From: Microvirga ossetica
Lineage (GTDB): Bacteria; Pseudomonadota; Alphaproteobacteria; Rhizobiales; Beijerinckiaceae
Length of the DNA: 64,000 nt
Direction of reading: 5' to 3'
Assembly (NCBI RefSeq): GCF_002741015.1
Contig: NZ_CP016617.1
Span: 1,054,001 to 1,118,000 of the forward strand
In this document: in pieces, positions 1 through 64,000 of the stretch
How the letters are laid out: the number at the start of each line of letters is the position of its first letter
Position numbering within the stretch: position 1 is the stretch's first letter
Program-made: the position numbers and the translations under genes
The notes under the pieces: generated by a model
Told to the model about the DNA's origin: nothing
Seen by the model: only the letters and a program-made list of their open reading frames with translations
Database searches by the model: none

Positions 1-110
1 CGGCGCTGGGCCACCGCGTTGCCCCGGCTGATCTCGATCAACAGCTCAGCCAAGCGTTCGGCCCCAAGCGCCTCAAGGTTTTTCGCGTTCAGAGTCTTCT
101 TTGAGGCCAT
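1..110 (-). CDS. DUF6880-like protein, N-terminal part (cut by window edge)
   Basis: The minus strand from 110 opens with ATG and reads MASKKTLNAKNLEALGAERL and then an acidic/hydrophobic helix up to the window edge. This opening resembles DUF6880-type proteins of Rhizobiales, whose function is not known. Only about 36 codons are visible, so the family call rests on the N-terminus alone. Confidence 0.5.
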   Translation of the reverse strand, partial: MASKKTLNAKNLEALGAERLAELLIEISRGNAVAQR

Positions 111-239
111 GTCGCATCCCGAGTGCATCTAGGACTCATTTATGAAACAGACGGATTACGATCAATCCGTGCTGGTTTGACCGCGGGAGGGGGTCCTGAA
201 TGGGGTTAATTAACCTATTATAACATTCTGCATAATAAG

Positions 240-490
240 AATTTTGACAAGAAGTCGGTAACCGGTGCCGTGGCAGGATCCTCTCGCGGGAGGATCTCAT
301 GCGCGCGAACCGACGGCTGGCCCAGCTCTGGCTCGATGCTATGAGAACAGAGTTCAGGGCCCCGGCTGATACGATTAATACTCTACCGACAACGTGAACT
401 GCGATCTTGTCTGGCTGGATGAGACCAAACGCAGCCCGGACGGTGTCAGCTTGGAGCACATCTGAGATTACACTTCCAAACTGGACCATG
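240..490 (+). pseudogene. Decayed 5' part of a tyrosine recombinase gene, with its leader
   Basis: Bases 251-480 align without large gaps to the leader and first about 55 codons of the intact recombinase at 10339-11307. They share the stretch GACAAGAAGTC, the ribosome site AGGATCTC before ATG, and the protein start M-R-(A/S)-N-(R/Q)-R-L-A-(Q/E)-L-W-L-D-A. The copy has a frameshift near 380 and a stop in the segment matching LEHIRDY, and nothing matches the catalytic domain. It is an old truncated copy of the same element. Confidence 0.75.
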
Positions 491-503
491 TTGGCAAGGG
501 AGA

Positions 504-1166
504 CTAGGGCTCAGAAATTCCAAACACCCTGAGCATCGATTCACCCGCTGACAGCCGCCTATCCCATTCCTGCTCAAGTGCTACCTTCTCACGAGCCTTG
601 GCCAGCCATTGCTCTGCCTCGTCGCGCGGAATGACGATCAGGCCGTCATCATCCCCGAGCACAAGATCACGCGGCCTGACCGAAACCCCGCTACAGACGA
701 TACTGTCGTTGACGGTGCCCCGTTCAAACGAAACCGGACCTCGGGCAGTATGCCCGAGGGCAAAGACCGGAAAATCCGACCAGGCTGCCAGGGCCGCGAT
801 ATCCCGAACTGCGCCATTTGCAATGAGACCGGCAACCCCTCTGCGGCGCGCAGCCCCGCACAGGTGCTCGCCAACAACAGCTGTCTGGACATTTGCACCG
901 GCGTCGATGACGACAATCTCTCCCGCTTTGGCGGTTTCGATGGCATGGATAGCGGCACCAATATCGCCAGGCTCGCACCAGGCGGTCACGGCCGGGCCTA
1001 GCAACCGAGCACTGCCGAGGGGCCGCAGCGGCCGGATCTGAGCATCCATCAGGAGACGACCGCCCGAGACGTCGGAGGCGATCGTCGTCGGGATTTCGGC
1101 CCAGCCGCTTAGCACTTCGTCCGGTAGCGGCAGTGCTCCAACGGGCTGGAACGTGCGTGTGGGCAT
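504..1166 (-). CDS. RraA-like / 4-hydroxy-4-methyl-2-oxoglutarate aldolase family protein
   Basis: About 220 residues. The RraA/HMG-aldolase fold is recognisable from VVIDAGANVQTAVVGEHLCG, then GLIANGAVRDIAAL (the G-x-R-D segment that binds the substrate carboxylate and metal) and GDDDGLIVIP near the end. Members cleave 4-carboxy-4-hydroxy-2-oxoacids or decarboxylate oxaloacetate; others, such as E. coli RraA, bind RNase E. The ATG at 1166 was chosen over the longer frame to 1316 because GGAGAGG lies just upstream and homology begins there. It follows the PLP enzyme gene by about 60 bases on the same strand, so the two are probably co-transcribed. The substrate cannot be told from sequence. 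Confidence 0.8.
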   Translation of the reverse strand: MPTRTFQPVGALPLPDEVLSGWAEIPTTIASDVSGGRLLMDAQIRPLRPLGSARLLGPAVTAWCEPGDIGAAIHAIETAKAGEIVVIDAGANVQTAVVGEHLCGAARRRGVAGLIANGAVRDIAALAAWSDFPVFALGHTARGPVSFERGTVNDSIVCSGVSVRPRDLVLGDDDGLIVIPRDEAEQWLAKAREKVALEQEWDRRLSAGESMLRVFGISEP

Positions 1167-1228
1167 TGTTTGATCCTCTCCATCAAATGATTCTCGCTGT
1201 AGAATATGCTCAGGACGGCTCGGGTAGT

Positions 1229-2437
1229 TCATCCAAGGGCCTGCTCCAAATCGGCGATAATGTCGTCCGGATCCTCGAGTCCGACGGAAAAACGGAACAC
1301 CCCATCGACCGCCCACTCTCGGTAGGAGCGGGCCCCCTCCCCGTCCAGGTGGAAGGAGGATCGCAGGATGTCCTCTGTTGGAATGTAGAACAGCAGGCTC
1401 TTGGTCTTGCCGAGCGAGACCGCATACGAGACCACCCGCAGCCGCTCGGCGAGCTGGCGCGCCAATGCTCCGCCCTCCTCCTTGGCCGTGAAAGCCAGCA
1501 GGCCGGAGAAGTTGCGCATCTGGCGCTGAGCGAGCTCATGCTGCGGATGCCGGGGAGAGCCCGGCCAGAACACCGACCGGACCTTCGGATGATTGGCCAG
1601 GAAGGCCTCGACCCGGCGGGCGTTGGCCTCATGCATCATCATGCGGGGCGCCAGGGTTTCCATGCCGCGTAGGATGAGCCAGGCGGCGAAGGGCGAGAGC
1701 GAGCCGCCCAGATGGATGAGGCTGCCCTTGCGCAAGGCGGCAATCCGCTCCTGGCGGCCGATCACGGCTCCGCCCAATGCGTCGCCATGGCCGCCGATGT
1801 ACTTGGTCAACGAATGCACCACGTAGTCGGCGCCGAGCGACAACGGCTTGGTGCCGAGTGGGGTGGAAATGGTTGCATCGACCGAGAGCTCAGCTGCTCC
1901 AGCATGGGCGATCTCGCCGATCGCGGCTATCTCCGACAGACGAAGGATTGGATTGGCTGGTGTCTCGATGTGAACGAGCTTGGTGTTCGGCCGCATTGCT
2001 GCAGCCACAGCCTCAAGGTCCGACGTGTCGACGGCGTCTACAGCGATGCCGTGCCTGGGCAGGATATCGTGGGCAAGCTCTGCGACGCCCGCATAGCAGA
2101 CATTGGACAGAACCAGGTGATCGCCGCTCCCCAAGCGATCCAGGAACAGCGCGCTGACCGCCGCCATGCCGGTGGCGAAGCTCAGCGCAGCTTCACCGCC
2201 TTCGAGTGCCGCGAGGCGGATTTCCAGCAGCTCGAGGGTCGGGTTGCTCCAGCGCGAGTAGAAGTGCGGCGCGGCATCTTTCAGGTCATTGGCTGAGAAG
2301 CCGATGGCGTCCGGATGGGTGAAGAAGCTGGTCGCCATCACCGGAGGGGAGGATACCGGCAACCCGACCTCCCGGGGTGCTGCCCCAGCGTGAAGGGTCA
2401 GGGTTGCGTCACGGCTCTTGGGCTGCTGATCGCGCAT
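1229..2437 (-). CDS. Cys/Met metabolism PLP-dependent enzyme (cystathionine gamma-synthase / methionine gamma-lyase family)
   Basis: About 402 residues with the fold-type I trans-sulfuration signature. YSRWSNPTLELLE is the substrate/PLP-phosphate region, VDATISTPLGTKPLSLGADY carries the PLP-pyridine aspartate, and VHSLTKYIGGHGD holds the Schiff-base lysine. The C-terminal FRFSVGLEDPDDIIADLEQAL is typical of the family. The ATG at 2437 follows GAGGAG at good spacing; the longer frame to 2479 lacks homology. Sequence alone does not separate synthase from gamma-lyase. The RraA-like neighbour hints at catabolism of a sulfur amino acid to a 2-oxo acid, which is inference. Confidence 0.85.
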   Translation of the reverse strand: MRDQQPKSRDATLTLHAGAAPREVGLPVSSPPVMATSFFTHPDAIGFSANDLKDAAPHFYSRWSNPTLELLEIRLAALEGGEAALSFATGMAAVSALFLDRLGSGDHLVLSNVCYAGVAELAHDILPRHGIAVDAVDTSDLEAVAAAMRPNTKLVHIETPANPILRLSEIAAIGEIAHAGAAELSVDATISTPLGTKPLSLGADYVVHSLTKYIGGHGDALGGAVIGRQERIAALRKGSLIHLGGSLSPFAAWLILRGMETLAPRMMMHEANARRVEAFLANHPKVRSVFWPGSPRHPQHELAQRQMRNFSGLLAFTAKEEGGALARQLAERLRVVSYAVSLGKTKSLLFYIPTEDILRSSFHLDGEGARSYREWAVDGVFRFSVGLEDPDDIIADLEQALG

Positions 2438-2859
2438 TTGGCGGCTCCTCGGCGATGTCCTCAACTGGCAGGTCTCCAATCATGCCTGTTCAGTGGCAAA
2501 CGGCGGCGGAGTACAGACGCCGTCTTGAACCACCGACACAGGCGAGAGCTTAGGTTGCAAATCCTGGACTTCGGTTTAGGCTCCGGCCAGTCCACCATCC
2601 TCACCGAGATTGGCTCCTTACCGGATGCTAGGTTACGCAGGAGCTTAGCAGCCTGAATCACCCATCGTCGCATGTTGAGATGCACGCCCGATGACCAGCC
2701 TTGTGGTCTGAACGAGCCCTATGCCTGCATGACGGGCAACGAAGGTCAAACATTCTGGTAGTCCCGTCCCGCGAGTTTGATAAACCAACGATGGCTGACC
2801 CCTCCGGCTGCCACTCCCGGCGGCTCGTTAGGAATTGAGGTCGCCGACGTGAGGAGCTG
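2438..2859. other. Intergenic region between divergent genes
   Basis: About 420 bases between the minus-strand PLP enzyme and the plus-strand permease. It should hold both promoters. I see no convincing gene, repeat or hairpin. Confidence 0.5.
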
Positions 2860-3034
2860 ATGATGTTACGTCAACTTGGAGCCGGTCTCTTAGGCCTTAT
2901 TGCGGGTAGCCTTCCGCTGGCACTCTCCGCACAGGAAGCCTCGCAACGCATCAGTCCCAAGGTCATGGTAATCACCATGTTTGCTGGTGAAGCCAAGCCC
3001 TGGCTGGATCATGAGCGGTTCACTCAGAAAGTAG

Positions 3035-4399
3035 GAGCTATGGCGGAAACTGGGTGATGACGGTGTGAGAAGGGCGGCGTATCGAGGCGGGTGTCGAGCC
3101 TGCCAGAACCTCTTCGAGAGAGCGATACGCCATGAACAGTACTACCAATGTTTTGCACCTGCGTCAGCCCGATACGATTGACGATCCCCTGACCGATATT
3201 CTGCGAGCCGGCGCCCGCAAGCTTCTGGCCCAGGCCATCGAGATCGAGGCTGAGGCTTATCTTGCCAGCATGCGCGAGCTGAAGCTGCCGGACGGGCGCG
3301 AGCGCCTGATCCAGACCGGCATCGGTCCCGTCGAAGTCAGCCGGGTCAAGATCCGCGACCGCGGCGCCACCGGCGAGGATCGGATCCGCTTTACCTCGGC
3401 GATCCTGCCGAAATGGGCCCGGCGGACGAAGAGCTTGGATGCGCTGCTGCCGATCCTGTACCTGCGCGGGCTCTCGACCGGCGCCTTCCAGGAGGTGCTC
3501 TCAGCCCTGCTCGGCAGGGATGCGCCCAACCTCTCGCCGTCCGCCATCACCCGGCTCACCGGCGAATGGCAGGCCGAGTACGAGCGCTGGCAGGCGCGCG
3601 ATCTCTCAGCGCGTCACTACGTCTACGTTTGGGCCGACGGGGTCTACCTGCAGGCCCGGATGGAGGACCAGGCTGAATGCATGCTGGTGCTGATCGGCGC
3701 CACGCCGGAAGGCAAGAAGGAGCTGGTCGGCTTCCAGGCCGGCGTGCGCGAGAGCGCCCAGAGCTGGCGCGAGCTGCTCGTCGAGATCAAGCGGCGGGGC
3801 CTGTCCATCCCGCCTCGCATTGCGGTGGGAGACGGGGCGCTCGGCTTCTGGAAGGCACTCGACGAGCTCTTCCCCGGCACGCATCATCAGCGCTGCTGGC
3901 TGCACAAGACCGCCAACGTGCTCAACAAGGTGCCGAAATCCGTGCAGCCCGGCATGAAGGTGGCCCTGCGGGAGATCTATCTCGCGCCGACCCGAGCCCA
4001 GGCCGAGGTCGCCATCGATCTGTTCGCCGAAGCCTATCAGGCGCGCTATCCGAAAGCCGTGGAGTGCGTGCGCAAGGACCAGCGGGCGCTGCTGGCCTTC
4101 TATGATTGGCCAGCCGAGCATTGGATCCATCTGCGGACGACGAACCCGATCGAGAGTGTATTCGCGACAGTGCGGCACCGGACCGTGCGCACCAAGGGCG
4201 CGCTGTCGCCGACAACGGCGCGACTGATGGTGTTCAAGCTCGTGATGGCAGCCGCGAAAAGCTGGCGGCGGCTGATGGGCGAAAACCAGTTGCCGAAGGT
4301 GATCGCCGGTGTCAGGTTTAAGGACGGCAGCGAGGTCATTCCGATGCCGACAAACAGCGCCGCCTGATCGGCCCCGTCACCTAAATTCCGTCATAGCTC
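3035..4399 (+). mobile_element. IS256-family insertion sequence with perfect 9-bp target duplication
   Basis: The left end GAGCTATGGCGGAA and the reverse complement of the right end GAGCTATGACGGAA form imperfect inverted repeats of about 28 bases. The element is flanked by AGAAAGTAG at 3026-3034 and 4400-4408, the 8-9 bp duplication usual for IS256. It is 1365 bp long with one transposase. Perfect duplication and an intact transposase suggest a recent insertion. Confidence 0.92.
3132..4367 (+). CDS. IS256-family transposase (mutator type)
   Basis: 411 residues, full length for the family. The DDE catalytic motifs are visible: the first Asp in YVWADGVYLQ, the second in IAVGDGALGFWKAL, the signature HQRCWLHKTANVLNK, and the Glu in TTNPIESVFATVRHRT. 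The start ATG at 3132 lies 97 bases inside the left inverted repeat. No frameshift is seen, so the enzyme is probably active. Confidence 0.93.
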   Translation: MNSTTNVLHLRQPDTIDDPLTDILRAGARKLLAQAIEIEAEAYLASMRELKLPDGRERLIQTGIGPVEVSRVKIRDRGATGEDRIRFTSAILPKWARRTKSLDALLPILYLRGLSTGAFQEVLSALLGRDAPNLSPSAITRLTGEWQAEYERWQARDLSARHYVYVWADGVYLQARMEDQAECMLVLIGATPEGKKELVGFQAGVRESAQSWRELLVEIKRRGLSIPPRIAVGDGALGFWKALDELFPGTHHQRCWLHKTANVLNKVPKSVQPGMKVALREIYLAPTRAQAEVAIDLFAEAYQARYPKAVECVRKDQRALLAFYDWPAEHWIHLRTTNPIESVFATVRHRTVRTKGALSPTTARLMVFKLVMAAAKSWRRLMGENQLPKVIAGVRFKDGSEVIPMPTNSAA

Positions 4400-5399
4400 A
4401 GAAAGTAGCCGTTCCGGGCCTGTCCAAGACCTTCCCGGATGTCTCGTGCACGGATGCGGGTCTCTGCCTGATGACCACCAGTATGGGCTATGCTAACGCG
4501 GCCAGCTCCGTCTCAGTCCTTATCTACAGCAACCGCTTTGACCTCTCACGGACCTACTTTCTCATTGCCAGAATTGCTGGTGTCGATCCTGTGGATGGGA
4601 CATTGGGATCGGCTCACTGGGCCCGCTTTGCCGTCGACGGTGGCTTGCAGAATGTGATCGATGCCCGCGAAATTCCCAGTGACTGGAGCACCGGCTATGT
4701 CGCCATCGGCGCGGGCCGGCCGGGGGAGAAGGCCGAGCTCAGGTACGGAAGCGAAGTTTACCGGTTGAACGAGGAGCTTCTACAAAAGGCTTACAGCCTG
4801 ACCAAGGACGTGGAACTGGCCGACGGTGATGCCGCCAAGGCTTATCGGAGCCGGTACACGGCCGCACCGGCGAATGCGGCACCGCGTGTGAGCATCTGTG
4901 ATACAATCTCCATGGATACGTGGTGGCACGGCACAAAGCTGGGCACAGCAATGGAGGCATGGGCGAGACTGATCACCAACGGCGAGGCCAACTACTGCAC
5001 GACGCAACAGGAAGACAACGCAACGCTGACGGCCCTTCGGCGCGGTGCCGATGCCAACCTTCTTAACTTCGACAGGGTCGCCATCCTTAGGACTGCATCA
5101 AACTTCGATCGCGAAGGATCGGGTCAGACCCCGGTTGAGTCCCTGACGGCAAAATCGGGCGGCTATATTCCCTCCGTCACGAACGCACACCGGGTCGGTG
5201 GCAAGTTCGCTCATACGATTGTAGCAGATTGGCAGAACTGGAGTGCTGGAGTTCCGAAGTAAGAAGGCTGGCAGCGTCGCCAATCCGGCCCCTTACAGGT
5301 CTGGGTGGGCGGTCACAATCATGCAGGGATCGCTGCACTGAAACTTTGGCGTGACATTTGCTGAAAGCAGAGGCCAGAGGTGCTCGTGAGTGCAAATGG

Positions 5400-6338
5400 A
5401 TGAAGAAGCAGGTTATTATCGACACTGATCCTGGCCCAGATGATGGGGTCGCCATCTTAACGGCTCTCGGTTCTCCCCTGATCGAAGTTCTTGGTGTCTG
5501 TGCTGTCGCCGGCAACGTCCCGCTTCATCATACCGTCCGAAATGTTCGCACGATCTTAGAACTGGCCGAGCGTCAGGACGTCAAGGCATTCGCCGGAGCC
5601 GAGGCTCCTCTGGCCCGTCCTCTGTTCACGGCTGAGTACGTGCACGGCAAGACCGGATTCGACGGATACGACATGCCGGAACCAACGATGCCTATTCAGC
5701 CTCAGCATGCGGCTGACTTTATTATTCAAGAGGTCATGAGCCGGCCACCGAAGACAATAACGATCTGTGCTCTTGGCCCCTTGACGAATATAGCAATTGC
5801 CCTGGGACGGGAAGAACGCATAGCTGAGCGGATCGAACAGGTCGTCTGGATGGGCGGTGCTTTGTCGGAAGGTGGCAATGTGACCCCGGCAGCCGAGTTC
5901 AACTGCTACGTGGATCCAGAGGCGGCTGTGCGAGTGTTGAGTTCGGGTGCCGAAGTCGTGATGATGCCATTGGATGTCACCCACAAGGCTCACGTGACGG
6001 CTGATCGGATCGAATGCTTTCGCACAATGGGGAACAAGGTCGGCCCGATCTTCGCGGAACTCCTCACCTACGCCAAGCAGTTTGATTGGCAGAAGTATGG
6101 AGCCGACCGCGCTCCGATGCACGATCCGATGACAGTTGTCTGGCTGCTACGGCCAGAGTTGTTCTCGGGTCTCCTTGTGAATGTCGAGATCGAGACGACC
6201 TCTCCTCTGACAGCGGGGATGACTGTGATTGATTGGTGGGGTGTCACCAATCGGCGAAAGAACGCTTACATCGTCCGTGATGTTGATGTCGACGGATTTT
6301 ACGATGTGATTTTCGAGAGCTTCCGCCGTCTGCCCTGA
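5400..6338 (+). CDS. Nucleoside hydrolase (IunH/RihA type)
   Basis: About 312 residues. The N-terminal VIIDTDPGPDDGVAIL is the Asp cluster that binds calcium in inosine-uridine-preferring nucleoside hydrolases. VWMGGALSEGGNVTPAAEFN supplies substrate contacts, and HDPMTVVWLL holds the C-terminal His-Asp pair. The enzyme would hydrolyse the N-glycosidic bond of nucleosides to base and ribose. The internal ATG at 5400 is preferred to 5358 because homology starts at KKQVIIDTD. It lies about 140 bases after the broken nucleoside permease on the same strand. Confidence 0.9.
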   Translation: MKKQVIIDTDPGPDDGVAILTALGSPLIEVLGVCAVAGNVPLHHTVRNVRTILELAERQDVKAFAGAEAPLARPLFTAEYVHGKTGFDGYDMPEPTMPIQPQHAADFIIQEVMSRPPKTITICALGPLTNIAIALGREERIAERIEQVVWMGGALSEGGNVTPAAEFNCYVDPEAAVRVLSSGAEVVMMPLDVTHKAHVTADRIECFRTMGNKVGPIFAELLTYAKQFDWQKYGADRAPMHDPMTVVWLLRPELFSGLLVNVEIETTSPLTAGMTVIDWWGVTNRRKNAYIVRDVDVDGFYDVIFESFRRLP

Positions 6339-6349
6339 TGATGCAGAAG

Positions 6350-6400
6350 CAGGACATTCTAACTTTGCGGCTACATCAGAATTTCGTCGAGCATTTTTAT
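6350..6400 (+). repeat. Copy of the recombinase leader repeat
   Basis: CAGGACATTCTAACTTTGCGG here is identical to 10237-10257. It is followed at the same spacing by GAATTTCGT and a run of T, as at 10265-10285. No recombinase gene follows this copy, so it is a solo fragment of that element's upstream end. Confidence 0.7.
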
Positions 6401-6598
6401 GGAACCTATTGCCACCAAGTAGTGCGGGTCGAAGTTTGTAATCGGTGCTAGGGCAGCCGAAGCCGCAGCGGCCTCACGCTGGGCGCATGAAGCAGGATTT
6501 ATGTTACGATCCAACAGTAACCAAGGGCTTGACCTCTCGGCCCGACACGGCAGGATGGCCTGGCGGAAGCACACCTGACGGGATTTGAGGAATATTGA

Positions 6599-6808
6599 AT
6601 GGCGACTGGTTCTGTGAAGTGGTATAACGAGACGAAGGGCTATGGCTTCATTCAGCCGGATAGTGGCGGCAAGGATGTCTTTGTCCATGCCTCAGCGCTC
6701 GAGCGGGCTGGCATGCGTGGCCTCGTTGAGGGCCAGAAGATCTCCTATGAGGTGGAAGCTGACCGCCGTACCGGCAAAGAGTCTGCAACCAAGCTGCAAA
6801 AGGCTTGA
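6599..6808 (+). CDS. cspA: Cold-shock protein (CspA family)
   Basis: 69 residues and one cold-shock domain. GSVKWYNETKGYGFIQPD holds RNP1 (KGYGFI), and DVFVHASAL is RNP2. Such proteins bind single-stranded RNA/DNA and melt mRNA structure. A long leader (about 200 bases after the previous gene) fits the regulated 5' UTR typical of csp genes. CspA is used as a family name; the exact paralogue is not determined. Confidence 0.92.
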   Translation: MATGSVKWYNETKGYGFIQPDSGGKDVFVHASALERAGMRGLVEGQKISYEVEADRRTGKESATKLQKA

Positions 6809-6846
6809 TTGAACTTGTCAAAGCGTCAGGTCAATGCTGGCTCTTC

Positions 6847-6871
6847 AAGCCGCTCCTGACGGAGCGGCTTA
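6847..6871 (+). terminator. Hairpin after the cold-shock gene
   Basis: AAGCCGCTCC and GGAGCGGCTT form a perfect 10-bp stem around a TGAC loop, 38 bases after the csp stop. There is no clear T-run after it, so termination is likely but not certain. Confidence 0.6.
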
Positions 6872-7133
6872 CAGTGTTGGGTTGACCGTGCGATTAGGTG
6901 CTGGTCTTGGAATTTTCCTTCAAAAAAGTCCCAATGCCACCCAAGAAGGCATTTACTTGGGATCTGCCTCATGTACATGAGCCGGCACATGGGCGCATTC
7001 TTATCACCTTGTTCCGCTGAACCTTGATACCTATAGGCGGGCGAAACCGCTCATTCGCCTATAACTCGACCGCCGTGCACGGGCCGCGATATTCAATTGG
7101 CAAATTGCCGACCGAGAGGATTCTGGCTTTCGC
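6872..7133. other. Intergenic region without recognised features
   Basis: With the terminator this makes about 325 bases between the csp gene and the next candidate gene. I see no convincing ORF or RNA. Confidence 0.4.
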
Positions 7134-7349
7134 TTACTGACTTTTGCGAGTCTTCTTAGCAGCCTTAACCAGAGCGGCGTCGATTATCTCGCCGGGGCTG
7201 ATGGCCGCCTGATCGCAAAGATAGAACCCACCAAGGATTTCCAGTCGTGCCAATTCAATAAAGTCGGTATTAGCTTTGTTCCAGTTGCTTGGTACCGCTT
7301 GGAGCAGTGGCCAGTTTCCGTAGTATGTCCCCGCAGCCGGAATTGGCAC
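7134..7349 (-). CDS. Small hypothetical protein
   Basis: 71 codons from a GTG start. The protein has an aromatic N-terminal part (GTYYGNWPLL), a predicted helix around FIELARLEILGGFYL, and a basic tail KKTRKSQ. I do not recognise a family. Composition looks protein-like, but there is no clear ribosome site. Confidence 0.35.
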   Translation of the reverse strand: MPIPAAGTYYGNWPLLQAVPSNWNKANTDFIELARLEILGGFYLCDQAAISPGEIIDAALVKAAKKTRKSQ

Positions 7350-7697
7350 TTTCGCGCGTCAGGTGCCTGTCTCGCTCATGTCTTCGTTCCGTGTGAGTTA
7401 AAGCCCCTCCTTCAGCGACTGCGGTCAGGACTTTGTGAGTCTCATCATCCGTCAAATCCGTCGCTGAATCTTCCATCGCTGCATCTGCGGCAACACTTCA
7501 CCGATGAAAACGCTCAGGCTCGGACGCAAACGGGCGGGGAAACGGGTTAGGATCCAGATCTTGAACCGAAGCCGCTCCACACCCACATGTCAGCTATCGG
7601 GGGTCCGGGCCCCTCTGGCAGTTTTATACAGGCTGCGATGTCGGACTCTCTCACCTGAGGAGCGCCATGATGTGCGCTCTGCATCTGGGAGACCACT

Positions 7698-8105
7698 GTG
7701 ACGCCCTACGCTTACGCATCCTCTCTCCACGGCGTTTCATCTCGTGCCGGCGACACGCGTTCGCGGCTCGATGCCCTGTCGCGGTTGCTAGACAGCGCGG
7801 TCCGCGTGCCAGGAACGAACATCCGCTTCGGTGCCGATGCGCTCCTGAACCTCATTCCCGGCGTCGGATTGCCGACGTCGAAAGGCCTGTCGGCCTATCT
7901 GATCTGGGAAGCGCGACGCCTCGGCGTGCCAACCGGGACCCTTATGCGCATGGTTGGCAACGTCGGTGTCGACTTCGCGATCAGCGCCGTTCCGCTCGTG
8001 GGCTGGGTTGGTGACGTGTTCTTCCGATCGAACCTGCGCAACATGGCGCTGCTGCGCGATCACCTCGACCGTGTCCATCCGGGGCAGAACACCTTCCAGA
8101 GATGA
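7698..8105 (+). CDS. DUF4112 family protein
   Basis: 135 residues matching DUF4112: RLDALSRLLDSAVRVPGT, then IRFGADALLNLIPGVG and AVPLVGWVGDVFFRSNLRN. The two hydrophobic stretches suggest association with the membrane. Function unknown. It lies 78 bases before ftsH on the same strand, so a shared transcript is possible. Confidence 0.85.
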   Translation: MTPYAYASSLHGVSSRAGDTRSRLDALSRLLDSAVRVPGTNIRFGADALLNLIPGVGLPTSKGLSAYLIWEARRLGVPTGTLMRMVGNVGVDFAISAVPLVGWVGDVFFRSNLRNMALLRDHLDRVHPGQNTFQR

Positions 8106-8183
8106 CACTGCTCAGCAAGAGGGCCGGGTCTTGCTGCTGCCCTTGTATCCCAGCCAGAACTCTGCCGTTCAGAAAGCATAGCA

Positions 8184-10112
<1,929 letters not shown>

Positions 10113-10236
10113 ACCAAAGGTGAGAAGGCAGGTGCTTCGACTGCATTCGCCTTGCTGCGGCAGCGCGTTCTCGAAGCAGTATGAAGAGCAGGGACAGCAC
10201 GCGAAGTGCGGGAGAGCCATCAATGCGAGGGAGGAT

Positions 10237-10338
10237 CAGGACATTCTAACTTTGCGGATGCGCACGAATTTCGTTAACATTTTTTGACAAGAAGTCTCTA
10301 ACCAGTGCCGTGACAGGGTCCTCCTACAGGAGGATCTC
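10237..10338 (+). promoter_or_regulatory. Leader of the tyrosine recombinase, repeated elsewhere in the window
   Basis: Parts of this leader occur at 6350-6400 (first 50 bases) and 251-298 (last 45 bases). It contains AATTTCGTTAA, a 6-base spacer and TTGACAAGAAG, an arm-spacer-arm layout like a Xer site. AGGAGGATCTC is the ribosome site. A recombination site, a promoter, or both, are possible. Confidence 0.45.
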
Positions 10339-11307
10339 ATGCGTTCCAATCAACGGCTGGCCGAACTCTGGCTCGATGCCCTGGCGACGGAGCTCGGAGC
10401 CTCGGCTGGCACCATTGCGACCTATACCGACGATCTCAACTGCTACTTGGTTTGGCTCGATGAGAACAGCCTCGGCTTGGACGAGGTCGGCTTGGAGCAC
10501 ATCCGAGATTACGTCGCCGCTCTCGATCGGCGGGACTATGCCGGATCGACCATTGCCCGACGCATCACAGTGGCACGGGGCCTGCACAAGTTCCTCATCG
10601 CGGAGGAACTCGGCTCCCGCGATCCTACGTCCAATCTAACTGCAATGCGCCGCTCCAGGAAGCTGCCCTTCGTCCTGTCGATCGCCGAAACGGAGACGCT
10701 CCTGGAGACCGCCCACAGGCTTGCGGCCGATCCTTCGGTCGGCCTCTACCGGCAGGCCGGCTATGCCCGAAGGGCTGCCCTGTTCGAGACCCTCTATGCC
10801 TCAGGCATGCGCATCAGCGAAGCCCTGTCGTTGCCCTCCGATGCCGCACCCCACGGCACCCGCATGCTCTTGGTGCGGGGCAAGGGCGACAAGCAGCGGC
10901 TGGTGCCGCTGCATGAGCGAGCGATTGCCGCCCTTGCCCACTGGCAGAGACTGGCCGCCGGGTACTCCGGTGGCAAGCCGAGCCAGTGGCTGTTCCACTC
11001 GGTGCGCAACGGCACGAAGGCGCTGACGCGCCAAGCCGCCCTGCTTGAGATCAAAGAAGCTGCAGTTGCGGCGGGACTGGCGAGCCCGGAGCGGGTTTCT
11101 CCTCACGTGCTGCGCCATGCATTCGCTACCCATATGCATTCAGGGGGCACGGATCTGCGCGTACTGCAGGAGCTGCTCGGCCATGCCGGCATCGAGACCA
11201 CGCAAATCTACACCCATCTCGATACGTCCCGCCTTAACCAGATGGTTCGCGACCTTCACCCGCTCAATGATGAGCACACAGTAGATGCCCAAGCCGCAGG
11301 GGCGTGA
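10339..11307 (+). CDS. Tyrosine recombinase, XerC/XerD-like
   Basis: 322 residues. The N-terminal SAM-like DNA-binding domain spans about 1-100 and the catalytic domain about 115-310. Catalytic residues are visible: Arg in ASGMRISEAL, Lys in RGKGDKQRLVPL, HxLR in SPHVLRHAF, His in LGHAGIETT, and the Tyr nucleophile in TQIYTHLD. Size and single-gene organisation resemble Xer recombinases, but the repeated leader and the broken copy at 240-490 suggest a mobile or duplicated unit rather than the housekeeping XerD. Confidence 0.88.
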   Translation: MRSNQRLAELWLDALATELGASAGTIATYTDDLNCYLVWLDENSLGLDEVGLEHIRDYVAALDRRDYAGSTIARRITVARGLHKFLIAEELGSRDPTSNLTAMRRSRKLPFVLSIAETETLLETAHRLAADPSVGLYRQAGYARRAALFETLYASGMRISEALSLPSDAAPHGTRMLLVRGKGDKQRLVPLHERAIAALAHWQRLAAGYSGGKPSQWLFHSVRNGTKALTRQAALLEIKEAAVAAGLASPERVSPHVLRHAFATHMHSGGTDLRVLQELLGHAGIETTQIYTHLDTSRLNQMVRDLHPLNDEHTVDAQAAGA

Positions 11308-11570
11308 CGACGGCACTTCATGTGGCAGCGACAGACTATCACACGAACGATACTGACGCTCCCGTGCATTGCGATCGTGCGGCTTCCAGACGCTTGCGAT
11401 CGCGTGCGGTTCACAGGGTGTCCCCAAAGGGTCAAAGTTCGGGCCGTCTCTAATGATTGGCCTAGCACCTGGGGGCGGTCATCCTCTCGTGCGCATCCAT
11501 CTCGGTCGACGGTAGATCCTTCGAGAGGCAGGAAATTTCAAACGAGCGTCGACCATGGTGAATGGTGAGA

Positions 11571-11825
11571 TCAAAGGTCCGTATAGCCCTTTTGCCGCTG
11601 GGCTGTGGCCCGCGTCTCCAATGCCTGAGCTGCCTCGGCCTCATCGGAGAAGATCTCCACCTGCTCTCGGCCCTTGGAGCCAACAAAGCCCCAGTTGCGA
11701 ACCAGCCGGATTGTGCCGAACAGGTCGCGTTCGATCATCTGGCTGAAGAAGCGCGCTCTACCCTGCTCCGGATCACGCCGGTAGAGCACCAGGTGATACC
11801 GTATGGGCGAGCGGGCGTCGGGCAT
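11571..11825 (-). CDS. WGR-domain protein
   Basis: 84 residues. The region IRLVRNWGFVGSKGREQVEIF matches the WGR domain (named for Trp-Gly-Arg, here Trp-Gly-Phe), which binds nucleic acid ends in PARP and DNA-repair contexts. Stand-alone WGR proteins of this size are common in Rhizobiales. It ends the transcript that begins with the CYTH gene 15 bases upstream. Confidence 0.8.
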   Translation of the reverse strand: MPDARSPIRYHLVLYRRDPEQGRARFFSQMIERDLFGTIRLVRNWGFVGSKGREQVEIFSDEAEAAQALETRATAQRQKGYTDL

Positions 11826-11840
11826 CGGGCTGGCTATCCC

Positions 11841-12530
11841 TTACTCGGGCTTGCCCTTCTGGAGTGTCTTCTCCATCTCGCGCATCATGGCCTGCTCGAT
11901 CTCATCGAGGTTGACTTTGACGGTGCCGCCGCTGGCCTGGGCCTTGGCTCGGGTCACCGGTACCTGTTTGGTCTTGGGCCGGTTGACGGCCACCTGCGCC
12001 TGAGCGGGAAAGCGGCCTTCCAGCGTATCGATCAGGCTGTTGAGCGCCTCATCGGACAGCGGGATCTCCGGAGCCTCGTCGAGGCCTCTCAGAGCGATGG
12101 CTTGGTTGGTATAGCGGGGATCCGCCGTCACCTCAGGCCCGAACCACTCCAACGGGCGAAAGCCCCTCGCCTTCCCGTCAGAGGCGAATTCAACAGTGAC
12201 GAGGTGCAGGACACGGGGCCGGGTGATCTCGTCGACCAGGGCGTGACCCTCACCGATCGGCAGGGCTGTCCGGGAGTAGTCGACCTTGGCGGCGCAGACA
12301 TCAAGTAGCGCGTGAGCATGGCCCAGCGGGATCTCCGCCTGATCCTCAACCTCGCCGTGAGCGCCGACCGTTTTGAGGAACAGCAAGCTCCTCTCCTCTT
12401 CCAGACGAACCCAGGAAGAGCGATTTTCCTGCTCAGGGAAGAAGCCCTCGACGAGGCGCAGCCCGCCCCTCTCACGCCGGATTAGGCGGGCGAAGGACGG
12501 GGTGAGGAGAAAACGGCGGTGAACGGTCAT
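11841..12530 (-). CDS. CYTH-domain protein (triphosphate tunnel metalloenzyme-like)
   Basis: About 229 residues from ATG at 12530. VHRRFLLTPSF, LEEERSLLFLKTVG, RTALPIGEGHALVDEITRP, VTVEF and GPEVTADPRYTN follow the beta-strand pattern of CYTH domains, which hydrolyse or bind triphosphates such as tripolyphosphate in an acidic/basic tunnel. The C-terminal 75 residues are a Lys/Gln-rich helical tail specific to this protein. A longer TTG-started frame to 12593 is less likely. The gene is followed after 15 bases by the WGR gene. Substrate unknown. Confidence 0.7.
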   Translation of the reverse strand: MTVHRRFLLTPSFARLIRRERGGLRLVEGFFPEQENRSSWVRLEEERSLLFLKTVGAHGEVEDQAEIPLGHAHALLDVCAAKVDYSRTALPIGEGHALVDEITRPRVLHLVTVEFASDGKARGFRPLEWFGPEVTADPRYTNQAIALRGLDEAPEIPLSDEALNSLIDTLEGRFPAQAQVAVNRPKTKQVPVTRAKAQASGGTVKVNLDEIEQAMMREMEKTLQKGKPE

Positions 12531-12574
12531 GAAACCCAAAGCCGGTAAGGGATCGAGAAGCCTTTTATTCGTAT

Positions 12575-12760
12575 ATGGCAGAGGAAGAGGCAAGCAACCC
12601 TGAACCCCGCACTATGGTTTCCGATCGGCCGCCAGCCTTGAGCCTGCCACCTTCGGTTCTCGCTGATCTGCTGGGATCAGGTAAGTTCGATTTCGGAGAA
12701 ACAGTTGATCAGCGCAGGTTCGCCGAGCTCTACAATCTTCTACGCCGAACCACGCAGTGA
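12575..12760 (+). CDS. Small hypothetical protein, divergent from the CYTH gene
   Basis: 61 codons from ATG, Pro/Ser-rich at first and then a helix ending VDQRRFAELYNLLRRTT. It is transcribed away from the CYTH gene. I do not recognise it and support is weak. Confidence 0.3.
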   Translation: MAEEEASNPEPRTMVSDRPPALSLPPSVLADLLGSGKFDFGETVDQRRFAELYNLLRRTTQ

Positions 12761-13204
12761 GATGTCATCGACCAGCTATAGCCTGAGAGGGAGATACGCA
12801 GGCGTTGGTCGTCCAACAGGGAGACTATGCCCTGAGGATAGGCTCTTCACCAACGAGCGAAGATCCTTCACACATGAAAACGACCTGACAGAGTTAGCCG
12901 TGCGGATCTCACTGTCAGGGCGTTTGTGTGATGCCGGTTGCAACACCACGCCGCCACAATGCCTCAGGAACGCTAATCGTGCAACTGAACGCTGTGTACA
13001 AGTGCAAACGCCCTAGCGAACGGATGAGCATCAGACCCTCGCGAGAGGGCGCGATGTGTTCCGGCATCGCCCGATCCATGTAAGATGCGCCCTTGATAAA
13101 CCGATGTGTAGCTACGCACGCCATTTGGTACCGGCGTCGTGAGAATAGATCATTCTTGTGGCAACGCGCACGTCGGTGAAAAGGGATTGCCAATGGATAC
13201 ACGA
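12761..13204. other. Region without recognised genes
   Basis: About 440 bases. Open frames here have unusual residue content and no ribosome sites; I see no repeat or RNA. Confidence 0.4.
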
Positions 13205-13550
13205 TTAGACTTCAGCCGGAATCGCAACTTTTTTGCTTGTCGGTTTCTGCGGTGCCGCTGAGAGTATGAGCTTGGTGAGGACCTCATAGACGGATTGTGC
13301 TCCGCACTCATTCCTTCGAATAGCGCAGTGCTCGAAGAAGCTGACATACTCGTCGCACTGCGCCGAGCGCTGCTGCTTCGGAGCCTCAGCGCACCGCGTA
13401 TATGCCTGTCGCACGATCGGTGGCGGATCAAACGATTCAAAGACCCCCTGCGCAGGTGTACGAGTGATCTTCTCATGGGCAAGAATGAGAGTGGCCGAGC
13501 CTAAGAGGATGGCGATAGCTAGCTATGAAGCCGGGGTGGATTTTCCGCAT
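13205..13550 (-). pseudogene. Probable frameshifted secreted Cys-rich small protein
   Basis: The open frame from 13414 reads a protein with four cysteines (TRC, QCDEY, EHC, NEC). Reading further upstream in the same frame gives a hydrophobic run AIAILLGSATLILA, like a signal peptide, but no start codon. An ATG at 13550 gives MRKIHPGF in the next frame. One base gained or lost near 13520 would join them into a secreted protein of about 115 residues. The family is not recognised. A GTG start at 13414 is the alternative. Confidence 0.4.
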
Positions 13551-13661
13551 CAGCATAGCTCGGACCTTTATGGTTAAGACGACGTTAAGCGATACCGCCC
13601 GAAATAGATGCACGAAACAGCCTATCGCAATTCGCGATGCTGATCTGAAGGACGTACAGCG

Positions 13662-13931
13662 ATGGCAAAGCGCTCCGAGCAAGAGGACGAACAACCTGAA
13701 ACTAATGCAAGAGCCAGCACCCCCGAACTGGATCGCCTGGAGAAACTGGCCAACGCGGCTGCCACCGCTGCGCAGGCGAGGCAGTGGCGGGCTCGCAAGA
13801 ATGGCATTGATCAACAAGAGGAGCCGTCGGAAGTCCGCAACCTCAGCAGCGATGCAGAAGCCAGAGCTCGGGCAGAGGAAGCGATGCGGCAGATGATGTC
13901 AAAGCCCCAAAGCAAACGGCGCGGACGATAA
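13662..13931 (+). CDS. Small hypothetical helical protein
   Basis: 89 residues, highly charged, with a long predicted helix over LDRLEKLANAAATAAQARQW and a basic tail SKRRGR. AAGGACG lies upstream at workable spacing. No family recognised. Confidence 0.5.
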   Translation: MAKRSEQEDEQPETNARASTPELDRLEKLANAAATAAQARQWRARKNGIDQQEEPSEVRNLSSDAEARARAEEAMRQMMSKPQSKRRGR

Positions 13932-14068
13932 AGACCCGGTGCTTTCATTTGTGACAATCATTCCCACATACGCACCGTCAGAGCGGGATTAAGGAAGTGT
14001 TCAGCTCTTGCTCGCCATGGTCCCGCCCCTTTGCCCCTGCCGATGGCAGCGAGGCGTAGTTTAGGAGT

Positions 14069-14251
14069 ATGACAATGACTGAAGCCAAAGCCGCCAAGAA
14101 GCCGAATCCTGCTCTAGCGAAGCCGCTGCAACCTTCGAACGAACTGGCGGCCGTTGTCGGATCGACCCCGCTGCCGCGGACTGCGGTGGTGAGCAAGGTC
14201 TGGGAGTACATCAAGGCCAACAACCTCCAGAACCCCGAGAACAAGCGATAG
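14069..14251 (+). pseudogene. SWIB/MDM2-domain protein, truncated by a stop codon
   Basis: The 60 residues read as the start of a bacterial SWIB protein: Lys/Ala-rich N-terminus, then LPRTAVVSKVWEYIKANNLQ and NPENKR. In the family this continues R-E-I-L-A-D-D-K-L. Here the Glu codon is TAG, followed by ATTCTG (Ile-Leu) and then loss of frame. The second half of the domain is therefore missing. Confidence 0.75.
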
Positions 14252-14618
14252 ATTCTGTCTGGATAAAAGTGATTATCCGCGGATTTAAAGCGATTAGGCA
14301 GGTCGCTGAAAGCAAATACCGCGGGATTGCATCTGAAACGAGACTGCCCAGGAGCAAGACGATCATATCGGGGCCATTGTCCGATACAATATAAGTTCGG
14401 CTTAAACCCTGTTTTGGAACAAAATAGCGCTTCGCATTGCTATTTAATCCACCATTGGTGATCTGCTGCCCGACCGAGACGGCGAGTTAAACGCGAACAG
14501 GGAATTGCCTCCATGCACTTCCCTGTTTTTGGCCGAGATTGATCTTAGCATCATACGGAAAAGCGGAACTGGCTTTCCTCACGTCTCCAAAAGTGCGTTC
14601 GCCTTTGGGTCCGATGCT
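14252..14618. other. Decayed DNA after the SWIB remnant
   Basis: About 370 bases. The first bases continue the broken SWIB gene. An inverted repeat ATTGT-CCGAT-ACAAT lies at 14376-14390. Nothing else is recognised. Confidence 0.4.
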
Positions 14619-14885
14619 CTAAATGAATGCTTTTGCCCTTGCTGATTTGCCTGACGCTGCGCCTGGACGGACTCCAACCACAATCCCAGTGTCCGATAAA
14701 TAAAATCGTGCACCGGCTGTCTCGAGGGCACGCCTAATCTGATTGCGCTTTTCCTGACCGGGAACACGAATATCATTCTCAAAATCGTTTAGAAGTTTCC
14801 GAGCACAACCTGCGGCTTCACATAGCTCATTTTGCGACAGACCGAGCATAGACCTCGCGCCACGACACGCGACTCCATCAATCAT
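14619..14885 (-). CDS. XRE-family helix-turn-helix regulator (small)
   Basis: About 88 residues from ATG at 14885 (a GTG at 14912 is possible). An HTH_3 domain fills the first 60: CRGARSMLGLSQNELCEAAG, then LNDFENDIRVPG. The C-terminal FYLSDTGIVVGVRP is a short beta extension seen in many single-domain XRE proteins of this group. Likely DNA-binding; target unknown. Confidence 0.75.
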   Translation of the reverse strand: MIDGVACRGARSMLGLSQNELCEAAGCARKLLNDFENDIRVPGQEKRNQIRRALETAGARFYLSDTGIVVGVRPGAASGKSARAKAFI

Positions 14886-15123
14886 TTCGACAGGAGGCAG
14901 GTCGTAAATCACTGTACCGCTTATTTAGCCGAGCGAATTCGCAGACGAGAGCAACAAACGTAAATTTATCTCTCTCCGGCCGCAATCTCTAGAATTTTTG
15001 ATTCCGTTGCACTCGCATTAATTTTTGCCCGGCGACTTTCGGCGAACGGATTCACGTCCGCCTCAGGAAAGGCCCTGCTTCTTCGGTCTCTCCCGCAAAG
15101 GGCAACCCATTGATCTATGGAAT

Positions 15124-15180
15124 TAGAGCACTCCCTTGGTAAGGGAGAGGTCGAGAGTTCGATCCTCTCTGGCAGCACCA
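15124..15180 (+). tRNA. 3' part of tRNA-Thr (anticodon GGT), probable integration site
   Basis: TAGAGCA is followed by the anticodon arm CTCCC-TTGGTAA-GGGAG, variable bases, the T arm GAGAG-TTCGATC-CTCTC, acceptor strand TGGCAGC and ACCA. The 5' acceptor strand (expected GCTGCCA) and the D arm are absent; bases before 15124 do not match a tRNA. A 57-base tRNA 3' end beside an integrase is the classic trace of a genomic island att site. Confidence 0.8.
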
Positions 15181-15223
15181 GCCAATCTCTTGAGAAACCA
15201 AGAGCTTGTTGTAGAACAAGACT

Positions 15224-16849
15224 TTGAGACCGCCTCACTTGTACACACAGGCGGTACACATGGTTCTCAAGATGGCTTCCCCCTGGAAAGACCCAAAGTC
15301 AGGCGTTTTCTACCTTCGCGTTCGTGTTCCGACCGATCTTAGAGCGAAGGTGAAGGGTCAAACCATCGGCCTCCCCATTGGCGATAAGATCGTTCAAGCC
15401 AAAGCTGGCGAAACCGTCAAAGCCTCCCTTCGAACCCGCGACCCTCGCGAAGCCAAGGTAAGGTTCTCCACGGCCCTCACAGCCCTGAATGACTATTGGG
15501 AGGCTGTCCGGAAAGGATCGCAAAGGCTCTCTTAGAAAGATTCGGTTGCCCTAGCCGGTGAGATTTATCGGGCCTTCGTACAAACCTTTGAGGAAAATCC
15601 AGGCTCATACGAACGGTGGGCCAACGTCCTTGAGATGAACGATCAGGCTAAGGCCGGAAGTTACGGCAGGGCCGCTTTGATGATCGATCATCGTTCCAAG
15701 GTTCATAGGTCGATGGAAGATCGCTTTGGCGCTCTGACTGACGCCCTGCTAAGAGGGAAAGGCTTAGTCCTCGAAAGGGAGAGCCGAGAGCGCGTCCTAC
15801 AGGAGGTTAGCAAGAGCCTCGATCAAGCAGCCTCACAGCTCAAGAAGAACGCTGATGGGGACTTCTCCCCCGATCCCAGGGCAAACCGCTTCCCTGTCTA
15901 CGAGAAGCCATTTGAGAAGCAGTCCAATTCTCTCGCCATTACCGCCCTGTTTAAGGCTTGGGAAAAGGAAGCTCTTCAACTCAAGAGAGCATCGGCTACT
16001 CCTAACCGGTATCGGTCAGTCTTTGCCAATCTCAGGGCATTCGTTGGTCACGATGATGCAAGAGCAGTTACAACAGAGGATATCATTCGTTTCAAGGATG
16101 CGAGGCTTGCCGAAGGTATCTCAGGCAAGACCCTTAAAGACGCTGACCTAGCTGCTTTGAAGTCTATCTTTGGGTGGGCTGTTGAGAACAGGCTCCTTCG
16201 CTCCAATCCCGCTGCTGATGTTACGATCCGAGTGTCTAAGCAGAAGGTTGAGCGAGAGCGCGGGTTTAATGATGAGGAATCGCTGACCATACTCAAGACT
16301 GCCCTCACCTATTCTAAGGCTGGCAAGGAAAGCGCCGCCCTCGCTTGTGCAAAGAAGTGGGTTCCTTGGCTGTGCGCTTTTACCGGCGCACGGGTGACAG
16401 AGATTACGAGCCTCCAGCGGGAAAGCTTTAAGACGATCAGCGGCGTTCCTCTCGTAAGGATCATGGGCACGAAGACAGGCGAGTATCGAGATGTGCCGCT
16501 CCATCCTCAGTTAGTGGAGATTGGCTTGCTTCAGTTCGTTGAAGCCTCTCACACTGGACCGCTCTTCTACAATGAGAAAGACCAAAGAGGCCGAGGCGCT
16601 CAGTCTCAATCAGAGAAGCTTGCCAAGTGGGTACGCAAGCTTGGAATCGTTGACCCAAGGATTCAGCCAAATCATGGCTGGCGGCATCGCTTCACAACGC
16701 TCGCAAGAGCAGTCCGTATGGACCACGAGAAACGTGAGTATATCTTAGGCCATACGCTTCCCGGCCTCGGCAGCACATACGGGGATATGCGGGGTTTGGT
16801 TGAGGAGATTAACAAGCTCCCGACCTACAATATGCCTAGCAGTCATTGA
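15224..16849 (+). pseudogene. Tyrosine integrase of a tRNA-linked island, one in-frame stop
   Basis: Two open stretches (15224-15535 and 15635-16849) are in the same frame. The sequence between them also reads as protein, so only one TAG at 15533-15535 interrupts a gene of about 540 codons. The N-terminus SPWKDPKSGVFYLRVRVP matches the DUF6538 start of island integrases. Catalytic residues are present: Arg in FTGARVTEI, Lys in GTKTGEYRDVPLHP, H-x-x-R in HGWRHRF, His in LGHTLPG and Tyr in STYGD. Initiation after the stop would lose the N-terminal arm-binding part. Confidence 0.85.
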
Positions 16850-16870
16850 GTTTTGTATGAGGCAATCAAA

Positions 16871-17236
16871 GTGAATGATGACCGGCAGGAACTTGATTGG
16901 GATAAGATAAGGCGTTTCAAATGGTCCAACGCAAAGCCACCCTCTGACTGGGATCAGTCTCTACGACCTATTTCCATAAATGGGGTCAGCTTATTTGCCC
17001 TTGATGAAAAGGGGAATCTCTATTGGGATGGACAACCAGTAGAGACAAGGAAGCGGCTCAGTCTTACTTGGCCTCAAGCCATTGGAGCTTTCCTCGTTGG
17101 GCTATCAGCAATAGCCGGAGGAATTGGAGGCGCTGTACAGGGCTGGATCGCTTACAACGATTGGACCTGCAATACTAGTATGGCTAGCTGGTTTCAAGCC
17201 TGCCCAACCGTCTCTAAGACTAAGACGCCAGACTAA
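16871..17236 (+). CDS. Hypothetical single-pass membrane protein
   Basis: About 121 residues from GTG (a TTG at 16853 is the alternative). The N-terminal half is soluble and Trp-rich. One membrane helix (AIGAFLVGLSAIAGGIGGAV) is followed by a short tail with two cysteines. It sits just after the integrase. Family not recognised. Confidence 0.5.
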   Translation: MNDDRQELDWDKIRRFKWSNAKPPSDWDQSLRPISINGVSLFALDEKGNLYWDGQPVETRKRLSLTWPQAIGAFLVGLSAIAGGIGGAVQGWIAYNDWTCNTSMASWFQACPTVSKTKTPD

Positions 17237-17745
17237 GCCCTGCGTGGACTGCCCTTTGCCTTTTCCTTACCCATATGCTTCCCAAGCATGAACACCACGA
17301 CAGCCGCTACGCCAATCATCAAGGCAATATCCCAACGCTCACCGTTCGTACCAGCAAGAGGAGCAATGGCGAGCAGGAAAAAGAAGAGCAGTTGAAAGCC
17401 TGTACCTAACTTGCTGAAGGCCACTCCGATTAAGCGAAGTAAGGGAGGCTTCTCAGTTGGAGGCGGGTTCAACGCGCGTTTAGCCTCGTAGACCTCCTGC
17501 GGTTCTATCTCTCTGACTAAGCGTACAACCCGTTGCTCTCTTGGGTCTACGCCGAGCCAAATGATTTCAACACGAAGGTTTCGCTGGCAGTAAGAGGCAG
17601 CCTTTGCCTCAGCCTCAGCTTGAGTGTCAAACCAGCCAGCTATGCTGAAGTATTCCCAAACGTCACCCTGTAGATGCCTCCGTTCTAAACGTGGCTCAAC
17701 CATTAGCTCCCGTTTGTCGAGTGACGTAACCCTGACCCGAAACAT
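17233..17745 (-). CDS. Hypothetical membrane protein
   Basis: 170 residues. An N-terminal 95-residue soluble domain (VWEYFSIAGWFDTQAEAEAK) is followed by two membrane helices (LLFFFLLAIAPLAG and ALMIGVAAVVVFMLG) and a basic end. GAGGGTAGGGC precedes the ATG. It is convergent with and overlaps the end of the previous gene by four bases. No family recognised. Confidence 0.55.
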   Translation of the reverse strand: MFRVRVTSLDKRELMVEPRLERRHLQGDVWEYFSIAGWFDTQAEAEAKAASYCQRNLRVEIIWLGVDPREQRVVRLVREIEPQEVYEAKRALNPPPTEKPPLLRLIGVAFSKLGTGFQLLFFFLLAIAPLAGTNGERWDIALMIGVAAVVVFMLGKHMGKEKAKGSPRRA

Positions 17746-17955
17746 GCCCTACCCTCACGTTGTTGAGCAGGAGCTTACAATGTTGCGGTTAAGGTCGCCA
17801 TTGGTCAAGCTGAGTTACTGACAGATTGTTGCTTAGCCATCAGAGGTTTGACTGTCCGCGAATATCCTTAACCCGAGCTCAACTCCTCATGTCTCATCGT
17901 CGCCTTGCTTTCGTTGAACCTGGCCATCCCAACGTGAAGGGAAAAGGGGAGCACA

Positions 17956-18219
17956 ATGGATCACAGCGACTTCGTTGAGTTGGTGGCTCGCGACCTGACC
18001 CTGAGCGTCTCACAGATGCTCGTTGAAATGGGCTCAGAGGATGGCCAGAGGTTCGCCAAAAAAGCCCTCGTCAAATTCGCCACACAAGCCCTGAGCGGTG
18101 CTCCGCAAGTCGGCGGCATGAATATCTCGACGTTCACAGACGGTGAGAGACACGCTCTGGCCCGAGCCTCTGCTCTGGTCTTGGCCACTCTTCAAGCGGA
18201 TACCTCTAGGCCGCAGTAG
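17956..18219 (+). CDS. Small hypothetical protein
   Basis: 87 residues with AAGGGGAG ahead of the ATG. Mostly helical (VELVARDLTLSVSQMLVEMG, then DGERHALARASALVLATL). No family recognised. It lies in the island just before the IS5-family element. Confidence 0.55.
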   Translation: MDHSDFVELVARDLTLSVSQMLVEMGSEDGQRFAKKALVKFATQALSGAPQVGGMNISTFTDGERHALARASALVLATLQADTSRPQ

Positions 18220-18894
18220 GACACTAGGTGGACAGTGCCCATGGATAAGCATTGGTACTGAGGCATCAGTGTCACCTCCCCATAAAGAAGGAACCCCAAG
18301 CGCGGAACTTGGAGTTCTCTCAGGGGATCGTAAAGATCACGTCGCTGCCTTAGGCCGTGCGGGGAAGAAAGCCTAGGCACAGAGACAAACTTACATCCCT
18401 GCCTTGGGCCTTCTCGGTTTGACTGCATTTTGACTACGGCCTGTTAGCGCTTGAGCCAGTCGATTGCTGCGGCGAGGCAGAGCACGCCCATGAAGGATCG
18501 TGCGGTCTTCTCGTAGCGGGTTGCAACGGCTCGCCACTCTTTGAGCCTGGCCCAGAGCCGCTCGACGACATTGCGGTTGTTATAGATCCAGTCCGGACAG
18601 GCCACCGGCGCCTCATTGGACTTAGCCGGGATCGCCGGCTTCGCACCGATGCTCCAGATGTGCTCGCGGAAGCTGTGGCTTGAATAACCGCGATCGGCCA
18701 CCACCCAGCTGGGCACACTCGGCAAACTGTGAAGCAGCGGAATGGCGTCAGGCAGCTCGTGCGCCTGACCGGGTGAGAACGGCGGTGCAAAATTTGACCA
18801 CGGTAGCGGCGGGATAGACCCGCTGCGGGCGGCGTAAAAGTCGTCCACCTATTCCCTTTCTGCCGGTTGCAGGGAGGGCTGGGGGATTTTCACC

Positions 18895-20382
18895 GTGGAA
18901 CTTTACCGGAAGGTTCGGCTGGCGTGCTCTGAAGGCATGAGCCAGCGCGAGGCGGCGAAGCATTTCAACATATCGCGCGACAGCGTTCGCAAGATGATGG
19001 CCTATGCGGAGCCGCCCGGCTATCGGCGTCATGCTCCTGTCCGGCGCCCGAAGCTGGAAACGTTCGTCCCGATCATCGATGCCTGGCTGGAGGGCGATCG
19101 GTCGGTTCACCGCAAGCAACGCCATACGGCGAAGCGGGTGTTTGACCGGCTCCGGGAGGAGCATGGGTTCACCGGCGGCTATACGACGATCAAAGACTAC
19201 ATCCGCGAGCGCGAGCGGCGATGCCAGGAGATGTTTGTGCCGCTGTCGCACCCACCCGGCCATGCGCAGGCCGACTTCGGGGAGGCGGTGGTCGTGATCG
19301 GCGGGGTGGAGCAGAAAGCGCATTTCTTCGTGCTTGATCTTCCGCACAGCGATGCGTGTTTCGTCCGGGCCTATCCCGCGGCTGTGTCTGAGGCCTGGGT
19401 GGACGGCCACATCCAGGCCTTTGCCTTCTTCGGTGCGGTGCCGCAGTCGGTGCTCTATGACAATGACCGCTGCCTGGTGGCAAAGATCCTGCCGGACGGG
19501 ACGCGCAAGCGGGCGGCGTTGTTCAGTGGTTTCCTGTCGCACTACGTGATCCGGGATCGCTACGGTCGTCCGGGCAAGGGGAACGACAAAGGGAATGTGG
19601 AGGGCCTCGTCGGTTATTCCCGTCGCAACTTCATGGTGCCAATCCCGAACTTCCCGAGCTGGGAGACCTTCAACACCTGGCTGGAGGGGCAATGTCGCAA
19701 GCGGCAGGATGACAAGCTGCGGGGGCCGGCCGAGACGATCGGCCAGCGCCTGCAGCGGGATACCGCGGCCATGCGTCCCCTGCCGGCCTCGCCATTTGAG
19801 GCCTGCGATCAGGCCAGCGGGCGCGTCTCATCGCAGTCGCTCGTGCGCTACAAGACCAACGACTACTCGGTGCCCGTGGCCTGGGGCCATCAGGATGTCT
19901 GGATCCGGGGCTATGTCGACGAGGTGGTGATCGGCTGCCGCAGCGAGGTCATTGCGCGCCATCCCCGCAGCTACGAGCGGGAAGAGGTGATCTTTAATCC
20001 GCTACATTACCTCCCGTTGATCGAGAACAAGATCAACGCACTCGATCAGGCCGCTCCTTTGCAGGGATGGGACCTGCCCGAGGAGTTCGCGACCTTGCGC
20101 GGCTTGATGGAAGTCCGCATGAACAAGCAGGGCCGGCGCGAATATGTGCAGGTGCTGCGGCTGCTGGAACTCTTCAATCTCCCGGATCTCCATGCTGCGG
20201 TGAAGCAGGCCCTGCAGATGGGGGCGATCGGCTTCGATGCGGTCAAGCATCTGGTCCTGTGCCGGGTGGAGCGCAGACCGCCGCGGCTGGACCTCGATGT
20301 TTACCCCTATCTGCCGAAAGCCAGGGTCGAGAAGACATCGGCGGCGGCCTATATGTGCCTGATCTCGGAGGATGCCGCATGA
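18895..20382 (+). CDS. istA: IS21-family transposase IstA
   Basis: 495 residues from GTG. An N-terminal HTH (MSQREAAKHFNISRDSVRKM) is followed by the integrase core, whose first Asp is in GHAQADFGEAVVVIGG; YDNDRC and GNDKGNVEGLVGYSRRNF follow. The C-terminal beta domain with YSVPVAWGHQDVWIRGY is typical. The stop overlaps the istB start (ATGA), so the two are translationally coupled. Confidence 0.92.
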   Translation: MELYRKVRLACSEGMSQREAAKHFNISRDSVRKMMAYAEPPGYRRHAPVRRPKLETFVPIIDAWLEGDRSVHRKQRHTAKRVFDRLREEHGFTGGYTTIKDYIRERERRCQEMFVPLSHPPGHAQADFGEAVVVIGGVEQKAHFFVLDLPHSDACFVRAYPAAVSEAWVDGHIQAFAFFGAVPQSVLYDNDRCLVAKILPDGTRKRAALFSGFLSHYVIRDRYGRPGKGNDKGNVEGLVGYSRRNFMVPIPNFPSWETFNTWLEGQCRKRQDDKLRGPAETIGQRLQRDTAAMRPLPASPFEACDQASGRVSSQSLVRYKTNDYSVPVAWGHQDVWIRGYVDEVVIGCRSEVIARHPRSYEREEVIFNPLHYLPLIENKINALDQAAPLQGWDLPEEFATLRGLMEVRMNKQGRREYVQVLRLLELFNLPDLHAAVKQALQMGAIGFDAVKHLVLCRVERRPPRLDLDVYPYLPKARVEKTSAAAYMCLISEDAA

Positions 20383-21146
20383 GCGCTGAAGCTCCCGAGA
20401 TTTTGCTCGCCCACCACCTCAAGGCGCTCAAACTGCCCACATTCCTGCGCGAGCACCAGAAGCTGGCCCGCCAATGCGCCACCGAGGGGCTTGACCATGT
20501 CCGCTTCTTGGCCCGGCTCGTGGAGATGGAGCTGATCGACCGCGAGCGGCGGATGGTCGAGCGGCGCATCAAGACCGCGAAGTTCCCGGCCGTCAAAAGC
20601 CTCGACAGCTTCGACTTCGCCGCCATCCCGAGACTGAACAAGATGCAGGTCCTAGAGCTGGCGCGTGGCGAGTGGATCGAGCGGCGCGAGAATGTCATTG
20701 CCCTCGGCCCCTCCGGCACCGGCAAGACCCATATCGCCCTGGGGCTCGGGCTGGCCGCCTGCCAAAGGGGACTGTCCGTCGGCTTCACCACAGCCTCTGC
20801 CCTGGTCAGCGAGATGATGGAGGCCCGTGACGAGCGCCGCCTGCTTCGTCTCCAGAGGCAGATGGCCGGATACAAGCTGCTGATCATCGACGAACTGGGC
20901 TTCGTGCCCCTCTCGAAGACCGGGGCGGAGCTGCTGTTCGAGCTGATCTCGCGACGCTACGAACGCGGCGCCACCCTCATAACCAGCAATCTGCCCTTTG
21001 ACGAATGGACCGAGACCCTTGGCTCAGAACGCCTTACGGGCGCACTTCTCGACCGACTGACCCACCATGTCAGCATCCTCGAGATGAACGGCGAGAGCTA
21101 CCGTCTTGCTCATAGCCGATCGCGCAAACGGCAAACATCGTCCTGA
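20379..21146 (+). CDS. istB: IS21-family ATPase IstB
   Basis: 255 residues, DnaA/DnaC-like AAA+ ATPase helper of IstA. Walker A GPSGTGKTH and Walker B LLIIDELGFVP are visible, then TSNLPFDEW and LLDRLTHH. The start ATG overlaps the istA stop. Confidence 0.93.
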   Translation: MSAEAPEILLAHHLKALKLPTFLREHQKLARQCATEGLDHVRFLARLVEMELIDRERRMVERRIKTAKFPAVKSLDSFDFAAIPRLNKMQVLELARGEWIERRENVIALGPSGTGKTHIALGLGLAACQRGLSVGFTTASALVSEMMEARDERRLLRLQRQMAGYKLLIIDELGFVPLSKTGAELLFELISRRYERGATLITSNLPFDEWTETLGSERLTGALLDRLTHHVSILEMNGESYRLAHSRSRKRQTSS

Positions 21147-21805
21147 AATCAACCCGATGACAATTGGCCCAGGGGGCCAATGCGCCATGGCACGCGCCAG
21201 CTATGTGGTCAGCGCGCCCGCCACTGGCCCAGTTTTGCGCCGCCCCGTGGTCGACTTTTGAACCGCCGTTGACAACCGGGTGCAAGGCGAAACGCGATGG
21301 CGCGTCCGAGCCCGTCGGCGATCACGCAAGCCTTGGTGCCATAGCCGCCACGAGACCGACCAAGCGCTTCACGATGGTCTCGTTGAGCTTGAGAGCCCCT
21401 TTTCGACGAGCCCCGGCGGCCTTCTGATGCGCGCGCACGCTGGTGCCGTCGAGGAAGGTCATCCCGAGCTGGATGCCGCACTTCTGTACCAGGTTGAGCA
21501 GGCGCTCCCAGACACCCAGACGGGCCCAGCGGATGAAGGTCTGAGCGGCGCGCCACCACGGCCCCAATTCAGCCGGCACGGCGCGCCACTTGGCGCCGTT
21601 CTCATGGCGCCAGAGAATGGCCTCGAACGTCCGACGCAGATCCTGTGGCGGTGTCTTGCCCTTGGGACGGCATTGCTCCACCAGTGGCTCCAGCATGGCC
21701 CATTGTGCTTCCGTTAGCATGGCTCCTCCTCAGACAGGACGAGCAAAACGCCTCCAGGTGCAAAGGGTTCAAGTCATAACAGGCCGTAAGGCAATCACAA
21801 CGGAT

Positions 21806-22084
21806 TTAGAAGATATCCCAGTGGGGCGACGTTCCAGTCACAAGCTCGTAAACACCTCTAACAACGTCAACATGTGCTTCGAGGCGCTCTTCACGGGTCG
21901 TGGCCTGCTGGAGAGTATAATCATGATTATAAAATAGTTGATCGAAGGCATCGACCGGCGGTGGATCAGCGGAAGTCCCCGTGACCTTTCCGTCCTCAAC
22001 CCCTGCTGAATAATCGAGGCCACCGTAGAGGCCGTAATAGATCCCGTTATCACCGATGTGGAAGTATTTCGGATCGGGAAGCAT
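21806..22084 (-). CDS. Small protein with a phospholipase A2-like His-Asp motif
   Basis: 92 residues after a strong AGGAGGGAC ribosome site. A Gly/Tyr-rich stretch (GIYYGLYGGLDYSAG) precedes PPVDAFDQLFYNHDYTLQ. That spacing of Pro-x-Asp-x-x-Asp and His-Asp resembles the catalytic helix of small phospholipase A2-like domains. The cysteines of secreted PLA2 are absent, so this is a motif-level resemblance only. It sits 20 bases outside the IS5-family end. Confidence 0.5.
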   Translation of the reverse strand: MLPDPKYFHIGDNGIYYGLYGGLDYSAGVEDGKVTGTSADPPPVDAFDQLFYNHDYTLQQATTREERLEAHVDVVRGVYELVTGTSPHWDIF

Positions 22085-22162
22085 GGCCGTCCCTCCTTCA
22101 GTTTCCCTTTAAGAGACCTCATGCTTGCCCCGATTTGTGTCGAATAAGGGGCTATAGGCAAC

Positions 22163-22372
22163 CTAGCCATAAGGGAATGGATGGTCGCTCAGCGCCCTCT
22201 TTGGCGGCATAGGGAGTTCCTTAAACGTCTCGCCCATGACGGCGCTCTTGATGGCCCCTCGGGTCACGCCATAGTCGCGAGCAAACCTGCTGAACTCCCG
22301 CTCACCTGTCGCATACCGCCAACGAGCCTCAAGAACCTGCTCAGTAGTGAGTTTGCGTTGGGACGACGACAC
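22163..22372 (-). CDS. Small helix-turn-helix protein (paralogue of 28943-29122)
   Basis: 69 residues from GTG, with GGAGA upstream. LTTEQVLEARWRYATGEREF and FARDYGVTRGAIKSAVMGETF look like a compact homeodomain-like HTH. It shares most residues with the 59-residue protein at 28943-29122, including EQVLEAR-RYA-GEREF and FKELPMPP-R. Likely DNA-binding. Confidence 0.6.
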   Translation of the reverse strand: MSSSQRKLTTEQVLEARWRYATGEREFSRFARDYGVTRGAIKSAVMGETFKELPMPPKRALSDHPFPYG

Positions 22373-22875
22373 GACGAATCTCCATGAGAACGAATAGGGA
22401 ACATGTCATAGGTTAGGAAGGTTCGTCGATGGGGTGTTGGGAAGCCTGTGAAGAGCGGGGATGAAGGGCTTCAGAAAAATGCTGAAAAACCGTGCTCCCC
22501 TATACGTCTATGGCTGCGAGGCGTTGTCCCCCCTGACCCATGCCCTGCTCTCCTATTGGCATAGTCGCAGAACACCAGCAGCACCCAACGCAGCTCAAAA
22601 GAAAAGAACCTGAAGAGGGTCAATCCCCAGGCTCTTCCCTGTCAGCATCTTGGAGGTCAAGGAATGGGAGGGCACCCACCCTCAAACCTAGGATGTTCCC
22701 TATCTTAACTACCGTCCAATCACGGTCTCGCTACTACCCTGTGTGTCTACGATGGGTGCACCCACGGTAAACGTCTACTGCCACGCTCAAAAGTGTTCAC
22801 TATGGATTGACAAATGGATTTAATGAACAAACAAGCCATAAGTCTAGAACCAAAGTGAACAGAACGAGAGACGCA
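22373..22875. other. Intergenic region with a hairpin
   Basis: About 500 bases before the resolvase gene. A stem (AGAACCTG with CAGGCTCT, one mismatch) lies near 22605-22638. It is related in sequence to the hairpin at 24348-24382. No gene is convincing. Confidence 0.4.
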
Positions 22876-23418
22876 ATGAGCAGCATCGGTTACGCCAGAG
22901 TTTCCACCGCAGGACAGGACACTGCTTCCCAAGTCGCGCGACTCAAGGCTGCTGGCTGCGATATCGTCAGAGAAGAGAAGGCGTCAGGTAAGAGCAGGGA
23001 CGGACGCTCTGAACTTGAGACAATCCTCTCCTTTGTTCGTCCAGGTGACACGCTCGTTGTGGTGAAACTGGATAGGCTTGGAAGGTCCACGCGGGACGTT
23101 CTCAACCTTGTTCATGAACTGGATCAGAAGGGTGCTGCCCTGAGGGTCTTGGAGCCTGAGATTTCCACGGCTGGACCCATGGGCAAGGTGATGTTGACCG
23201 TGCTTGGCATGGTTGCTGAGATGGAGCTTGGATTCATCAAGGAACGTCAGAAGGCCGGAATTGAGAAGGCGAAGGCTGAGGGGGTCTACAAGGGAAGACC
23301 TATCACGCTGGATCACTCCAAGGTCAAAGCTCTTCATGCCGAGGGCATTGGAGCTACAGCCATTGCGAAGCAGATGGGTTGTTCAAGGGGCGCTGTCTAC
23401 AAGGTGCTGAACCAGTGA
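22876..23418 (+). CDS. Serine recombinase (resolvase/invertase family)
   Basis: 180 residues. The catalytic serine is in IGYARVSTAGQD, followed by VVVKLDRLGRSTRDVLN and the E helix with MVAEMELGFIKERQ. A C-terminal HTH ends IAKQMGCSRGAVYKVLNQ. Standard length for small resolvases/invertases. The ATG at 22876 is chosen because the fold begins there. It could resolve cointegrates or invert a segment; no paired sites were identified. Confidence 0.92.
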   Translation: MSSIGYARVSTAGQDTASQVARLKAAGCDIVREEKASGKSRDGRSELETILSFVRPGDTLVVVKLDRLGRSTRDVLNLVHELDQKGAALRVLEPEISTAGPMGKVMLTVLGMVAEMELGFIKERQKAGIEKAKAEGVYKGRPITLDHSKVKALHAEGIGATAIAKQMGCSRGAVYKVLNQ

Positions 23419-23436
23419 GGAGCAGTCATCCTAAAT

Positions 23437-23508
23437 CAAGGATGTTGGGCAGCAACACACACCTGGGGCCGGAAAAGGGGCTGAGAAGATGGCGAGGGTG
23501 ATCACCTA
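23437..23508 (+). repeat. Imperfect dispersed repeat, copy 1
   Basis: CAAGGATGTTGGGCAGCAAC, then CACACCT, then GGCCGGAAAAGG and GCTGAGAA. The same blocks, with changes, occur at 24262-24325. It starts about 20 bases after the resolvase stop. Confidence 0.55.
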
Positions 23509-23591
23509 AGGTGATGAAGAGGAAGGTTTGGGAGGAAAGTTGAAACCACCTCTCAAACCTTATTCAGCCGTGATGGTCGCCCTTCGCTGCG

Positions 23592-24059
23592 TCAGAGCAG
23601 CAGGTCAATGACCGGGGTGATTTGCCCATGACCGCTCAACGTTTCAGTTATTACCCCACCACTGTCCGTCCATGTGAAGCGCCCTGATACAAGAACGAAG
23701 CCAGCCTCCGGATCCAATAAGAGACTCCGACCTGTTGAAACCCATTCGGTCACTTCATCCTCATTTTCAGTGGTGTGGAATGAACCTGTGATGTTGACCG
23801 TGACTGTTTCACCCGTGTCTAAGTTGGTGAAGGTCGCTTCTCCACCAGGAGACGTGATAATTTGCCGATCTCCTGGTAGGTCGATCGTTTTCGACTTTCC
23901 CGAGACTGAAAGCGTGTAGTTAAAGTCTAGCTCAGGATAGTCCTCTCCATAGAGATCCTCGAGCAGACCTGAAATATTTAAAGGATTTTGCGGATTATCC
24001 GGACTAGGTTCCACCGTTACCGGCGGGTTTCCGTTAGGCTCATGTGGTTCTTTGGGCAT
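23592..24059 (-). CDS. Hypothetical protein, beta-rich
   Basis: 155 residues from ATG at 24059. A Pro/Asn-rich N-terminus leads to alternating strands with many Thr/Gly (FTNLDTGETVTVNITGSFHT, RSLLLDPEAGFVLVSGRFTW). No signal peptide and no family recognised. It could be a small adhesin or structural protein; unproven. Confidence 0.5.
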   Translation of the reverse strand: MPKEPHEPNGNPPVTVEPSPDNPQNPLNISGLLEDLYGEDYPELDFNYTLSVSGKSKTIDLPGDRQIITSPGGEATFTNLDTGETVTVNITGSFHTTENEDEVTEWVSTGRSLLLDPEAGFVLVSGRFTWTDSGGVITETLSGHGQITPVIDLLL

Positions 24060-24261
24060 AGCTTCTCGCTCCGCTGTTAAGCAGGTGGACAAACCTCGGA
24101 ACACTTTAAAGGGGGCTCTTAACAGGTACTTGACCAGTTACTGACAGAAGCTAGTGAAATCTAAGCAACCCAGCTTTCAAAGTACTACACTAGGTTCTAC
24201 GTGTCGATGTGTTCCGCACTTCGTCGTACCTAGGTTGCTCTGATCAGTGGGCATCGTGATC

Positions 24262-24325
24262 CAAGGATGCTGAGCCGGTACACTCACCTGAGACCGGAAA
24301 AGGTTGCTGAGAAATCGGCGAAGGC
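24262..24325 (+). repeat. Imperfect dispersed repeat, copy 2
   Basis: CAAGGATGCTGAGCCGGTAC, CTCACCT, GACCGGAAAAGG and GCTGAGAA match copy 1 (23437-23508) block by block. Lengths are nearly the same and identity is roughly three quarters by eye. Confidence 0.55.
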
Positions 24326-24347
24326 AACCCTTGGCTAATCCCAAAAC

Positions 24348-24382
24348 AAGAGAGCCTGATGGGAGATCCGCCAGGCTCTTGA
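24348..24382. terminator. Hairpin, possible terminator
   Basis: AGAGCCTG and CAGGCTCT form a perfect 8-bp stem around a 13-base loop, with A-rich sequence before and T-containing sequence after. No gene is clearly attached, so it may belong to an unannotated RNA or be a remnant. Confidence 0.45.
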
Positions 24383-24739
24383 GTTTATCAGAGGGAACCT
24401 ATGAAGTTCATGAGGCCAACGGCCAAGCCTCCTGCAAGTTCCTTCTTGGTTCACAGATCGGCAAGATACTTTGCTACCAGCAGCGCCAGCACAATGAGAG
24501 CCAAGGCTCCAATTGCAGGAAGTCCCTCGGCATGAGCGTCCAGTAGCTTCCGGATACGTACTGAGAGGCGAGGCAACCTCATTCTTGTTCAACCGTTAAG
24601 AACGAGCGGTATGAGAACCAATGCAGAACTTACTTATAGCTCGATGCTGCCTGTGAATTGGCCCTTAAGCTACTGATTTAGGCATCAGAAAGCCGTCGCT
24701 TCAGGCTAGACTTGCAAAGTCCGGTGGGGGTCTAAGACC

Positions 24740-25129
24740 ATGCCTGATTTTGAAATGACCATCCAAGTCGCTCAAGACAGGAAGGTAACGGCAATAGAGA
24801 TTGCGCCTCTCGGGCAATCACCACAGCGGCTCATCCTGGCGCTTGATGAACTTGATAAGCTGATTGGCGAACTTGGCAATGCAAGAAGCGCGATGGTGCA
24901 GGGGCAATCACCCCCTGACTTCGAGAGCGAGGAAGTTTCCATCAGCACCGTCGCCAACACCAAGTGGCATCTCCGGGCGTTTCCTCCCGCAGGTGCCTTG
25001 CTTGCGTTCGATCATCCGAAGTTTGGGCCGGTTGGGTTTACCCTGCCAAGAGACCAGATCGCTCAGATCGTTAGCTTCCTGACAGACCGGTTTATCCTTC
25101 AGCCAACACAGTCGACAGAGAAACATTAG
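24740..25129 (+). CDS. Hypothetical protein
   Basis: 129 residues, soluble. N-terminal strand-helix (RLILALDELDKLIGELGNAR) and C-terminal PVGFTLPRDQIAQIVSFLTD. Not recognised. It is in the island, with no close neighbour. Confidence 0.5.
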   Translation: MPDFEMTIQVAQDRKVTAIEIAPLGQSPQRLILALDELDKLIGELGNARSAMVQGQSPPDFESEEVSISTVANTKWHLRAFPPAGALLAFDHPKFGPVGFTLPRDQIAQIVSFLTDRFILQPTQSTEKH

Positions 25130-25878
25130 GCTTAGATGATCCAAAGCCAGCACATTTGCCGGAGGCTAGCATAGGTAGCTCAGGCGAAGGCGACCACTTG
25201 AAGACTCTAGTGCGGTAACGCATGCCTCTGTAATTGTCTTGGCAACCATTCAGGCAGACGCTTCCCGGCCTCAGTGAGAGGTTCAGAGGCAACCCCCTTT
25301 ACAGTATCGCCCCGCGTCCGCTCAGGGTTCGATCCGTTACCAGTTAGGGCAGTTGCGCACAGATAGTCAGCGCGACACTTGCTGCTGTGAAGGCTGTCGC
25401 TGCAAGTCCATGCTCAATCGAGAAATGACGCGCAACAGCGAAATGAAAAAGCTGCTTGACCACGGATCTGCCCCGGCAATCGAGTTTATAATAGTATAAT
25501 TGACCAAGAGCTAACCCAGCGGCTCCCGAAGTCAACGGACGTAACGAGGGTTTCGAGCAGGACTGCCTTGCGCAGCCCGTTATCCTATCTGGGTGTGTCT
25601 TTCTTGCCGCTCCCCTTCGTCAGACCCATGGCATTACAGCCTGGACCGTACCCGCACCCCATCCGATCCCTCTAGCCGTCTGTGAGCACCACCCTGTACA
25701 AACCAAAGAGCCCTAGGAAGTCGCGACCTGAGGCTCCCACTCGGTCAGGAGTTGCTGCCTAGCTATGCCAAAGGGAGTTAAGACCGCCAAGCACAGAAAT
25801 TAACGCTATTCTTGTGCTTCCGGTTCGCTAAATCCCTAAGAACTTGAAGATTAATCAAGGGGCGGCTCCCGCAGGACG
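25130..25878. other. Long region without recognised features
   Basis: About 750 bases. No frame longer than about 60 codons looks real, and no tRNA, repeat or clear hairpin was found. Confidence 0.4.
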
Positions 25879-26460
25879 CTAGATCGGACCTCTTGGATCG
25901 TCGCGCCAATAGTCCCTCAACTCCTTTTCGCGCTTGCGGTCAGGCCAGACCAGATCGTCACCTTCGTACCCATAGAACGATGGTGCGTCTCGGACCTGCT
26001 CCTCGGTAATCTCTGTACGATAGCCCTCAAGCGCCTTGTCATAAGAGAGCTTGCCCCAAGGGACCGTGCGGTGGTGAACCCCGATGCCAAGAAAGCCGCC
26101 AAACGTCACGTCAACATAGAGGACTCGACCACTCACCTTCTCGATTAGCAGCCGCTTGATGGTCCCAATCTGCCGACCCTGCTGATTGAACACCGCCGTG
26201 CCTTCCACCCGATCACTCTCAATGACTGGATGAAATATGGCTATGTTATCGCTTGCCTCCCATACAAGGAAGCCATTCTCTAATATCCCGGCTGCAACGA
26301 AGGCTCGACCAACTCCAAATGTCCACCGCTCGGTTGGGCCAACCTCTTTTACGAATTTCCAAGGTCCACTGTCGGCTGGAAGCTTTTCGTCTGTAGCACC
26401 GTCAGTGAAGCCGTAGAGGTTGGGGTTCGCGTCAGACTGGAAGACGTAGCAGGTTCTCAT
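25879..26460 (-). CDS. PRC-barrel domain protein
   Basis: 193 residues. The N-terminal 80 residues are not recognised (YVFQSDANPNLYGFTDG). Residues about 85-170 look like a PRC-barrel: EGTAVFNQQGRQIGTIKRLL, RVLYVDVTFGGFLGIG, and the strand-turn HRTVPWGKLSYD, with EEQVRDAPSFYG after it. PRC-barrels bind RNA or protein partners and occur in envelope stress proteins. AGAGGCAC precedes the ATG. Confidence 0.7.
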   Translation of the reverse strand: MRTCYVFQSDANPNLYGFTDGATDEKLPADSGPWKFVKEVGPTERWTFGVGRAFVAAGILENGFLVWEASDNIAIFHPVIESDRVEGTAVFNQQGRQIGTIKRLLIEKVSGRVLYVDVTFGGFLGIGVHHRTVPWGKLSYDKALEGYRTEITEEQVRDAPSFYGYEGDDLVWPDRKREKELRDYWRDDPRGPI

Positions 26461-27020
26461 AGGTGCCTCTTAAGTTGATAAGACGCACACCCATTGTCTC
26501 AGTCATTCATGACCAAAATAGAAACAGAAGAATAGGAAGCTTTGGCCTAATGATGGGATATTGCCCTAGATCAAAGCCAAAAATTACCTAAGAGCACCAA
26601 TAAATAGCTCGCTCTACTGCCATACTAGTACACTAACCATTCCCGCAGTACTTATCTTAGCCTGACTTTCAGCACTCATATAACACGGCGTCAGCTAAGC
26701 CCTAAGCGCCCAAATGATACTCTGGCTCAGTCCAAAGCTGATCTGATGGGCTTTCGATCAACCGCATAACTATGTGTTTGAGTATTAGCCCTATGACTAA
26801 CCCCTGAATTATCCGCTATTATTTCATATTAGTTATGACTTCATCCAGAATGCAAGGGCTCAGCAATTTCCTCACGGATAATTAGCACTTCTGAAGTAAT
26901 TCCGATCCTTAGGCACAAGCTTAATCTTCATAACAGCTATATTTTCTATATTGACCTCAGCCCACTTGCTGTGATTATTGGCTTTCCTGTCTGTTCGGGT
27001 ATGGACACAGGAAATAGAAA
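26461..27020. other. AT-rich intergenic region
   Basis: About 560 bases, clearly more AT-rich than the surroundings, which suggests foreign origin or a promoter/origin-like region. No gene or repeat recognised. Confidence 0.4.
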
Positions 27021-27686
27021 ATGAATTACACTTGCATTGCGTCGGGATATTCTTCTCCGGCATCAACGAAGTTCGGCCGATATTGCCGACCGCACGTTGC
27101 CCAACTCAGACGACATGGAGCTATCGGTCAAACCGGGATCACCAAGGCCGAACTAAAGGCCTACGGCCGCATCGTCAGCGCACGTCTGGAAAAGAATAGG
27201 GACAAGCCTCTTCTGACCCAACTTGAAGCCCGTTGGGGAGTAGTCCAAACCTATGCCGCGACTGTCCGTGACGAGGCACGGTCCAAGCCTATAGTTCGCT
27301 ACAGGCGTGAGGCCGCCGTTGAGACGCTGAGGATCGGTAAGAACGTCAACGCAAGGGATGTGATTGAGACAGTCCTGGCGATGTACGTCATGCAGGATCA
27401 AGAGCCGCGACGGTTCAAGAGTGATCAGGCTTTCAAGACACAGTTGGTTCGTAGAGTCCGAGGACTAACCAGGCTCAACGCTGACGCATGGACTGACGCC
27501 AAGACCGGGAAAAGGAAGCTTGTTTATCGTGACCTGAGTCAACGCACCGTGATTATCATGGGCGGATGGATCGCTGAGGCTCTTGGTCCCGCAGGGATCA
27601 TGTTCGCTCGACTTGAGCGCAAGGATCATGAGAAGGAACAGCAGGCGTTGCTCGCGTTCCGTCAGACCTTGGATGACATTGAATGA
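27021..27686 (+). CDS. Hypothetical island protein
   Basis: 221 residues, basic, mostly helical. Segments such as ITKAELKAYGRIVSARLEKN and DVIETVLAMYVMQDQEPRRF suggest a DNA- or RNA-associated protein, but I know no family. Its stop overlaps the next start (ATGA), so the two form a coupled pair. Confidence 0.6.
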   Translation: MNYTCIASGYSSPASTKFGRYCRPHVAQLRRHGAIGQTGITKAELKAYGRIVSARLEKNRDKPLLTQLEARWGVVQTYAATVRDEARSKPIVRYRREAAVETLRIGKNVNARDVIETVLAMYVMQDQEPRRFKSDQAFKTQLVRRVRGLTRLNADAWTDAKTGKRKLVYRDLSQRTVIIMGGWIAEALGPAGIMFARLERKDHEKEQQALLAFRQTLDDIE

Positions 27687-27835
27687 CCCTCCTCGCCATC
27701 GAACCAGATGTACCGCAGGAGGGCGAGAGCGATAGGTTCTTCGATCCGTGGCGTGTCCCACGCTCAGAAGGAGCAAAGACCCTTATCAGCAAGATCATCG
27801 GCAACGTCAAAGTTTATGAGGAGTGGCAGTCTTGA
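27683..27835 (+). CDS. Small hypothetical protein, coupled to the previous gene
   Basis: 50 residues, starting within the stop of the upstream gene. It reads MTLLAIEPDVPQEGESDRFF, then DPWRVPRSEGAKTLISKI and a short tail. The tight overlap and protein-like composition support a real gene. Unknown function. Confidence 0.55.
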   Translation: MTLLAIEPDVPQEGESDRFFDPWRVPRSEGAKTLISKIIGNVKVYEEWQS

Positions 27836-28172
27836 TGGCCAGGCTCTCGCCCTGCTTAAGTCCATACGCCGTAGTGCTGCCCGCGCTGCTCACCTCAGCC
27901 CCCGCTATCCAGAGAATTGTGGTTAACCAAACGTTAACCCCTCCCGGCTGTAGTCACTTAATTCCTAGCCTCCGGCTACTACTCTTTGGGGGTAGATGCC
28001 TGCCGGCCACCACAATTCCCAAGCTGTGGTTTCTGAGACATGGGCTCCACGGTTTGGTCAGCATCCGTGACGTGAAGGCTGCCGTGGAGATCCGGGGATA
28101 CCAGAAACTTGAGGAAGCCCGCAGCCGCTACGGCTAAGATCCGAGCCCTGGAATCAGGACGGAGCTCCTCGC
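27836..28172. other. Region without recognised features
   Basis: About 340 bases. An open frame across it has unusual composition in its first half and was not called. Confidence 0.35.
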
Positions 28173-28823
28173 GTGTGCAATCTCTACAGCGTCCACACTA
28201 CCCAGGCGATGATCCGGCGAGCCTTCAACATCGCCCGGGACAATGCCGGCAATCTGCCTCCCTTGCCCGGGATCTTCCCTGACCAGATGGCGCCCGTGGT
28301 GAGGATCCACGATGGCGAGCGTGAACTGCTGCAGATGCGGTGGGGCTTCCCACCGCCGCCGAACGTCGGCAACCATCCGGTCACCAACGTCCGCAACGTC
28401 GCCTCCCCGTTCTGGCGGGCCTGGCTCAAGCCGCAATACCGCTGCCTCGTGCCCCTGACGTCCTTCAGCGAGTACAAGGACACCAAGCCGCGCAAGACGC
28501 CCATCTGGTTCGCCCTGTCGAAGGAGAGGCCCTTGGCTGCCTTCGCCGGGATCTGGCGGCCTTGGACAGGTGTGCGCGGCACCAAGGCCGATCCGGTCGA
28601 GGGTGAGCACCTGCTCTACTCGTTCCTGACGTCAGAGCCGAACGGGATCGTCGGGCCAATCCACCCCAAGGCCATGCCGGTAATCCTGACGACCCCTGAG
28701 GAATACGAGACCTGGCTGACAGCGCCGACCGAGGAGGCCCTGAAGCTGCAGCGCCCGCTGCCTGACGATATGCTTGAGATCGTGGCAGAGGGGCAAAGGT
28801 CGGATCAGCCAGAGGCGGCATAG
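28173..28823 (+). CDS. SRAP-domain protein (SOS response-associated peptidase, YedK-like)
   Basis: 216 residues. The GTG start at 28173 puts the catalytic Cys at position 2 (M-C-N-L-Y), as the family requires; GGAG lies upstream. Further signatures are RWGFPPPP, NVRNVAS, RCLVPLTSFSEY (with the active Glu) and HPKAMPVIL (with the active His). HMCES/YedK proteins form a thiazolidine crosslink to abasic sites in single-stranded DNA and shield them during repair. Confidence 0.93.
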   Translation: MCNLYSVHTTQAMIRRAFNIARDNAGNLPPLPGIFPDQMAPVVRIHDGERELLQMRWGFPPPPNVGNHPVTNVRNVASPFWRAWLKPQYRCLVPLTSFSEYKDTKPRKTPIWFALSKERPLAAFAGIWRPWTGVRGTKADPVEGEHLLYSFLTSEPNGIVGPIHPKAMPVILTTPEEYETWLTAPTEEALKLQRPLPDDMLEIVAEGQRSDQPEAA

Positions 28824-28942
28824 GATTCGGAGGCCTCGCGCTCGCTTCCCTGTGAACATCGGGGAAAAATCCCCCGCCATCTTGGCTTTCTGGCTTATAG
28901 GCAGATTGTTCCTGTTTCGTTCCTCACGAGTCGAGCGGGTAC

Positions 28943-29122
28943 ATGCGGCGGACTACCAAACTGACGGTGGAGCAGGTCTTGGAGGCTAGGCTGCGCTATG
29001 CGGCCGGCGAGCGGGAGTTCCAGAAGCTCGCTCGAGAGTACCGAGTCGGGCGCTCTACCATCACCAAAGCTGTCCTCGGCTACACTTTCAAGGAACTGCC
29101 CATGCCGCCGAGGAGGCTCTGA
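28943..29122 (+). CDS. Small helix-turn-helix protein (paralogue of 22163-22372)
   Basis: 59 residues, too short for usual gene callers. It reads LTVEQVLEARLRYAAGEREF, LAREYRVGRSTITKAVLGYT, then FKELPMPPRRL. It matches the protein at 22163-22372 over its full length, and conservation of both copies within one window argues that they are real genes. Confidence 0.6.
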   Translation: MRRTTKLTVEQVLEARLRYAAGEREFQKLAREYRVGRSTITKAVLGYTFKELPMPPRRL

Positions 29123-29224
29123 TGCCGCTTAAGTGGAAATCTTGTGAACAGAGTGGGGATAGGAGCTTTAAGGGCGGCCAGGGCCTCCACGGCTTTTGCG
29201 TCTATCGGCCAGGGGACGTCTGGA

Positions 29225-29458
29225 TCAGCAGCCGCTGCAGATACTTTTAGTCGTTCTTCTCAGCTTCTCGTCGCGAGTGCGCTCCAGAGCCTCCGACTTC
29301 TTGCGTTGGGTCTCAGCCATGGCGGCCCCATCCTCGTGGCTAAAGGGCTTAGCGGTAACGGAGCCAGAAGCAGACCCCTTTGCCGCCTGTCCTTGGGCCT
29401 GTGCAGCGTGGGAAGCAAGGGAGAGAGCAAGGACAGTGACGGCGGTGACGATGCGCAT
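29225..29458 (-). CDS. Small secreted hypothetical protein
   Basis: 77 residues from ATG at 29458. The signal peptide RIVTAVTVLALSLASHAAQA is clear, with cleavage after AQA. The mature part is hydrophilic and ends with two cysteines (CSGC). Unknown function. Confidence 0.55.
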   Translation of the reverse strand: MRIVTAVTVLALSLASHAAQAQGQAAKGSASGSVTAKPFSHEDGAAMAETQRKKSEALERTRDEKLRRTTKSICSGC

Positions 29459-29819
29459 TAAACTGCTCGCTAGGAGGGACCTGATACCCAAGCCTAGCAC
29501 GTCTATGTGCGCAGCACGGACGTCTATTCCGCAGTTGATCGCTCACTTAAGGGTGATGGTTCATATTCCCGGGTTAGTCTCAGCCACTCCGCAACGCCCA
29601 ACATGAAAAGGGCCCACGCGAACATTGTGGACCCTTAAACTTTGGAGCGGGCGGGCGGTGCTGCCCCGCCGCCGTGCAAGGTCGACCCTTGCCGTTGCCT
29701 GCTTCACCCGCAATGCATCGAGGATAGTCAGCATTCGACACCAAACAACTGAACTCGTGGGCTACCCCAACATTCCGCGACTTTAATTTTTTGCCGGGCA
29801 AAGTATCGCCGCATCCACT
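29459..29819. other. Region without recognised features
   Basis: About 360 bases upstream of the secreted-protein gene. No gene or RNA recognised. Confidence 0.35.
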
Positions 29820-29966
29820 CAATAGGATCGAAGGATAGCTTTGGGAATTGCAATTGGCGTCGGTGTTGGGGCTGCTCTTGGTGCGGCTCTGGACATATCG
29901 CAATCGGCATTGCGCTAAGTATCGCCCTGGGGGCCAGCGTGGACCATGTCTCCGAACGCTGGTAAG
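29820..29966 (+). pseudogene. Remnant of a glycine-rich small membrane protein
   Basis: Frame one reads RIALGIAIGVGVGAALGAAL. A one-base change of frame near 29892 gives HIAIGIALSIALGASVDHVS and a stop. The two glycine-zipper halves look like one frameshifted small membrane protein with an internal repeat. No start codon is visible. Confidence 0.35.
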
Positions 29967-30089
29967 CCCTTCTACTCCTCAGCGTCGGCACACTTGGCCG
30001 GGGAGTTCCTGCTACGCCTCGAGGAGCTTGACCCGAAACGGCACCTGTACGATCTAACGCACGACAATTTCCCATGTATTGGACGAGTT

Positions 30090-30596
30090 ATGGACCAGCC
30101 TGAACAGCAGTTAGACTTTGCCAGCATTACGGCAGACATCGTTTCATCTTACGTTGCGAATAACTCGGTCCATCGCGCCGACCTTCCGAACGTGATCGCA
30201 GCCGTGCATGCGGCGCTCCAAGGCATAGTCGCTCCCAAGTCGGCGGAACCTGAGAAGCCACAGCCTGCGGTTTCGATCCGCAAGTCCGTCACCCCTGATT
30301 TCCTGATTAGTCTTGAGGACGGGAAGAAGTACAAGTCCCTCAAGCGCCATCTCAGAGGGTTGGGGCTGACCCCGGAGCAGTACCGGGCGAAGTGGGAGCT
30401 CCCAATCGATTATCCGATGATTGCGCCGAACTATGCTGCGAAGCGCTCGGAACTCGCCAAGAGCATAGGCCTTGGCCATCTGAGAAGAAAAGCGGCGCCA
30501 AAGGCAGCTGTCATTGCGGACGAGAAAGTCGCGACGCCTGTTGAGGGCGCAAAGCCGAAGCGCGGTAGACCTGCCAAGAGCAAGACAATCGAGTAG
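30090..30596 (+). CDS. MucR/Ros family transcriptional regulator lacking zinc cysteines
   Basis: 168 residues from ATG at 30090. The N-terminal helix (ITADIVSSYVANNSV) is the oligomerisation part of MucR. The DNA-binding core is SVTPDFLISLEDGKKYKSLK, then RHLRGLGLTPEQYRAKWELP and the conserved YPMIAPNYAAKRSELAKSIG. In Ros the zinc is held by Cys2His2; here the usual Cys of I-V-C-L-E-D-G-K-K is Ser, and the His after L-K-R-H-L is also lost. Ros-like proteins lacking the cysteines can still fold and bind AT-rich DNA. A basic AT-hook-like tail (PKRGRPAK) ends the protein. Confidence 0.88.
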   Translation: MDQPEQQLDFASITADIVSSYVANNSVHRADLPNVIAAVHAALQGIVAPKSAEPEKPQPAVSIRKSVTPDFLISLEDGKKYKSLKRHLRGLGLTPEQYRAKWELPIDYPMIAPNYAAKRSELAKSIGLGHLRRKAAPKAAVIADEKVATPVEGAKPKRGRPAKSKTIE

Positions 30597-30610
30597 GACC
30601 GGAATGCCTC

Positions 30611-30637
30611 GGGACGGCGTAGCATGAACGCCGTCCC
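30611..30637. terminator. Strong hairpin between convergent genes
   Basis: GGGACGGCGT and ACGCCGTCCC form a perfect 10-bp stem with a 7-base loop. It lies 14 bases after the MucR stop and 6 bases after the stop of the small minus-strand gene, so it probably terminates both. Confidence 0.75.
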
Positions 30638-30643
30638 AGCCGC

Positions 30644-30799
30644 CTAGCTCAGGCGCGGTTTTCCTAACTCACCATTTAAGGCCTGCAGCCTTACCCTGTT
30701 TGCTTCGGCCATTGGCAGAGTTCGGGCGATGCAAACTCCGTCGACAAAGACCGCATAGGTCTGTCTCGCCTCGTTGTCGAGCTTGATCGAGATGTTCAT
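30644..30799 (-). CDS. Small hypothetical protein downstream of the XRE gene
   Basis: 51 residues, MNISIKLDNEARQTYAVFVD, then GVCIARTLPMAEANRVRLQA and a short tail. GGAAGGGA precedes the ATG. It follows the XRE gene by 88 bases on the same strand and ends at the shared terminator. Family not recognised. Confidence 0.6.
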   Translation of the reverse strand: MNISIKLDNEARQTYAVFVDGVCIARTLPMAEANRVRLQALNGELGKPRLS

Positions 30800-30887
30800 G
30801 GGAGCGTCCCTTCCAGGACTGACATCGTTGCTGGATAACGCAATCTGGCTCGCTCAGTTCTCAGAGGCCTACCGCCACGCGAACTCC

Positions 30888-31268
30888 TTATTCGACAGCG
30901 ATCGCTTTGAGCGCCCGTCTGACGGCAACCTTGGCGGCTTCAACGTGTCCTGCAGCCAGCAGTTCATCAACGATCCTGAGAGCCATCACGGCATCAGGTC
31001 GCTGGCCCGCATCTGATGTTATTGCGGTCGCGCCGGCAGCCCCCATAGCGCCAGCAAGGTCGTCGCTCTGGCCCATAAGGTAGGCCGGATTGCACTTGAG
31101 CACGGTTGCGAGGCTCGAAAGGGCATCTTCTCCTGGAACTTGGGAGCGCCCCGTGATGATGTCCTGAATGAACCCCGCTTCGAAGCCCGCTTCTAGGGAA
31201 GCCCGGCGCCACGAGATCTTGAGCGCAGTCACGCGTTCTCCGATGCGCTCTTTCAGGATCGCGTTCAC
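30888..31268 (-). CDS. XRE-family regulator (phage repressor-like)
   Basis: 126 residues from GTG with AAGGAGC upstream. HTH domain over ERVTALKISWRRASLEAG, FIQDIITGRSQVPGEDALSS and LATVLKCNPAYLMGQ, followed by a C-terminal helix. The layout matches small phage-type repressors without a peptidase domain. Confidence 0.8.
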   Translation of the reverse strand: MNAILKERIGERVTALKISWRRASLEAGFEAGFIQDIITGRSQVPGEDALSSLATVLKCNPAYLMGQSDDLAGAMGAAGATAITSDAGQRPDAVMALRIVDELLAAGHVEAAKVAVRRALKAIAVE

Positions 31269-31300
31269 GCTTAGCTCCTTCGGGTGAAGACGTGACCAAA

Positions 31301-31354
31301 AGCCAAAAGGCGGGAAGGCGGTACATCCGCACTCTCCCCGCCTACCTTTTGGCT
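31301..31354. promoter_or_regulatory. Long inverted repeat upstream of the XRE gene
   Basis: AGCCAAAAGG and CCTTTTGGCT are perfect arms. Inside them GGCGGG pairs with CCCGCC, and GCGG-TACAT-CCGC forms the tip. It lies 32 bases upstream of the GTG, so it may be an operator for autoregulation, or the terminator of the NUDIX gene transcribed toward it. Confidence 0.5.
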
Positions 31355-32339
31355 ACCATCATCTTAGGCCGGGTATGGTTAATAGTGCGCTAACTCAGCG
31401 GCCGTTGACGCTCTCCAGTATATCGACCTTCGCCGGGTCCGACTCCGTCTCGTGGGCTTCGTCGAGCAGGTTGATCGTCTGCATCGCGCGGATGCTGTAC
31501 TCCCCCAGATCGCCTGACGCGTCTTAATCGCCTCCAACCACTAAATCCAATTTGGCGGCGGCGCTGAGCCCGAGAAGCAGAGACGCAACGTCGTGCGCTT
31601 GGATGAGCCCGCCCGTTTGGCTCATTCTGACGGCCTCGCCAATGCTCACCAGGTGAACGTCAATTGTCTCCGCAGGGTCTGGCCTCTGTGCCCCATCCGG
31701 CCGTGCGTTCATCGCCAGAACGACATGGAAGAGGTTCGTGCGGCTAAGTAGGTCGCCAAAAGTTCTGCAACAGCTTTCTGAGCCAGAAGTGTTTGGATGC
31801 CATGCCCGCCTTGCGACACGCTTGTTGTGGCGTCAGCGCCAGAACCCAGGCTGCGGCATCGGCGGCCAGGGCATCGATGGATGCGGCCTGCCGGTTGGCC
31901 GCTACCAACCTCTTGAGTTCGCGCCAGAGCTGATCCATCGGGCTCAGTTCGGGTGCCTGCCGGGGCAGCCACACGAAGCGGATCCGCAACCGGTCTGCCA
32001 GCGCCTGGGTCTGCGGGGCGGTGTGGGCGCTGGCCCGGTCGCTCAGCAGCCAGAGCCAGCCGGCGCCGCGGTAGCGGCGCCGCAATGCGCGCAGGAACGC
32101 CTGGGCATCGGCCTGACCGGCGCGGTGGCGGATCAGCACCACCCGGCGCGCGCTTCGCAGGTCGATCGCCCCAAACAGCACCCGCTTCGCGTTGCGGCCG
32201 GTGATCGGCACGGTGGCCTGAGTGCCCTTGAGCGCCCAGGTCGCCCGCAGCGGCGGAAACAGCCGCAACAGCGTCCAGTCGAGGCACAGCAGCCGATCGC
32301 CTCTGTGCCAGCCCGCCTTCAGACGCCGGGTGATGCCCC

Positions 32340-32613
32340 TTATATGGGCCGATACGTCAGTCAAGTGCTGGTCGCAGATGTTGCCGTGATCTCCGAGGTT
32401 GAGCCCGATGGCGCTCATGCGAACCGGTCGTCCGCATCACCTTATATCCGGTTGGGCCATAGCCCTGACCATGATCCCGCATGCGACGGGCACGGGCTCC
32501 AAGGTGAGCGCGACCATTCTTTTTTGCGGCATTCTTCCAGCCAGGGGGCGAAAGCGGTCGCGCTCCCCTCAGACATCACGCGCTGACAATCCAGCGCCAG
32601 CGCGCAACGAGGT
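32340..32613 (-). ncRNA. Candidate bridge RNA region of the IS110 element
   Basis: IS110-family elements encode a structured bridge RNA in a non-coding end that guides target and donor recognition. In IS1111-type members it lies after the transposase. This 270-base downstream end is the only place large enough here. I did not fold it, so the call rests on position and family knowledge. Confidence 0.4.
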
Positions 32614-33765
32614 TCAGGGCTTCACGACAACATCGGCCGGAAGGGCGCCTGTTTCGACATAGCGCCACAGCAGGATCAGCAGCTTGCGGGCGAGCGCCAC
32701 AATCGCAATGCGTCGGACCCGACCGGTGGCTGAACCCACACGGCTGCGGAACCAGCCCGCGAGCGCACTGTCAGGTTGGTTGCGCACCCACAGCCAGGCG
32801 AGTTCGATCAGCGCCTTGCGGGCGCGGGCATTCCCGGCCTTGGTGATGCCCTGCTCGCGTGACCTGCGGCCGCTCGCAAACGGACTGGGGGTCAGCCCTA
32901 CATAGGAGGCCACGTGGCGCCGGCTGGCAAAGCATCGGTAGAACACCTCCTTGGCGAGGACAGTTGCAAGCTCAGGCCCAATGCTCTTCACGTGCAGCAA
33001 GGCCCCGAGCTTGGATGAGGTCGCTGCTTTCGCCGCCGCCGCTTCGGCATCGCGCCTCGTCTCGACCTCTGCCAGCTGCCGCAGCACGAGTTCGAGCCAG
33101 TCGAGCTGATGGGCGATCTCCTCCGACAGTCGCGGTGGCAGGGGCCGACCATCCCCCGTGATTAGCTGCGGCAGGCGCCGACGGCGATCCGGCCGCAGCG
33201 GCTCGTAGTCGGCGATCCCCTGCGTGGCGCACAGCCCCTGGATCCGGTTGACGAGGCGGATGCGCTCCTGCAGCAGCGTGGCGCGCTCGCGGCTCGGACG
33301 ACGCGCATCCTCCTCATCCGGCGACGGCGGGCGGACCATGGAGCAGACCTTCGGCTCGCCGCGGGACCAGGCCATCAGCGCCCGCAGCAGAGCCTGGGCA
33401 TCCAGGCGGTCTGTCTTCGCCCGCCGCGCACGGCGGTCAACCTGCAGAGAACTTGGGTCCATGACATGGCTGCTGACGCCGTGCGCCTCGAGAAGGCGGT
33501 GCAGCCAGAACCCGTCGCGGCCGGCCTTGTAGCAGCATGACACGTGCGGGCTTGCGCTGGTGCGTCGTTCCACACGGGTTTGGATGCGGGCGAGCAGGTC
33601 GAGCACCGCCTGTCCGTCACCGGCGGGGAGCCGATGCAACTCGATCTTGGCGGCATCGGGCGCATGTAGCGCCACAAGCCAGGAGCGGCGGCTGAGTTCG
33701 AGAGCCAGAAAGATCGTGTGGGTGCTGTCCGAGAATGAAGCGTCGGCTGATGGAGAGTGGAACAT
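32614..33765 (-). CDS. IS110-family transposase (DEDD recombinase)
   Basis: 383 residues from ATG at 33765, preceded by GGAGGTCGC. The N-terminal RuvC-like domain begins TIFLALELSRRSWLVALHAP and continues through RRARRAKTDRLDAQALL (Asp pair). The C-terminal IS116/IS110/IS902 domain has LLHVKSIGPELATVLAKEVF, SYVGLTPSPFASG and ITKAGNARARKALIELAWLW, with the catalytic Ser region. The frame is intact. Confidence 0.9.
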   Translation of the reverse strand: MFHSPSADASFSDSTHTIFLALELSRRSWLVALHAPDAAKIELHRLPAGDGQAVLDLLARIQTRVERRTSASPHVSCCYKAGRDGFWLHRLLEAHGVSSHVMDPSSLQVDRRARRAKTDRLDAQALLRALMAWSRGEPKVCSMVRPPSPDEEDARRPSRERATLLQERIRLVNRIQGLCATQGIADYEPLRPDRRRRLPQLITGDGRPLPPRLSEEIAHQLDWLELVLRQLAEVETRRDAEAAAAKAATSSKLGALLHVKSIGPELATVLAKEVFYRCFASRRHVASYVGLTPSPFASGRRSREQGITKAGNARARKALIELAWLWVRNQPDSALAGWFRSRVGSATGRVRRIAIVALARKLLILLWRYVETGALPADVVVKP

Positions 33766-34102
33766 GAGCGACCTCCAGAGGTGAGGTGACCGCCTTACTT
33801 CACCAATCTGGCGGTCCCTGGCCCATGAGATCTTTTTTCTGCGCCAGATGAGGCGCGCGCTCGACATAGACGTAGCGCGGGCGCTTCCAGCGATAGCCTG
33901 CCTCGTGCAGCCGGCGCCGCAGGGTCCGGGGGCTGACCGCGAGGCCCTTCGTGGCCAGGTGTTGATGCCGGAGTAAAACTCCCCAGACCTGCCGATTGAA
34001 TTTTCCCCAGGTGAGAGCGGTGGCCAGTTGGTTTGGCCGTCTCGGGGAAGACGGGCAGGCCCTCTTCGCTGATGCTGCTCCTGATGATCAGGAGGGCATG
34101 CG

Positions 34103-35356
34103 GTGATCCAGCTTGGGGAGTTAGTCATGATCCTGGATTGGCACCGGCAGGGCATGTCGGTCTCAGCCATTGCCCGACAGAGCGGCCTCGATCGCAAAAC
34201 CGTGCGCAAGTATATCCAACGCGGCCTGGAGGCTCCGGCTTATGGCCCACGCAAGCCGCGTCAGACCGTCATTGATCCCTTCACCGGCTACTTGCGCGAG
34301 CGGGTGAGCGCCTTCCCGGGCCTGACCGGAAGCCGCCTGTTCCGCGAGATCAAGGAGCACGGCTATGCCGGGGGCTACACCGCCGTCACCGACTTCCTGC
34401 GCGAGATCCGCCCCACCCCGTCATCCTCCTTCGAGGTCCGCTTCGAGACCGCGCCCGGCCTGCAGGCCCAGGTCGACTTCGCCCAGTTCCAGGTCGTGTT
34501 CGCCGACGAGCCTACAACCCCGCGCATCGTCTGGCTGTTCTCACTGGTGCTCGGCTACAGCCGCCTGATCTGGGCCCGCTTCGTGCTGCATCAGGATCTG
34601 GCCACCGTGCTGCGCTGTCACGTGGCGGCTTTCGAGGCTTTGGGCGGAGTGCCGCACGAGGTGCTCTACGACCGCATGAAGACCGTGGTCACCGGCGAGA
34701 CCTCTCCCGGCGGCATTATCTACAACCGCGCGCTGATCGACCTGGCCCGGCACTTCGGCTTCCATCCCAAAGCCTGCCGCCCGTACCGGGCCAAGACCAA
34801 AGGCAAGGTCGAGCGGCCCTTCCGCTACATCCGCGAGGACTTCTTCCTGGCCCGCTCCTTTCGCAATCTCGAGGACCTGAACCGGCAGCTGCAGCACTGG
34901 CTGTCCACCGTGGCCAACCCGCGCGTTCATGCCACCACGCGCCGCGTTGTCATGGAGGCCTTTGCCGAGGAGCATCCCTTCTTGCGGCCTCTGCCGCTGG
35001 CCCCCTTCCGGTCCGTCTTGCGGCTGGAGCGGCGGATCTCGCGCGACGGCATGGTCAGTGTCGGCGGCAACTTCTATAGCGTGCCCGATGCCACACGCCG
35101 GCGCGTGGTCGAGGTCCACACCCTGGCTGATGAGATCCGCATCTTCGAGGAGGGTGAGCTGATTGGCGCCCATCCCGTTCTGGAGGGCCGCCACCAGCGC
35201 CGGGTCGCGCCGGGCCACCGCAAGAGCTTTCCCGCACCGCAAAGGCGTGAAGCCAAGGTCGCTCCGGTCGGCCGCACCGGCGACGTGGTCGCCCAGCGCT
35301 CGCTCGCGTTCTACGACGCGGTCGCCCGTCACCTGGCCCGGGAGACGCGCGCATGA
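34103..35356 (+). CDS. istA: IS21-family transposase IstA (copy B)
   Basis: 417 residues from GTG, with AGGAGGG upstream. HTH MSVSAIARQSGLDRKTVRKY. Integrase core has LQAQVDFAQFQVVFAD (first Asp), GVPHEVLYDRMKTVV (second) and RAKTKGKVERPFRYIRED (Glu). The C-terminal GGNFYSVPDATRRRVVEV is typical. Its stop overlaps the istB start. Sequence is clearly distinct from copy A. Confidence 0.92.
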   Translation: MIQLGELVMILDWHRQGMSVSAIARQSGLDRKTVRKYIQRGLEAPAYGPRKPRQTVIDPFTGYLRERVSAFPGLTGSRLFREIKEHGYAGGYTAVTDFLREIRPTPSSSFEVRFETAPGLQAQVDFAQFQVVFADEPTTPRIVWLFSLVLGYSRLIWARFVLHQDLATVLRCHVAAFEALGGVPHEVLYDRMKTVVTGETSPGGIIYNRALIDLARHFGFHPKACRPYRAKTKGKVERPFRYIREDFFLARSFRNLEDLNRQLQHWLSTVANPRVHATTRRVVMEAFAEEHPFLRPLPLAPFRSVLRLERRISRDGMVSVGGNFYSVPDATRRRVVEVHTLADEIRIFEEGELIGAHPVLEGRHQRRVAPGHRKSFPAPQRREAKVAPVGRTGDVVAQRSLAFYDAVARHLARETRA

Positions 35357-36023
35357 GTGCGCCCCTGGAGCTCATTCCCACGACCCTGGAGCGGATCCGT
35401 CAGGATCTGGTTGGCCTGAAGATGCCGCGCGCCCTGGAGGCGCTCGATGCCATCGTGCGTCGCCTCGAGCAGGGCGAGATCGGTGCGCTGGAGGCGATCG
35501 ACACGCTGCTGTCCGAGGAATTGAGCCTGCGCGAGAACAGCCGCATCAAGACCGGCTTGCGCATGGCGCGGCTGTCGACGATCAAGACCTTGTCGGGCTT
35601 TGACTTCACCTTCCAACCCTCGCTCGACCGGGACCGCATCCTGACCCTGGCGCAGTTGGGCTTTATCGCCCGCTGCGAAGTGGTGCACTTTCTTGGCCCG
35701 CCCGGCACCGGCAAGAGCCATCTCGCCATCGCCCTGGGGGTAGAGGCGGTCAAGGCCGGCAAGAGCGTGTACTTCTGCACGCTGGCGGATCTGATCGGCA
35801 TGCTGGCCCGCGCCGAGCGTGAGGGGCGTCTGCCGGAGCGGATCCGGTTCTTCTGCCGGCCTTCGCTGCTGATCGTTGACGAGATCGGGTACCTGCCCGT
35901 GGTGTCCGGCGGGGGCAACCTGATCTTCCAGCTGGTCAACGCCCGCTATGAGAAAGGCGCCATGATCCTGACTGGTCTTGCTTCGAAAAAATGGAGAGCT
36001 TCTGATGAAGCAGGAGGATCTCC

Positions 36024-36311
36024 ATGCCGAAGACCCGTTTTAAGAGAGAGTTTCAGGATGAGGCCGTCCGCCTCGTTTTGACGAGTGGGCGCTCGCAACG
36101 CGCGATCGCCGACGATCTTGGGGTGAACCGTTCGACGCTCGCGCGCTGGATGGCGGAGCACCAGGATATGCGGCCTTCGTCGGCCCCGCCGCCCAATGAG
36201 GATGTCATGGACGAGCTCAAGCGCCTCCGTCGCGAGAACGAGGTGCTGCGGCAAGAGCGCGACATCCTCAAGAAGGCCACCGCTTTTTTCGTCAAGGAGG
36301 GAAGTCGATGA
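36024..36311 (+). CDS. IS3-family transposase OrfA (HTH protein)
   Basis: 95 residues. HTH_Tnp_1 in RFKREFQDEAVRLVLTSG, RAIADDLGVNRSTLARWM, followed by a leucine-zipper-like helix (LKRLRRENEVLRQERDILKK) and ATAFFVKE. T-TTT-TTC at 36284-36290 is a candidate -1 slippery site for an OrfAB fusion. The stop overlaps the orfB ATG. Confidence 0.9.
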   Translation: MPKTRFKREFQDEAVRLVLTSGRSQRAIADDLGVNRSTLARWMAEHQDMRPSSAPPPNEDVMDELKRLRRENEVLRQERDILKKATAFFVKEGSR

Positions 36312-37165
36312 GGTTCACGTTCATCGATGCGGCGAAAGCGGAATTCCCCATCCAGCGCCTGTGCCAGGTTCTTGAGGTGAGCCAGAGCGGCTACTTTGCC
36401 TGGCGAAGTCGTCCGGCCTGCCAGCGTCAGCGCGACGATCTGGTGCTGCTCGCCCATGTCCGATCCGCCTTTCGAGAATCGAATGGCACCTATGGCAGCC
36501 CACGGATGACGCGCGAACTCCAGGATCAGGGCCTGCCGATCGGGCGCCGTCGGACGGCCCGACTGATGCGCGAGAATGGGCTCAAGGCCCGGCAGAAACG
36601 TCGCTTCAAGCGCACCACCGACAGCCACCACGCCTTTCCTATTGCTCCCAACCTGCTCGAGCAGGACTTCTCGGCCGAGCGCCCGAACCAGAAATGGAAC
36701 GCGGATATCTCGTACGTGTGGACGAGCGAGGGCTGGCTCTACCTGGCCGTGGTCCTGGATCTCTTCGCGCGCCGGGTGGTTGGCTGGGCGGTGAGCGACC
36801 GGCTGCACAAGGAACTGGCGCTCGAGGCGCTGCGCAAGGCTCTGGCGATCCGAAGACCCGGTGAGGGGCTGACCCATCACGCGGACCGCGGCAGTCAATA
36901 TTGTTCGATCGAGTATCAGGCCGAGTTGCGGAAGCACGGCATCCGGATCTCAATGTCCGGGACAGGCAATTGTTTCGACAATGCCGTGGTCGAGACTTTC
37001 TTCAAGACCTTGAAGTCCGAGCTGGTCTGGCGCACCGTCTTCCAGACGAGAGCCGAGGCCAGGAAGGCGATCGGTCGTTACATCGATGGCTTCTACAATC
37101 CCGTCCGGCGTCATTCGACACTGGACTATGTCAGTCCGGCTCAGTTCGAAAGGCTGGCCGGATAG
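36308..37165 (+). CDS. IS3-family transposase OrfB (DDE integrase core)
   Basis: 285 residues. First Asp in QKWNADISYVWTSEG, second in HHADRGSQYCS, Glu in NAVVETFFKTLKSELVW. The helical N-terminus QVLEVSQSGYFAWR is typical. Full length, so OrfA plus OrfB should be functional. Confidence 0.92.
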   Translation: MRFTFIDAAKAEFPIQRLCQVLEVSQSGYFAWRSRPACQRQRDDLVLLAHVRSAFRESNGTYGSPRMTRELQDQGLPIGRRRTARLMRENGLKARQKRRFKRTTDSHHAFPIAPNLLEQDFSAERPNQKWNADISYVWTSEGWLYLAVVLDLFARRVVGWAVSDRLHKELALEALRKALAIRRPGEGLTHHADRGSQYCSIEYQAELRKHGIRISMSGTGNCFDNAVVETFFKTLKSELVWRTVFQTRAEARKAIGRYIDGFYNPVRRHSTLDYVSPAQFERLAG

Positions 37166-38351
37166 CTACCAAACCGCTCTCCACTAAACCGAAGCAAATC
37201 CAGACCTCCAATCGCGGCTTTGCGGAATGGGGCGAGGTTTTTGGCGATCCCGTTGTGGCCACGGCGCTTTTGGATCGCCTTCTTCACCATGCTGTGGTGG
37301 TGCAGATCGAAGGCTCGAGCTACCGGCTGCGGCAACACGCCGAACTGATGCCCGAGCATGTGCGCTCCAAGGCGCTGATCACGCCACCCAATCCGGTGTC
37401 CGTCTCCCGTCCGCGAGGTCGGCCTCCGAAAAATGGTCCCGAGCCCCTGGGGACGTAAGCGGCAGAAGTGGGGAATTTTACTTCGGCGCTTCTGGGGATG
37501 ATTCACACGGCATTGACACCAGGTCGTGCGCCAGCAGCGGCACCGTCCAGCTCGTGGCCTGATAGCCGCAGCGGCGCGGGTCGCGCGCCAGGGCCGCCGC
37601 CAGCCGCCGCGGCGTGAGGGTGTGGTGAAGGCGAGGCCGCCCGCTACGCGGCCGGTCGCACAGCGCGGTGGCCTCATGCTCGGCCCGGTACTGGGCCAGC
37701 CAGCGGTGGACGCTGGAGCGGTTAACGCGGCAGCGGCGGGCCGCCTCCGCCATGGAATGTCCCTCGGCCACCAACAGCAGCGCTTCGAGGCGGCGATACA
37801 CACGGGCCTCACGGGCGCCAGCAAGCGCGGCGGCCAGCCGCTTGCGATCCGCCTCGTCGAGCCACGTCTCGGGAGAGTGATCATGTCGTTGCATGCTCCC
37901 CAGAAAACACCCGCAGCTCTCGCGTTGCAAGACTTATGGCGGCCTACTTAGCTGCTCCAGCCGATAGCTGCCCCACAATGCGCAGATCGTCGGAGAAGTA
38001 GCCCGTCTCGTCGGCCAACTCCCGGGCTGCCGCGGCGATCGGGTCGGGGTCGCTCGGATCGATAATCCCGCCCGGGAACTCCGTCGTTACCTCGCCAAGG
38101 CCATGCCGGTACTGCCGGACCAGAACGACCTGATCGTTGGCTGTGATGGCGAGGACCAGCACCACGTCGGGGTACTCGAGCACGTAGAAGGGCGCGACAT
38201 CGACGCCGTCGGCCGTAACGCAATCGTCGGCCCGGACGCTGATCCAACGATCTTTGTGGATGTGGCGGGAGGCTTTCACCCGCCATGGAAGCAGTCGGTT
38301 CTTGGTCATGCCGTGGGTATAGACAGATGCTAAAGGCACGCCAAGCCGGCA

Positions 38352-40166
38352 TTAGGCCGTGTAGGTCACGCCTCCGGCGCCACCGATCACCATGTTCACC
38401 GAGTTGCCAGCAGGAGCCGTTCCGATCTTCCCCGGACCTGCCTCGGCATAGCCGCGGATAACGACGTGATTGCCGGATCCACAGTAGGTGAAGTCGACCG
38501 CCCCAAGGTCGCAGCCGTTGACCTGGGAATTGATGATCGCGAAGTTGACGTTGTTAGCGCCATTCTCGTTGTCGCCGAGCTGGATGCCCTTCGATGCCGG
38601 CCGTCTCGCTCCCGAGGCCGGCCCGCTGACCTTGCCGTTGAAGACGATGCCGCCCTTAATGATGACGTTCTTTCCATTCCAGGGCGCATAGAAATAGCAG
38701 CTCGCGTCGACAGAGGTATCAGGCCCCTTGAAGAGCGCGTTGCAGTACCAAGCGCCCTCGAAGTGCGAGGATGAGATATGAAGCCCACCAGACTTATCGT
38801 GAAGCGCGATATTATGCCGGAAGGCCAGAGACCCATTCGTTGCCATATGGGTTTGGACAATCCCATACATGCGATTGTTCGCGTGACAGTTGGATAGCCG
38901 GGACGGCGCGAACTTCTCGAACAGGAAGGCCTCGTAGGTGTGATCGGCAGCCTGGCTGGCATCGAGCACCACGACGTTGTTCAACTTGCTGTCGTTCGGG
39001 CCGGCATTCCAGAAGCCGTACTTGCCTACGGTGTCGATGTAGACATTGTCGTAGAGATTCTCGATACCACCCCGCGGCCCGCCTTGGGTCCATTCTGTCC
39101 GAAGCCCATGGTCCCGGAACATGGTGATGAAGACGTCACGGAAGATATTGCTGTAGCCGAACACTTCGACGCCGGATCCGCCAGCGTTGTTGAACCAGTT
39201 GCCGTCCAGCGTCAGGCCGATAAGGCCGGCGCTGTAGATACCGCCGGCTGTCGGAGCAGCAAAAAGCGCATCTGCGTTCTCGCCCTTGATCAGCGACGTA
39301 TTGGTCCCGTTGCGTAAGCGCAGGACTGAGACGTCCTCTCCGGAGCCACGCAGAATGACCTTGGTGCGGAGGGTCAGAGTTCCACAGCAGTAGACGCCGG
39401 GCGGGATGTCAACGTAGCCGCCACCCTTTGCCGAAACGAAATCGATCGCGGCCTTTACGGCCGCAGTGTCGTTAGCCGCGGTTGCCGTCGAAGCATCAAT
39501 AGGAGTGACGGTGCCGTTTCCGATCGCGCCGAACATGCGAATGTTGATGTTGGTTCCGATCAGCTCCCACCAGGCGCCGTTTGCGCTCTGGAAGTGCCAG
39601 GCCTTGGCCAGCGACGGCGCCGCTCCGAGCTTTTTGTAACTGGCCTCGCCGCCGTCGCCAGCGCTGTGATACCCACCCAGCCGGATAGCTTCTGCTGCCT
39701 CGGGAATTGCGGAGGCTGCAGCGACGGCTCGGGTTGGATATTGAGCGGACACGCTGAGCGCTACGTCCGGTATCACGATATCAGCCAGACTGAAAAGGAA
39801 GCGCCACAGCTCCGTCGCGATGGCCGGGGTGCTGCCAACCTCGGAGGTATGGGCCTGACGGGCAGAGTACAGCGCGTTGTCGAAGTAGACCCCGTCACCC
39901 GCCGAATAGGCCACGCCCGAACCCCATGTTCCACGCATAGTGAAGCCGATACTCAGGCCGGCCGCTAAAGCCTCGGGCCCCACGATGCCGTTCTTGAGCT
40001 TTCCGTCGGATCGGCGCACGTCATTGAGGCCGTCGATGACCCCGCCGATCGACTGCTCGATGTTCTCGAGCTCGTTGTCGACCTTCGGTGCCGGGAGCGG
40101 CTGGCGCGGATTCGTGGCCTGGTAGCCGGAGAAGCTGTAGCTGCGCTGATATTTTGTCGGGGTCAT
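38352..40166 (-). CDS. Phage tail-spike / pectate-lyase-like beta-helix protein
   Basis: 604 residues from ATG at 40166. The N-terminal 75 residues (SYSFSGYQATNPRQPLPAPK, DNELENIEQSIGGVIDGLND) look like the virion-attachment part of rhizobial phage tail fibres. Residues about 215-600 are a right-handed beta-helix, starting with INIRMFGAIGNGT, NDTAAVKAAIDFVSAKGGGY and VDIPPGVY, the pectate-lyase-3 pattern of tailspikes and depolymerases. The start overlaps the upstream stop (ATGA). Likely binds or cuts surface polysaccharide. Confidence 0.8.
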   Translation of the reverse strand: MTPTKYQRSYSFSGYQATNPRQPLPAPKVDNELENIEQSIGGVIDGLNDVRRSDGKLKNGIVGPEALAAGLSIGFTMRGTWGSGVAYSAGDGVYFDNALYSARQAHTSEVGSTPAIATELWRFLFSLADIVIPDVALSVSAQYPTRAVAAASAIPEAAEAIRLGGYHSAGDGGEASYKKLGAAPSLAKAWHFQSANGAWWELIGTNINIRMFGAIGNGTVTPIDASTATAANDTAAVKAAIDFVSAKGGGYVDIPPGVYCCGTLTLRTKVILRGSGEDVSVLRLRNGTNTSLIKGENADALFAAPTAGGIYSAGLIGLTLDGNWFNNAGGSGVEVFGYSNIFRDVFITMFRDHGLRTEWTQGGPRGGIENLYDNVYIDTVGKYGFWNAGPNDSKLNNVVVLDASQAADHTYEAFLFEKFAPSRLSNCHANNRMYGIVQTHMATNGSLAFRHNIALHDKSGGLHISSSHFEGAWYCNALFKGPDTSVDASCYFYAPWNGKNVIIKGGIVFNGKVSGPASGARRPASKGIQLGDNENGANNVNFAIINSQVNGCDLGAVDFTYCGSGNHVVIRGYAEAGPGKIGTAPAGNSVNMVIGGAGGVTYTA

Positions 40167-40885
40167 TTGTTGTTCCAATCAGCGTCGTCGGCCTCACTGC
40201 CGAGATCGAAATCGTAAAGTTGAGCCTTGGATTGCATGGGGTCCTCTGCTGCCGATGCGCCGGCGCGGCCTTCGGGCTCTGAATTTTGGAAGTCGCATTG
40301 CTCGCGGGCGTGACTTTCGGGACCCATTTCAGATGGTGCCATTGCGTTGCCTTCCTTCAGTAAAGGGTTGCTGTCGGTCTGCAGCAGCGAGTGGATCACC
40401 TCGGCGCGGCGCCGATGGGCGCGCTCTTCAATCTCTTCGGCCAGGCTGATGTTGTGGAGCTGGTTTCGGAAGATCCGGGCGTGGGCACAGGTGTCGGCGT
40501 ATGTGTCCCGCGGCCAGACGGCCCGCTGCTCGTCGTCCGCAGCCCAGTAGGTGACTATGCCTGCAAGGGCTTCCATGCCCGTGAAGATCATGGACCGTCG
40601 GCAGAGTGGCGGAAGCGTTCTATCTGCTGTGAGGTAAGCGGAGGTGATAGCGGCCAGGAGTCGGTCCCGTTGGCGCTGGTAGGGCCTTAGGCCGTTGCGC
40701 CGCCTGTATCGCGACATGATCGAAGCCATCGCGCTCGAGAGGGCCCACGCAATGTGTTCACCTCGGGCCGCCTGGTTCAGGAGGCTGATGTCGAACTCAA
40801 CGATGTGGTCGAACCCGATCTCCTCGTGCGTCGGAGGATCGGGCGAGAAATCTTCGTCGGCGTAGTTGGGAAATAGTTCGGCCAT
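40163..40885 (-). CDS. Hypothetical protein coupled to the tail-spike gene
   Basis: 240 residues from ATG at 40885. N-terminal acidic part (NYADEDFSPDPPTHEEIGFD), then a helical core with YRRRNGLRPYQRQRDRLLAA and a charged C-terminal tail. Not recognised. The overlap with the tail-spike start suggests a phage-derived partner. Confidence 0.5.
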   Translation of the reverse strand: MAELFPNYADEDFSPDPPTHEEIGFDHIVEFDISLLNQAARGEHIAWALSSAMASIMSRYRRRNGLRPYQRQRDRLLAAITSAYLTADRTLPPLCRRSMIFTGMEALAGIVTYWAADDEQRAVWPRDTYADTCAHARIFRNQLHNISLAEEIEERAHRRRAEVIHSLLQTDSNPLLKEGNAMAPSEMGPESHAREQCDFQNSEPEGRAGASAAEDPMQSKAQLYDFDLGSEADDADWNNK

Positions 40886-41067
40886 ATCGGCTGCGCCTGA
40901 GTTCCTCACTGATCGGTATCGTGAGGTTAGGCCGTCTCGGTGTGCGAAAAAACATAGGCTAATAGGGCTCCAATTCGCACATGTCAGAGGGAGTGTGCGC
41001 TTCCCACTCACTTTGAATGCCCGCATAGTCGTTCACCGAATCAGCCGGCGGTGGGAGCAGCGGGACG

Positions 41068-41295
41068 ATGATAAAAGGCTATCCGCCTATCGACGCTCAG
41101 ACGATGGGCTTAGTGCGGGAGTTCATCCGTCAGTACGGGTGCCCCGATGAGGTGGCGCTGAAATACCTGCTCAAAGTCGGGAAGTATCCTCAAAAGGCCA
41201 ATGAGGACGATAAGGCCTATGCGGCGCGGCTCGATCGGCTATCGGGCTCGAACGTTGTGGTGGCTTGGGGCTTGCGGGCCGCGAATGACCTGTGA
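41068..41295 (+). CDS. Small hypothetical protein
   Basis: 75 residues with GGGAGCAGCGGG upstream. Helical: DAQTMGLVREFIRQYGCPDE and YAARLDRLSGSNVVVAWGLR. It is divergent from the phage-like pair. Family not recognised. Confidence 0.5.
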   Translation: MIKGYPPIDAQTMGLVREFIRQYGCPDEVALKYLLKVGKYPQKANEDDKAYAARLDRLSGSNVVVAWGLRAANDL

Positions 41296-41447
41296 GGCGT
41301 AAGGGTCAAAAGTTCGGCGCGGCCGAAAATTTCTAGCGGGGTCGGACGTGGCCCCGGCACGGCACGGCGCACTGCCACCCAGGGGGTAGGGTCCGGGTGC
41401 CAAGTAGGGCATGGGCAGGCACCGACACCACGTCCTTGACCTCAAGA

Positions 41448-41801
41448 TCAAGTTTCCACAGCGTCGGCTGGCCGATACGCTTTCTCCCGGGCCTCCCACC
41501 TGGCGTTCCATTCGAGAACCGCCGCTTCATGAGCTCGGTCGCGATCCTCAAACGTTTTGAAACGGTGAACCCCGTTGATGTTTCGATGATCGATCCCAAG
41601 CTCTCTTATCGCAGCGTCAAGTGCGCCCTTCCAAACTGGATCTGGCCTTCCACGACCTACTTTGCGCTTTGGCCATGTTGGGCGCTCGCGAGCCCGGATG
41701 GTGAATGGGTCGATGTCAGCCCGTACCATCTGAACTCTCTGCTCTCTGAGCGGAGCATCCTCTGGCAGGTTGTCGAAGAGTAAGCGCTTGCTGAAACTCA
41801 T
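41448..41801 (-). CDS. Hypothetical protein
   Basis: 117 residues from ATG at 41801 (earlier starts possible). Basic and helical: PTWPKRKVGRGRPDPVWKGA, LDAAIRELGIDHRNINGVHR. No family recognised. Confidence 0.45.
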   Translation of the reverse strand: MSFSKRLLFDNLPEDAPLREQRVQMVRADIDPFTIRARERPTWPKRKVGRGRPDPVWKGALDAAIRELGIDHRNINGVHRFKTFEDRDRAHEAAVLEWNARWEAREKAYRPADAVET

Positions 41802-42123
41802 GGTTTTTCCACGGTGGCCGAAGGCCATCATGGCTTCCAACATGCAGATCCGCAACCTGTAGTCGGGCGCTAGGTTGCCAAGCGCCTGGTTCAGTTAGGG
41901 TACGGTTCAGCGAAACCAATCCTAGTCCGGTTCCGTAAGTAACTATGACGGTTTAAACTGAACCGGAATTTGTAAACCAACTCATATATACAGCGGTATT
42001 CTCGCAGTGCTCCTTTAATGATCATTATGCAATTGGATGTGAGAGTATAAGAAGCCTGTTACGGGACCTCAGCCCTTGTGGGAACGGTTCTACACGAACT
42101 TAGGAGGATATCTGGTTGGGATG
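41802..42123. other. Intergenic region
   Basis: About 320 bases, partly AT-rich (41935-42060), between two minus-strand genes. No clear terminator or gene. Confidence 0.35.
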
Positions 42124-45100
42124 TTAGTGAGTTGCGACCGTCCTCTCGGTTCGCACAATGAGCACACGCCTCATACGGCCGTTCACTTCGAATTCGGTCT
42201 CGTCCTCCTCAGTCAGGCCGACCAACTCTTTCCCTAGCGGAGAGTTTACAGCCAGAAAGCCATTCGTGAGATCGTCACGGGTGGGGCTCAACATGAATGT
42301 CGCTGTCTTGTTGTCATCAAGGTATCTGATCACAACTCGATCACCAACGCGGATCCCATTGGAGAAGCCAGTGAACCCTTCAGCGCTTTTGCCGTCTATC
42401 TCATTGTACTTCTGAGTGGGAGGCTGGGTTCTCTGCTCGGGCTCGCTTGACTTGAACGTATCACCTTTCGCATGTGCCTCCGGCGCCGTGATGTGAGCTG
42501 TAAAAACACCACCATTGGCAGCACCGTCGCCTGGCTCAATTCCATTGCGTTCCAAGGTTAAGAACAGATCGTCCATGCATCCATTGGGATCGAGTGTGAA
42601 ACTCGACGCCCAGCAGCGCCAGAAGCGCCAGCCAACCCGCTCCAGAATGCGCTGACGGCGCATATCGTCCGCCCAGCGCTCCGGACCATGATACTGATCC
42701 CCATCACACTCGACGGCCAAGCGCCGTCCGTTTGCTCCTTCGACAACAAGGTCGATGCGGTATCCCATAGCTCCGACTTGGGGAGTGACCCGGTATCCCC
42801 GCTCCAGAAGGCGGCGCAGCACCTCGCGCTCGAAATCCGACTCGCACAATGCCTCAAGGTCACCCGTCGGCGTAGCCGCGCCGGACATCGGGTCACGGAA
42901 ATGGCGGATCACACGCGCCTTCAGGTCATCGGGCTTTAGCTCCTGCTCACGAACCGAACGAACGAGCACAAGACGGTCGCGGGCACGGGAGAGCGCCACG
43001 TTGAAGCGCTGCTCAAACTGGGCGGCCGTTTGCGCCTGCTTGCTGTTGGGATCAGCAATCATGGACAGGAAGACGACGTCGCGCTCATTGCCCTGGAAGG
43101 TGGCGCTGTCACCGCAGGCTATGCGGTGACGCATCATCACATCTTCCCCAAGCTCATCGAGAAGCATGCGGTTAATGAGGGCAGCCTGCTTTGCTCCGAT
43201 CAGCGATACCACGCCGATCGTGCGCCAGCGGTCCTGTGCCTCGATGCGGGCAAGGCTGGGATCATCGACGATCTTGCGGATCTCGCTGACGATGATCTCC
43301 GCCTCCCGCGGGTTCTGCTTATCCCCTTGGCGGCGCCCGTCCGGCACATAGATGTCGACGAGCGGCGGGTTGAGCCGCTCATGCGCCGTTGGCACGCGCA
43401 GCGGCACTAAGGGTTCAGGGTAGAACTGCATAGAGAACCGGATGATCGGCTCGACGCACCGGAAGTGCTCCTTGAGCATGACCAGCTTGTCCGGGAACAT
43501 GACCTTGGCGAGGTCGTAGAGCGAGGCTCCTGGAAGGAGAAGCGTCTTGAACGGCTGCCCTTTGAGGAAGCCGTGCTCCAGGCGGTCGATCTTCGCATTC
43601 TCGATGAAGGCAGCCGTCGGGCTCACCTGCTTGTCGTCACCGACCACGAGGATCTTCTTGCCACGAAGGAGCGCTGGGACCTCACGGATGTCCGATTGTG
43701 AGGCTTCGTCCATAATGACGAGGTCGAACGAGCCGACCTCACCCGGTAACTGCTCGGCGACGCGCCATGTCGGCATGATCCAGCACGGAATGGCGTCGTA
43801 ACACTGGGCCATGGCGCTGCGGGCGTCGCGGCGGTGCCGGACAGCCCCTTTGCCGGTGCCCTTGCCAGTCTTGCGCAGGGCTGTGGCGAACATCATCAGG
43901 GCAGACCGCACAGGCCCAGACATGGACCGACCAAGCTCATAGAAGGTTCGCTCGCGCACCACCCGCTCGAAGGTCTTTCTGATTTCAGCATCAAGGCGGA
44001 CCCGTTCCTCGGCCAGGCTACGCAGCCGGTACCGGTCGTCGATCCGCGCCAGATAAGCCGAGGCTGCGGCCCAATCCCATGCCTCACGCCAGTCGACGGG
44101 GATCAAGGTATCCGTTTCGCCTTCGACTGGTTCTGTGGCCAGACGCCGGCTCCAAAGAGGAGCCCCTGCTTCGCGGATCCGGCCTGTGACGGTACGGACA
44201 AGCGCCAGATGGTTCTTGTGCTGATTCAGGTCATCGATCTGGCGCCTTAAAACACCCCAAAGGCGGGCGACGTTCTGCGTCTCGATATCGGATCGGCCAA
44301 TCGCCTCGCCCAGCAGGTCACGAGCCAGTTTCCCGATCTTGCCTGATGCGTCCGAGAAGAGCCCCTCAAGACGGGACACTTCAACGCGCGCGGCAGCGAG
44401 CCGTGCGGAGGCCGCCGCATTCCGAAGCGCTGCCTCGGCATGTTCCATCCGAGCAGGATCGTGCCAGAGCTCCCGAGGCGAGCTCGCCCCAGGTACGACT
44501 TGGCTGAATACCTCCTCGAGCGCACGCATAGCGCCGGCCCCCTCCACGAGGATGGCATTCAGGAGGCCGACGAGTTGCTCGATCTCCCGCGCCGATCCTG
44601 CAGACGGAGCGCCAATCTCCTCGGCCAGCGCCCGCCACCGTACGCTCAATGAAGTGACTTGCTCCCGCCAGATGAGGTATTGGCGAATGTGATCCCAGTC
44701 CTCCCGAGCCGCTGGTGTGCGCCCTTGCACCTTGATGGCCTGCACAACCGGCCGGAGTGCCTTCTCGCGAAACGCAAAGAAGCCAAACACCTCCTCGCCG
44801 TTGGCGAGGCGGCCGATCAACGTGGTCGCCTCAACGGCCGCGAGCTCGAAGGTATCGGGCAGTTCCACCGGCTGGGCGAGGTAGCGCTTCCGCTCCTCGA
44901 CAATCGGCTTCGCGTCTTCCGCAAATTGCAGGAGCAGTTCCAGCGCGCCGGCTCCTCGCTCACCAGCAATCGCATGCTGAGCCACCGGCTCAAGCCAGGG
45001 ATTGGCCTTGGCGAGCGTCTGAACACGCTGGAGGGTCTCAAGGGCTTCGGCTCCTCGCAGCGCCTGCCCGGTGGCACCAGCCGAACCAATGCGGATCGTC

Positions 45101-47079
45101 AGCGAGCCATCCCGTGCGGCCGCCTCCGCGAAGCGCTCGGACCGGACGAGGTCCTCATGCAGCCGGGCAATGACCTCTCCGTCGGGCAGATCCTCAACCG
45201 ACGGGAGCACCGCATCCAGATGCTCGAGCCGGGAGCCGAGGGCCACACGTGCCGCTCGGAGGGCGGAGATCTCATCGTCCGACAGACCAGCATCCTGCGC
45301 GGACTGCTCCGGGCGATCCTCGAACCACCTGTATTGCTCTGCCGAGGAGACAATCCGTTTTGCAAGCTCCGCCGGCCGCTCGTCAGCCGCGGTTGGGGCG
45401 AGCTGCAACAGCGCGAACCGCTCGATTTCCTTGTCGACCTCCTCAAGTCGGGTCCGGAGGCCAACAACAGAGGCTTCCAGGTCCCGGATCAGACGCGACT
45501 GCTCGCTGGGCCTGATGCTCTCGACCACCGACTGCAGGAGGCGCACGGCTGTCTCAAGCTGTTTGAACCCTTCACGCTCTGTCGCCGTGATGCTGATTGC
45601 AAGATCCCGAACACCCTCAGGTAGCTGGCTCCGCAGGACCGCAAGGGCGGGCTCGCCATGCGACACGACCAGGACCCGCCGGCCTGTGGCCATGTAGTGG
45701 CAGATGATGTTGGAGATCGTGTGCGTCTTGCCCGTGCCGGGTGGTCCCTGGACAACGATGCCATCGGTGCCTTCCAGACGCCGGACGATCTCGATCTGGT
45801 CATCGTTGAAGGGCTTGGGAAAGAAGAGGTCCGTGGCTTCAGTCTGAGGTGCGGCCTCGGCTGTGCCGCCAACGGTCTCGCCGACGCGATTTCCCAATGG
45901 AGCCCAGATATCATTCGGCTGTGCTGTGGAAGGCCCCATCACGAGGGTCTGAGCCGGACCTGGCAAAGAGCCTTCCTCGGCTGCCTTCTCCACCGACTTC
46001 TTCAGGTTCTCGAGGTCGGCCAGGATGAAGCTGTCAGACCGTCTGCGGGCAAACAGAACCCAACGATCTGAGACGGTGAGGTGTTCGTTGGCCGCAGGCA
46101 TCGGCTGGTCGGGTGCCAGTGCCTGGCGATCGGGCAAATACACGCCTTCGGCATCCAGACGGGCCTGACAGGCGCGAAGGACTGGCTCGAACCCGTCGCG
46201 TCGGTAAGGTGAGACACCTTCATCCGCATCCACCGCTGCGATCGCCCGGCGCGACGCGTCTAAGGCCAGGGAAGCCCCTTCGACACCGAGTTCCTCAAAC
46301 GGACGCATGTTAACGCTGGCTGTTGCCGCGCGGGGGCGGACCTTGATCTCACCGCCGGCAAGATCGTCAATCTCGATTTCCACGAGACGCTCGACCAGAG
46401 GCAGGTCGACCTCATTGCCATCCCTGAGCCAGCGGGAGAGCCCCATGCCCCAAACGAGCTCGAAGGATTTGTCCCCGCCTCCGAGCTCGGCGAGCTGGGT
46501 GACCTCGAAGAGCTTTTGATAAAGCGCCAGCGATCGGCGAACCGGACGTTCCGCCACCGACCAGGGCAGCCATTGTTCGGTGATCCACGTCTCGGCGGCG
46601 GTCCTGACGTCAGGACGATCCTCCAGGCGCAGGCGCACATCCCAGCGGGGGATGGTCTCGTCCTTCTTGATGGCTTCCGCCACATCCTCCGGGCGCACGG
46701 CTCCGGAGGCCAGAAGGTCGTCCCGTTCCGTCTCCGTTACCGTCCGAAGCATGTAATCCCGGAGTTTCGGCTCCCGCTCTGGATCGGGGGAGATCTCCAG
46801 CCAGTCTGCGGCTTGTTCTGGCGGTGCGGGAGGATCACTGCGCCGGAGCCGCTCCACGGCAAGCCACACCGGGCCATCCTCGTCCACCAGATCGTGACGA
46901 ACCCCAGGCATGGCATGCAGTTCGTGCTGGTGCAGCACAAAGGTCTGTCCGGTTGGAAGCCGATGCTCGGACAGCCGCAGGGCTGGCCGCTCATCCAGCC
47001 GGACCACTTGCTCGACGTATCCCAGAAGATTGTGAAGGCGCTCAGCGGCAGGTGCGACGGTATCAGGTGCAGACATCAT
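42124..47079 (-). CDS. Giant SF1 helicase with Vsr/MTES-type nuclease and GreA/GreB C-terminal-like domain
   Basis: 1651 residues. Residues about 1-420 are an unrecognised N-terminal region. Helicase motif I (Walker A) [20 protein letters not shown] is near 445; a long helical insertion follows (about 500-1060). Motif II DLVIMDEASQSD is near 1123, motif III GDDKQVSP near 1145, and the C-terminal half has TFQGNERDVVFLSM and FNVALSRARDRLVLV (AAA_11/AAA_12, UPF1-like). At about 1410-1495, FEREVLRRLLERGYRV, YRIDLVVE and LAVECDGDQYHG fit a PD-(D/E)xK very-short-patch/MTES nuclease. Residues 1575-1651 (VGDRVVIRYL, NSPLGKELVGLTEEDETEFE) resemble the GreA/GreB C-terminal domain. Helicase-Vsr fusions are known anti-phage proteins. 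It stands alone; an IS630 element lies 104 bases upstream. Confidence 0.85.
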   Translation of the reverse strand: MMSAPDTVAPAAERLHNLLGYVEQVVRLDERPALRLSEHRLPTGQTFVLHQHELHAMPGVRHDLVDEDGPVWLAVERLRRSDPPAPPEQAADWLEISPDPEREPKLRDYMLRTVTETERDDLLASGAVRPEDVAEAIKKDETIPRWDVRLRLEDRPDVRTAAETWITEQWLPWSVAERPVRRSLALYQKLFEVTQLAELGGGDKSFELVWGMGLSRWLRDGNEVDLPLVERLVEIEIDDLAGGEIKVRPRAATASVNMRPFEELGVEGASLALDASRRAIAAVDADEGVSPYRRDGFEPVLRACQARLDAEGVYLPDRQALAPDQPMPAANEHLTVSDRWVLFARRRSDSFILADLENLKKSVEKAAEEGSLPGPAQTLVMGPSTAQPNDIWAPLGNRVGETVGGTAEAAPQTEATDLFFPKPFNDDQIEIVRRLEGTDGIVVQGPPGTGKTHTISNIICHYMATGRRVLVVSHGEPALAVLRSQLPEGVRDLAISITATEREGFKQLETAVRLLQSVVESIRPSEQSRLIRDLEASVVGLRTRLEEVDKEIERFALLQLAPTAADERPAELAKRIVSSAEQYRWFEDRPEQSAQDAGLSDDEISALRAARVALGSRLEHLDAVLPSVEDLPDGEVIARLHEDLVRSERFAEAAARDGSLTIRIGSAGATGQALRGAEALETLQRVQTLAKANPWLEPVAQHAIAGERGAGALELLLQFAEDAKPIVEERKRYLAQPVELPDTFELAAVEATTLIGRLANGEEVFGFFAFREKALRPVVQAIKVQGRTPAAREDWDHIRQYLIWREQVTSLSVRWRALAEEIGAPSAGSAREIEQLVGLLNAILVEGAGAMRALEEVFSQVVPGASSPRELWHDPARMEHAEAALRNAAASARLAAARVEVSRLEGLFSDASGKIGKLARDLLGEAIGRSDIETQNVARLWGVLRRQIDDLNQHKNHLALVRTVTGRIREAGAPLWSRRLATEPVEGETDTLIPVDWREAWDWAAASAYLARIDDRYRLRSLAEERVRLDAEIRKTFERVVRERTFYELGRSMSGPVRSALMMFATALRKTGKGTGKGAVRHRRDARSAMAQCYDAIPCWIMPTWRVAEQLPGEVGSFDLVIMDEASQSDIREVPALLRGKKILVVGDDKQVSPTAAFIENAKIDRLEHGFLKGQPFKTLLLPGASLYDLAKVMFPDKLVMLKEHFRCVEPIIRFSMQFYPEPLVPLRVPTAHERLNPPLVDIYVPDGRRQGDKQNPREAEIIVSEIRKIVDDPSLARIEAQDRWRTIGVVSLIGAKQAALINRMLLDELGEDVMMRHRIACGDSATFQGNERDVVFLSMIADPNSKQAQTAAQFEQRFNVALSRARDRLVLVRSVREQELKPDDLKARVIRHFRDPMSGAATPTGDLEALCESDFEREVLRRLLERGYRVTPQVGAMGYRIDLVVEGANGRRLAVECDGDQYHGPERWADDMRRQRILERVGWRFWRCWASSFTLDPNGCMDDLFLTLERNGIEPGDGAANGGVFTAHITAPEAHAKGDTFKSSEPEQRTQPPTQKYNEIDGKSAEGFTGFSNGIRVGDRVVIRYLDDNKTATFMLSPTRDDLTNGFLAVNSPLGKELVGLTEEDETEFEVNGRMRRVLIVRTERTVATH

Positions 47080-47183
47080 GTTCTTTGGTTTGCTTCGTTC
47101 CTAGCCCCTCGAACGAAGCTTTGTTGCTAAAGAGACTCATCTGAGCGTCCAGCATTGGTCAAGCCTAAAGTGTTGGTCCATTA

Positions 47184-48232
47184 GAGCATCGGACGATTAC
47201 ACGGACGCATATCCGGCGGCCTTGAGATAGTTCCAGCATTCCTGCGGCTCGAACAGATTGCAGATGTTGCCGACAGCTCGCCAGAGCGCGTCAACGGTTC
47301 GGGCTTCGGCTTTGTGCAGGTGTGCTTTGATCTTTGCGAAAGCCTGCTCAATTGGGTTCAAATCGGGCGAATATGCAGGCAGGAACAGGAACCAGGCACC
47401 TCGTTGCTTCAGACATTCCGCCGCCCTCGCACTCTTGTGGACCGCAAGGTTGTCGAGGATCACCACATCACCCTTCACCAGCGTGGGCGCCAGTTGCGTC
47501 TCAATATAGATGTCAAACGCCGAGCGCGTGATCGGGCCATCGATGATCCACGGCGCACTCAGCTCATGACAGCGCAGCGCGGCCAGAAAGGTGTGGGTCT
47601 TCCAGTGGCCAAAGGGGGCTGCAGCGCGCAAGCGCTGACCTCTGCAGCTCCGGCCGCGCAGGCGCGTCATCTTGGTATTGACGTAGGTCTCATCCAAGAA
47701 CACCAACCGATATGGCTGCTGGCGCATCCGCGGCTGACGCTGCGTGTGCCAGACCCGGCGCTCCTCACGCACGTCGGCGCGTGCGCATTCCGCGGCCATC
47801 TGGGCTTTTTTATAGGTGAAGCCGTGCCGGCACAGCAGCCGCGAGAGAGTGGCCGGGGCGGCGACGATCCCATGCTCCTCCAGCAGCCGAGCCGCGAGTT
47901 CGGGCATGGTGATGTCCGGCTTGGCCTCGACGGCTTGGATCAGAAACGTCTCGTAGGGCGAAAGCCTCCGGCGTCCGGGTGGACGGCCCTGTCGCGCCGG
48001 AGTGGGCGATCCGGACGTCTTCTGGCGCTGAAGCAGCTTGATGGCGAAGCTGTCGCTGACCCCAAAGTGGCGCGCCGCGGCCCGGCAAGAGTGACCCGCT
48101 TCCACAAACGCCACCACGCGCACGCGTAGATCGAGAGAGTAGCTCTGGGTCATGATCCACCTCCTGGTCAGAAGGGAATCACAGCTCCCGCCCAAAGTGA
48201 ACCCGTTGAATCCGCGTTCCTGTCCGATGCTC
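47184..48232 (-). mobile_element. IS630-family element (second, different type) with TA duplication
   Basis: The ends GAGCATCGGAC are inverted, flanked by TA at 47182-47183 and 48233-48234. It is 1049 bp with one intact transposase. It sits just upstream of the helicase gene and could have brought or broken its promoter. Confidence 0.9.
47197..48153 (-). CDS. IS630-family transposase
   Basis: 318 residues from ATG at 48153. Paired HTH in [20 protein letters not shown] and [19 protein letters not shown] motifs: [23 protein letters not shown], and [19 protein letters not shown]. Full length and intact, and different from the split IS630 transposase at 31.7-37.9 kb. Confidence 0.93.
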
Positions 48233-48234
48233 TA

Positions 48235-49006
48235 GCGTCACAATGACCACGGCGAGACAAGCAGACGGACAGAGCTCCTCGCCTGCAATCGCAAGTGATG
48301 GCTGTCAGCCTGACGCTTGGTAGCCCCAATCGGCCTTCATCGACACTGATAGTATTCAAGATGATGAATGATGATTTCGAGTCTGTGTGGCACTGCCGCA
48401 GTGACAATGATCTTAGCGCATCCAGCAGCCCCCCAGAGTCAAAAGCGATTCTCGCAGAGTCAAGGCAGAACTTTTATCTTTCTTTCGACTCGCCGCTTTC
48501 GACCTCAAGAATCCTGCAGTTTCAGTTTTCCAATGCGATCTGCGTTAACAATCGCTCAATCATTTCAGATCGACTCCACACGCAACATCGAATCAGCCAT
48601 CTCTTGAACGGTTGCGAGAAGAGCGGGTGCGCAGGCTCCAGTTCTTTGCGCCACAAGAGCAGCGCTCCCACAGGCCTATCGTCCCGGTAGGTCGGTGGGA
48701 GCCTGACGTGTTGGCGCTCACGAACGTCGATGGCGGGACCAACGTCCTCACTGAGGCTCCGTCCGCCTAGGCAGTCTGCTCCGAAACTCCCGCAGCCCTC
48801 TTCGAACAGGAGAAGCAACCCGTGAACTAAGGCCAGGCAAAGCAAAAGGCCCACGAAGCTGGAAACTTCGAGGGCCTTTGGAGACCCACCGAGGGGTGGG
48901 CGTATGGAAACTTAAGCACCTTCCTTATGCCATCCCGACAAGCTGACTGTCAAGAACATCGGTTTCGGTGAACGCTCCCGCTTTGCCCTCACATTGGAGG
49001 GACGCG
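48235..49006. other. Intergenic region upstream of repC
   Basis: About 770 bases with no recognised gene and no repA/repB remnant that I can see. It holds a strong hairpin at 48845-48879. Confidence 0.4.
48845..48879. terminator. Long hairpin upstream of repC
   Basis: AAAGGCCC pairs with GGGCCTTT, and inside it CGAAG pairs with CTTCG around CTGGAAA. It has A-run and T-run sides, so it could terminate in either direction. In repABC plasmids a small antisense RNA with a strong terminator lies just before repC; this is a candidate for that terminator. Confidence 0.6.
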
Positions 49007-50152
49007 ATGCAACTCGCATCGTCAGGAGGCCGGCGGCTGAGACATGCCGCTCTGGCCGCGAGAAGACTCGTGCTCGAAACCGAGCACACTGTGACGCGCA
49101 AGGAACTCTCGGCCGCAGCTCGGGACGCTGAAAAGGCGCTCCGGCTCAGCGCCACCCAGCGCATCGTGTTGGGTCAGCTGGTGGCATGCTGGGGTGAGCA
49201 AACGGCAGACCGGCTCCTAGTGTGGCCATCCAACGCCCGTCTAGTGGCGACCACCGGGCTGTCCGAGCGCGCGATCCGCAACGCCATCCGCGCCATGATC
49301 GACCTGCAGCTCGTGATCCCGAAGGACTCGCCGAACGGCAAGCGATACGCCATCCGCAATGAAGCCGGTGAAGTCATTGACGCGTTCGGCTTCGACCTGA
49401 CGCCGGTCTATGCCAGACGCAAAGAATGGGCGGAGAGCCTTGCAGAGCAGAAGCGGCTCAAGGACACTCTCAAACGGCGGTTCGACGAGATCACAATTTG
49501 CCGCCGAGCAACGGAAGAGGCCTTGAGCGCCCTTGCCCAACACTACCCCGACATTGACCGCTCGGATCTGGAGTACCGTTTGGAAACCGTGAAAGCGAGA
49601 TCCCCCAAACGATCCGGATCGTCTCTTCCTGACGGCCTGATCGACGCTTGGAGGGAGGCAAGACACCTTGCTGAGGAAGCCTTCTACAAGGCAGGCTGTG
49701 ACGGCACAAAATGCCGGCACATTGAAGCAGAGAACGGGTTTCCTAGTGAAACTTGTGACAATGCTCTTCGCGCGCCTACCCATGACGTAAGCGCTCCATC
49801 GTGTTCTCCGCAGATCGCACCGGGATTGGTGGCCGAGGCTTGTCCCGTGATCTCCTACTATGGGCATCCGATCAGAGATGCTGCCGATGTTGTTTCGGCT
49901 GGCCGCTACTTGCGAGCTTCGTTAGGAGCCCATCCCAGCACATGGGATGAGGCTGTCCGGACCATTGGTGATTTTTCAGCGGCAGCCGCTGTCATCTACG
50001 TCCTACAACTCTATGACGATGATGTTACGAGCGGACGAAACCGCATCCGAAATGCCGGTGGATACTACCGGTCGGTTGTGCGGATGATCGGGAGAGGAGA
50101 AATCGATCTTCAGGCGGACCTCTTGGCGATGCGGAGACGAAAGCTCGTGTAA
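49007..50152 (+). CDS. repC: Plasmid replication initiator RepC-like protein
   Basis: 381 residues from ATG at 49007, preceded by GGAGGGAC (a GTG at 48968 is less likely). The RepC core is clear: WPSNARLVATTGLSERAIRN, AIRAMIDLQLVIPKDSPNGK and RYAIRNEAGEVIDAFGFDLT, then PVYARRKEW. The C-terminal domain (WDEAVRTIGDFSAAAAVIYV) is present. RepC starts replication of repABC plasmids of Rhizobiales and carries the origin inside its own gene. No repA or repB is next to it. Confidence 0.88.
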   Translation: MQLASSGGRRLRHAALAARRLVLETEHTVTRKELSAAARDAEKALRLSATQRIVLGQLVACWGEQTADRLLVWPSNARLVATTGLSERAIRNAIRAMIDLQLVIPKDSPNGKRYAIRNEAGEVIDAFGFDLTPVYARRKEWAESLAEQKRLKDTLKRRFDEITICRRATEEALSALAQHYPDIDRSDLEYRLETVKARSPKRSGSSLPDGLIDAWREARHLAEEAFYKAGCDGTKCRHIEAENGFPSETCDNALRAPTHDVSAPSCSPQIAPGLVAEACPVISYYGHPIRDAADVVSAGRYLRASLGAHPSTWDEAVRTIGDFSAAAAVIYVLQLYDDDVTSGRNRIRNAGGYYRSVVRMIGRGEIDLQADLLAMRRRKLV

Positions 50153-50346
50153 CGAAACCCCATCTTAGACCCACTCAGAGAATTGCTGGCTCGCATTCGC
50201 GATGAGGTGCGTGGCGTGTTTCACTGAGTGACAGGCGCTGTTGATGCGAGGCGGGATGTTGGCATAGCGGATCTGATCAGGCTAAAGGAGAGACAGTGGA
50301 CATGAAATTTTTCTAGACGCTCCGGTAACGCGAGAAGCGCTACAGC

Positions 50347-50967
50347 ATGACAATCTACCGATGCCCGTATTGTGCTGTCGACACAGGTGGCTTCCGGTCT
50401 CTCTGGGCCCATATCGTCAAGCGGCACAAGCCTTCGTACGACTTTGATCTCGTGATGGCCGAGGCTGGGGATCGTTTCATCGTCAAGCGACTACCTAAGC
50501 GATCGAAGGAGGCAAAGACGTCCGCCCCGTCTGTGGCGCTGACGCAGTCCAAGGAAACACCGTCACAGGCCCCTTCTCCGCCAAAGAAGCCGACTGGGCT
50601 CAACCGCGCGTTCTACGTGATGCATCGTGGCGACGCTCTAAGGGCTCAAAGGCACACCTGCTTCTACTGCTATTGCCCGCTCACAGTCCGCGTGGCGACA
50701 GCCGATCATCGGATCGCGCAGGCGAAGGGCGGAAAGCACAGCCGAGACAACCTGGCGGCCGCGTGCGCAGACTGCAATGGCCTGAAAGGCGCCATGAGTG
50801 AGGTAGAATTCAAGCGATTAATCAAGGTTCCGCCGGCGGGCGTCTCTCTGCCGCTCTTACTCGCTTGGTCACGGCGGAGAACTTGGCTTGCCACCCATCG
50901 AGCCACTAGGCGGCTGTCGCGCCTATTTGGACTACGCTATGACGGCCCCTCGATCGGACGGAATTAA
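50347..50967 (+). CDS. HNH endonuclease with an N-terminal C2H2-type zinc finger
   Basis: 206 residues. N-terminal YRCPYCAVDTGGFRSLWAHI is Cys-x2-Cys, continuing to VKRHKP to complete a C2H2-like finger. Middle linker is Ser/Pro/Lys-rich. HNH domain at about 105-155: CFYCYCPLTVRVATADHRIA, then GGKHSRDNLAAACADCNGLK, with two CxxC pairs for structural zinc and the catalytic His in DHR. Probably a DNA nuclease; phage or plasmid context. Confidence 0.85.
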   Translation: MTIYRCPYCAVDTGGFRSLWAHIVKRHKPSYDFDLVMAEAGDRFIVKRLPKRSKEAKTSAPSVALTQSKETPSQAPSPPKKPTGLNRAFYVMHRGDALRAQRHTCFYCYCPLTVRVATADHRIAQAKGGKHSRDNLAAACADCNGLKGAMSEVEFKRLIKVPPAGVSLPLLLAWSRRRTWLATHRATRRLSRLFGLRYDGPSIGRN

Positions 50968-51300
50968 GTGCGACGGAGGATAGAGTAGGCCTCAAAGCAT
51001 TGGTGAATGCTCTCTTCGTCTTACTTGTCAAATCACTCTGAAAGTCCGGCGCGCATAACCTGCGTGCCATCTTCTGCTTGAGCGCGGCAGCATCGGTGGG
51101 GACGCCGACGATCATTCATCGAAAGAAGGGAGCAAGCCTTCGAAAGCTGCGGTGGTTCGTCCGCCAATGTCCATTGGCACCATCCGTGGCGATCTGAACA
51201 GCCGCAATCGTCAGCAAAGGGTTAGGGGCCGAAATTCCTGATTCTTTCTGAACGTCTGCTTATGTGAGGATTGCTGCCCTCCGGCTAACGTCTCAGGTGT
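50968..51300. other. Intergenic region
   Basis: About 330 bases between the HNH gene and the IS1182-family element; nothing recognised. Confidence 0.35.
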
Positions 51301-52855
51301 GCCGATTTCGTTGAAAAAGTCGGCATTCAGACGGGCTGGGACAGCGACGAAGGTTGCTTTGTTGAAGTTGAGCCTGAGGTGAGGTGTGCCCTTCGGGTCT
51401 TCTCAGGCTCCTTGGGTCATCTGAGGCCCTGTTGGCAGGATCCGCTGGGCGAGCTTTCTCAGATTCTGGGCGGTTGCTGCCAGCAGGAACTCATCCTGAG
51501 CCCCGCACGGACCACGCAGCCGCAGACGTCCCATCTTCAGGATCCGCTTGAGATGGGCAAACAGCATCTCGATGCGTTTGCGACCCTGCCGCGACCGCTC
51601 GAAGGCCGGCGTGCCTCTCAATGAGCGCGCGACCTCCCGGGCATGCTCATAGATACTGCGCGTGATCCTGCGGGCTGGCGTGTTCGGGCAGCAGCGCTCC
51701 TTCAGCCGACACGGACTACAGTCGAAGGTGCTGCCCAGAAAAAGCCTGTTCGTGCCCTCATTCAGAATCCGGCCGCTGGTGGTCAGGATCTTGCCCTCAG
51801 GACAGATGTAGGTGTCCGTCTCAAGATCATACGTGAAGTCTGATCGCGAGAAGGTGCCGTCCTGGCGCTCGGATTTGTCGATGACGGGGATATGCGGGTC
51901 GATCTTCTGTTCGTCCACCAGCCAATGCAGCATCTCGGCCGAGCCACAGGCACTGTCGCCGGCCAGCCGCTCGGGTTTGAGGCCAAAGCGCTCGGCCGCG
52001 CGCTCCAGCATGGTGCGGGCAGCCCCCACTTCGGCCTGGCGTACGGCCCGGGAGGCTTCGACATCCACGATCACGGCGGCCTTGAGGTCGATGAGGTAAT
52101 TGTCTGCATAAGCAAAGAACGCCGGGCCGCGCATCGCACCGGTCCATTGAGCCGCCGGGTCGGAGGGTGAGACGAACTTCGGCTCAACGTCTGTCGCTGC
52201 ACCCCAGGCGGCCTCGTCCAGGGTGGCGAGATACTCCTGCACCGCTCGCGGGGCAGCCTGCGGGTGGTCCTGAGCCCTCCAGTCGGATCCGGCCAGCGAG
52301 CGCTGCTTGTTCGCATCGGCGTGGATCAGGCTGGCATCGACCGCAAAGCCTTCGCCACCCACCAGTCCCTCGTCCAGGCAGCGCTGCACCACCGCTTCGA
52401 ATAGATGGCGGAAGAGATCGCTGTCGCGAAAGCGCCCGTGCCGGTTCATGGAGAAGGTGGAGTGGTCGGGCACCTTACCCTCCAGCCCCAGGCGGCAGAA
52501 CCAGCGATACGCCAGGTTCAGGTGCACCTCCTCGCACAGACGTCGCTCGGAGCGGATACCGAGGCAATAGCCGATCAGCAGCATGCGGATCATCAGCTCG
52601 GGATCAACGGAGGGCCGTCCGGTGGTGCTGTAGAAGCCGTCCAGATGCTGGCGAAGTTCAGAGCAGTCGACGAAACAGTCGATGGAACGCAGCAGGTGAT
52701 CGGGCGGGACATGATCCTCGAGCCGGAACGTGTAGAACAGGCTCTCCTGCATCACCAGACGCTCGCCCATCATGGCCCGATCCTCCTGCCGAGAATGCCT
52801 CATCAGGGAATCACGATCCGGCGCCGGTCACGAGGACTTTTTCAACGAAATCTGC
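51301..52855 (-). mobile_element. IS1182-family insertion sequence
   Basis: GATTTCGTTGAAAAAGTC occurs inverted at both ends (from 51304, and ending about 52853). One intact transposase. Target duplication could not be defined. Exact ends may differ by a few bases. Confidence 0.82.
51403..52773 (-). CDS. IS1182-family transposase
   Basis: 456 residues from ATG at 52773, preceded by AGGAGG. N-terminal DUF772 part (HVPPDHLLRSIDCFVD, GRPSVDPELMIRMLLIGYCL). DDE core: FAVDASLIHADANK (Asp), LAGDSACGSAEML (Asp), and the Glu in RKRIEMLFAHLKRIL. A Cys cluster (CSPCRLKERCCP) before the last motif is typical of IS1182. Intact. Confidence 0.92.
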   Translation of the reverse strand: MMGERLVMQESLFYTFRLEDHVPPDHLLRSIDCFVDCSELRQHLDGFYSTTGRPSVDPELMIRMLLIGYCLGIRSERRLCEEVHLNLAYRWFCRLGLEGKVPDHSTFSMNRHGRFRDSDLFRHLFEAVVQRCLDEGLVGGEGFAVDASLIHADANKQRSLAGSDWRAQDHPQAAPRAVQEYLATLDEAAWGAATDVEPKFVSPSDPAAQWTGAMRGPAFFAYADNYLIDLKAAVIVDVEASRAVRQAEVGAARTMLERAAERFGLKPERLAGDSACGSAEMLHWLVDEQKIDPHIPVIDKSERQDGTFSRSDFTYDLETDTYICPEGKILTTSGRILNEGTNRLFLGSTFDCSPCRLKERCCPNTPARRITRSIYEHAREVARSLRGTPAFERSRQGRKRIEMLFAHLKRILKMGRLRLRGPCGAQDEFLLAATAQNLRKLAQRILPTGPQMTQGA

Positions 52856-52939
52856 CATTTGAAGACGTTCCGGGTACATGAGCGAAATTTCGCAGAAGGC
52901 CCGTTTGAGGGCTGGTCGCCCTCCTGGACGAAGCCAGGC

Positions 52940-53344
52940 TCAAGCTCGGCGACGCCGTGACCGTCCTGCACGCGCGCGATGACTGCTGCGCCAGACCGAC
53001 GGGGGCTGACCCGACCAGCGCCGGAAGGCCCGGCTGAAGGCGCTGATCTCGGAGTAGTTCAGGATCTCAGCAATCTGCCTGAGCGTCAGGTCCGTCTCGG
53101 CGAGCAGCATGCAGGCAATCTCGCAGCGGACCTCATTGGCCACCTGCCGAAACGTGCCGCCTTCGGCTTTCAGGTGTCGGTACAAGGTCCGGCGGGACAC
53201 CGCGTAGAGGCTGGCGACCATGTCAGACGTACAGGTATCCCGGATGAGTTTGACCCGAAGCGAGCGCTGCACCTCCTCGGTGAGCGGTCGTCGGCCATGA
53301 CGCGATCGGGGCAGGTCTGCCCGGTGGGGGGACGGCAGTTCCAT
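52940..53344 (-). CDS. AraC-family regulator, C-terminal DNA-binding part only
   Basis: 134 residues. The double HTH is clear: VASLYAVSRRTLYRHLKAEG, VRCEIACMLLAETDLTLRQI, then AEILNYSEISAFSRAFRRWS. The usual 180-residue sensing domain is absent; the N-terminal 25 residues are Arg/Pro-rich. It is either a truncated gene or a small AraC protein. It lies 85 bases from the IS1182 end. Confidence 0.7.
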   Translation of the reverse strand: MELPSPHRADLPRSRHGRRPLTEEVQRSLRVKLIRDTCTSDMVASLYAVSRRTLYRHLKAEGGTFRQVANEVRCEIACMLLAETDLTLRQIAEILNYSEISAFSRAFRRWSGQPPSVWRSSHRARAGRSRRRRA

Positions 53345-53679
53345 CGCATCAGTTTAGCGCGGCCGGAGGGCCGTGCTTGATCGCTTGGGACAGCCTTGTG
53401 ACCGTTTGGGACCCGTGGCTCACCCCGGGCGTGAAAACCGGCCGCGCGCGGCTGTGGGGCACCTTGGCCATCGTCGCGATGCTGCAAGTTGATGCCGGCT
53501 CAAGGCGGCACATGATGAAGGCCTGCGTGGAGAGAGGGATCTGGCCCTGGTGCAAGCCGGGTGCAAGGTACCGCCCACAGCCGAGGCCCTGGAGCGATCC
53601 GGGGCTTCTGGCGTTTTAGGGCTGCGAATGTCCGATAATGCCCTGTTCTGAAACAGAGAACATGGCACTTGGGCGAACG
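53345..53679. other. Region upstream of the truncated AraC gene
   Basis: About 335 bases with no convincing gene. A weak site resembling the dif-like sites further on lies near 53624-53651 (CCGATAA, six bases, GTTCTGAAACAG). Confidence 0.35.
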
Positions 53680-53835
53680 TCAGTGCCGCCCGAGCACAAA
53701 GCCGACGAGCAGTACCGCGATGATCAGCCCGGCCATTGTGGTCGCCCAGGCGAACAAGGCCACATCGGCCGGGGACCACACGGTGCAGCCTGACAAGCCG
53801 AGCAGCTCACAAACCCATCTCGCCACCGTGTCCAT
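53680..53835 (-). CDS. Small membrane protein
   Basis: 51 residues: a short amphipathic start (DTVARWVCELLGLSGCTVW), then a membrane helix MAGLIIAVLLVGFVLGRH. Start ATG at 53835. Function unknown. Confidence 0.5.
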   Translation of the reverse strand: MDTVARWVCELLGLSGCTVWSPADVALFAWATTMAGLIIAVLLVGFVLGRH

Positions 53836-53933
53836 GCTTACCCCCGATCCGGACCACAAGGCGCAACTTGGAATTTCCGTAGTCCAGATCTGGCCGCCGA
53901 AAGGTCACGCCTCACAGCGCGCACCGCCACCGT

Positions 53934-53961
53934 AATTCGCATAACGTCGATTAGGGAACAG
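53934..53961 (+). repeat. dif-like site 1
   Basis: AATTCGCATAA, spacer CGTCGA, TTAGGGAACAG. Its left arm ends CGCATAA, identical to the XerC arm of E. coli dif, and the spacer is six bases. It overlaps the stop codon of the neighbouring minus-strand gene. Confidence 0.5.
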
Positions 53962-54349
53962 GCTGGATGCGACCTTCACGAAGAGCAGAGGGCGCTCCAA
54001 AGAGAGCTGCTCCGTTAGGCGGTAGGATGGCGCAGTGAGTTGAATATCTCACTGTCTCATCCTGCAATAAGCGGATTTCTCCGCACCAATGCCCGTCGGC
54101 TGTTTCACCTCTATCCCCGGGCAGCGCCCGATACTGGATCGCGTGGTCCGGCACGGCGATCCAATTGCCATCGACGAGCATTTGCACTCAGGCCGGCGTC
54201 ACCCGGTAAGGGACAGGGCGACAATCCTGGTCGTTGCAGCAACTGTTTCCCCATCGGTCCTTCAGGGGCGCGTAGATGTCGTGGGCTTCGGTGGGTGGGT
54301 CGAAACTGAGCAGGGCGATCGCCGTAAAGAGATCAAGCTTGAGAGACAT
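53951..54349 (-). pseudogene. Small Cys-containing secreted-type protein with an in-frame stop
   Basis: From ATG at 54349 the frame reads a hydrophobic start (LKLDLFTAIALLSF), then AHDIYAPLKDRWGNSCCNDQ and DCRPVPYRVTPA. TGA at 54188-54190 follows, and the same frame continues VQMLVDGNWIAVPDHAIQYR to HWCGE and HCAILPP. The whole resembles a Rhizobiales family of small periplasmic proteins with CC-x-x-x-DC and late cysteines. One base change (GGA to TGA) explains the break. Confidence 0.7.
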
Positions 54350-54693
54350 AGGCCGCTCTCCCTCATGATGGGCAGGCGGCGCTCGTCAGAGCGTCGGGAA
54401 CGCTACTGCGGTCATTTTACTCCCGAATAAGGGTCCTGTCGCGCCCGCACCTAAAGCCGCGCGCAATTTCGCATAACCCTCAGTATGGAACAGGCGCTGG
54501 CGCAGCCGGTCTGGCCCGATCCAATAAGCCGTTGGCCCAAAGTAGCAAGGCATCCGGATTCTTTTCCGCTAACAATCCGGCTCCACGGACCGTGGGGGCA
54601 ATCCCGGTGCCGAATCCGCTCGCCTGCAAGGCAGCCTGGCAAGAGCGCCAGCAGGCGGGCGGACTGCCTTTTCTCTCACCGGTCACATCGCCG
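54350..54693. other. Intergenic region with a dif-like site
   Basis: About 340 bases holding dif-like site 2 and no recognised gene. Confidence 0.4.
54466..54493 (+). repeat. dif-like site 2
   Basis: ATTTCGCATAA, spacer CCCTCA, GTATGGAACAG. Same orientation and spacing as sites 1 and 3; the two arms match site 3 in 18 of 22 positions. Confidence 0.55.
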
Positions 54694-54960
54694 ATGCCGC
54701 GCTTCTACTTCGACCTTGTCTTGGGTGCTTTTCCCAACCGCGACGAGGTTGGTTACGAGATCGACAGCCTTCACATGGCCGAGATCGAGGCCCGGCGCAC
54801 CGCGGGTGAGCTGACGCGGAACCGATTGCTCCAGGTGCAGGGTGCAACCTCCGAGGACATTCGGGTCGAGGTGAAGGATGAGCAGCGACAGCCGGTTCTC
54901 ACCGTGACGGTCTCGATCCAGGTCGACCACGAGGCGCTGATGCCTTCATTGCGCATGTGA
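54694..54960 (+). CDS. DUF6894-like small protein
   Basis: 88 residues from ATG at 54694. MPRFYFDLVLGAFPNRDEVG and AEIEARRTAGELTRNRL follow the pattern of DUF6894 (M-P-R-Y-F-F-D at the start), and the end VEVKDEQRQPVLTVTVSIQV is typical. Function unknown; common in multiple copies in Methylobacteriaceae and Bradyrhizobiaceae. Confidence 0.75.
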   Translation: MPRFYFDLVLGAFPNRDEVGYEIDSLHMAEIEARRTAGELTRNRLLQVQGATSEDIRVEVKDEQRQPVLTVTVSIQVDHEALMPSLRM

Positions 54961-54969
54961 CGATCAACC

Positions 54970-55164
54970 ATGTCTGTCGATCATCTTAAGAAAGCTGCCG
55001 ACTATCGCCGGCAGGCGCAGGAAATCCGGACCATTGTCGAGAAGATTGCGATCGACGAGGCCCGCGAGCAACTGCTTGAGGCGGCCGAGCACCTTGAGCA
55101 GCTCGCGCAGGAAGAGGAGCGCAAGGCTCACGCCAACGGCGCCCCGCCGGAGGACCTCGGGTAG
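54970..55164 (+). CDS. Small helical hypothetical protein
   Basis: 64 residues, all helical and charged (KAADYRRQAQEIRTIVEKIA, EQLLEAAEHLEQLAQEEERK). It starts nine bases after the DUF6894 stop. Such proteins are frequent in Rhizobiales next to DUF6894 genes; role unknown. Confidence 0.65.
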   Translation: MSVDHLKKAADYRRQAQEIRTIVEKIAIDEAREQLLEAAEHLEQLAQEEERKAHANGAPPEDLG

Positions 55165-55270
55165 GTCAGTCGATAAGACAATGAAAGCACATCCACGCAG
55201 TGCGGTCGTTTCAGCCCCGACAACCTTTTCTATTCATGGACGTGAGAAATAAACCGGGATCGATTGACCC

Positions 55271-55414
55271 ATGAGCGATGATGATTTCGACGACTGGCTC
55301 GACCACCATCGGCCGTCTCCAACGACCGACAGGTTGGCTCATCTGCTCAGGTGGCTGGGCTTGTTCGGTGCAATAGGGCTGTTCGGCGTGGCGGTCCTAA
55401 TGGCCAGAAAGTAG
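55271..55414 (+). CDS. Small membrane protein
   Basis: 47 residues: acidic start MSDDDFDDWLDHHRPSP, then a membrane helix LGLFGAIGLFGVAVLMARK. Not recognised. It lies between dif-like sites 2 and 3. Confidence 0.5.
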   Translation: MSDDDFDDWLDHHRPSPTTDRLAHLLRWLGLFGAIGLFGVAVLMARK

Positions 55415-55434
55415 GCTCAAAAACCGCGCCGCGT

Positions 55435-55462
55435 TTTTCGCATAATCTCCAGTATGGAACGC
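55435..55462 (+). repeat. dif-like site 3
   Basis: TTTTCGCATAA, spacer TCTCCA, GTATGGAACGC, 969 bases after site 2 in the same orientation. Confidence 0.55.
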
Positions 55463-56074
55463 GATTTGGAGATTTCGGAAGGTGTTCGTGCGGGCTTGTG
55501 GAATGCCGCGCAGCCTATTCAGTAAAACCGGCTCGGGAAGACGCCTCGGCGGGACTGCGAATCCTGGCGAATGCTGTCCTTAAAGCGAGCGGGTGAAGAG
55601 GGATCGGCGGCGCCACCTTCCGACCCCTCCTGCCCGGTCCCGAACACCAGGGGATTGCCGCATCTCCAAGGCGGAGAGACCATAGTCGGCTTTGAGGGTC
55701 CTGGCAGCAGGGCGATTATCCCACTCTTAGGACAACGGCCGGCAGTGGCTCATCTGCCGAGTGGGGCAGAGCGGTCAAAGGTCTGCAAATCCTTGCACCC
55801 GACGGCAAAGGAAGCGGTGACGCGCAAAAGGCCTCATGAATCTTCATGCCAATGGGATCCGGCGCTCTGTCTGGCATGTGTCGCAACCACACGATGGTCC
55901 GGAGTGGGTCAAACTCGGTAGGAGCAAACGTTCGAACGAAAGTCCGCTCATCCCAGCAGTGCGGAAGTACGGCTAAGGTCAGCCCCGTGCCAGGAGCAGT
56001 CCTTCGCTCTGCTTTCTATCCCCCTCCCCTTGCTTTCATGGCGTGACGCGCACAGCACCGGTCCAGAAGGCGGG
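55463..56074. other. Long region without recognised features
   Basis: About 610 bases. Open frames have no ribosome site or protein-like composition. No RNA recognised. Confidence 0.35.
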
Positions 56075-57484
56075 TTATTGCATCCGCTTAACCGCCGGCA
56101 GCCTATAGGACCCATCGAGTACCGGCGTCTCCGGCCCGTAGAAGCGCATGGTGAGATTGAAGGGGCCGGACGGCGCGGGCAGCCAGTTCGAGGTGTCGGC
56201 CGGGCGTTCCTTCTGGATCAGGATCGTCAGCGACCCGTCCGCGTCCGGCTTCAGTCCCTCCGTCATGCTGCCGAAACTGTAGCGACCGAAGTCGTTTTCC
56301 ACGAACAGCATGTCGGAGCCGTACATCGCCACGTTCCAGAACACCGAGACGGGCGGCAGCCTGCCGGCATCGAAACGCAAGACGTATTTCCGTTCTCCCG
56401 TCAGAGCCTCGCCTTTGTCGTCGACGGCCGTGTTGGGATAGAGCACCTGGTCTGAGAGCTGGGCGCCCAGCTCGTACTTGATCAGCGCGGCGCGCAGGCC
56501 AGGATCGTAGCCGGCCCGCCCTCCGGCAAAAGTGTACTTCCAGCCGTTGGCCGTCTCGCCCGCCGCCTCCCATTTGCGATCGACGATCTGCTCGCCCGCC
56601 TTGGCGGCACGGACTAGGCCGCGCCGGGTCGGCTCATCCAAGGTCTGCCACTCGAACCCCTTGCCGACGCTCAGCCCGATCTGGCGGAACGAGGCGACGA
56701 GCGCGTCATCAAAGTCGGCTGAGGCCGGAAGCCTTTGGCTCATCGCATGGCCGAGTTCGTCGAAGAAGCGGATCTCCTCCGGGGCCTTGCTGTCGTAGGC
56801 CGCCATCATCGGCCGCTCAGCCGGCGGCTTGTGAGCCAATCCCTCGCGCAGGTAGGCCGAGAGCGGCATCAGATGGAAGCCCTTCTGGGCCTCCACGGCC
56901 TTGGGCAGGTCAGCCGCGCCCTTGGTCAGGATGCGAACCGCCGCCACGCCGATCTTAGTGCGCATCCTCACCTCGGTCATGTCGCCAGGCACGGTGCCGG
57001 CAAAGTCCGGGCCGGTGATGAGGTAGACGCCCGGTTGCGCCCCCTTTGTGCCGCCGATGTTGCGGACGACCTCGTCGAAGCTGTCGCCGATCTGCACGAT
57101 GTACCAGCGTGGCTCGGTCAGGGCGGGCACGAACACCACGACCGGCTCAGCCGTGAGATCCAGGGTCGCGTAGGCATCGACCGTGACGTTGTTGGGCGTG
57201 ACGACGAACCTGTCCTTGGCGGTCTTGAGTTCGGGATAGCGCCGGAAGTCGTTGAGGTAGCTTCCTCCGACGGCAACGGACTTAGGGGTCGATTGGCCGT
57301 AGTAGCGGAGCGGATAGCCCCACAGGAAGGCTTGCAGGCCGACCGCGTAGGCATTCTCCTCGCGGGCCTGCTCGGCAGACAGCGCGGTGCCAGCTCCCGG
57401 GGCGGACTGGGCCTGGACGGCCTGAGGCACGACCGATGCCGTCAGCAGGAAGGTTGCCGCGATTGGTAGAATGAGTTTTCGCAT
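56075..57484 (-). CDS. DUF1254/DUF1214 secreted protein (first of tandem pair)
   Basis: 469 residues with a signal peptide (LILPIAATFLLTASVVPQAV, cleavage after QAQ). DUF1254 at about 50-190 (LQAFLWGYPLRYYGQST, PNNVTVDAYATLDLTAEPVV, RWYIVQIGDSFDEV) and DUF1214 at about 350-455 (FWNVAMYGSDMLFVEN, GSLTILIQKERP). Periplasmic, function unknown. It is 14 bases after the stop of the paralogue transcribed ahead of it. Confidence 0.9.
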   Translation of the reverse strand: MRKLILPIAATFLLTASVVPQAVQAQSAPGAGTALSAEQAREENAYAVGLQAFLWGYPLRYYGQSTPKSVAVGGSYLNDFRRYPELKTAKDRFVVTPNNVTVDAYATLDLTAEPVVVFVPALTEPRWYIVQIGDSFDEVVRNIGGTKGAQPGVYLITGPDFAGTVPGDMTEVRMRTKIGVAAVRILTKGAADLPKAVEAQKGFHLMPLSAYLREGLAHKPPAERPMMAAYDSKAPEEIRFFDELGHAMSQRLPASADFDDALVASFRQIGLSVGKGFEWQTLDEPTRRGLVRAAKAGEQIVDRKWEAAGETANGWKYTFAGGRAGYDPGLRAALIKYELGAQLSDQVLYPNTAVDDKGEALTGERKYVLRFDAGRLPPVSVFWNVAMYGSDMLFVENDFGRYSFGSMTEGLKPDADGSLTILIQKERPADTSNWLPAPSGPFNLTMRFYGPETPVLDGSYRLPAVKRMQ

Positions 57485-57498
57485 AGCGTGTCCTCAGG

Positions 57499-58932
57499 TC
57501 ATTGTGCCGCGACCTTCTCGATGTCCGGCAGCTTCCACGTCTTGTCGAAGAATGCCTTTGTCGGCGCATAGGCGCGGAACATGACCTCGAAGGCGCGCTG
57601 CGGATCGGTCGGGATCCAGTTCGGCTCCTTGCCCGCCGGCGCTGCCGGGCCGAGGTAGACATCGACCGAGCCGTCGGCGTTCTTCTGCATTTCGGGGATC
57701 TGCGATGAGCGGCTGGCTCGCGGCATGTTGCGGATGAGAGTGTGCCTTTGCCGGTCATACGCCGTCAGCGACCAGTATTGCTCAACAGGCGGATTCGCTG
57801 GAACCGTCATCCGATAGGTCTTGCCCCCGTCGAACGGATTGCCGTCCTTGTCTCTGAGGCTGACCAAGTAGAACTGGCCGGTGCCGAGGCGCTTAAGACC
57901 GACGAACGCATAGGTATAAGTCATGCCCCGCGCATCGACCGGGTATTTGTCAGGATCATCGAAATCCGACTGAACCGCTGCGATCATCTCAGGCGACGCC
58001 AGCGAATTCCAATGGCTCCCGGGATAGAAGGGTGGAAGTCCGGTGTCGTATCGCGCTTCGAGCCATGCTTGCGCTTCCCTGGCGCCGGTTTCCAGCGCCG
58101 CCTTGGTTTTGGCATCCGGATTGAAGGTTTTTCCCTTTTCGATCCCGAGCGTGCGCAGCACATCGATCATCGCGCGGTCGCGCGACAGCCACGGCTCGCT
58201 CTGTACCACGCGGTCGAGCGAGGTGAAGAAGCTCGCGTCGTAGCGAATTGTGGAATCGAACAGAACGTCCGCGGCGTCGGCGAAGACCGTATGCGGCGGA
58301 CTGGCGGCCTGCGATAGCGGATATAATTTCACCTTTTTGCCGTAGGCCACCGATCGGGCGATGTCGGCCTCGCTGTGGCTTTTTAGGTTCGAGCGCAGCA
58401 GCGCATAGCCGCCGTATGTGGTGGAACGCAGCGCGATGTAGCCGACAGGAACTGAACCCGTGTACCCCGGTGGCAGCACCAGATATTTCCCGCCCTTACC
58501 GGCGTCGGCGCCGGACGGGCCGGCGTCTTCCAGCGGCACCTGCCAGAAGTCCACGATGTTGCCGTTCAGCGATCCGTCCTCGCCCGCCGCTGGAATTTCT
58601 AGCACGATCGGTCCGGCATCCTTGGTATTGAAGAACGCCATGAGATAGATAGCGTCCGGATTGGGCGTGAGTGTCTGATTGCGCCAATCCAGTGGGCGCG
58701 ACCAGTAAACGATTTGGTTCATTTTGCCGGTCGTCTTGTTGAGCATCTCCTGAAGCATCAGGTCGGTGTTGACCGCCGCCATGCCCCAATTCATGGCCTC
58801 GATGGCACGGCGCTCGACGGCGCGGGAGGCCAGATCGGCGGATGTCCCTGACGGTTGCGCTTGTACGACCGTCGCGAAGCCAACGATGGCGAGGACGGCG
58901 CCCACCAGTCCTGTCCAGCAGTCCCTGATCAT
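57499..58932 (-). CDS. DUF1254/DUF1214 secreted protein (second of tandem pair)
   Basis: 477 residues, signal peptide GLVGAVLAIVGFATVVQAQP. DUF1254 region AIEAMNWGMAAVNTDLMLQE, PNPDAIYLMAFFNTKDAGPI, DFWQVPLEDAGPSGADAGKG; DUF1214 region YRMTVPANPPVEQYWSLTAY and RHTLIRNMPRASRSS. Paralogue of the next gene. The two form one operon. Confidence 0.9.
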   Translation of the reverse strand: MIRDCWTGLVGAVLAIVGFATVVQAQPSGTSADLASRAVERRAIEAMNWGMAAVNTDLMLQEMLNKTTGKMNQIVYWSRPLDWRNQTLTPNPDAIYLMAFFNTKDAGPIVLEIPAAGEDGSLNGNIVDFWQVPLEDAGPSGADAGKGGKYLVLPPGYTGSVPVGYIALRSTTYGGYALLRSNLKSHSEADIARSVAYGKKVKLYPLSQAASPPHTVFADAADVLFDSTIRYDASFFTSLDRVVQSEPWLSRDRAMIDVLRTLGIEKGKTFNPDAKTKAALETGAREAQAWLEARYDTGLPPFYPGSHWNSLASPEMIAAVQSDFDDPDKYPVDARGMTYTYAFVGLKRLGTGQFYLVSLRDKDGNPFDGGKTYRMTVPANPPVEQYWSLTAYDRQRHTLIRNMPRASRSSQIPEMQKNADGSVDVYLGPAAPAGKEPNWIPTDPQRAFEVMFRAYAPTKAFFDKTWKLPDIEKVAAQ

Positions 58933-59598
58933 CGCGGACCTCTTCCGTTCATCGGATCACGGCATGCGAGGAGACCAGCGTGCCTCGGTGCCCGGCTCAA
59001 TCATTTCCAAAATAGGTGACTTGCTGATGTCAGGTATCGGGTGAAACCCTGATATCGAGACAGACTAGACCTGAAAGCTCATGTGTCCCGAAGGTCCGCA
59101 GCGGGTGTGCGCCGTGACAAGGCGGCGCTTTCCAGTGGGTGCAAGTCCCACCCGGCCACCGCTCCAGCCGGAAGCAACCGGAGCAGTCATGGAGGTAACG
59201 AAATGGCTGAAGCCTTCGGATAGCGGGTCACGAATTGGTGACCGCGCGAGTGTGCAGGCCGCAACGTGAGTGAACGCTGAGCAAGCCTCGAAAAGGACGA
59301 TGTGCAGGCCGACCCGACAACCCTTTCGGGGAAGGCTGATACGGCTGGGTGAATGAGCAAAGAGTACGCCCAGGCGCTGCACCGGGGTAGTGGCGGCAGC
59401 ATGGACACAAGGAAAGCGCACGCAACACGGGAAGCCCCAGGACGTGGTCAGGGATGACCAACCGGAGGCCCGCGAGGGACAGGCCGGGCGCCCTGGGGTG
59501 GCGGAGAGGTCCGTAGTACCGCTGAAGCCAGTCAACGCTGGTCGAGGAAAGGGACCTCAGTTCAAGACAGACGCAAGACGTGGTGAGGGATCTGGAGA

Positions 59599-60930
59599 TT
59601 GGGCAACCTATCAACTCCAAAGAGTGTTCAGAAACTGCAGACGGCGTTGCACGCGAAAGCGAAGGCAGAAGCCGGTTATCGCTTCTACGCCCTGTACGAC
59701 AAGATCAGCCGCGAGGACATTCTGGCGCATGCCTATGCCCAGTGCCGCTCGAACAAGGGCGCACCGGGTGGCGACGGTCAGGACTTTGCGGACATCGAGG
59801 CGTATGGGGTCGAGCGGTGGCTGGGTGAACTGGCGCTTGCGCTCAGGCAGGAGACTTACCGACCGGACCCGATCAGACGCGTGTTCATCCCGAAGGCCAA
59901 CGGCAAACTCAGGCCGCTGGGCATCTCGACCGTGCGGGATCGGGTCTGCATGACAGCAGCGATGCTGGTGCTGGACCCGATCTTCGAGGCCGACCTTCCA
60001 CCAGAACTCTACGCCTACCGGACTGGGCGCAATGCCCAGCAGGCGGTGATCGAGGTGGAAGAGCTGCTGTTCCGAGGCCATCCGGACGTCGTGGACGCCG
60101 ACCTCGCGGACTACTTCGGGAGCATTCCCCATGCCGAGCTGATGACGTCAGTGGCGCGCCGCATCGTTGATCGGCGCGTGCTGCACCTGATCAGAGGGTG
60201 GCTGGACTGCCCCGTGGAAGAAACCGACACACGAGGACAGACGACACGGACAACGGAGGCGCGCGATCAACGGCGCGGCATCCCGCAGGGTTCACCCCTC
60301 TCACCCTTGCTGGCCAATCTGTACATGCGCCGGTTTGTGCTGGGATGGAAGAAGCTCGGGCTGGAGCACAGCCTCGGCAGTCGCATCGTGACCTATGCGG
60401 ATGACCTCGTGATCCTGTGCAGGAAGGGCAAAGCCGAAGAGGCCTTGCACCGGCTGCGCGAGATCATGGGCAAGCTGAAGCTGACGGTGAACGAGGAGAA
60501 GACACGCATCTGCAAGGTTCCGGAAGGTGAGTTCGACTTCCTGGGATACACGTTCGGACGGATGTATTCGGCGAGAACCGGCCAGGCCCGCCTGGCGCAA
60601 CGGCCCTCGAAGAAGAGCATCCGGCGCGCGGTCGAGAAGATCCATGCGCTGACCGCCCGAGCGGGAACATGGCAAGAGACCACAGTGCTGGTGGGCAAGT
60701 TGAACCGCACGCTACGCGGATGGGCGAACTACTTCTCAGTAGGCACCGTCAACCCGGCGTACCGGGCGCTCGACACCTATACAGCGGTGCGGTTGCGCCG
60801 GTGGTTGCGCTCCAAGCATAAGGTCAGGCGACGCAAGGGCGGGGCTTATCCCCTCTCGCATCTTTACGGGCACTTCGGGCTCGTCCGCCTGAGCCGGCTT
60901 GGGCACGACGTGCCGTGGGTGAAGGCGTGA
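59599..60930 (+). CDS. ltrA: Group II intron reverse transcriptase/maturase
   Basis: 443 residues from TTG. RT motifs: GAPGGDGQ (RT1), [20 protein letters not shown] (RT2), [19 protein letters not shown] (RT3, catalytic Asp), [18 protein letters not shown] (RT4), [12 protein letters not shown] (YADD, RT5) near 266. The maturase X domain follows ([20 protein letters not shown]). No HNH endonuclease domain is seen. Complete, probably active in splicing and retrohoming. Confidence 0.93.
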
Positions 60931-60942
60931 GGTCTTGTCCGA

Positions 60943-60975
60943 GAGCCGGATGCGGGAGATCTGCATGTCCGGTTC
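60943..60975 (+). ncRNA. Group II intron domain V
   Basis: GAGCCGGATGCGGGAGATCT followed by GCATGTCCGGTTC folds as the 33-34 base domain V hairpin: GAGCCGG/CCGGTTC outer stem, an internal bulge, GC-rich upper stem and GAGA loop. It carries the AGC catalytic triad. Confidence 0.85.
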
Positions 60976-61225
60976 GATGAGCGGGGTGTGGAAACGGAGC
61001 AACGGCTCGGCTAGTGAGGCACCGCTCGGCGAAAGCGGCGGAAACAGATAGGCTGATCCTACCGCCACCGCGCCACACCTCGACTCTACCAAAGAGTAAC
61101 GACCAGCAAATGAAATGAAGGTCCGTTTACCGCGTCATGAGCTGACCAAAGCGTTTCTTCCAGGAAGTGCCATTTCATGACCGTCGGGAGTTCACGGTGT
61201 CCGGGCCAAAGATGCTCGTTGAGAT

Positions 61226-61627
61226 TTGATGGGCAACTGGGTTGACGATCGTCGCGCTTGGATTGTGGGGCGTTGGGCCGGCAGAATGGTTGCGGCCAGC
61301 AGCGACCCCGCGAACCGGCTCTGGTATGTGGGTGCCGCGCTGGCTGAGATCGCCGGCTGTTTTGCCTTTCGGTCCTATTTCCGTCTCGGACAATCGGTGT
61401 GGTGGCTGCTCCCCGGCATGGCATCGCTCATCGTGTTTGCTTGATGTCTGATCCTGGTTGACGCTGATGCTGCGGGGGGCGCCTATGCAGCCTATGGTGG
61501 GATCTACATCGCCGCGTCGCTTGGTTGGCTATGGCTTGTAGAGAACCGTCAGCCCGACCGCTGGGATCACCGGCGCCGTGTTTGCCTGGCCGGTGCGGTC
61601 ATCATTCTGCTCGGCCCGAGGGACTGA
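61226..61627 (+). pseudogene. YnfA/UPF0060 membrane protein, broken by one stop
   Basis: The frame reads [34 protein letters not shown], then TGA at 61442-61444, then in the same frame [30 protein letters not shown] and [18 protein letters not shown]0060 proteins are four-helix small multidrug-like membrane proteins with F-A-W at the break, so a TGG to TGA change explains it. The N-terminal 30 residues do not match the family. Confidence 0.82.
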
Positions 61628-61641
61628 CAGCCGGAACTGGA

Positions 61642-62193
61642 TCAGGACTCGTCCTCGTTCGAGCGAGGGTCGACCGGGATCGGCACGGCGTAGAGTTCCA
61701 GGCGATGGCTGACCAGCCGGTAACCGAGTTGCCGCGCGATCTCGTGTTGCAACCGCTCGATCTCGGCATTCCGGAACTCGATGACGCTGCCGGTTTCGAG
61801 ATCGATCAGGTGATCATGATGCGTCTTCGACGCCGGCTCGTACCGGGCATGGCCGTCGCGGAATTCACGCCGCTCGAGGATGCCCTCCGCCTCCAGGCGC
61901 CTGACCGTCCGGTAGATGGTGGCGAGTGAAATATGCGGGCACTGCGTCACCACGCGGCGGTGCAGTTCGAACACATCGGGATGATCCTGGGCCTCCGAGA
62001 GAACCCGGGCGATCAGGCGGCGCTGATCCGTCAGTCTCATCCCCTTCGCCCGACACTGGGACTCGATGCGGTTTGCCCCCGATAATGCAGCGGGTCCCCG
62101 CGAGCCTCCGGCCCACGCCCGTGTCCGGCGGTTGGCCCTGATCCTGTCGCCCGGGGTTCCCGGGCGAGTATGCTTCGTCCCGCGAGCCGTCAT
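61642..62193 (-). CDS. Fur-family metal-responsive regulator
   Basis: 183 residues from ATG at 62193 (a shorter start near 62040 is possible). Winged HTH KGMRLTDQRRLIARVLSEAQ, HISLATIYRTVRRLEAEGIL. Metal/dimer domain HARYEPASKTHHDHLIDLET with a His cluster; no CxxC pairs for the structural zinc, so it is nearer to Fur/Irr/Mur of Rhizobiales than to Zur. It starts 19 bases after the ZIP stop, so it is the last gene of the operon and may control it. Confidence 0.85.
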   Translation of the reverse strand: MTARGTKHTRPGTPGDRIRANRRTRAWAGGSRGPAALSGANRIESQCRAKGMRLTDQRRLIARVLSEAQDHPDVFELHRRVVTQCPHISLATIYRTVRRLEAEGILERREFRDGHARYEPASKTHHDHLIDLETGSVIEFRNAEIERLQHEIARQLGYRLVSHRLELYAVPIPVDPRSNEDES

Positions 62194-62212
62194 CGAACCC
62201 GTCCCTCGCTTG

Positions 62213-63427
62213 CTAGACCTTCACCAGGACGGCGGTGGCATACATCAGCGAAAGACCAGCCACGAGCCCGCCGAACACGCTGACAGGGACCGCCCCGCTT
62301 TTCCATCGGTCGTCCAGACGCCAGAGATAGACCCCAACTTCGACGATGACCTGAAGAATGGCCCCGGCTCCGACCGCCAGCGCCAGGGCCGCCCATTGCG
62401 GGCTGTAGGCGAGGCTTCCGAACCACATCCCCAGGATGGCCGGGGCTCCCGCCAGCAAGGCCAGCCAGACGAAGGCGGAAAGCGGCGGAGGCTCCTTCAC
62501 CAGCGGCGCGGCGATCCCGACGCCTTCGGTGATGTTGTGGAGCGTGAAGCCGAGCACGAGGAAGGTGCCGAGCCCTGCGGCTCCGGCCGTGAAGGCGGCA
62601 CCGATCGCGAGGCCCTCACCGAGGTTGTGCAGGCCGATCCCAATCGCGATGGCTGTCGCCAGCCCCAGCCCGGTCGGGGTGCCCCGGCGTCGGCCGATGA
62701 CCCACAGCAGGAGAAAGCTGATGATAGCCGCAAGCACCACCATCACATGACCCTGAAAGGCGACGGCCGCCTCCCCGGCCAGCTCGAGTGCGTCCTCGAG
62801 CGAGTCGACGAACAGGAACGCGAGCAGGCCGATGGTGAGGGCGAGCAGGAAGCTCATGCCCTGTGCCCCGACCCCGCGCAGCACCGGGTAGAACATCAGG
62901 CCGATCGCAACCGGCACGATGCCGACAAAGGCGCCCAGCACGGCCTGCGGCACGAGCTGGCTCGAGTGAGCCTCCGGGGTGCGCACGGCCACCGGGATTT
63001 CATGGTCGAAGGTCGTCCCGGTTTTCGTCACGACCCGGACCTCATGCGCCTCGCCGAGGGTCCAGGGGAAAGGGATGTGGATCCAGGCGGTCGCGAGCCG
63101 GGCAAGATCGCCGGGCGGATCTTGGACGAAGGTCCAGTAGGCGTCATCCACCTGCACCTGCGCGATGGTGATCGGCTCGGAGCCGCCGGCCCGCACGCGG
63201 AGGTGAATGCCGGTATTGTCGAGGATGCGGCGCTCGAACGTCAGCCGCTCGACGGGCGGCGCGCCGTTGTTGAAGGCCCGCAACGGATCGGACACCGCGA
63301 GCCACGTGGCTACCAGTCCAAGCAGGAACAAGGGCAATGCGATCCACAGCACGAATGCGTATCCCGGCCGTACCGTGGGCGGACGTGGCGAAGCAACAAC
63401 CGTTTCAGGACCCGCGCGATCGTTCAT
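62213..63427 (-). CDS. ZIP-family divalent metal transporter with an N-terminal extension
   Basis: 404 residues. One membrane helix near 25-45 (FVLWIALPLFLLGLVATW), a periplasmic beta domain to about 150, then the ZIP bundle. Metal-site helices: IGLHNLGEGLAIGAAF (H-N-x-x-E-G) and TLHNITEGVGIAAPLV (H-N-x-x-E-G). The ATG overlaps the upstream stop (ATGA). ZIP proteins import Zn, Fe or Mn. The extra domain is unusual for plain ZupT. Confidence 0.88.
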   Translation of the reverse strand: MNDRAGPETVVASPRPPTVRPGYAFVLWIALPLFLLGLVATWLAVSDPLRAFNNGAPPVERLTFERRILDNTGIHLRVRAGGSEPITIAQVQVDDAYWTFVQDPPGDLARLATAWIHIPFPWTLGEAHEVRVVTKTGTTFDHEIPVAVRTPEAHSSQLVPQAVLGAFVGIVPVAIGLMFYPVLRGVGAQGMSFLLALTIGLLAFLFVDSLEDALELAGEAAVAFQGHVMVVLAAIISFLLLWVIGRRRGTPTGLGLATAIAIGIGLHNLGEGLAIGAAFTAGAAGLGTFLVLGFTLHNITEGVGIAAPLVKEPPPLSAFVWLALLAGAPAILGMWFGSLAYSPQWAALALAVGAGAILQVIVEVGVYLWRLDDRWKSGAVPVSVFGGLVAGLSLMYATAVLVKV

Positions 63428-64000
63428 GCGGCCGCCTCCACCACATCGAACATGCCCATCCAGCCGAGCTCGGTGAACTCGGCCTGGTGGGCGTGGAACA
63501 TGTACAGGCCTGTCTCATGCGCGCGGTAGGTGAACTCCAGGATGCCGCGCTGCGCCTGGCACTGCATCACCGTATCGATGGTGCGCAGCGTCGGCGTCAG
63601 GGTCGTGCCGTGGTCGTAGTAGTCGAAGAAGTTGCCATGCAGGTGCAGCGAGTTGATCGGGTCGAACTCAACCACATTGATGAGATAGATGCGGACCGGC
63701 CTGCCGCGGATGACGGTAATCGGGTGCTTGGCGTAGTGATGCGCGACCGTGTTGACGGCGTAGACCTCGTTCTCTCCATCGAAGTTGGTGTCGAAGCCGT
63801 TCATCACCATGACGAACTCCTGCCACTCCCGGTTCTCGGGCGTACCGAGGAGGCGGGAGCGGGCTACGTCGGCTTGCTCGGGATGACGCGCCGGATCGGG
63901 ATCGATGATGAAGGCGCCGTACATGCCCTTGTGGATGTGCCGCTTCAGCGGCAGGGCATGGCAGTGATAGAGATGGCAGCCGAAGGGAAGCGCATCGAAC
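63424..64000 (-). CDS. Multicopper oxidase, C-terminal part (5' end outside the window)
   Basis: At least 191 residues. Copper ligands are visible: HLYHCHALPLKRH and HIHKGM, then the next cupredoxin domain with INSLHLHGNFFDYY (H-x-H) and the terminal GLYMFHAHQAEFTELGWMG (H-x-H). The last has no Cys in an HCH motif, so the type 1 site of this domain may be lacking, as in two-domain or nitrite-reductase-like oxidases. It overlaps the ZIP start by four bases, so oxidation and import of a metal are probably linked. Confidence 0.85.
   Translation of the reverse strand, partial: FDALPFGCHLYHCHALPLKRHIHKGMYGAFIIDPDPARHPEQADVARSRLLGTPENREWQEFVMVMNGFDTNFDGENEVYAVNTVAHHYAKHPITVIRGRPVRIYLINVVEFDPINSLHLHGNFFDYYDHGTTLTPTLRTIDTVMQCQAQRGILEFTYRAHETGLYMFHAHQAEFTELGWMGMFDVVEAAA

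Follow-up and report, generated by a model that had tools for sequence, protein, structure and literature searches.

A UPF1-like helicase–MTES nuclease with a GreA/GreB C-terminal-like tail in Microvirga, a patchily distributed candidate for antiviral defence

The locus and the protein it encodes

The gene described here lies within a stretch of 64,000 nucleotides of the Microvirga ossetica genome (contig NZ_CP016617.1, positions 1,054,001 to 1,118,000), hereafter the window, and the features of the locus are collected in Table 1. According to the open reading frame listing of the window, the gene consists of a single frame of 1651 codons from ATG to stop, and the plus-strand frame of the same interval is interrupted by stops. 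An IS630-type element sits between the helicase gene and repC; its site is empty in two related loci (L012 and L052), where the sequences corresponding to flanks 47184 and 48233 abut, and a TA duplication is present in the window. This insertion may have changed the expression of the helicase gene. Besides the IS630 transposase and repC, the neighbours scanned in the window were an HNH gene, a tail-spike-like one and two frames lacking any match, and the frame at 38352-40178 displayed weak similarity to phage tail and tail-spike families (E 2.6e-7 and 7.2e-4). An earlier sequence-only reading had placed the gene between a phage remnant and repC; the presence of repC is upheld, and the phage remnant is weaker than supposed, as one of the three adjacent frames checked matches tail families, and weakly. 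The window also encodes a group II intron reverse transcriptase/maturase (59599-60930).

Table 1. Coordinates in the window of the helicase–nuclease gene, its encoded domains and two neighbouring elements
Feature	Position	Strand	Basis
Helicase–MTES nuclease–GreA/B-C gene	42124..47079	-	Open frame; orthologues in the genus, the full-length ones of 91-93% identity, with one more copy partial and another split
N-terminal domain, residues 1-380, family-conserved	45940..47079	-	Alignment and AlphaFold2 model
SF1 UPF1-like helicase, residues 411-1400	42880..45849	-	AAA_11, AAA_12; motif positions and conservation
MTES_1575/Vsr-like PD-(D/E)xK nuclease, residues 1416-1506	42562..42834	-	Pfam E 7.3e-33; conserved motif
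Fast-evolving linker, residues 1507-1574	42358..42561	-	Ka/Ks over 1515-1572; low pLDDT in the modelled part, from 1553 on
GreA/GreB C-terminal-like domain, residues 1575-1646, SPLG at 1613-1616	42142..42357	-	Pfam, PDB profile, pLDDT, Foldseek, VIA, Ka/Ks
IS630-type insertion, about 105 bp upstream of the start codon (context only)	47185..48232	-	DDE_3, HTH_Tnp_IS630
repC plasmid replication gene (context only)	48968..50152	+	RP-C, RP-C_C

Residues 1-425 of the protein contain 33 invariant columns in a 22-row alignment, and the N-terminal domain was modelled by AlphaFold2 with a mean pLDDT of 81; the model of residues 1-425 gave no PDB match at E<=0.001, including none to the stalk and OB-fold domain 1B expected in UPF1-like helicases. 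In the helicase, a long insertion separates two RecA-like halves (AAA_11 at 424-580 and AAA_12 at 1194-1373 in Pfam), which carry SF1 motifs I, II and VI as established by Pfam, phmmer and motif inspection (Walker A GPPGTGKT at 445, DEASQ at 1124, NVALSRAR at 1360), and the solved sequences closest to this motor by phmmer are those of NAM7/UPF1, SEN1 and SMUBP-2. One relative (P0175) harbors an FtsK gamma domain within the helicase insertion, at its residues 719-773. The nuclease domain scores 113 bits against MTES_1575 (Pfam cut-off 38.2) and displays the conserved D and E-x-D-G in RIDLVVEG at 1441 and ECDGDQYH at 1457, a motif found in 113 of 121 homologues among the matches listed, fragments counted. 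Both the helicase and the nuclease motifs are intact in the 1651-residue protein. The three-domain architecture and the residue positions proposed from sequence alone were confirmed in all parts, including the C-terminal one described below.

Identity, constraint and exchange of the tail

The tail adopts the GreA/B-C (Gre-C/FKBP-like) fold. Pfam assigns GreA_GreB C-term (PF01272) to residues 1576-1642 (E 1.3e-7, 31.9 bits against a gathering cut-off of 26.9), and comparison of the tail with PDB profiles yields a GreA match (E 1.4e-7). In the AlphaFold2 model the tail reaches a pLDDT of about 95, and the 14 best PDB matches of this model in Foldseek all correspond to GreA, GreB, Gfh1 or Rnk, the same proteins that VIA ranks first, with GreA and Gfh1 standing about 3 to 5 Z units over the FKBPs; HelD comes after the Gre proteins in Foldseek and level with the FKBPs in VIA. 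The structural likeness to Gre factors anticipated for the last 80 or so residues is therefore supported by two structural comparisons. NCBIfam GreA models align through their C-terminal part only, and none of the 23 Pfam matches at E<=1 corresponds to the GreA/GreB N-terminal coiled-coil with its acidic tip. A chance or misread Gre domain is ruled out by Pfam, PDB profile, Foldseek, VIA, conservation among homologues and Ka/Ks, and an accidental fusion of host GreA in one genome was likewise discarded, as the fusion is common to many species. Three further PF01272 proteins are encoded in the genome of the window, in frames of 162, 181 and 275 amino acids.

The homologue set comprised 121 listed proteins, drawn mainly from the best 120 of 1925 matches at E<=1e-10; a separate listing covered 120 of 1434 proteins. 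Among these best-listed proteins, the end of the nuclease was located in 113 of the 121, of which 112 have at least 60 amino acids behind it, and all 112 of these readable tails match the tail profile at E<1e-3; a nuclease anchor was missing in 8 of these first 121 proteins, in 2 of a next set of 120 and in 3 of 48 loci. The recurrence of the three-part order in the closest homologues exceeds what chance would give. Of 131 tail rows in the alignment, 130 retain G1579, and D1580 and D1588 are each retained by 129; of 128 rows, all retain E1627, 120 retain R1637 and 110 retain P1614, with the SPLG motif mostly kept. P1614 matches GreB P123, which we take to be an RNAP contact, and the position equivalent to GreB D121, presumably also an RNAP contact and the partner of P123, is variable in these tails.

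Within the genus, the Gre tail is under purifying selection and as constrained as the helicase, and the linker is not. Comparison of the window gene with five Microvirga relatives gave Ka/Ks values of 0.05-0.09 for the Gre part and 0.06-0.09 for the helicase, vs 0.40-0.69 for the linker (residues 1515-1572); the N-terminal row of L014 (0.18), a gene at a contig end, was left out. Synonymous divergence between congeners ranged from 0.33 to 1.77 over residues 1410-1646, taken as three pieces (nuclease, linker and Gre), vs 0.31-0.37 in the helicase, and this excess points to recombination among congeners as having exchanged the C-terminal end.

Across the wider family the tail has been swapped for other tails. 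A quick core tree, built with 73 chosen rows out of 277 with a core, contains one clade of 31 rows, every one Gre-tailed, from Microvirga, Methylobacterium, Bradyrhizobium, Beijerinckiaceae, Acetobacteraceae and others. Outside this clade, the Gre tail occurs in L018 (Nitrosomonadales) and in L019 and L033 (both labelled Verrucomicrobiota), the match of L019 lying just below the Pfam cut-off (26.6 vs 26.9 bits). In L021, the sister of L018, another C-terminal module stands in place of the Gre domain, and L034, near L019 and L033, has a different end without Pfam match that, as read from its letters, is apparently a winged helix. The distribution of the Gre label on this tree requires four changes, at least three of them on well-supported branches, with long branches flagged by the program. 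The end that replaces the Gre domain in L021 (7458-12422) and in L029 (28-3474) follows the pattern LVDNREKGGALW...WGFKF..GKGWW.K, and a similar end comes after the Gre domain of P0076.

Other tails contain modules known from the transcription apparatus. The tail of L041 (9776-15370, from a Kaiserbacteria MAG) consists of sigma-70 region 4 and RNA_pol_A_CTD, as in its near-copies P0122 and P0123. P0124 and P0125 have a related alpha-CTD-like end (phmmer E-values against that of L041, 8e-9 and 9e-10, respectively), which Pfam leaves uncalled in P0124. L046 (4321-13101, 2926 amino acids, labelled UBP9), which retains Walker A and the nuclease motif, ends in TerB, three alpha-CTD stretches, sigma-70 region 4 and a HARE-HTH as in the RNAP delta subunit. 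These transcription-apparatus modules come here from two lineages only, and they can be plain DNA binders too. Further variation is found in the plasmid relative L064, with a DUF3320 tail, and in P0088 (2034 amino acids), where two Gre-C domains flank TPR repeats behind the nuclease, in the order MTES–GreC–TPR–GreC. Among the matches listed, 113 of 118 L041-like proteins have no tail of 60 amino acids; since most members of this group lack one, the helicase–nuclease core does not need a tail.

Occurrence and genomic setting

The gene is patchy in its occurrence and partly plasmid-linked. Orthologues were found in 7 of 48 congeneric genomes, that of the window included; the others comprise four full-length copies, one partial copy (162-1651) and one copy split in two frames (94% and 82% identity), and Hhe-like partial matches alone occur in 5 further genomes of the 12 reported in the genus. 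Matches were obtained in 2 of 397 genomes sampled from the order and 4 of 397 from the phylum, own genome included in each, figures that may be lower bounds, given that only first-look candidates at E<=1e-100 were scored; among the relatives of G749, 3 of 146 matched. A fixed housekeeping gene in this order, the outcome that would have spoken against the sequence-only proposal, is ruled out by this patchiness in genus, order and phylum. The split congener copy (G030:C1:309829-314774; L052, L080) is broken near residue 1312 into frames of 1320 and 379 amino acids, as expected of a dispensable gene or else through a sequencing error. Matches were present in 453 plasmid records, 23 of them with 80% of the query covered; phage records gave 3 partial matches in 50,697, and viral contigs gave no match with patterns taken from the 1651-residue protein. 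Not every relative need be accessory, since a large DUF4011 gene of P. aeruginosa, possibly Hhe-like, is core and present in every isolate (PMC10250203, excerpt). The window's genome also encodes, at G000:C1:5553419-5556718 (L077), a 1999-residue Hhe-like helicase without Gre tail, with similar partial matches in 5 congeners.

The helicase gene adjoins repC in three genomes, namely the window, L012/L079 and L052/L080; it stands beside the HNH gene only in L010/L081, in L014 some 5 kb separate it from a repC-like gene, and the surroundings in L007 and L008 differ from those of the window. Four of the 453 plasmid records were examined, all without Gre tail, and two of these relatives directly adjoin genes of BREX or restriction systems: L066 comes directly after pglZ/brxL, and L064 is preceded by a methyltransferase and a restriction endonuclease and followed by AbiE genes. 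In the other two, L063 lies about 4 kb from a DUF4194/AAA set, which we take to be of the Wadjet type, and L065 about 6 kb from AbiE genes. Among Gre-tailed loci, that of L017 contains a DrmB homologue (E 1.7e-73), and L015 is flanked by a PDC-S46 homologue (E 1.6e-108) and a caspase-like gene (E 2.4e-10).

A PADLOC scan of neighbours, covering 134 proteins from 16 tailed loci (frames of at least 180 amino acids within about 8 kb), matched 21 and 38 families in two runs, vs 11 families for a control of 97 proteins from seven stretches of the window's genome, with mad3 in 6 and mad8 in 5; of 20 neighbours scanned singly, 5 matched, including one TniQ and one weak DUF626_VIII. Because these figures are counts of families with redundant models, the signal is only suggestive, and the enrichment near tailed genes is not clearly above the control. 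One of the 97 control proteins (stretches L070-L076 of G000) matches Mokosh MkoA (E 7.8e-194), so the window's genome probably has a Mokosh-like gene elsewhere.

Proposed function and comparison with known systems

Defence is the most likely role of the 1651-residue protein, because its core is nearest to PDC-S37 and Hhe/ProA, the gene is patchy, and two of four plasmid relatives lie beside BREX or restriction genes. More specifically, we tentatively favor a single-gene accessory helicase–nuclease of the PDC-S37/Hhe superfamily, probably antiviral, whose tail docks on RNAP, a proposal that we hold to be quite possible and somewhat short of probable. The Gre-C domain, on its flexible linker, would act like the globular domain of GreA/GreB and bind RNAP through the beta' rim helices at the secondary channel, and no transcript cleavage would be expected, since the tail has no coiled-coil. 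Where an elongation complex is stalled or abnormal, docking would bring the UPF1-like motor to the nucleic acid exposed there (nascent RNA, an R-loop or bubble DNA). Translocation powered by ATP would expose the substrate, and the MTES domain would then cut, most likely the transcribed DNA, stopping the invader or the infected cell; that cutting could be directed to transcribing phage DNA had already been suggested from sequence, and it stays an inference. Self/non-self discrimination is the weak step of this mechanism: a tether to host RNAP is not enough to distinguish phage from host, nor does it explain the sparing of host DNA. Candidate discriminators are the N-terminal domain and an alteration of RNAP induced by the phage. 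According to a study of GreA, both of its domains seem to be required for specific RNAP binding (PMC7527559), and for this reason Gre-C alone might bind RNAP weakly.

A broader reading, possible and rather doubtful, is that of a transcription-coupled restriction in which one motor–nuclease core with interchangeable transcription-linked tails would travel with elongating RNAP or survey it, and would degrade invading templates that are transcribed abnormally, at the level of their DNA or RNA. Its tails would be GreA/B-C in Alphaproteobacteria, one Nitrosomonadales and two Verrucomicrobiota, sigma region 4 plus alpha-CTD in the Kaiserbacteria lineage, and alpha-CTD, sigma region 4 and HARE-HTH in the UBP9 member. 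For target choice by the large helicase–Vsr/MTES proteins (Hhe, ProA, PDC-S37), the conservation of Gre-C in one large branch, together with other transcription-linked modules in the same place in two further lineages, leads to the hypothesis of recruitment through RNAP. If true, Gre-type secondary-channel factors would be linked to immunity, which fits the dependence of DRT3 on GreA (preprint PMC13174585, excerpt).

These proposals must be weighed against readings that give the tail or the whole protein another function. That the Gre-C fold serves without binding RNAP, as a structural, dimerising or regulatory module or as a receptor for a phage protein within a defence helicase–nuclease, is somewhat unlikely in our judgement: GreA and Gfh1 surpass the FKBPs in VIA, SPLG is mostly kept, and the families that best match the tail bind RNAP as far as known. 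Docking on RNAP is also preferred over chance use of an FKBP-like fold because sigma region 4, alpha-CTD and HARE-HTH occupy the same place in two other lineages. We consider it improbable that the protein is a transcription-coupled repair or RNAP-recycling factor, whose Gre-C would find stalled RNAP like HelD or Mfd, with the motor clearing the complex and the Vsr-like domain nicking damaged or mismatched DNA. Vsr is a repair nuclease, and HelD comes next after the Gre proteins in the Foldseek matches of the tail; moreover, HelD recycles RNAP and combines an SF1-type motor with a Gre-like region that occupies the secondary channel (PMC7749165, PMC7749167), and the DUF4011 gene mentioned above is core in P. 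aeruginosa (PMC10250203, excerpt). This repair or recycling function is nevertheless at odds with the very patchy distribution (7/48, 2/397 and 4/397 genomes in genus, order and phylum), the position beside plasmid repC in three genomes, the congener copy split in two frames, the BREX or restriction genes adjoining Gre-less relatives, and the fact that the top profiles are antiphage ones.

Phages often hijack RNAP, and the Gre-C tail could be a sensor and not a targeting device, silencing the enzyme on normal RNAP and releasing it once the secondary channel has been blocked or altered by a phage protein. The higher synonymous divergence at the C-terminal end than in the helicase agrees with such a guard, as does the account of DRT3, in which immunity needs GreA and the trigger ST61 is predicted to resemble GreA (preprint PMC13174585, excerpt). 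We deem it distinctly improbable, given the strong purifying selection on the Gre domain, vs the diversification expected of a recognition surface.

Among known systems, the best PADLOC match of the protein is PDC-S37, a PADLOC candidate sharing the same helicase plus MTES core (E 2.3e-66, residues 428-1512, model positions 298-1341 of 1550, with no cut-off shown). This match ends before the tail, and PDC-S37 is only a candidate because no paper naming it was found in the literature searched. The Hhe (NF042953) and ProA (NF058533) profiles also span the helicase and nuclease; the scores, 184 bits vs an NCBIfam cut-off of 2000 and 245 bits vs 1500, place the protein outside both families. Furthermore, DUF4011, after which Hhe is named, is missing from the Pfam matches of the window protein, and the fetched parts of six Hhe-like proteins of the genus contain no Gre domain. 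CnuH of CoCoNuT type III-B likewise joins a UPF1-like SF1 helicase to a nuclease of the Vsr kind, and it is encoded with a CnuB/McrB-type GTPase (PMC11090510, excerpt); membership in this system was rejected, as no adjacent CnuB gene is present among the neighbours scanned.

HelD has a UvrD-like motor, an N-terminal Gre-like region and a long coiled-coil (PMC7749165, PMC7749167, excerpts), unlike the window protein, which has a UPF1-like motor, a nuclease and, placed after a linker, only a C-terminal Gre-C. The combination of UPF1-like helicase, MTES and Gre-C was not described by any paper listed in the literature searched, which was thin in subscription journals and preprints, in agreement with the earlier impression that such a tail is unfamiliar from these systems; the GreA/B-C domain itself is already in print as part of a predicted RNAP-directed conflict system. 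The TPR–GreA/B-C–PIN proteins, proposed to engage the RNAP beta' coiled-coil, are mostly stand-alone predicted counter-invader proteins, some with a REase effector, in an account whose section 7 mentions no helicase (Kaur et al. 2021, PMC8195603, excerpt), whereas the window protein has neither TPR nor PIN according to Pfam. P0088, with its MTES–GreC–TPR–GreC order, is a relative of the window protein reminiscent of them. The separate parts (GreA/B-C conflict proteins, UPF1–Vsr fusions and HelD as a Gre-bearing SF1 motor) are therefore already in print, and public databases already display the Pfam architecture of proteins such as the one described here.
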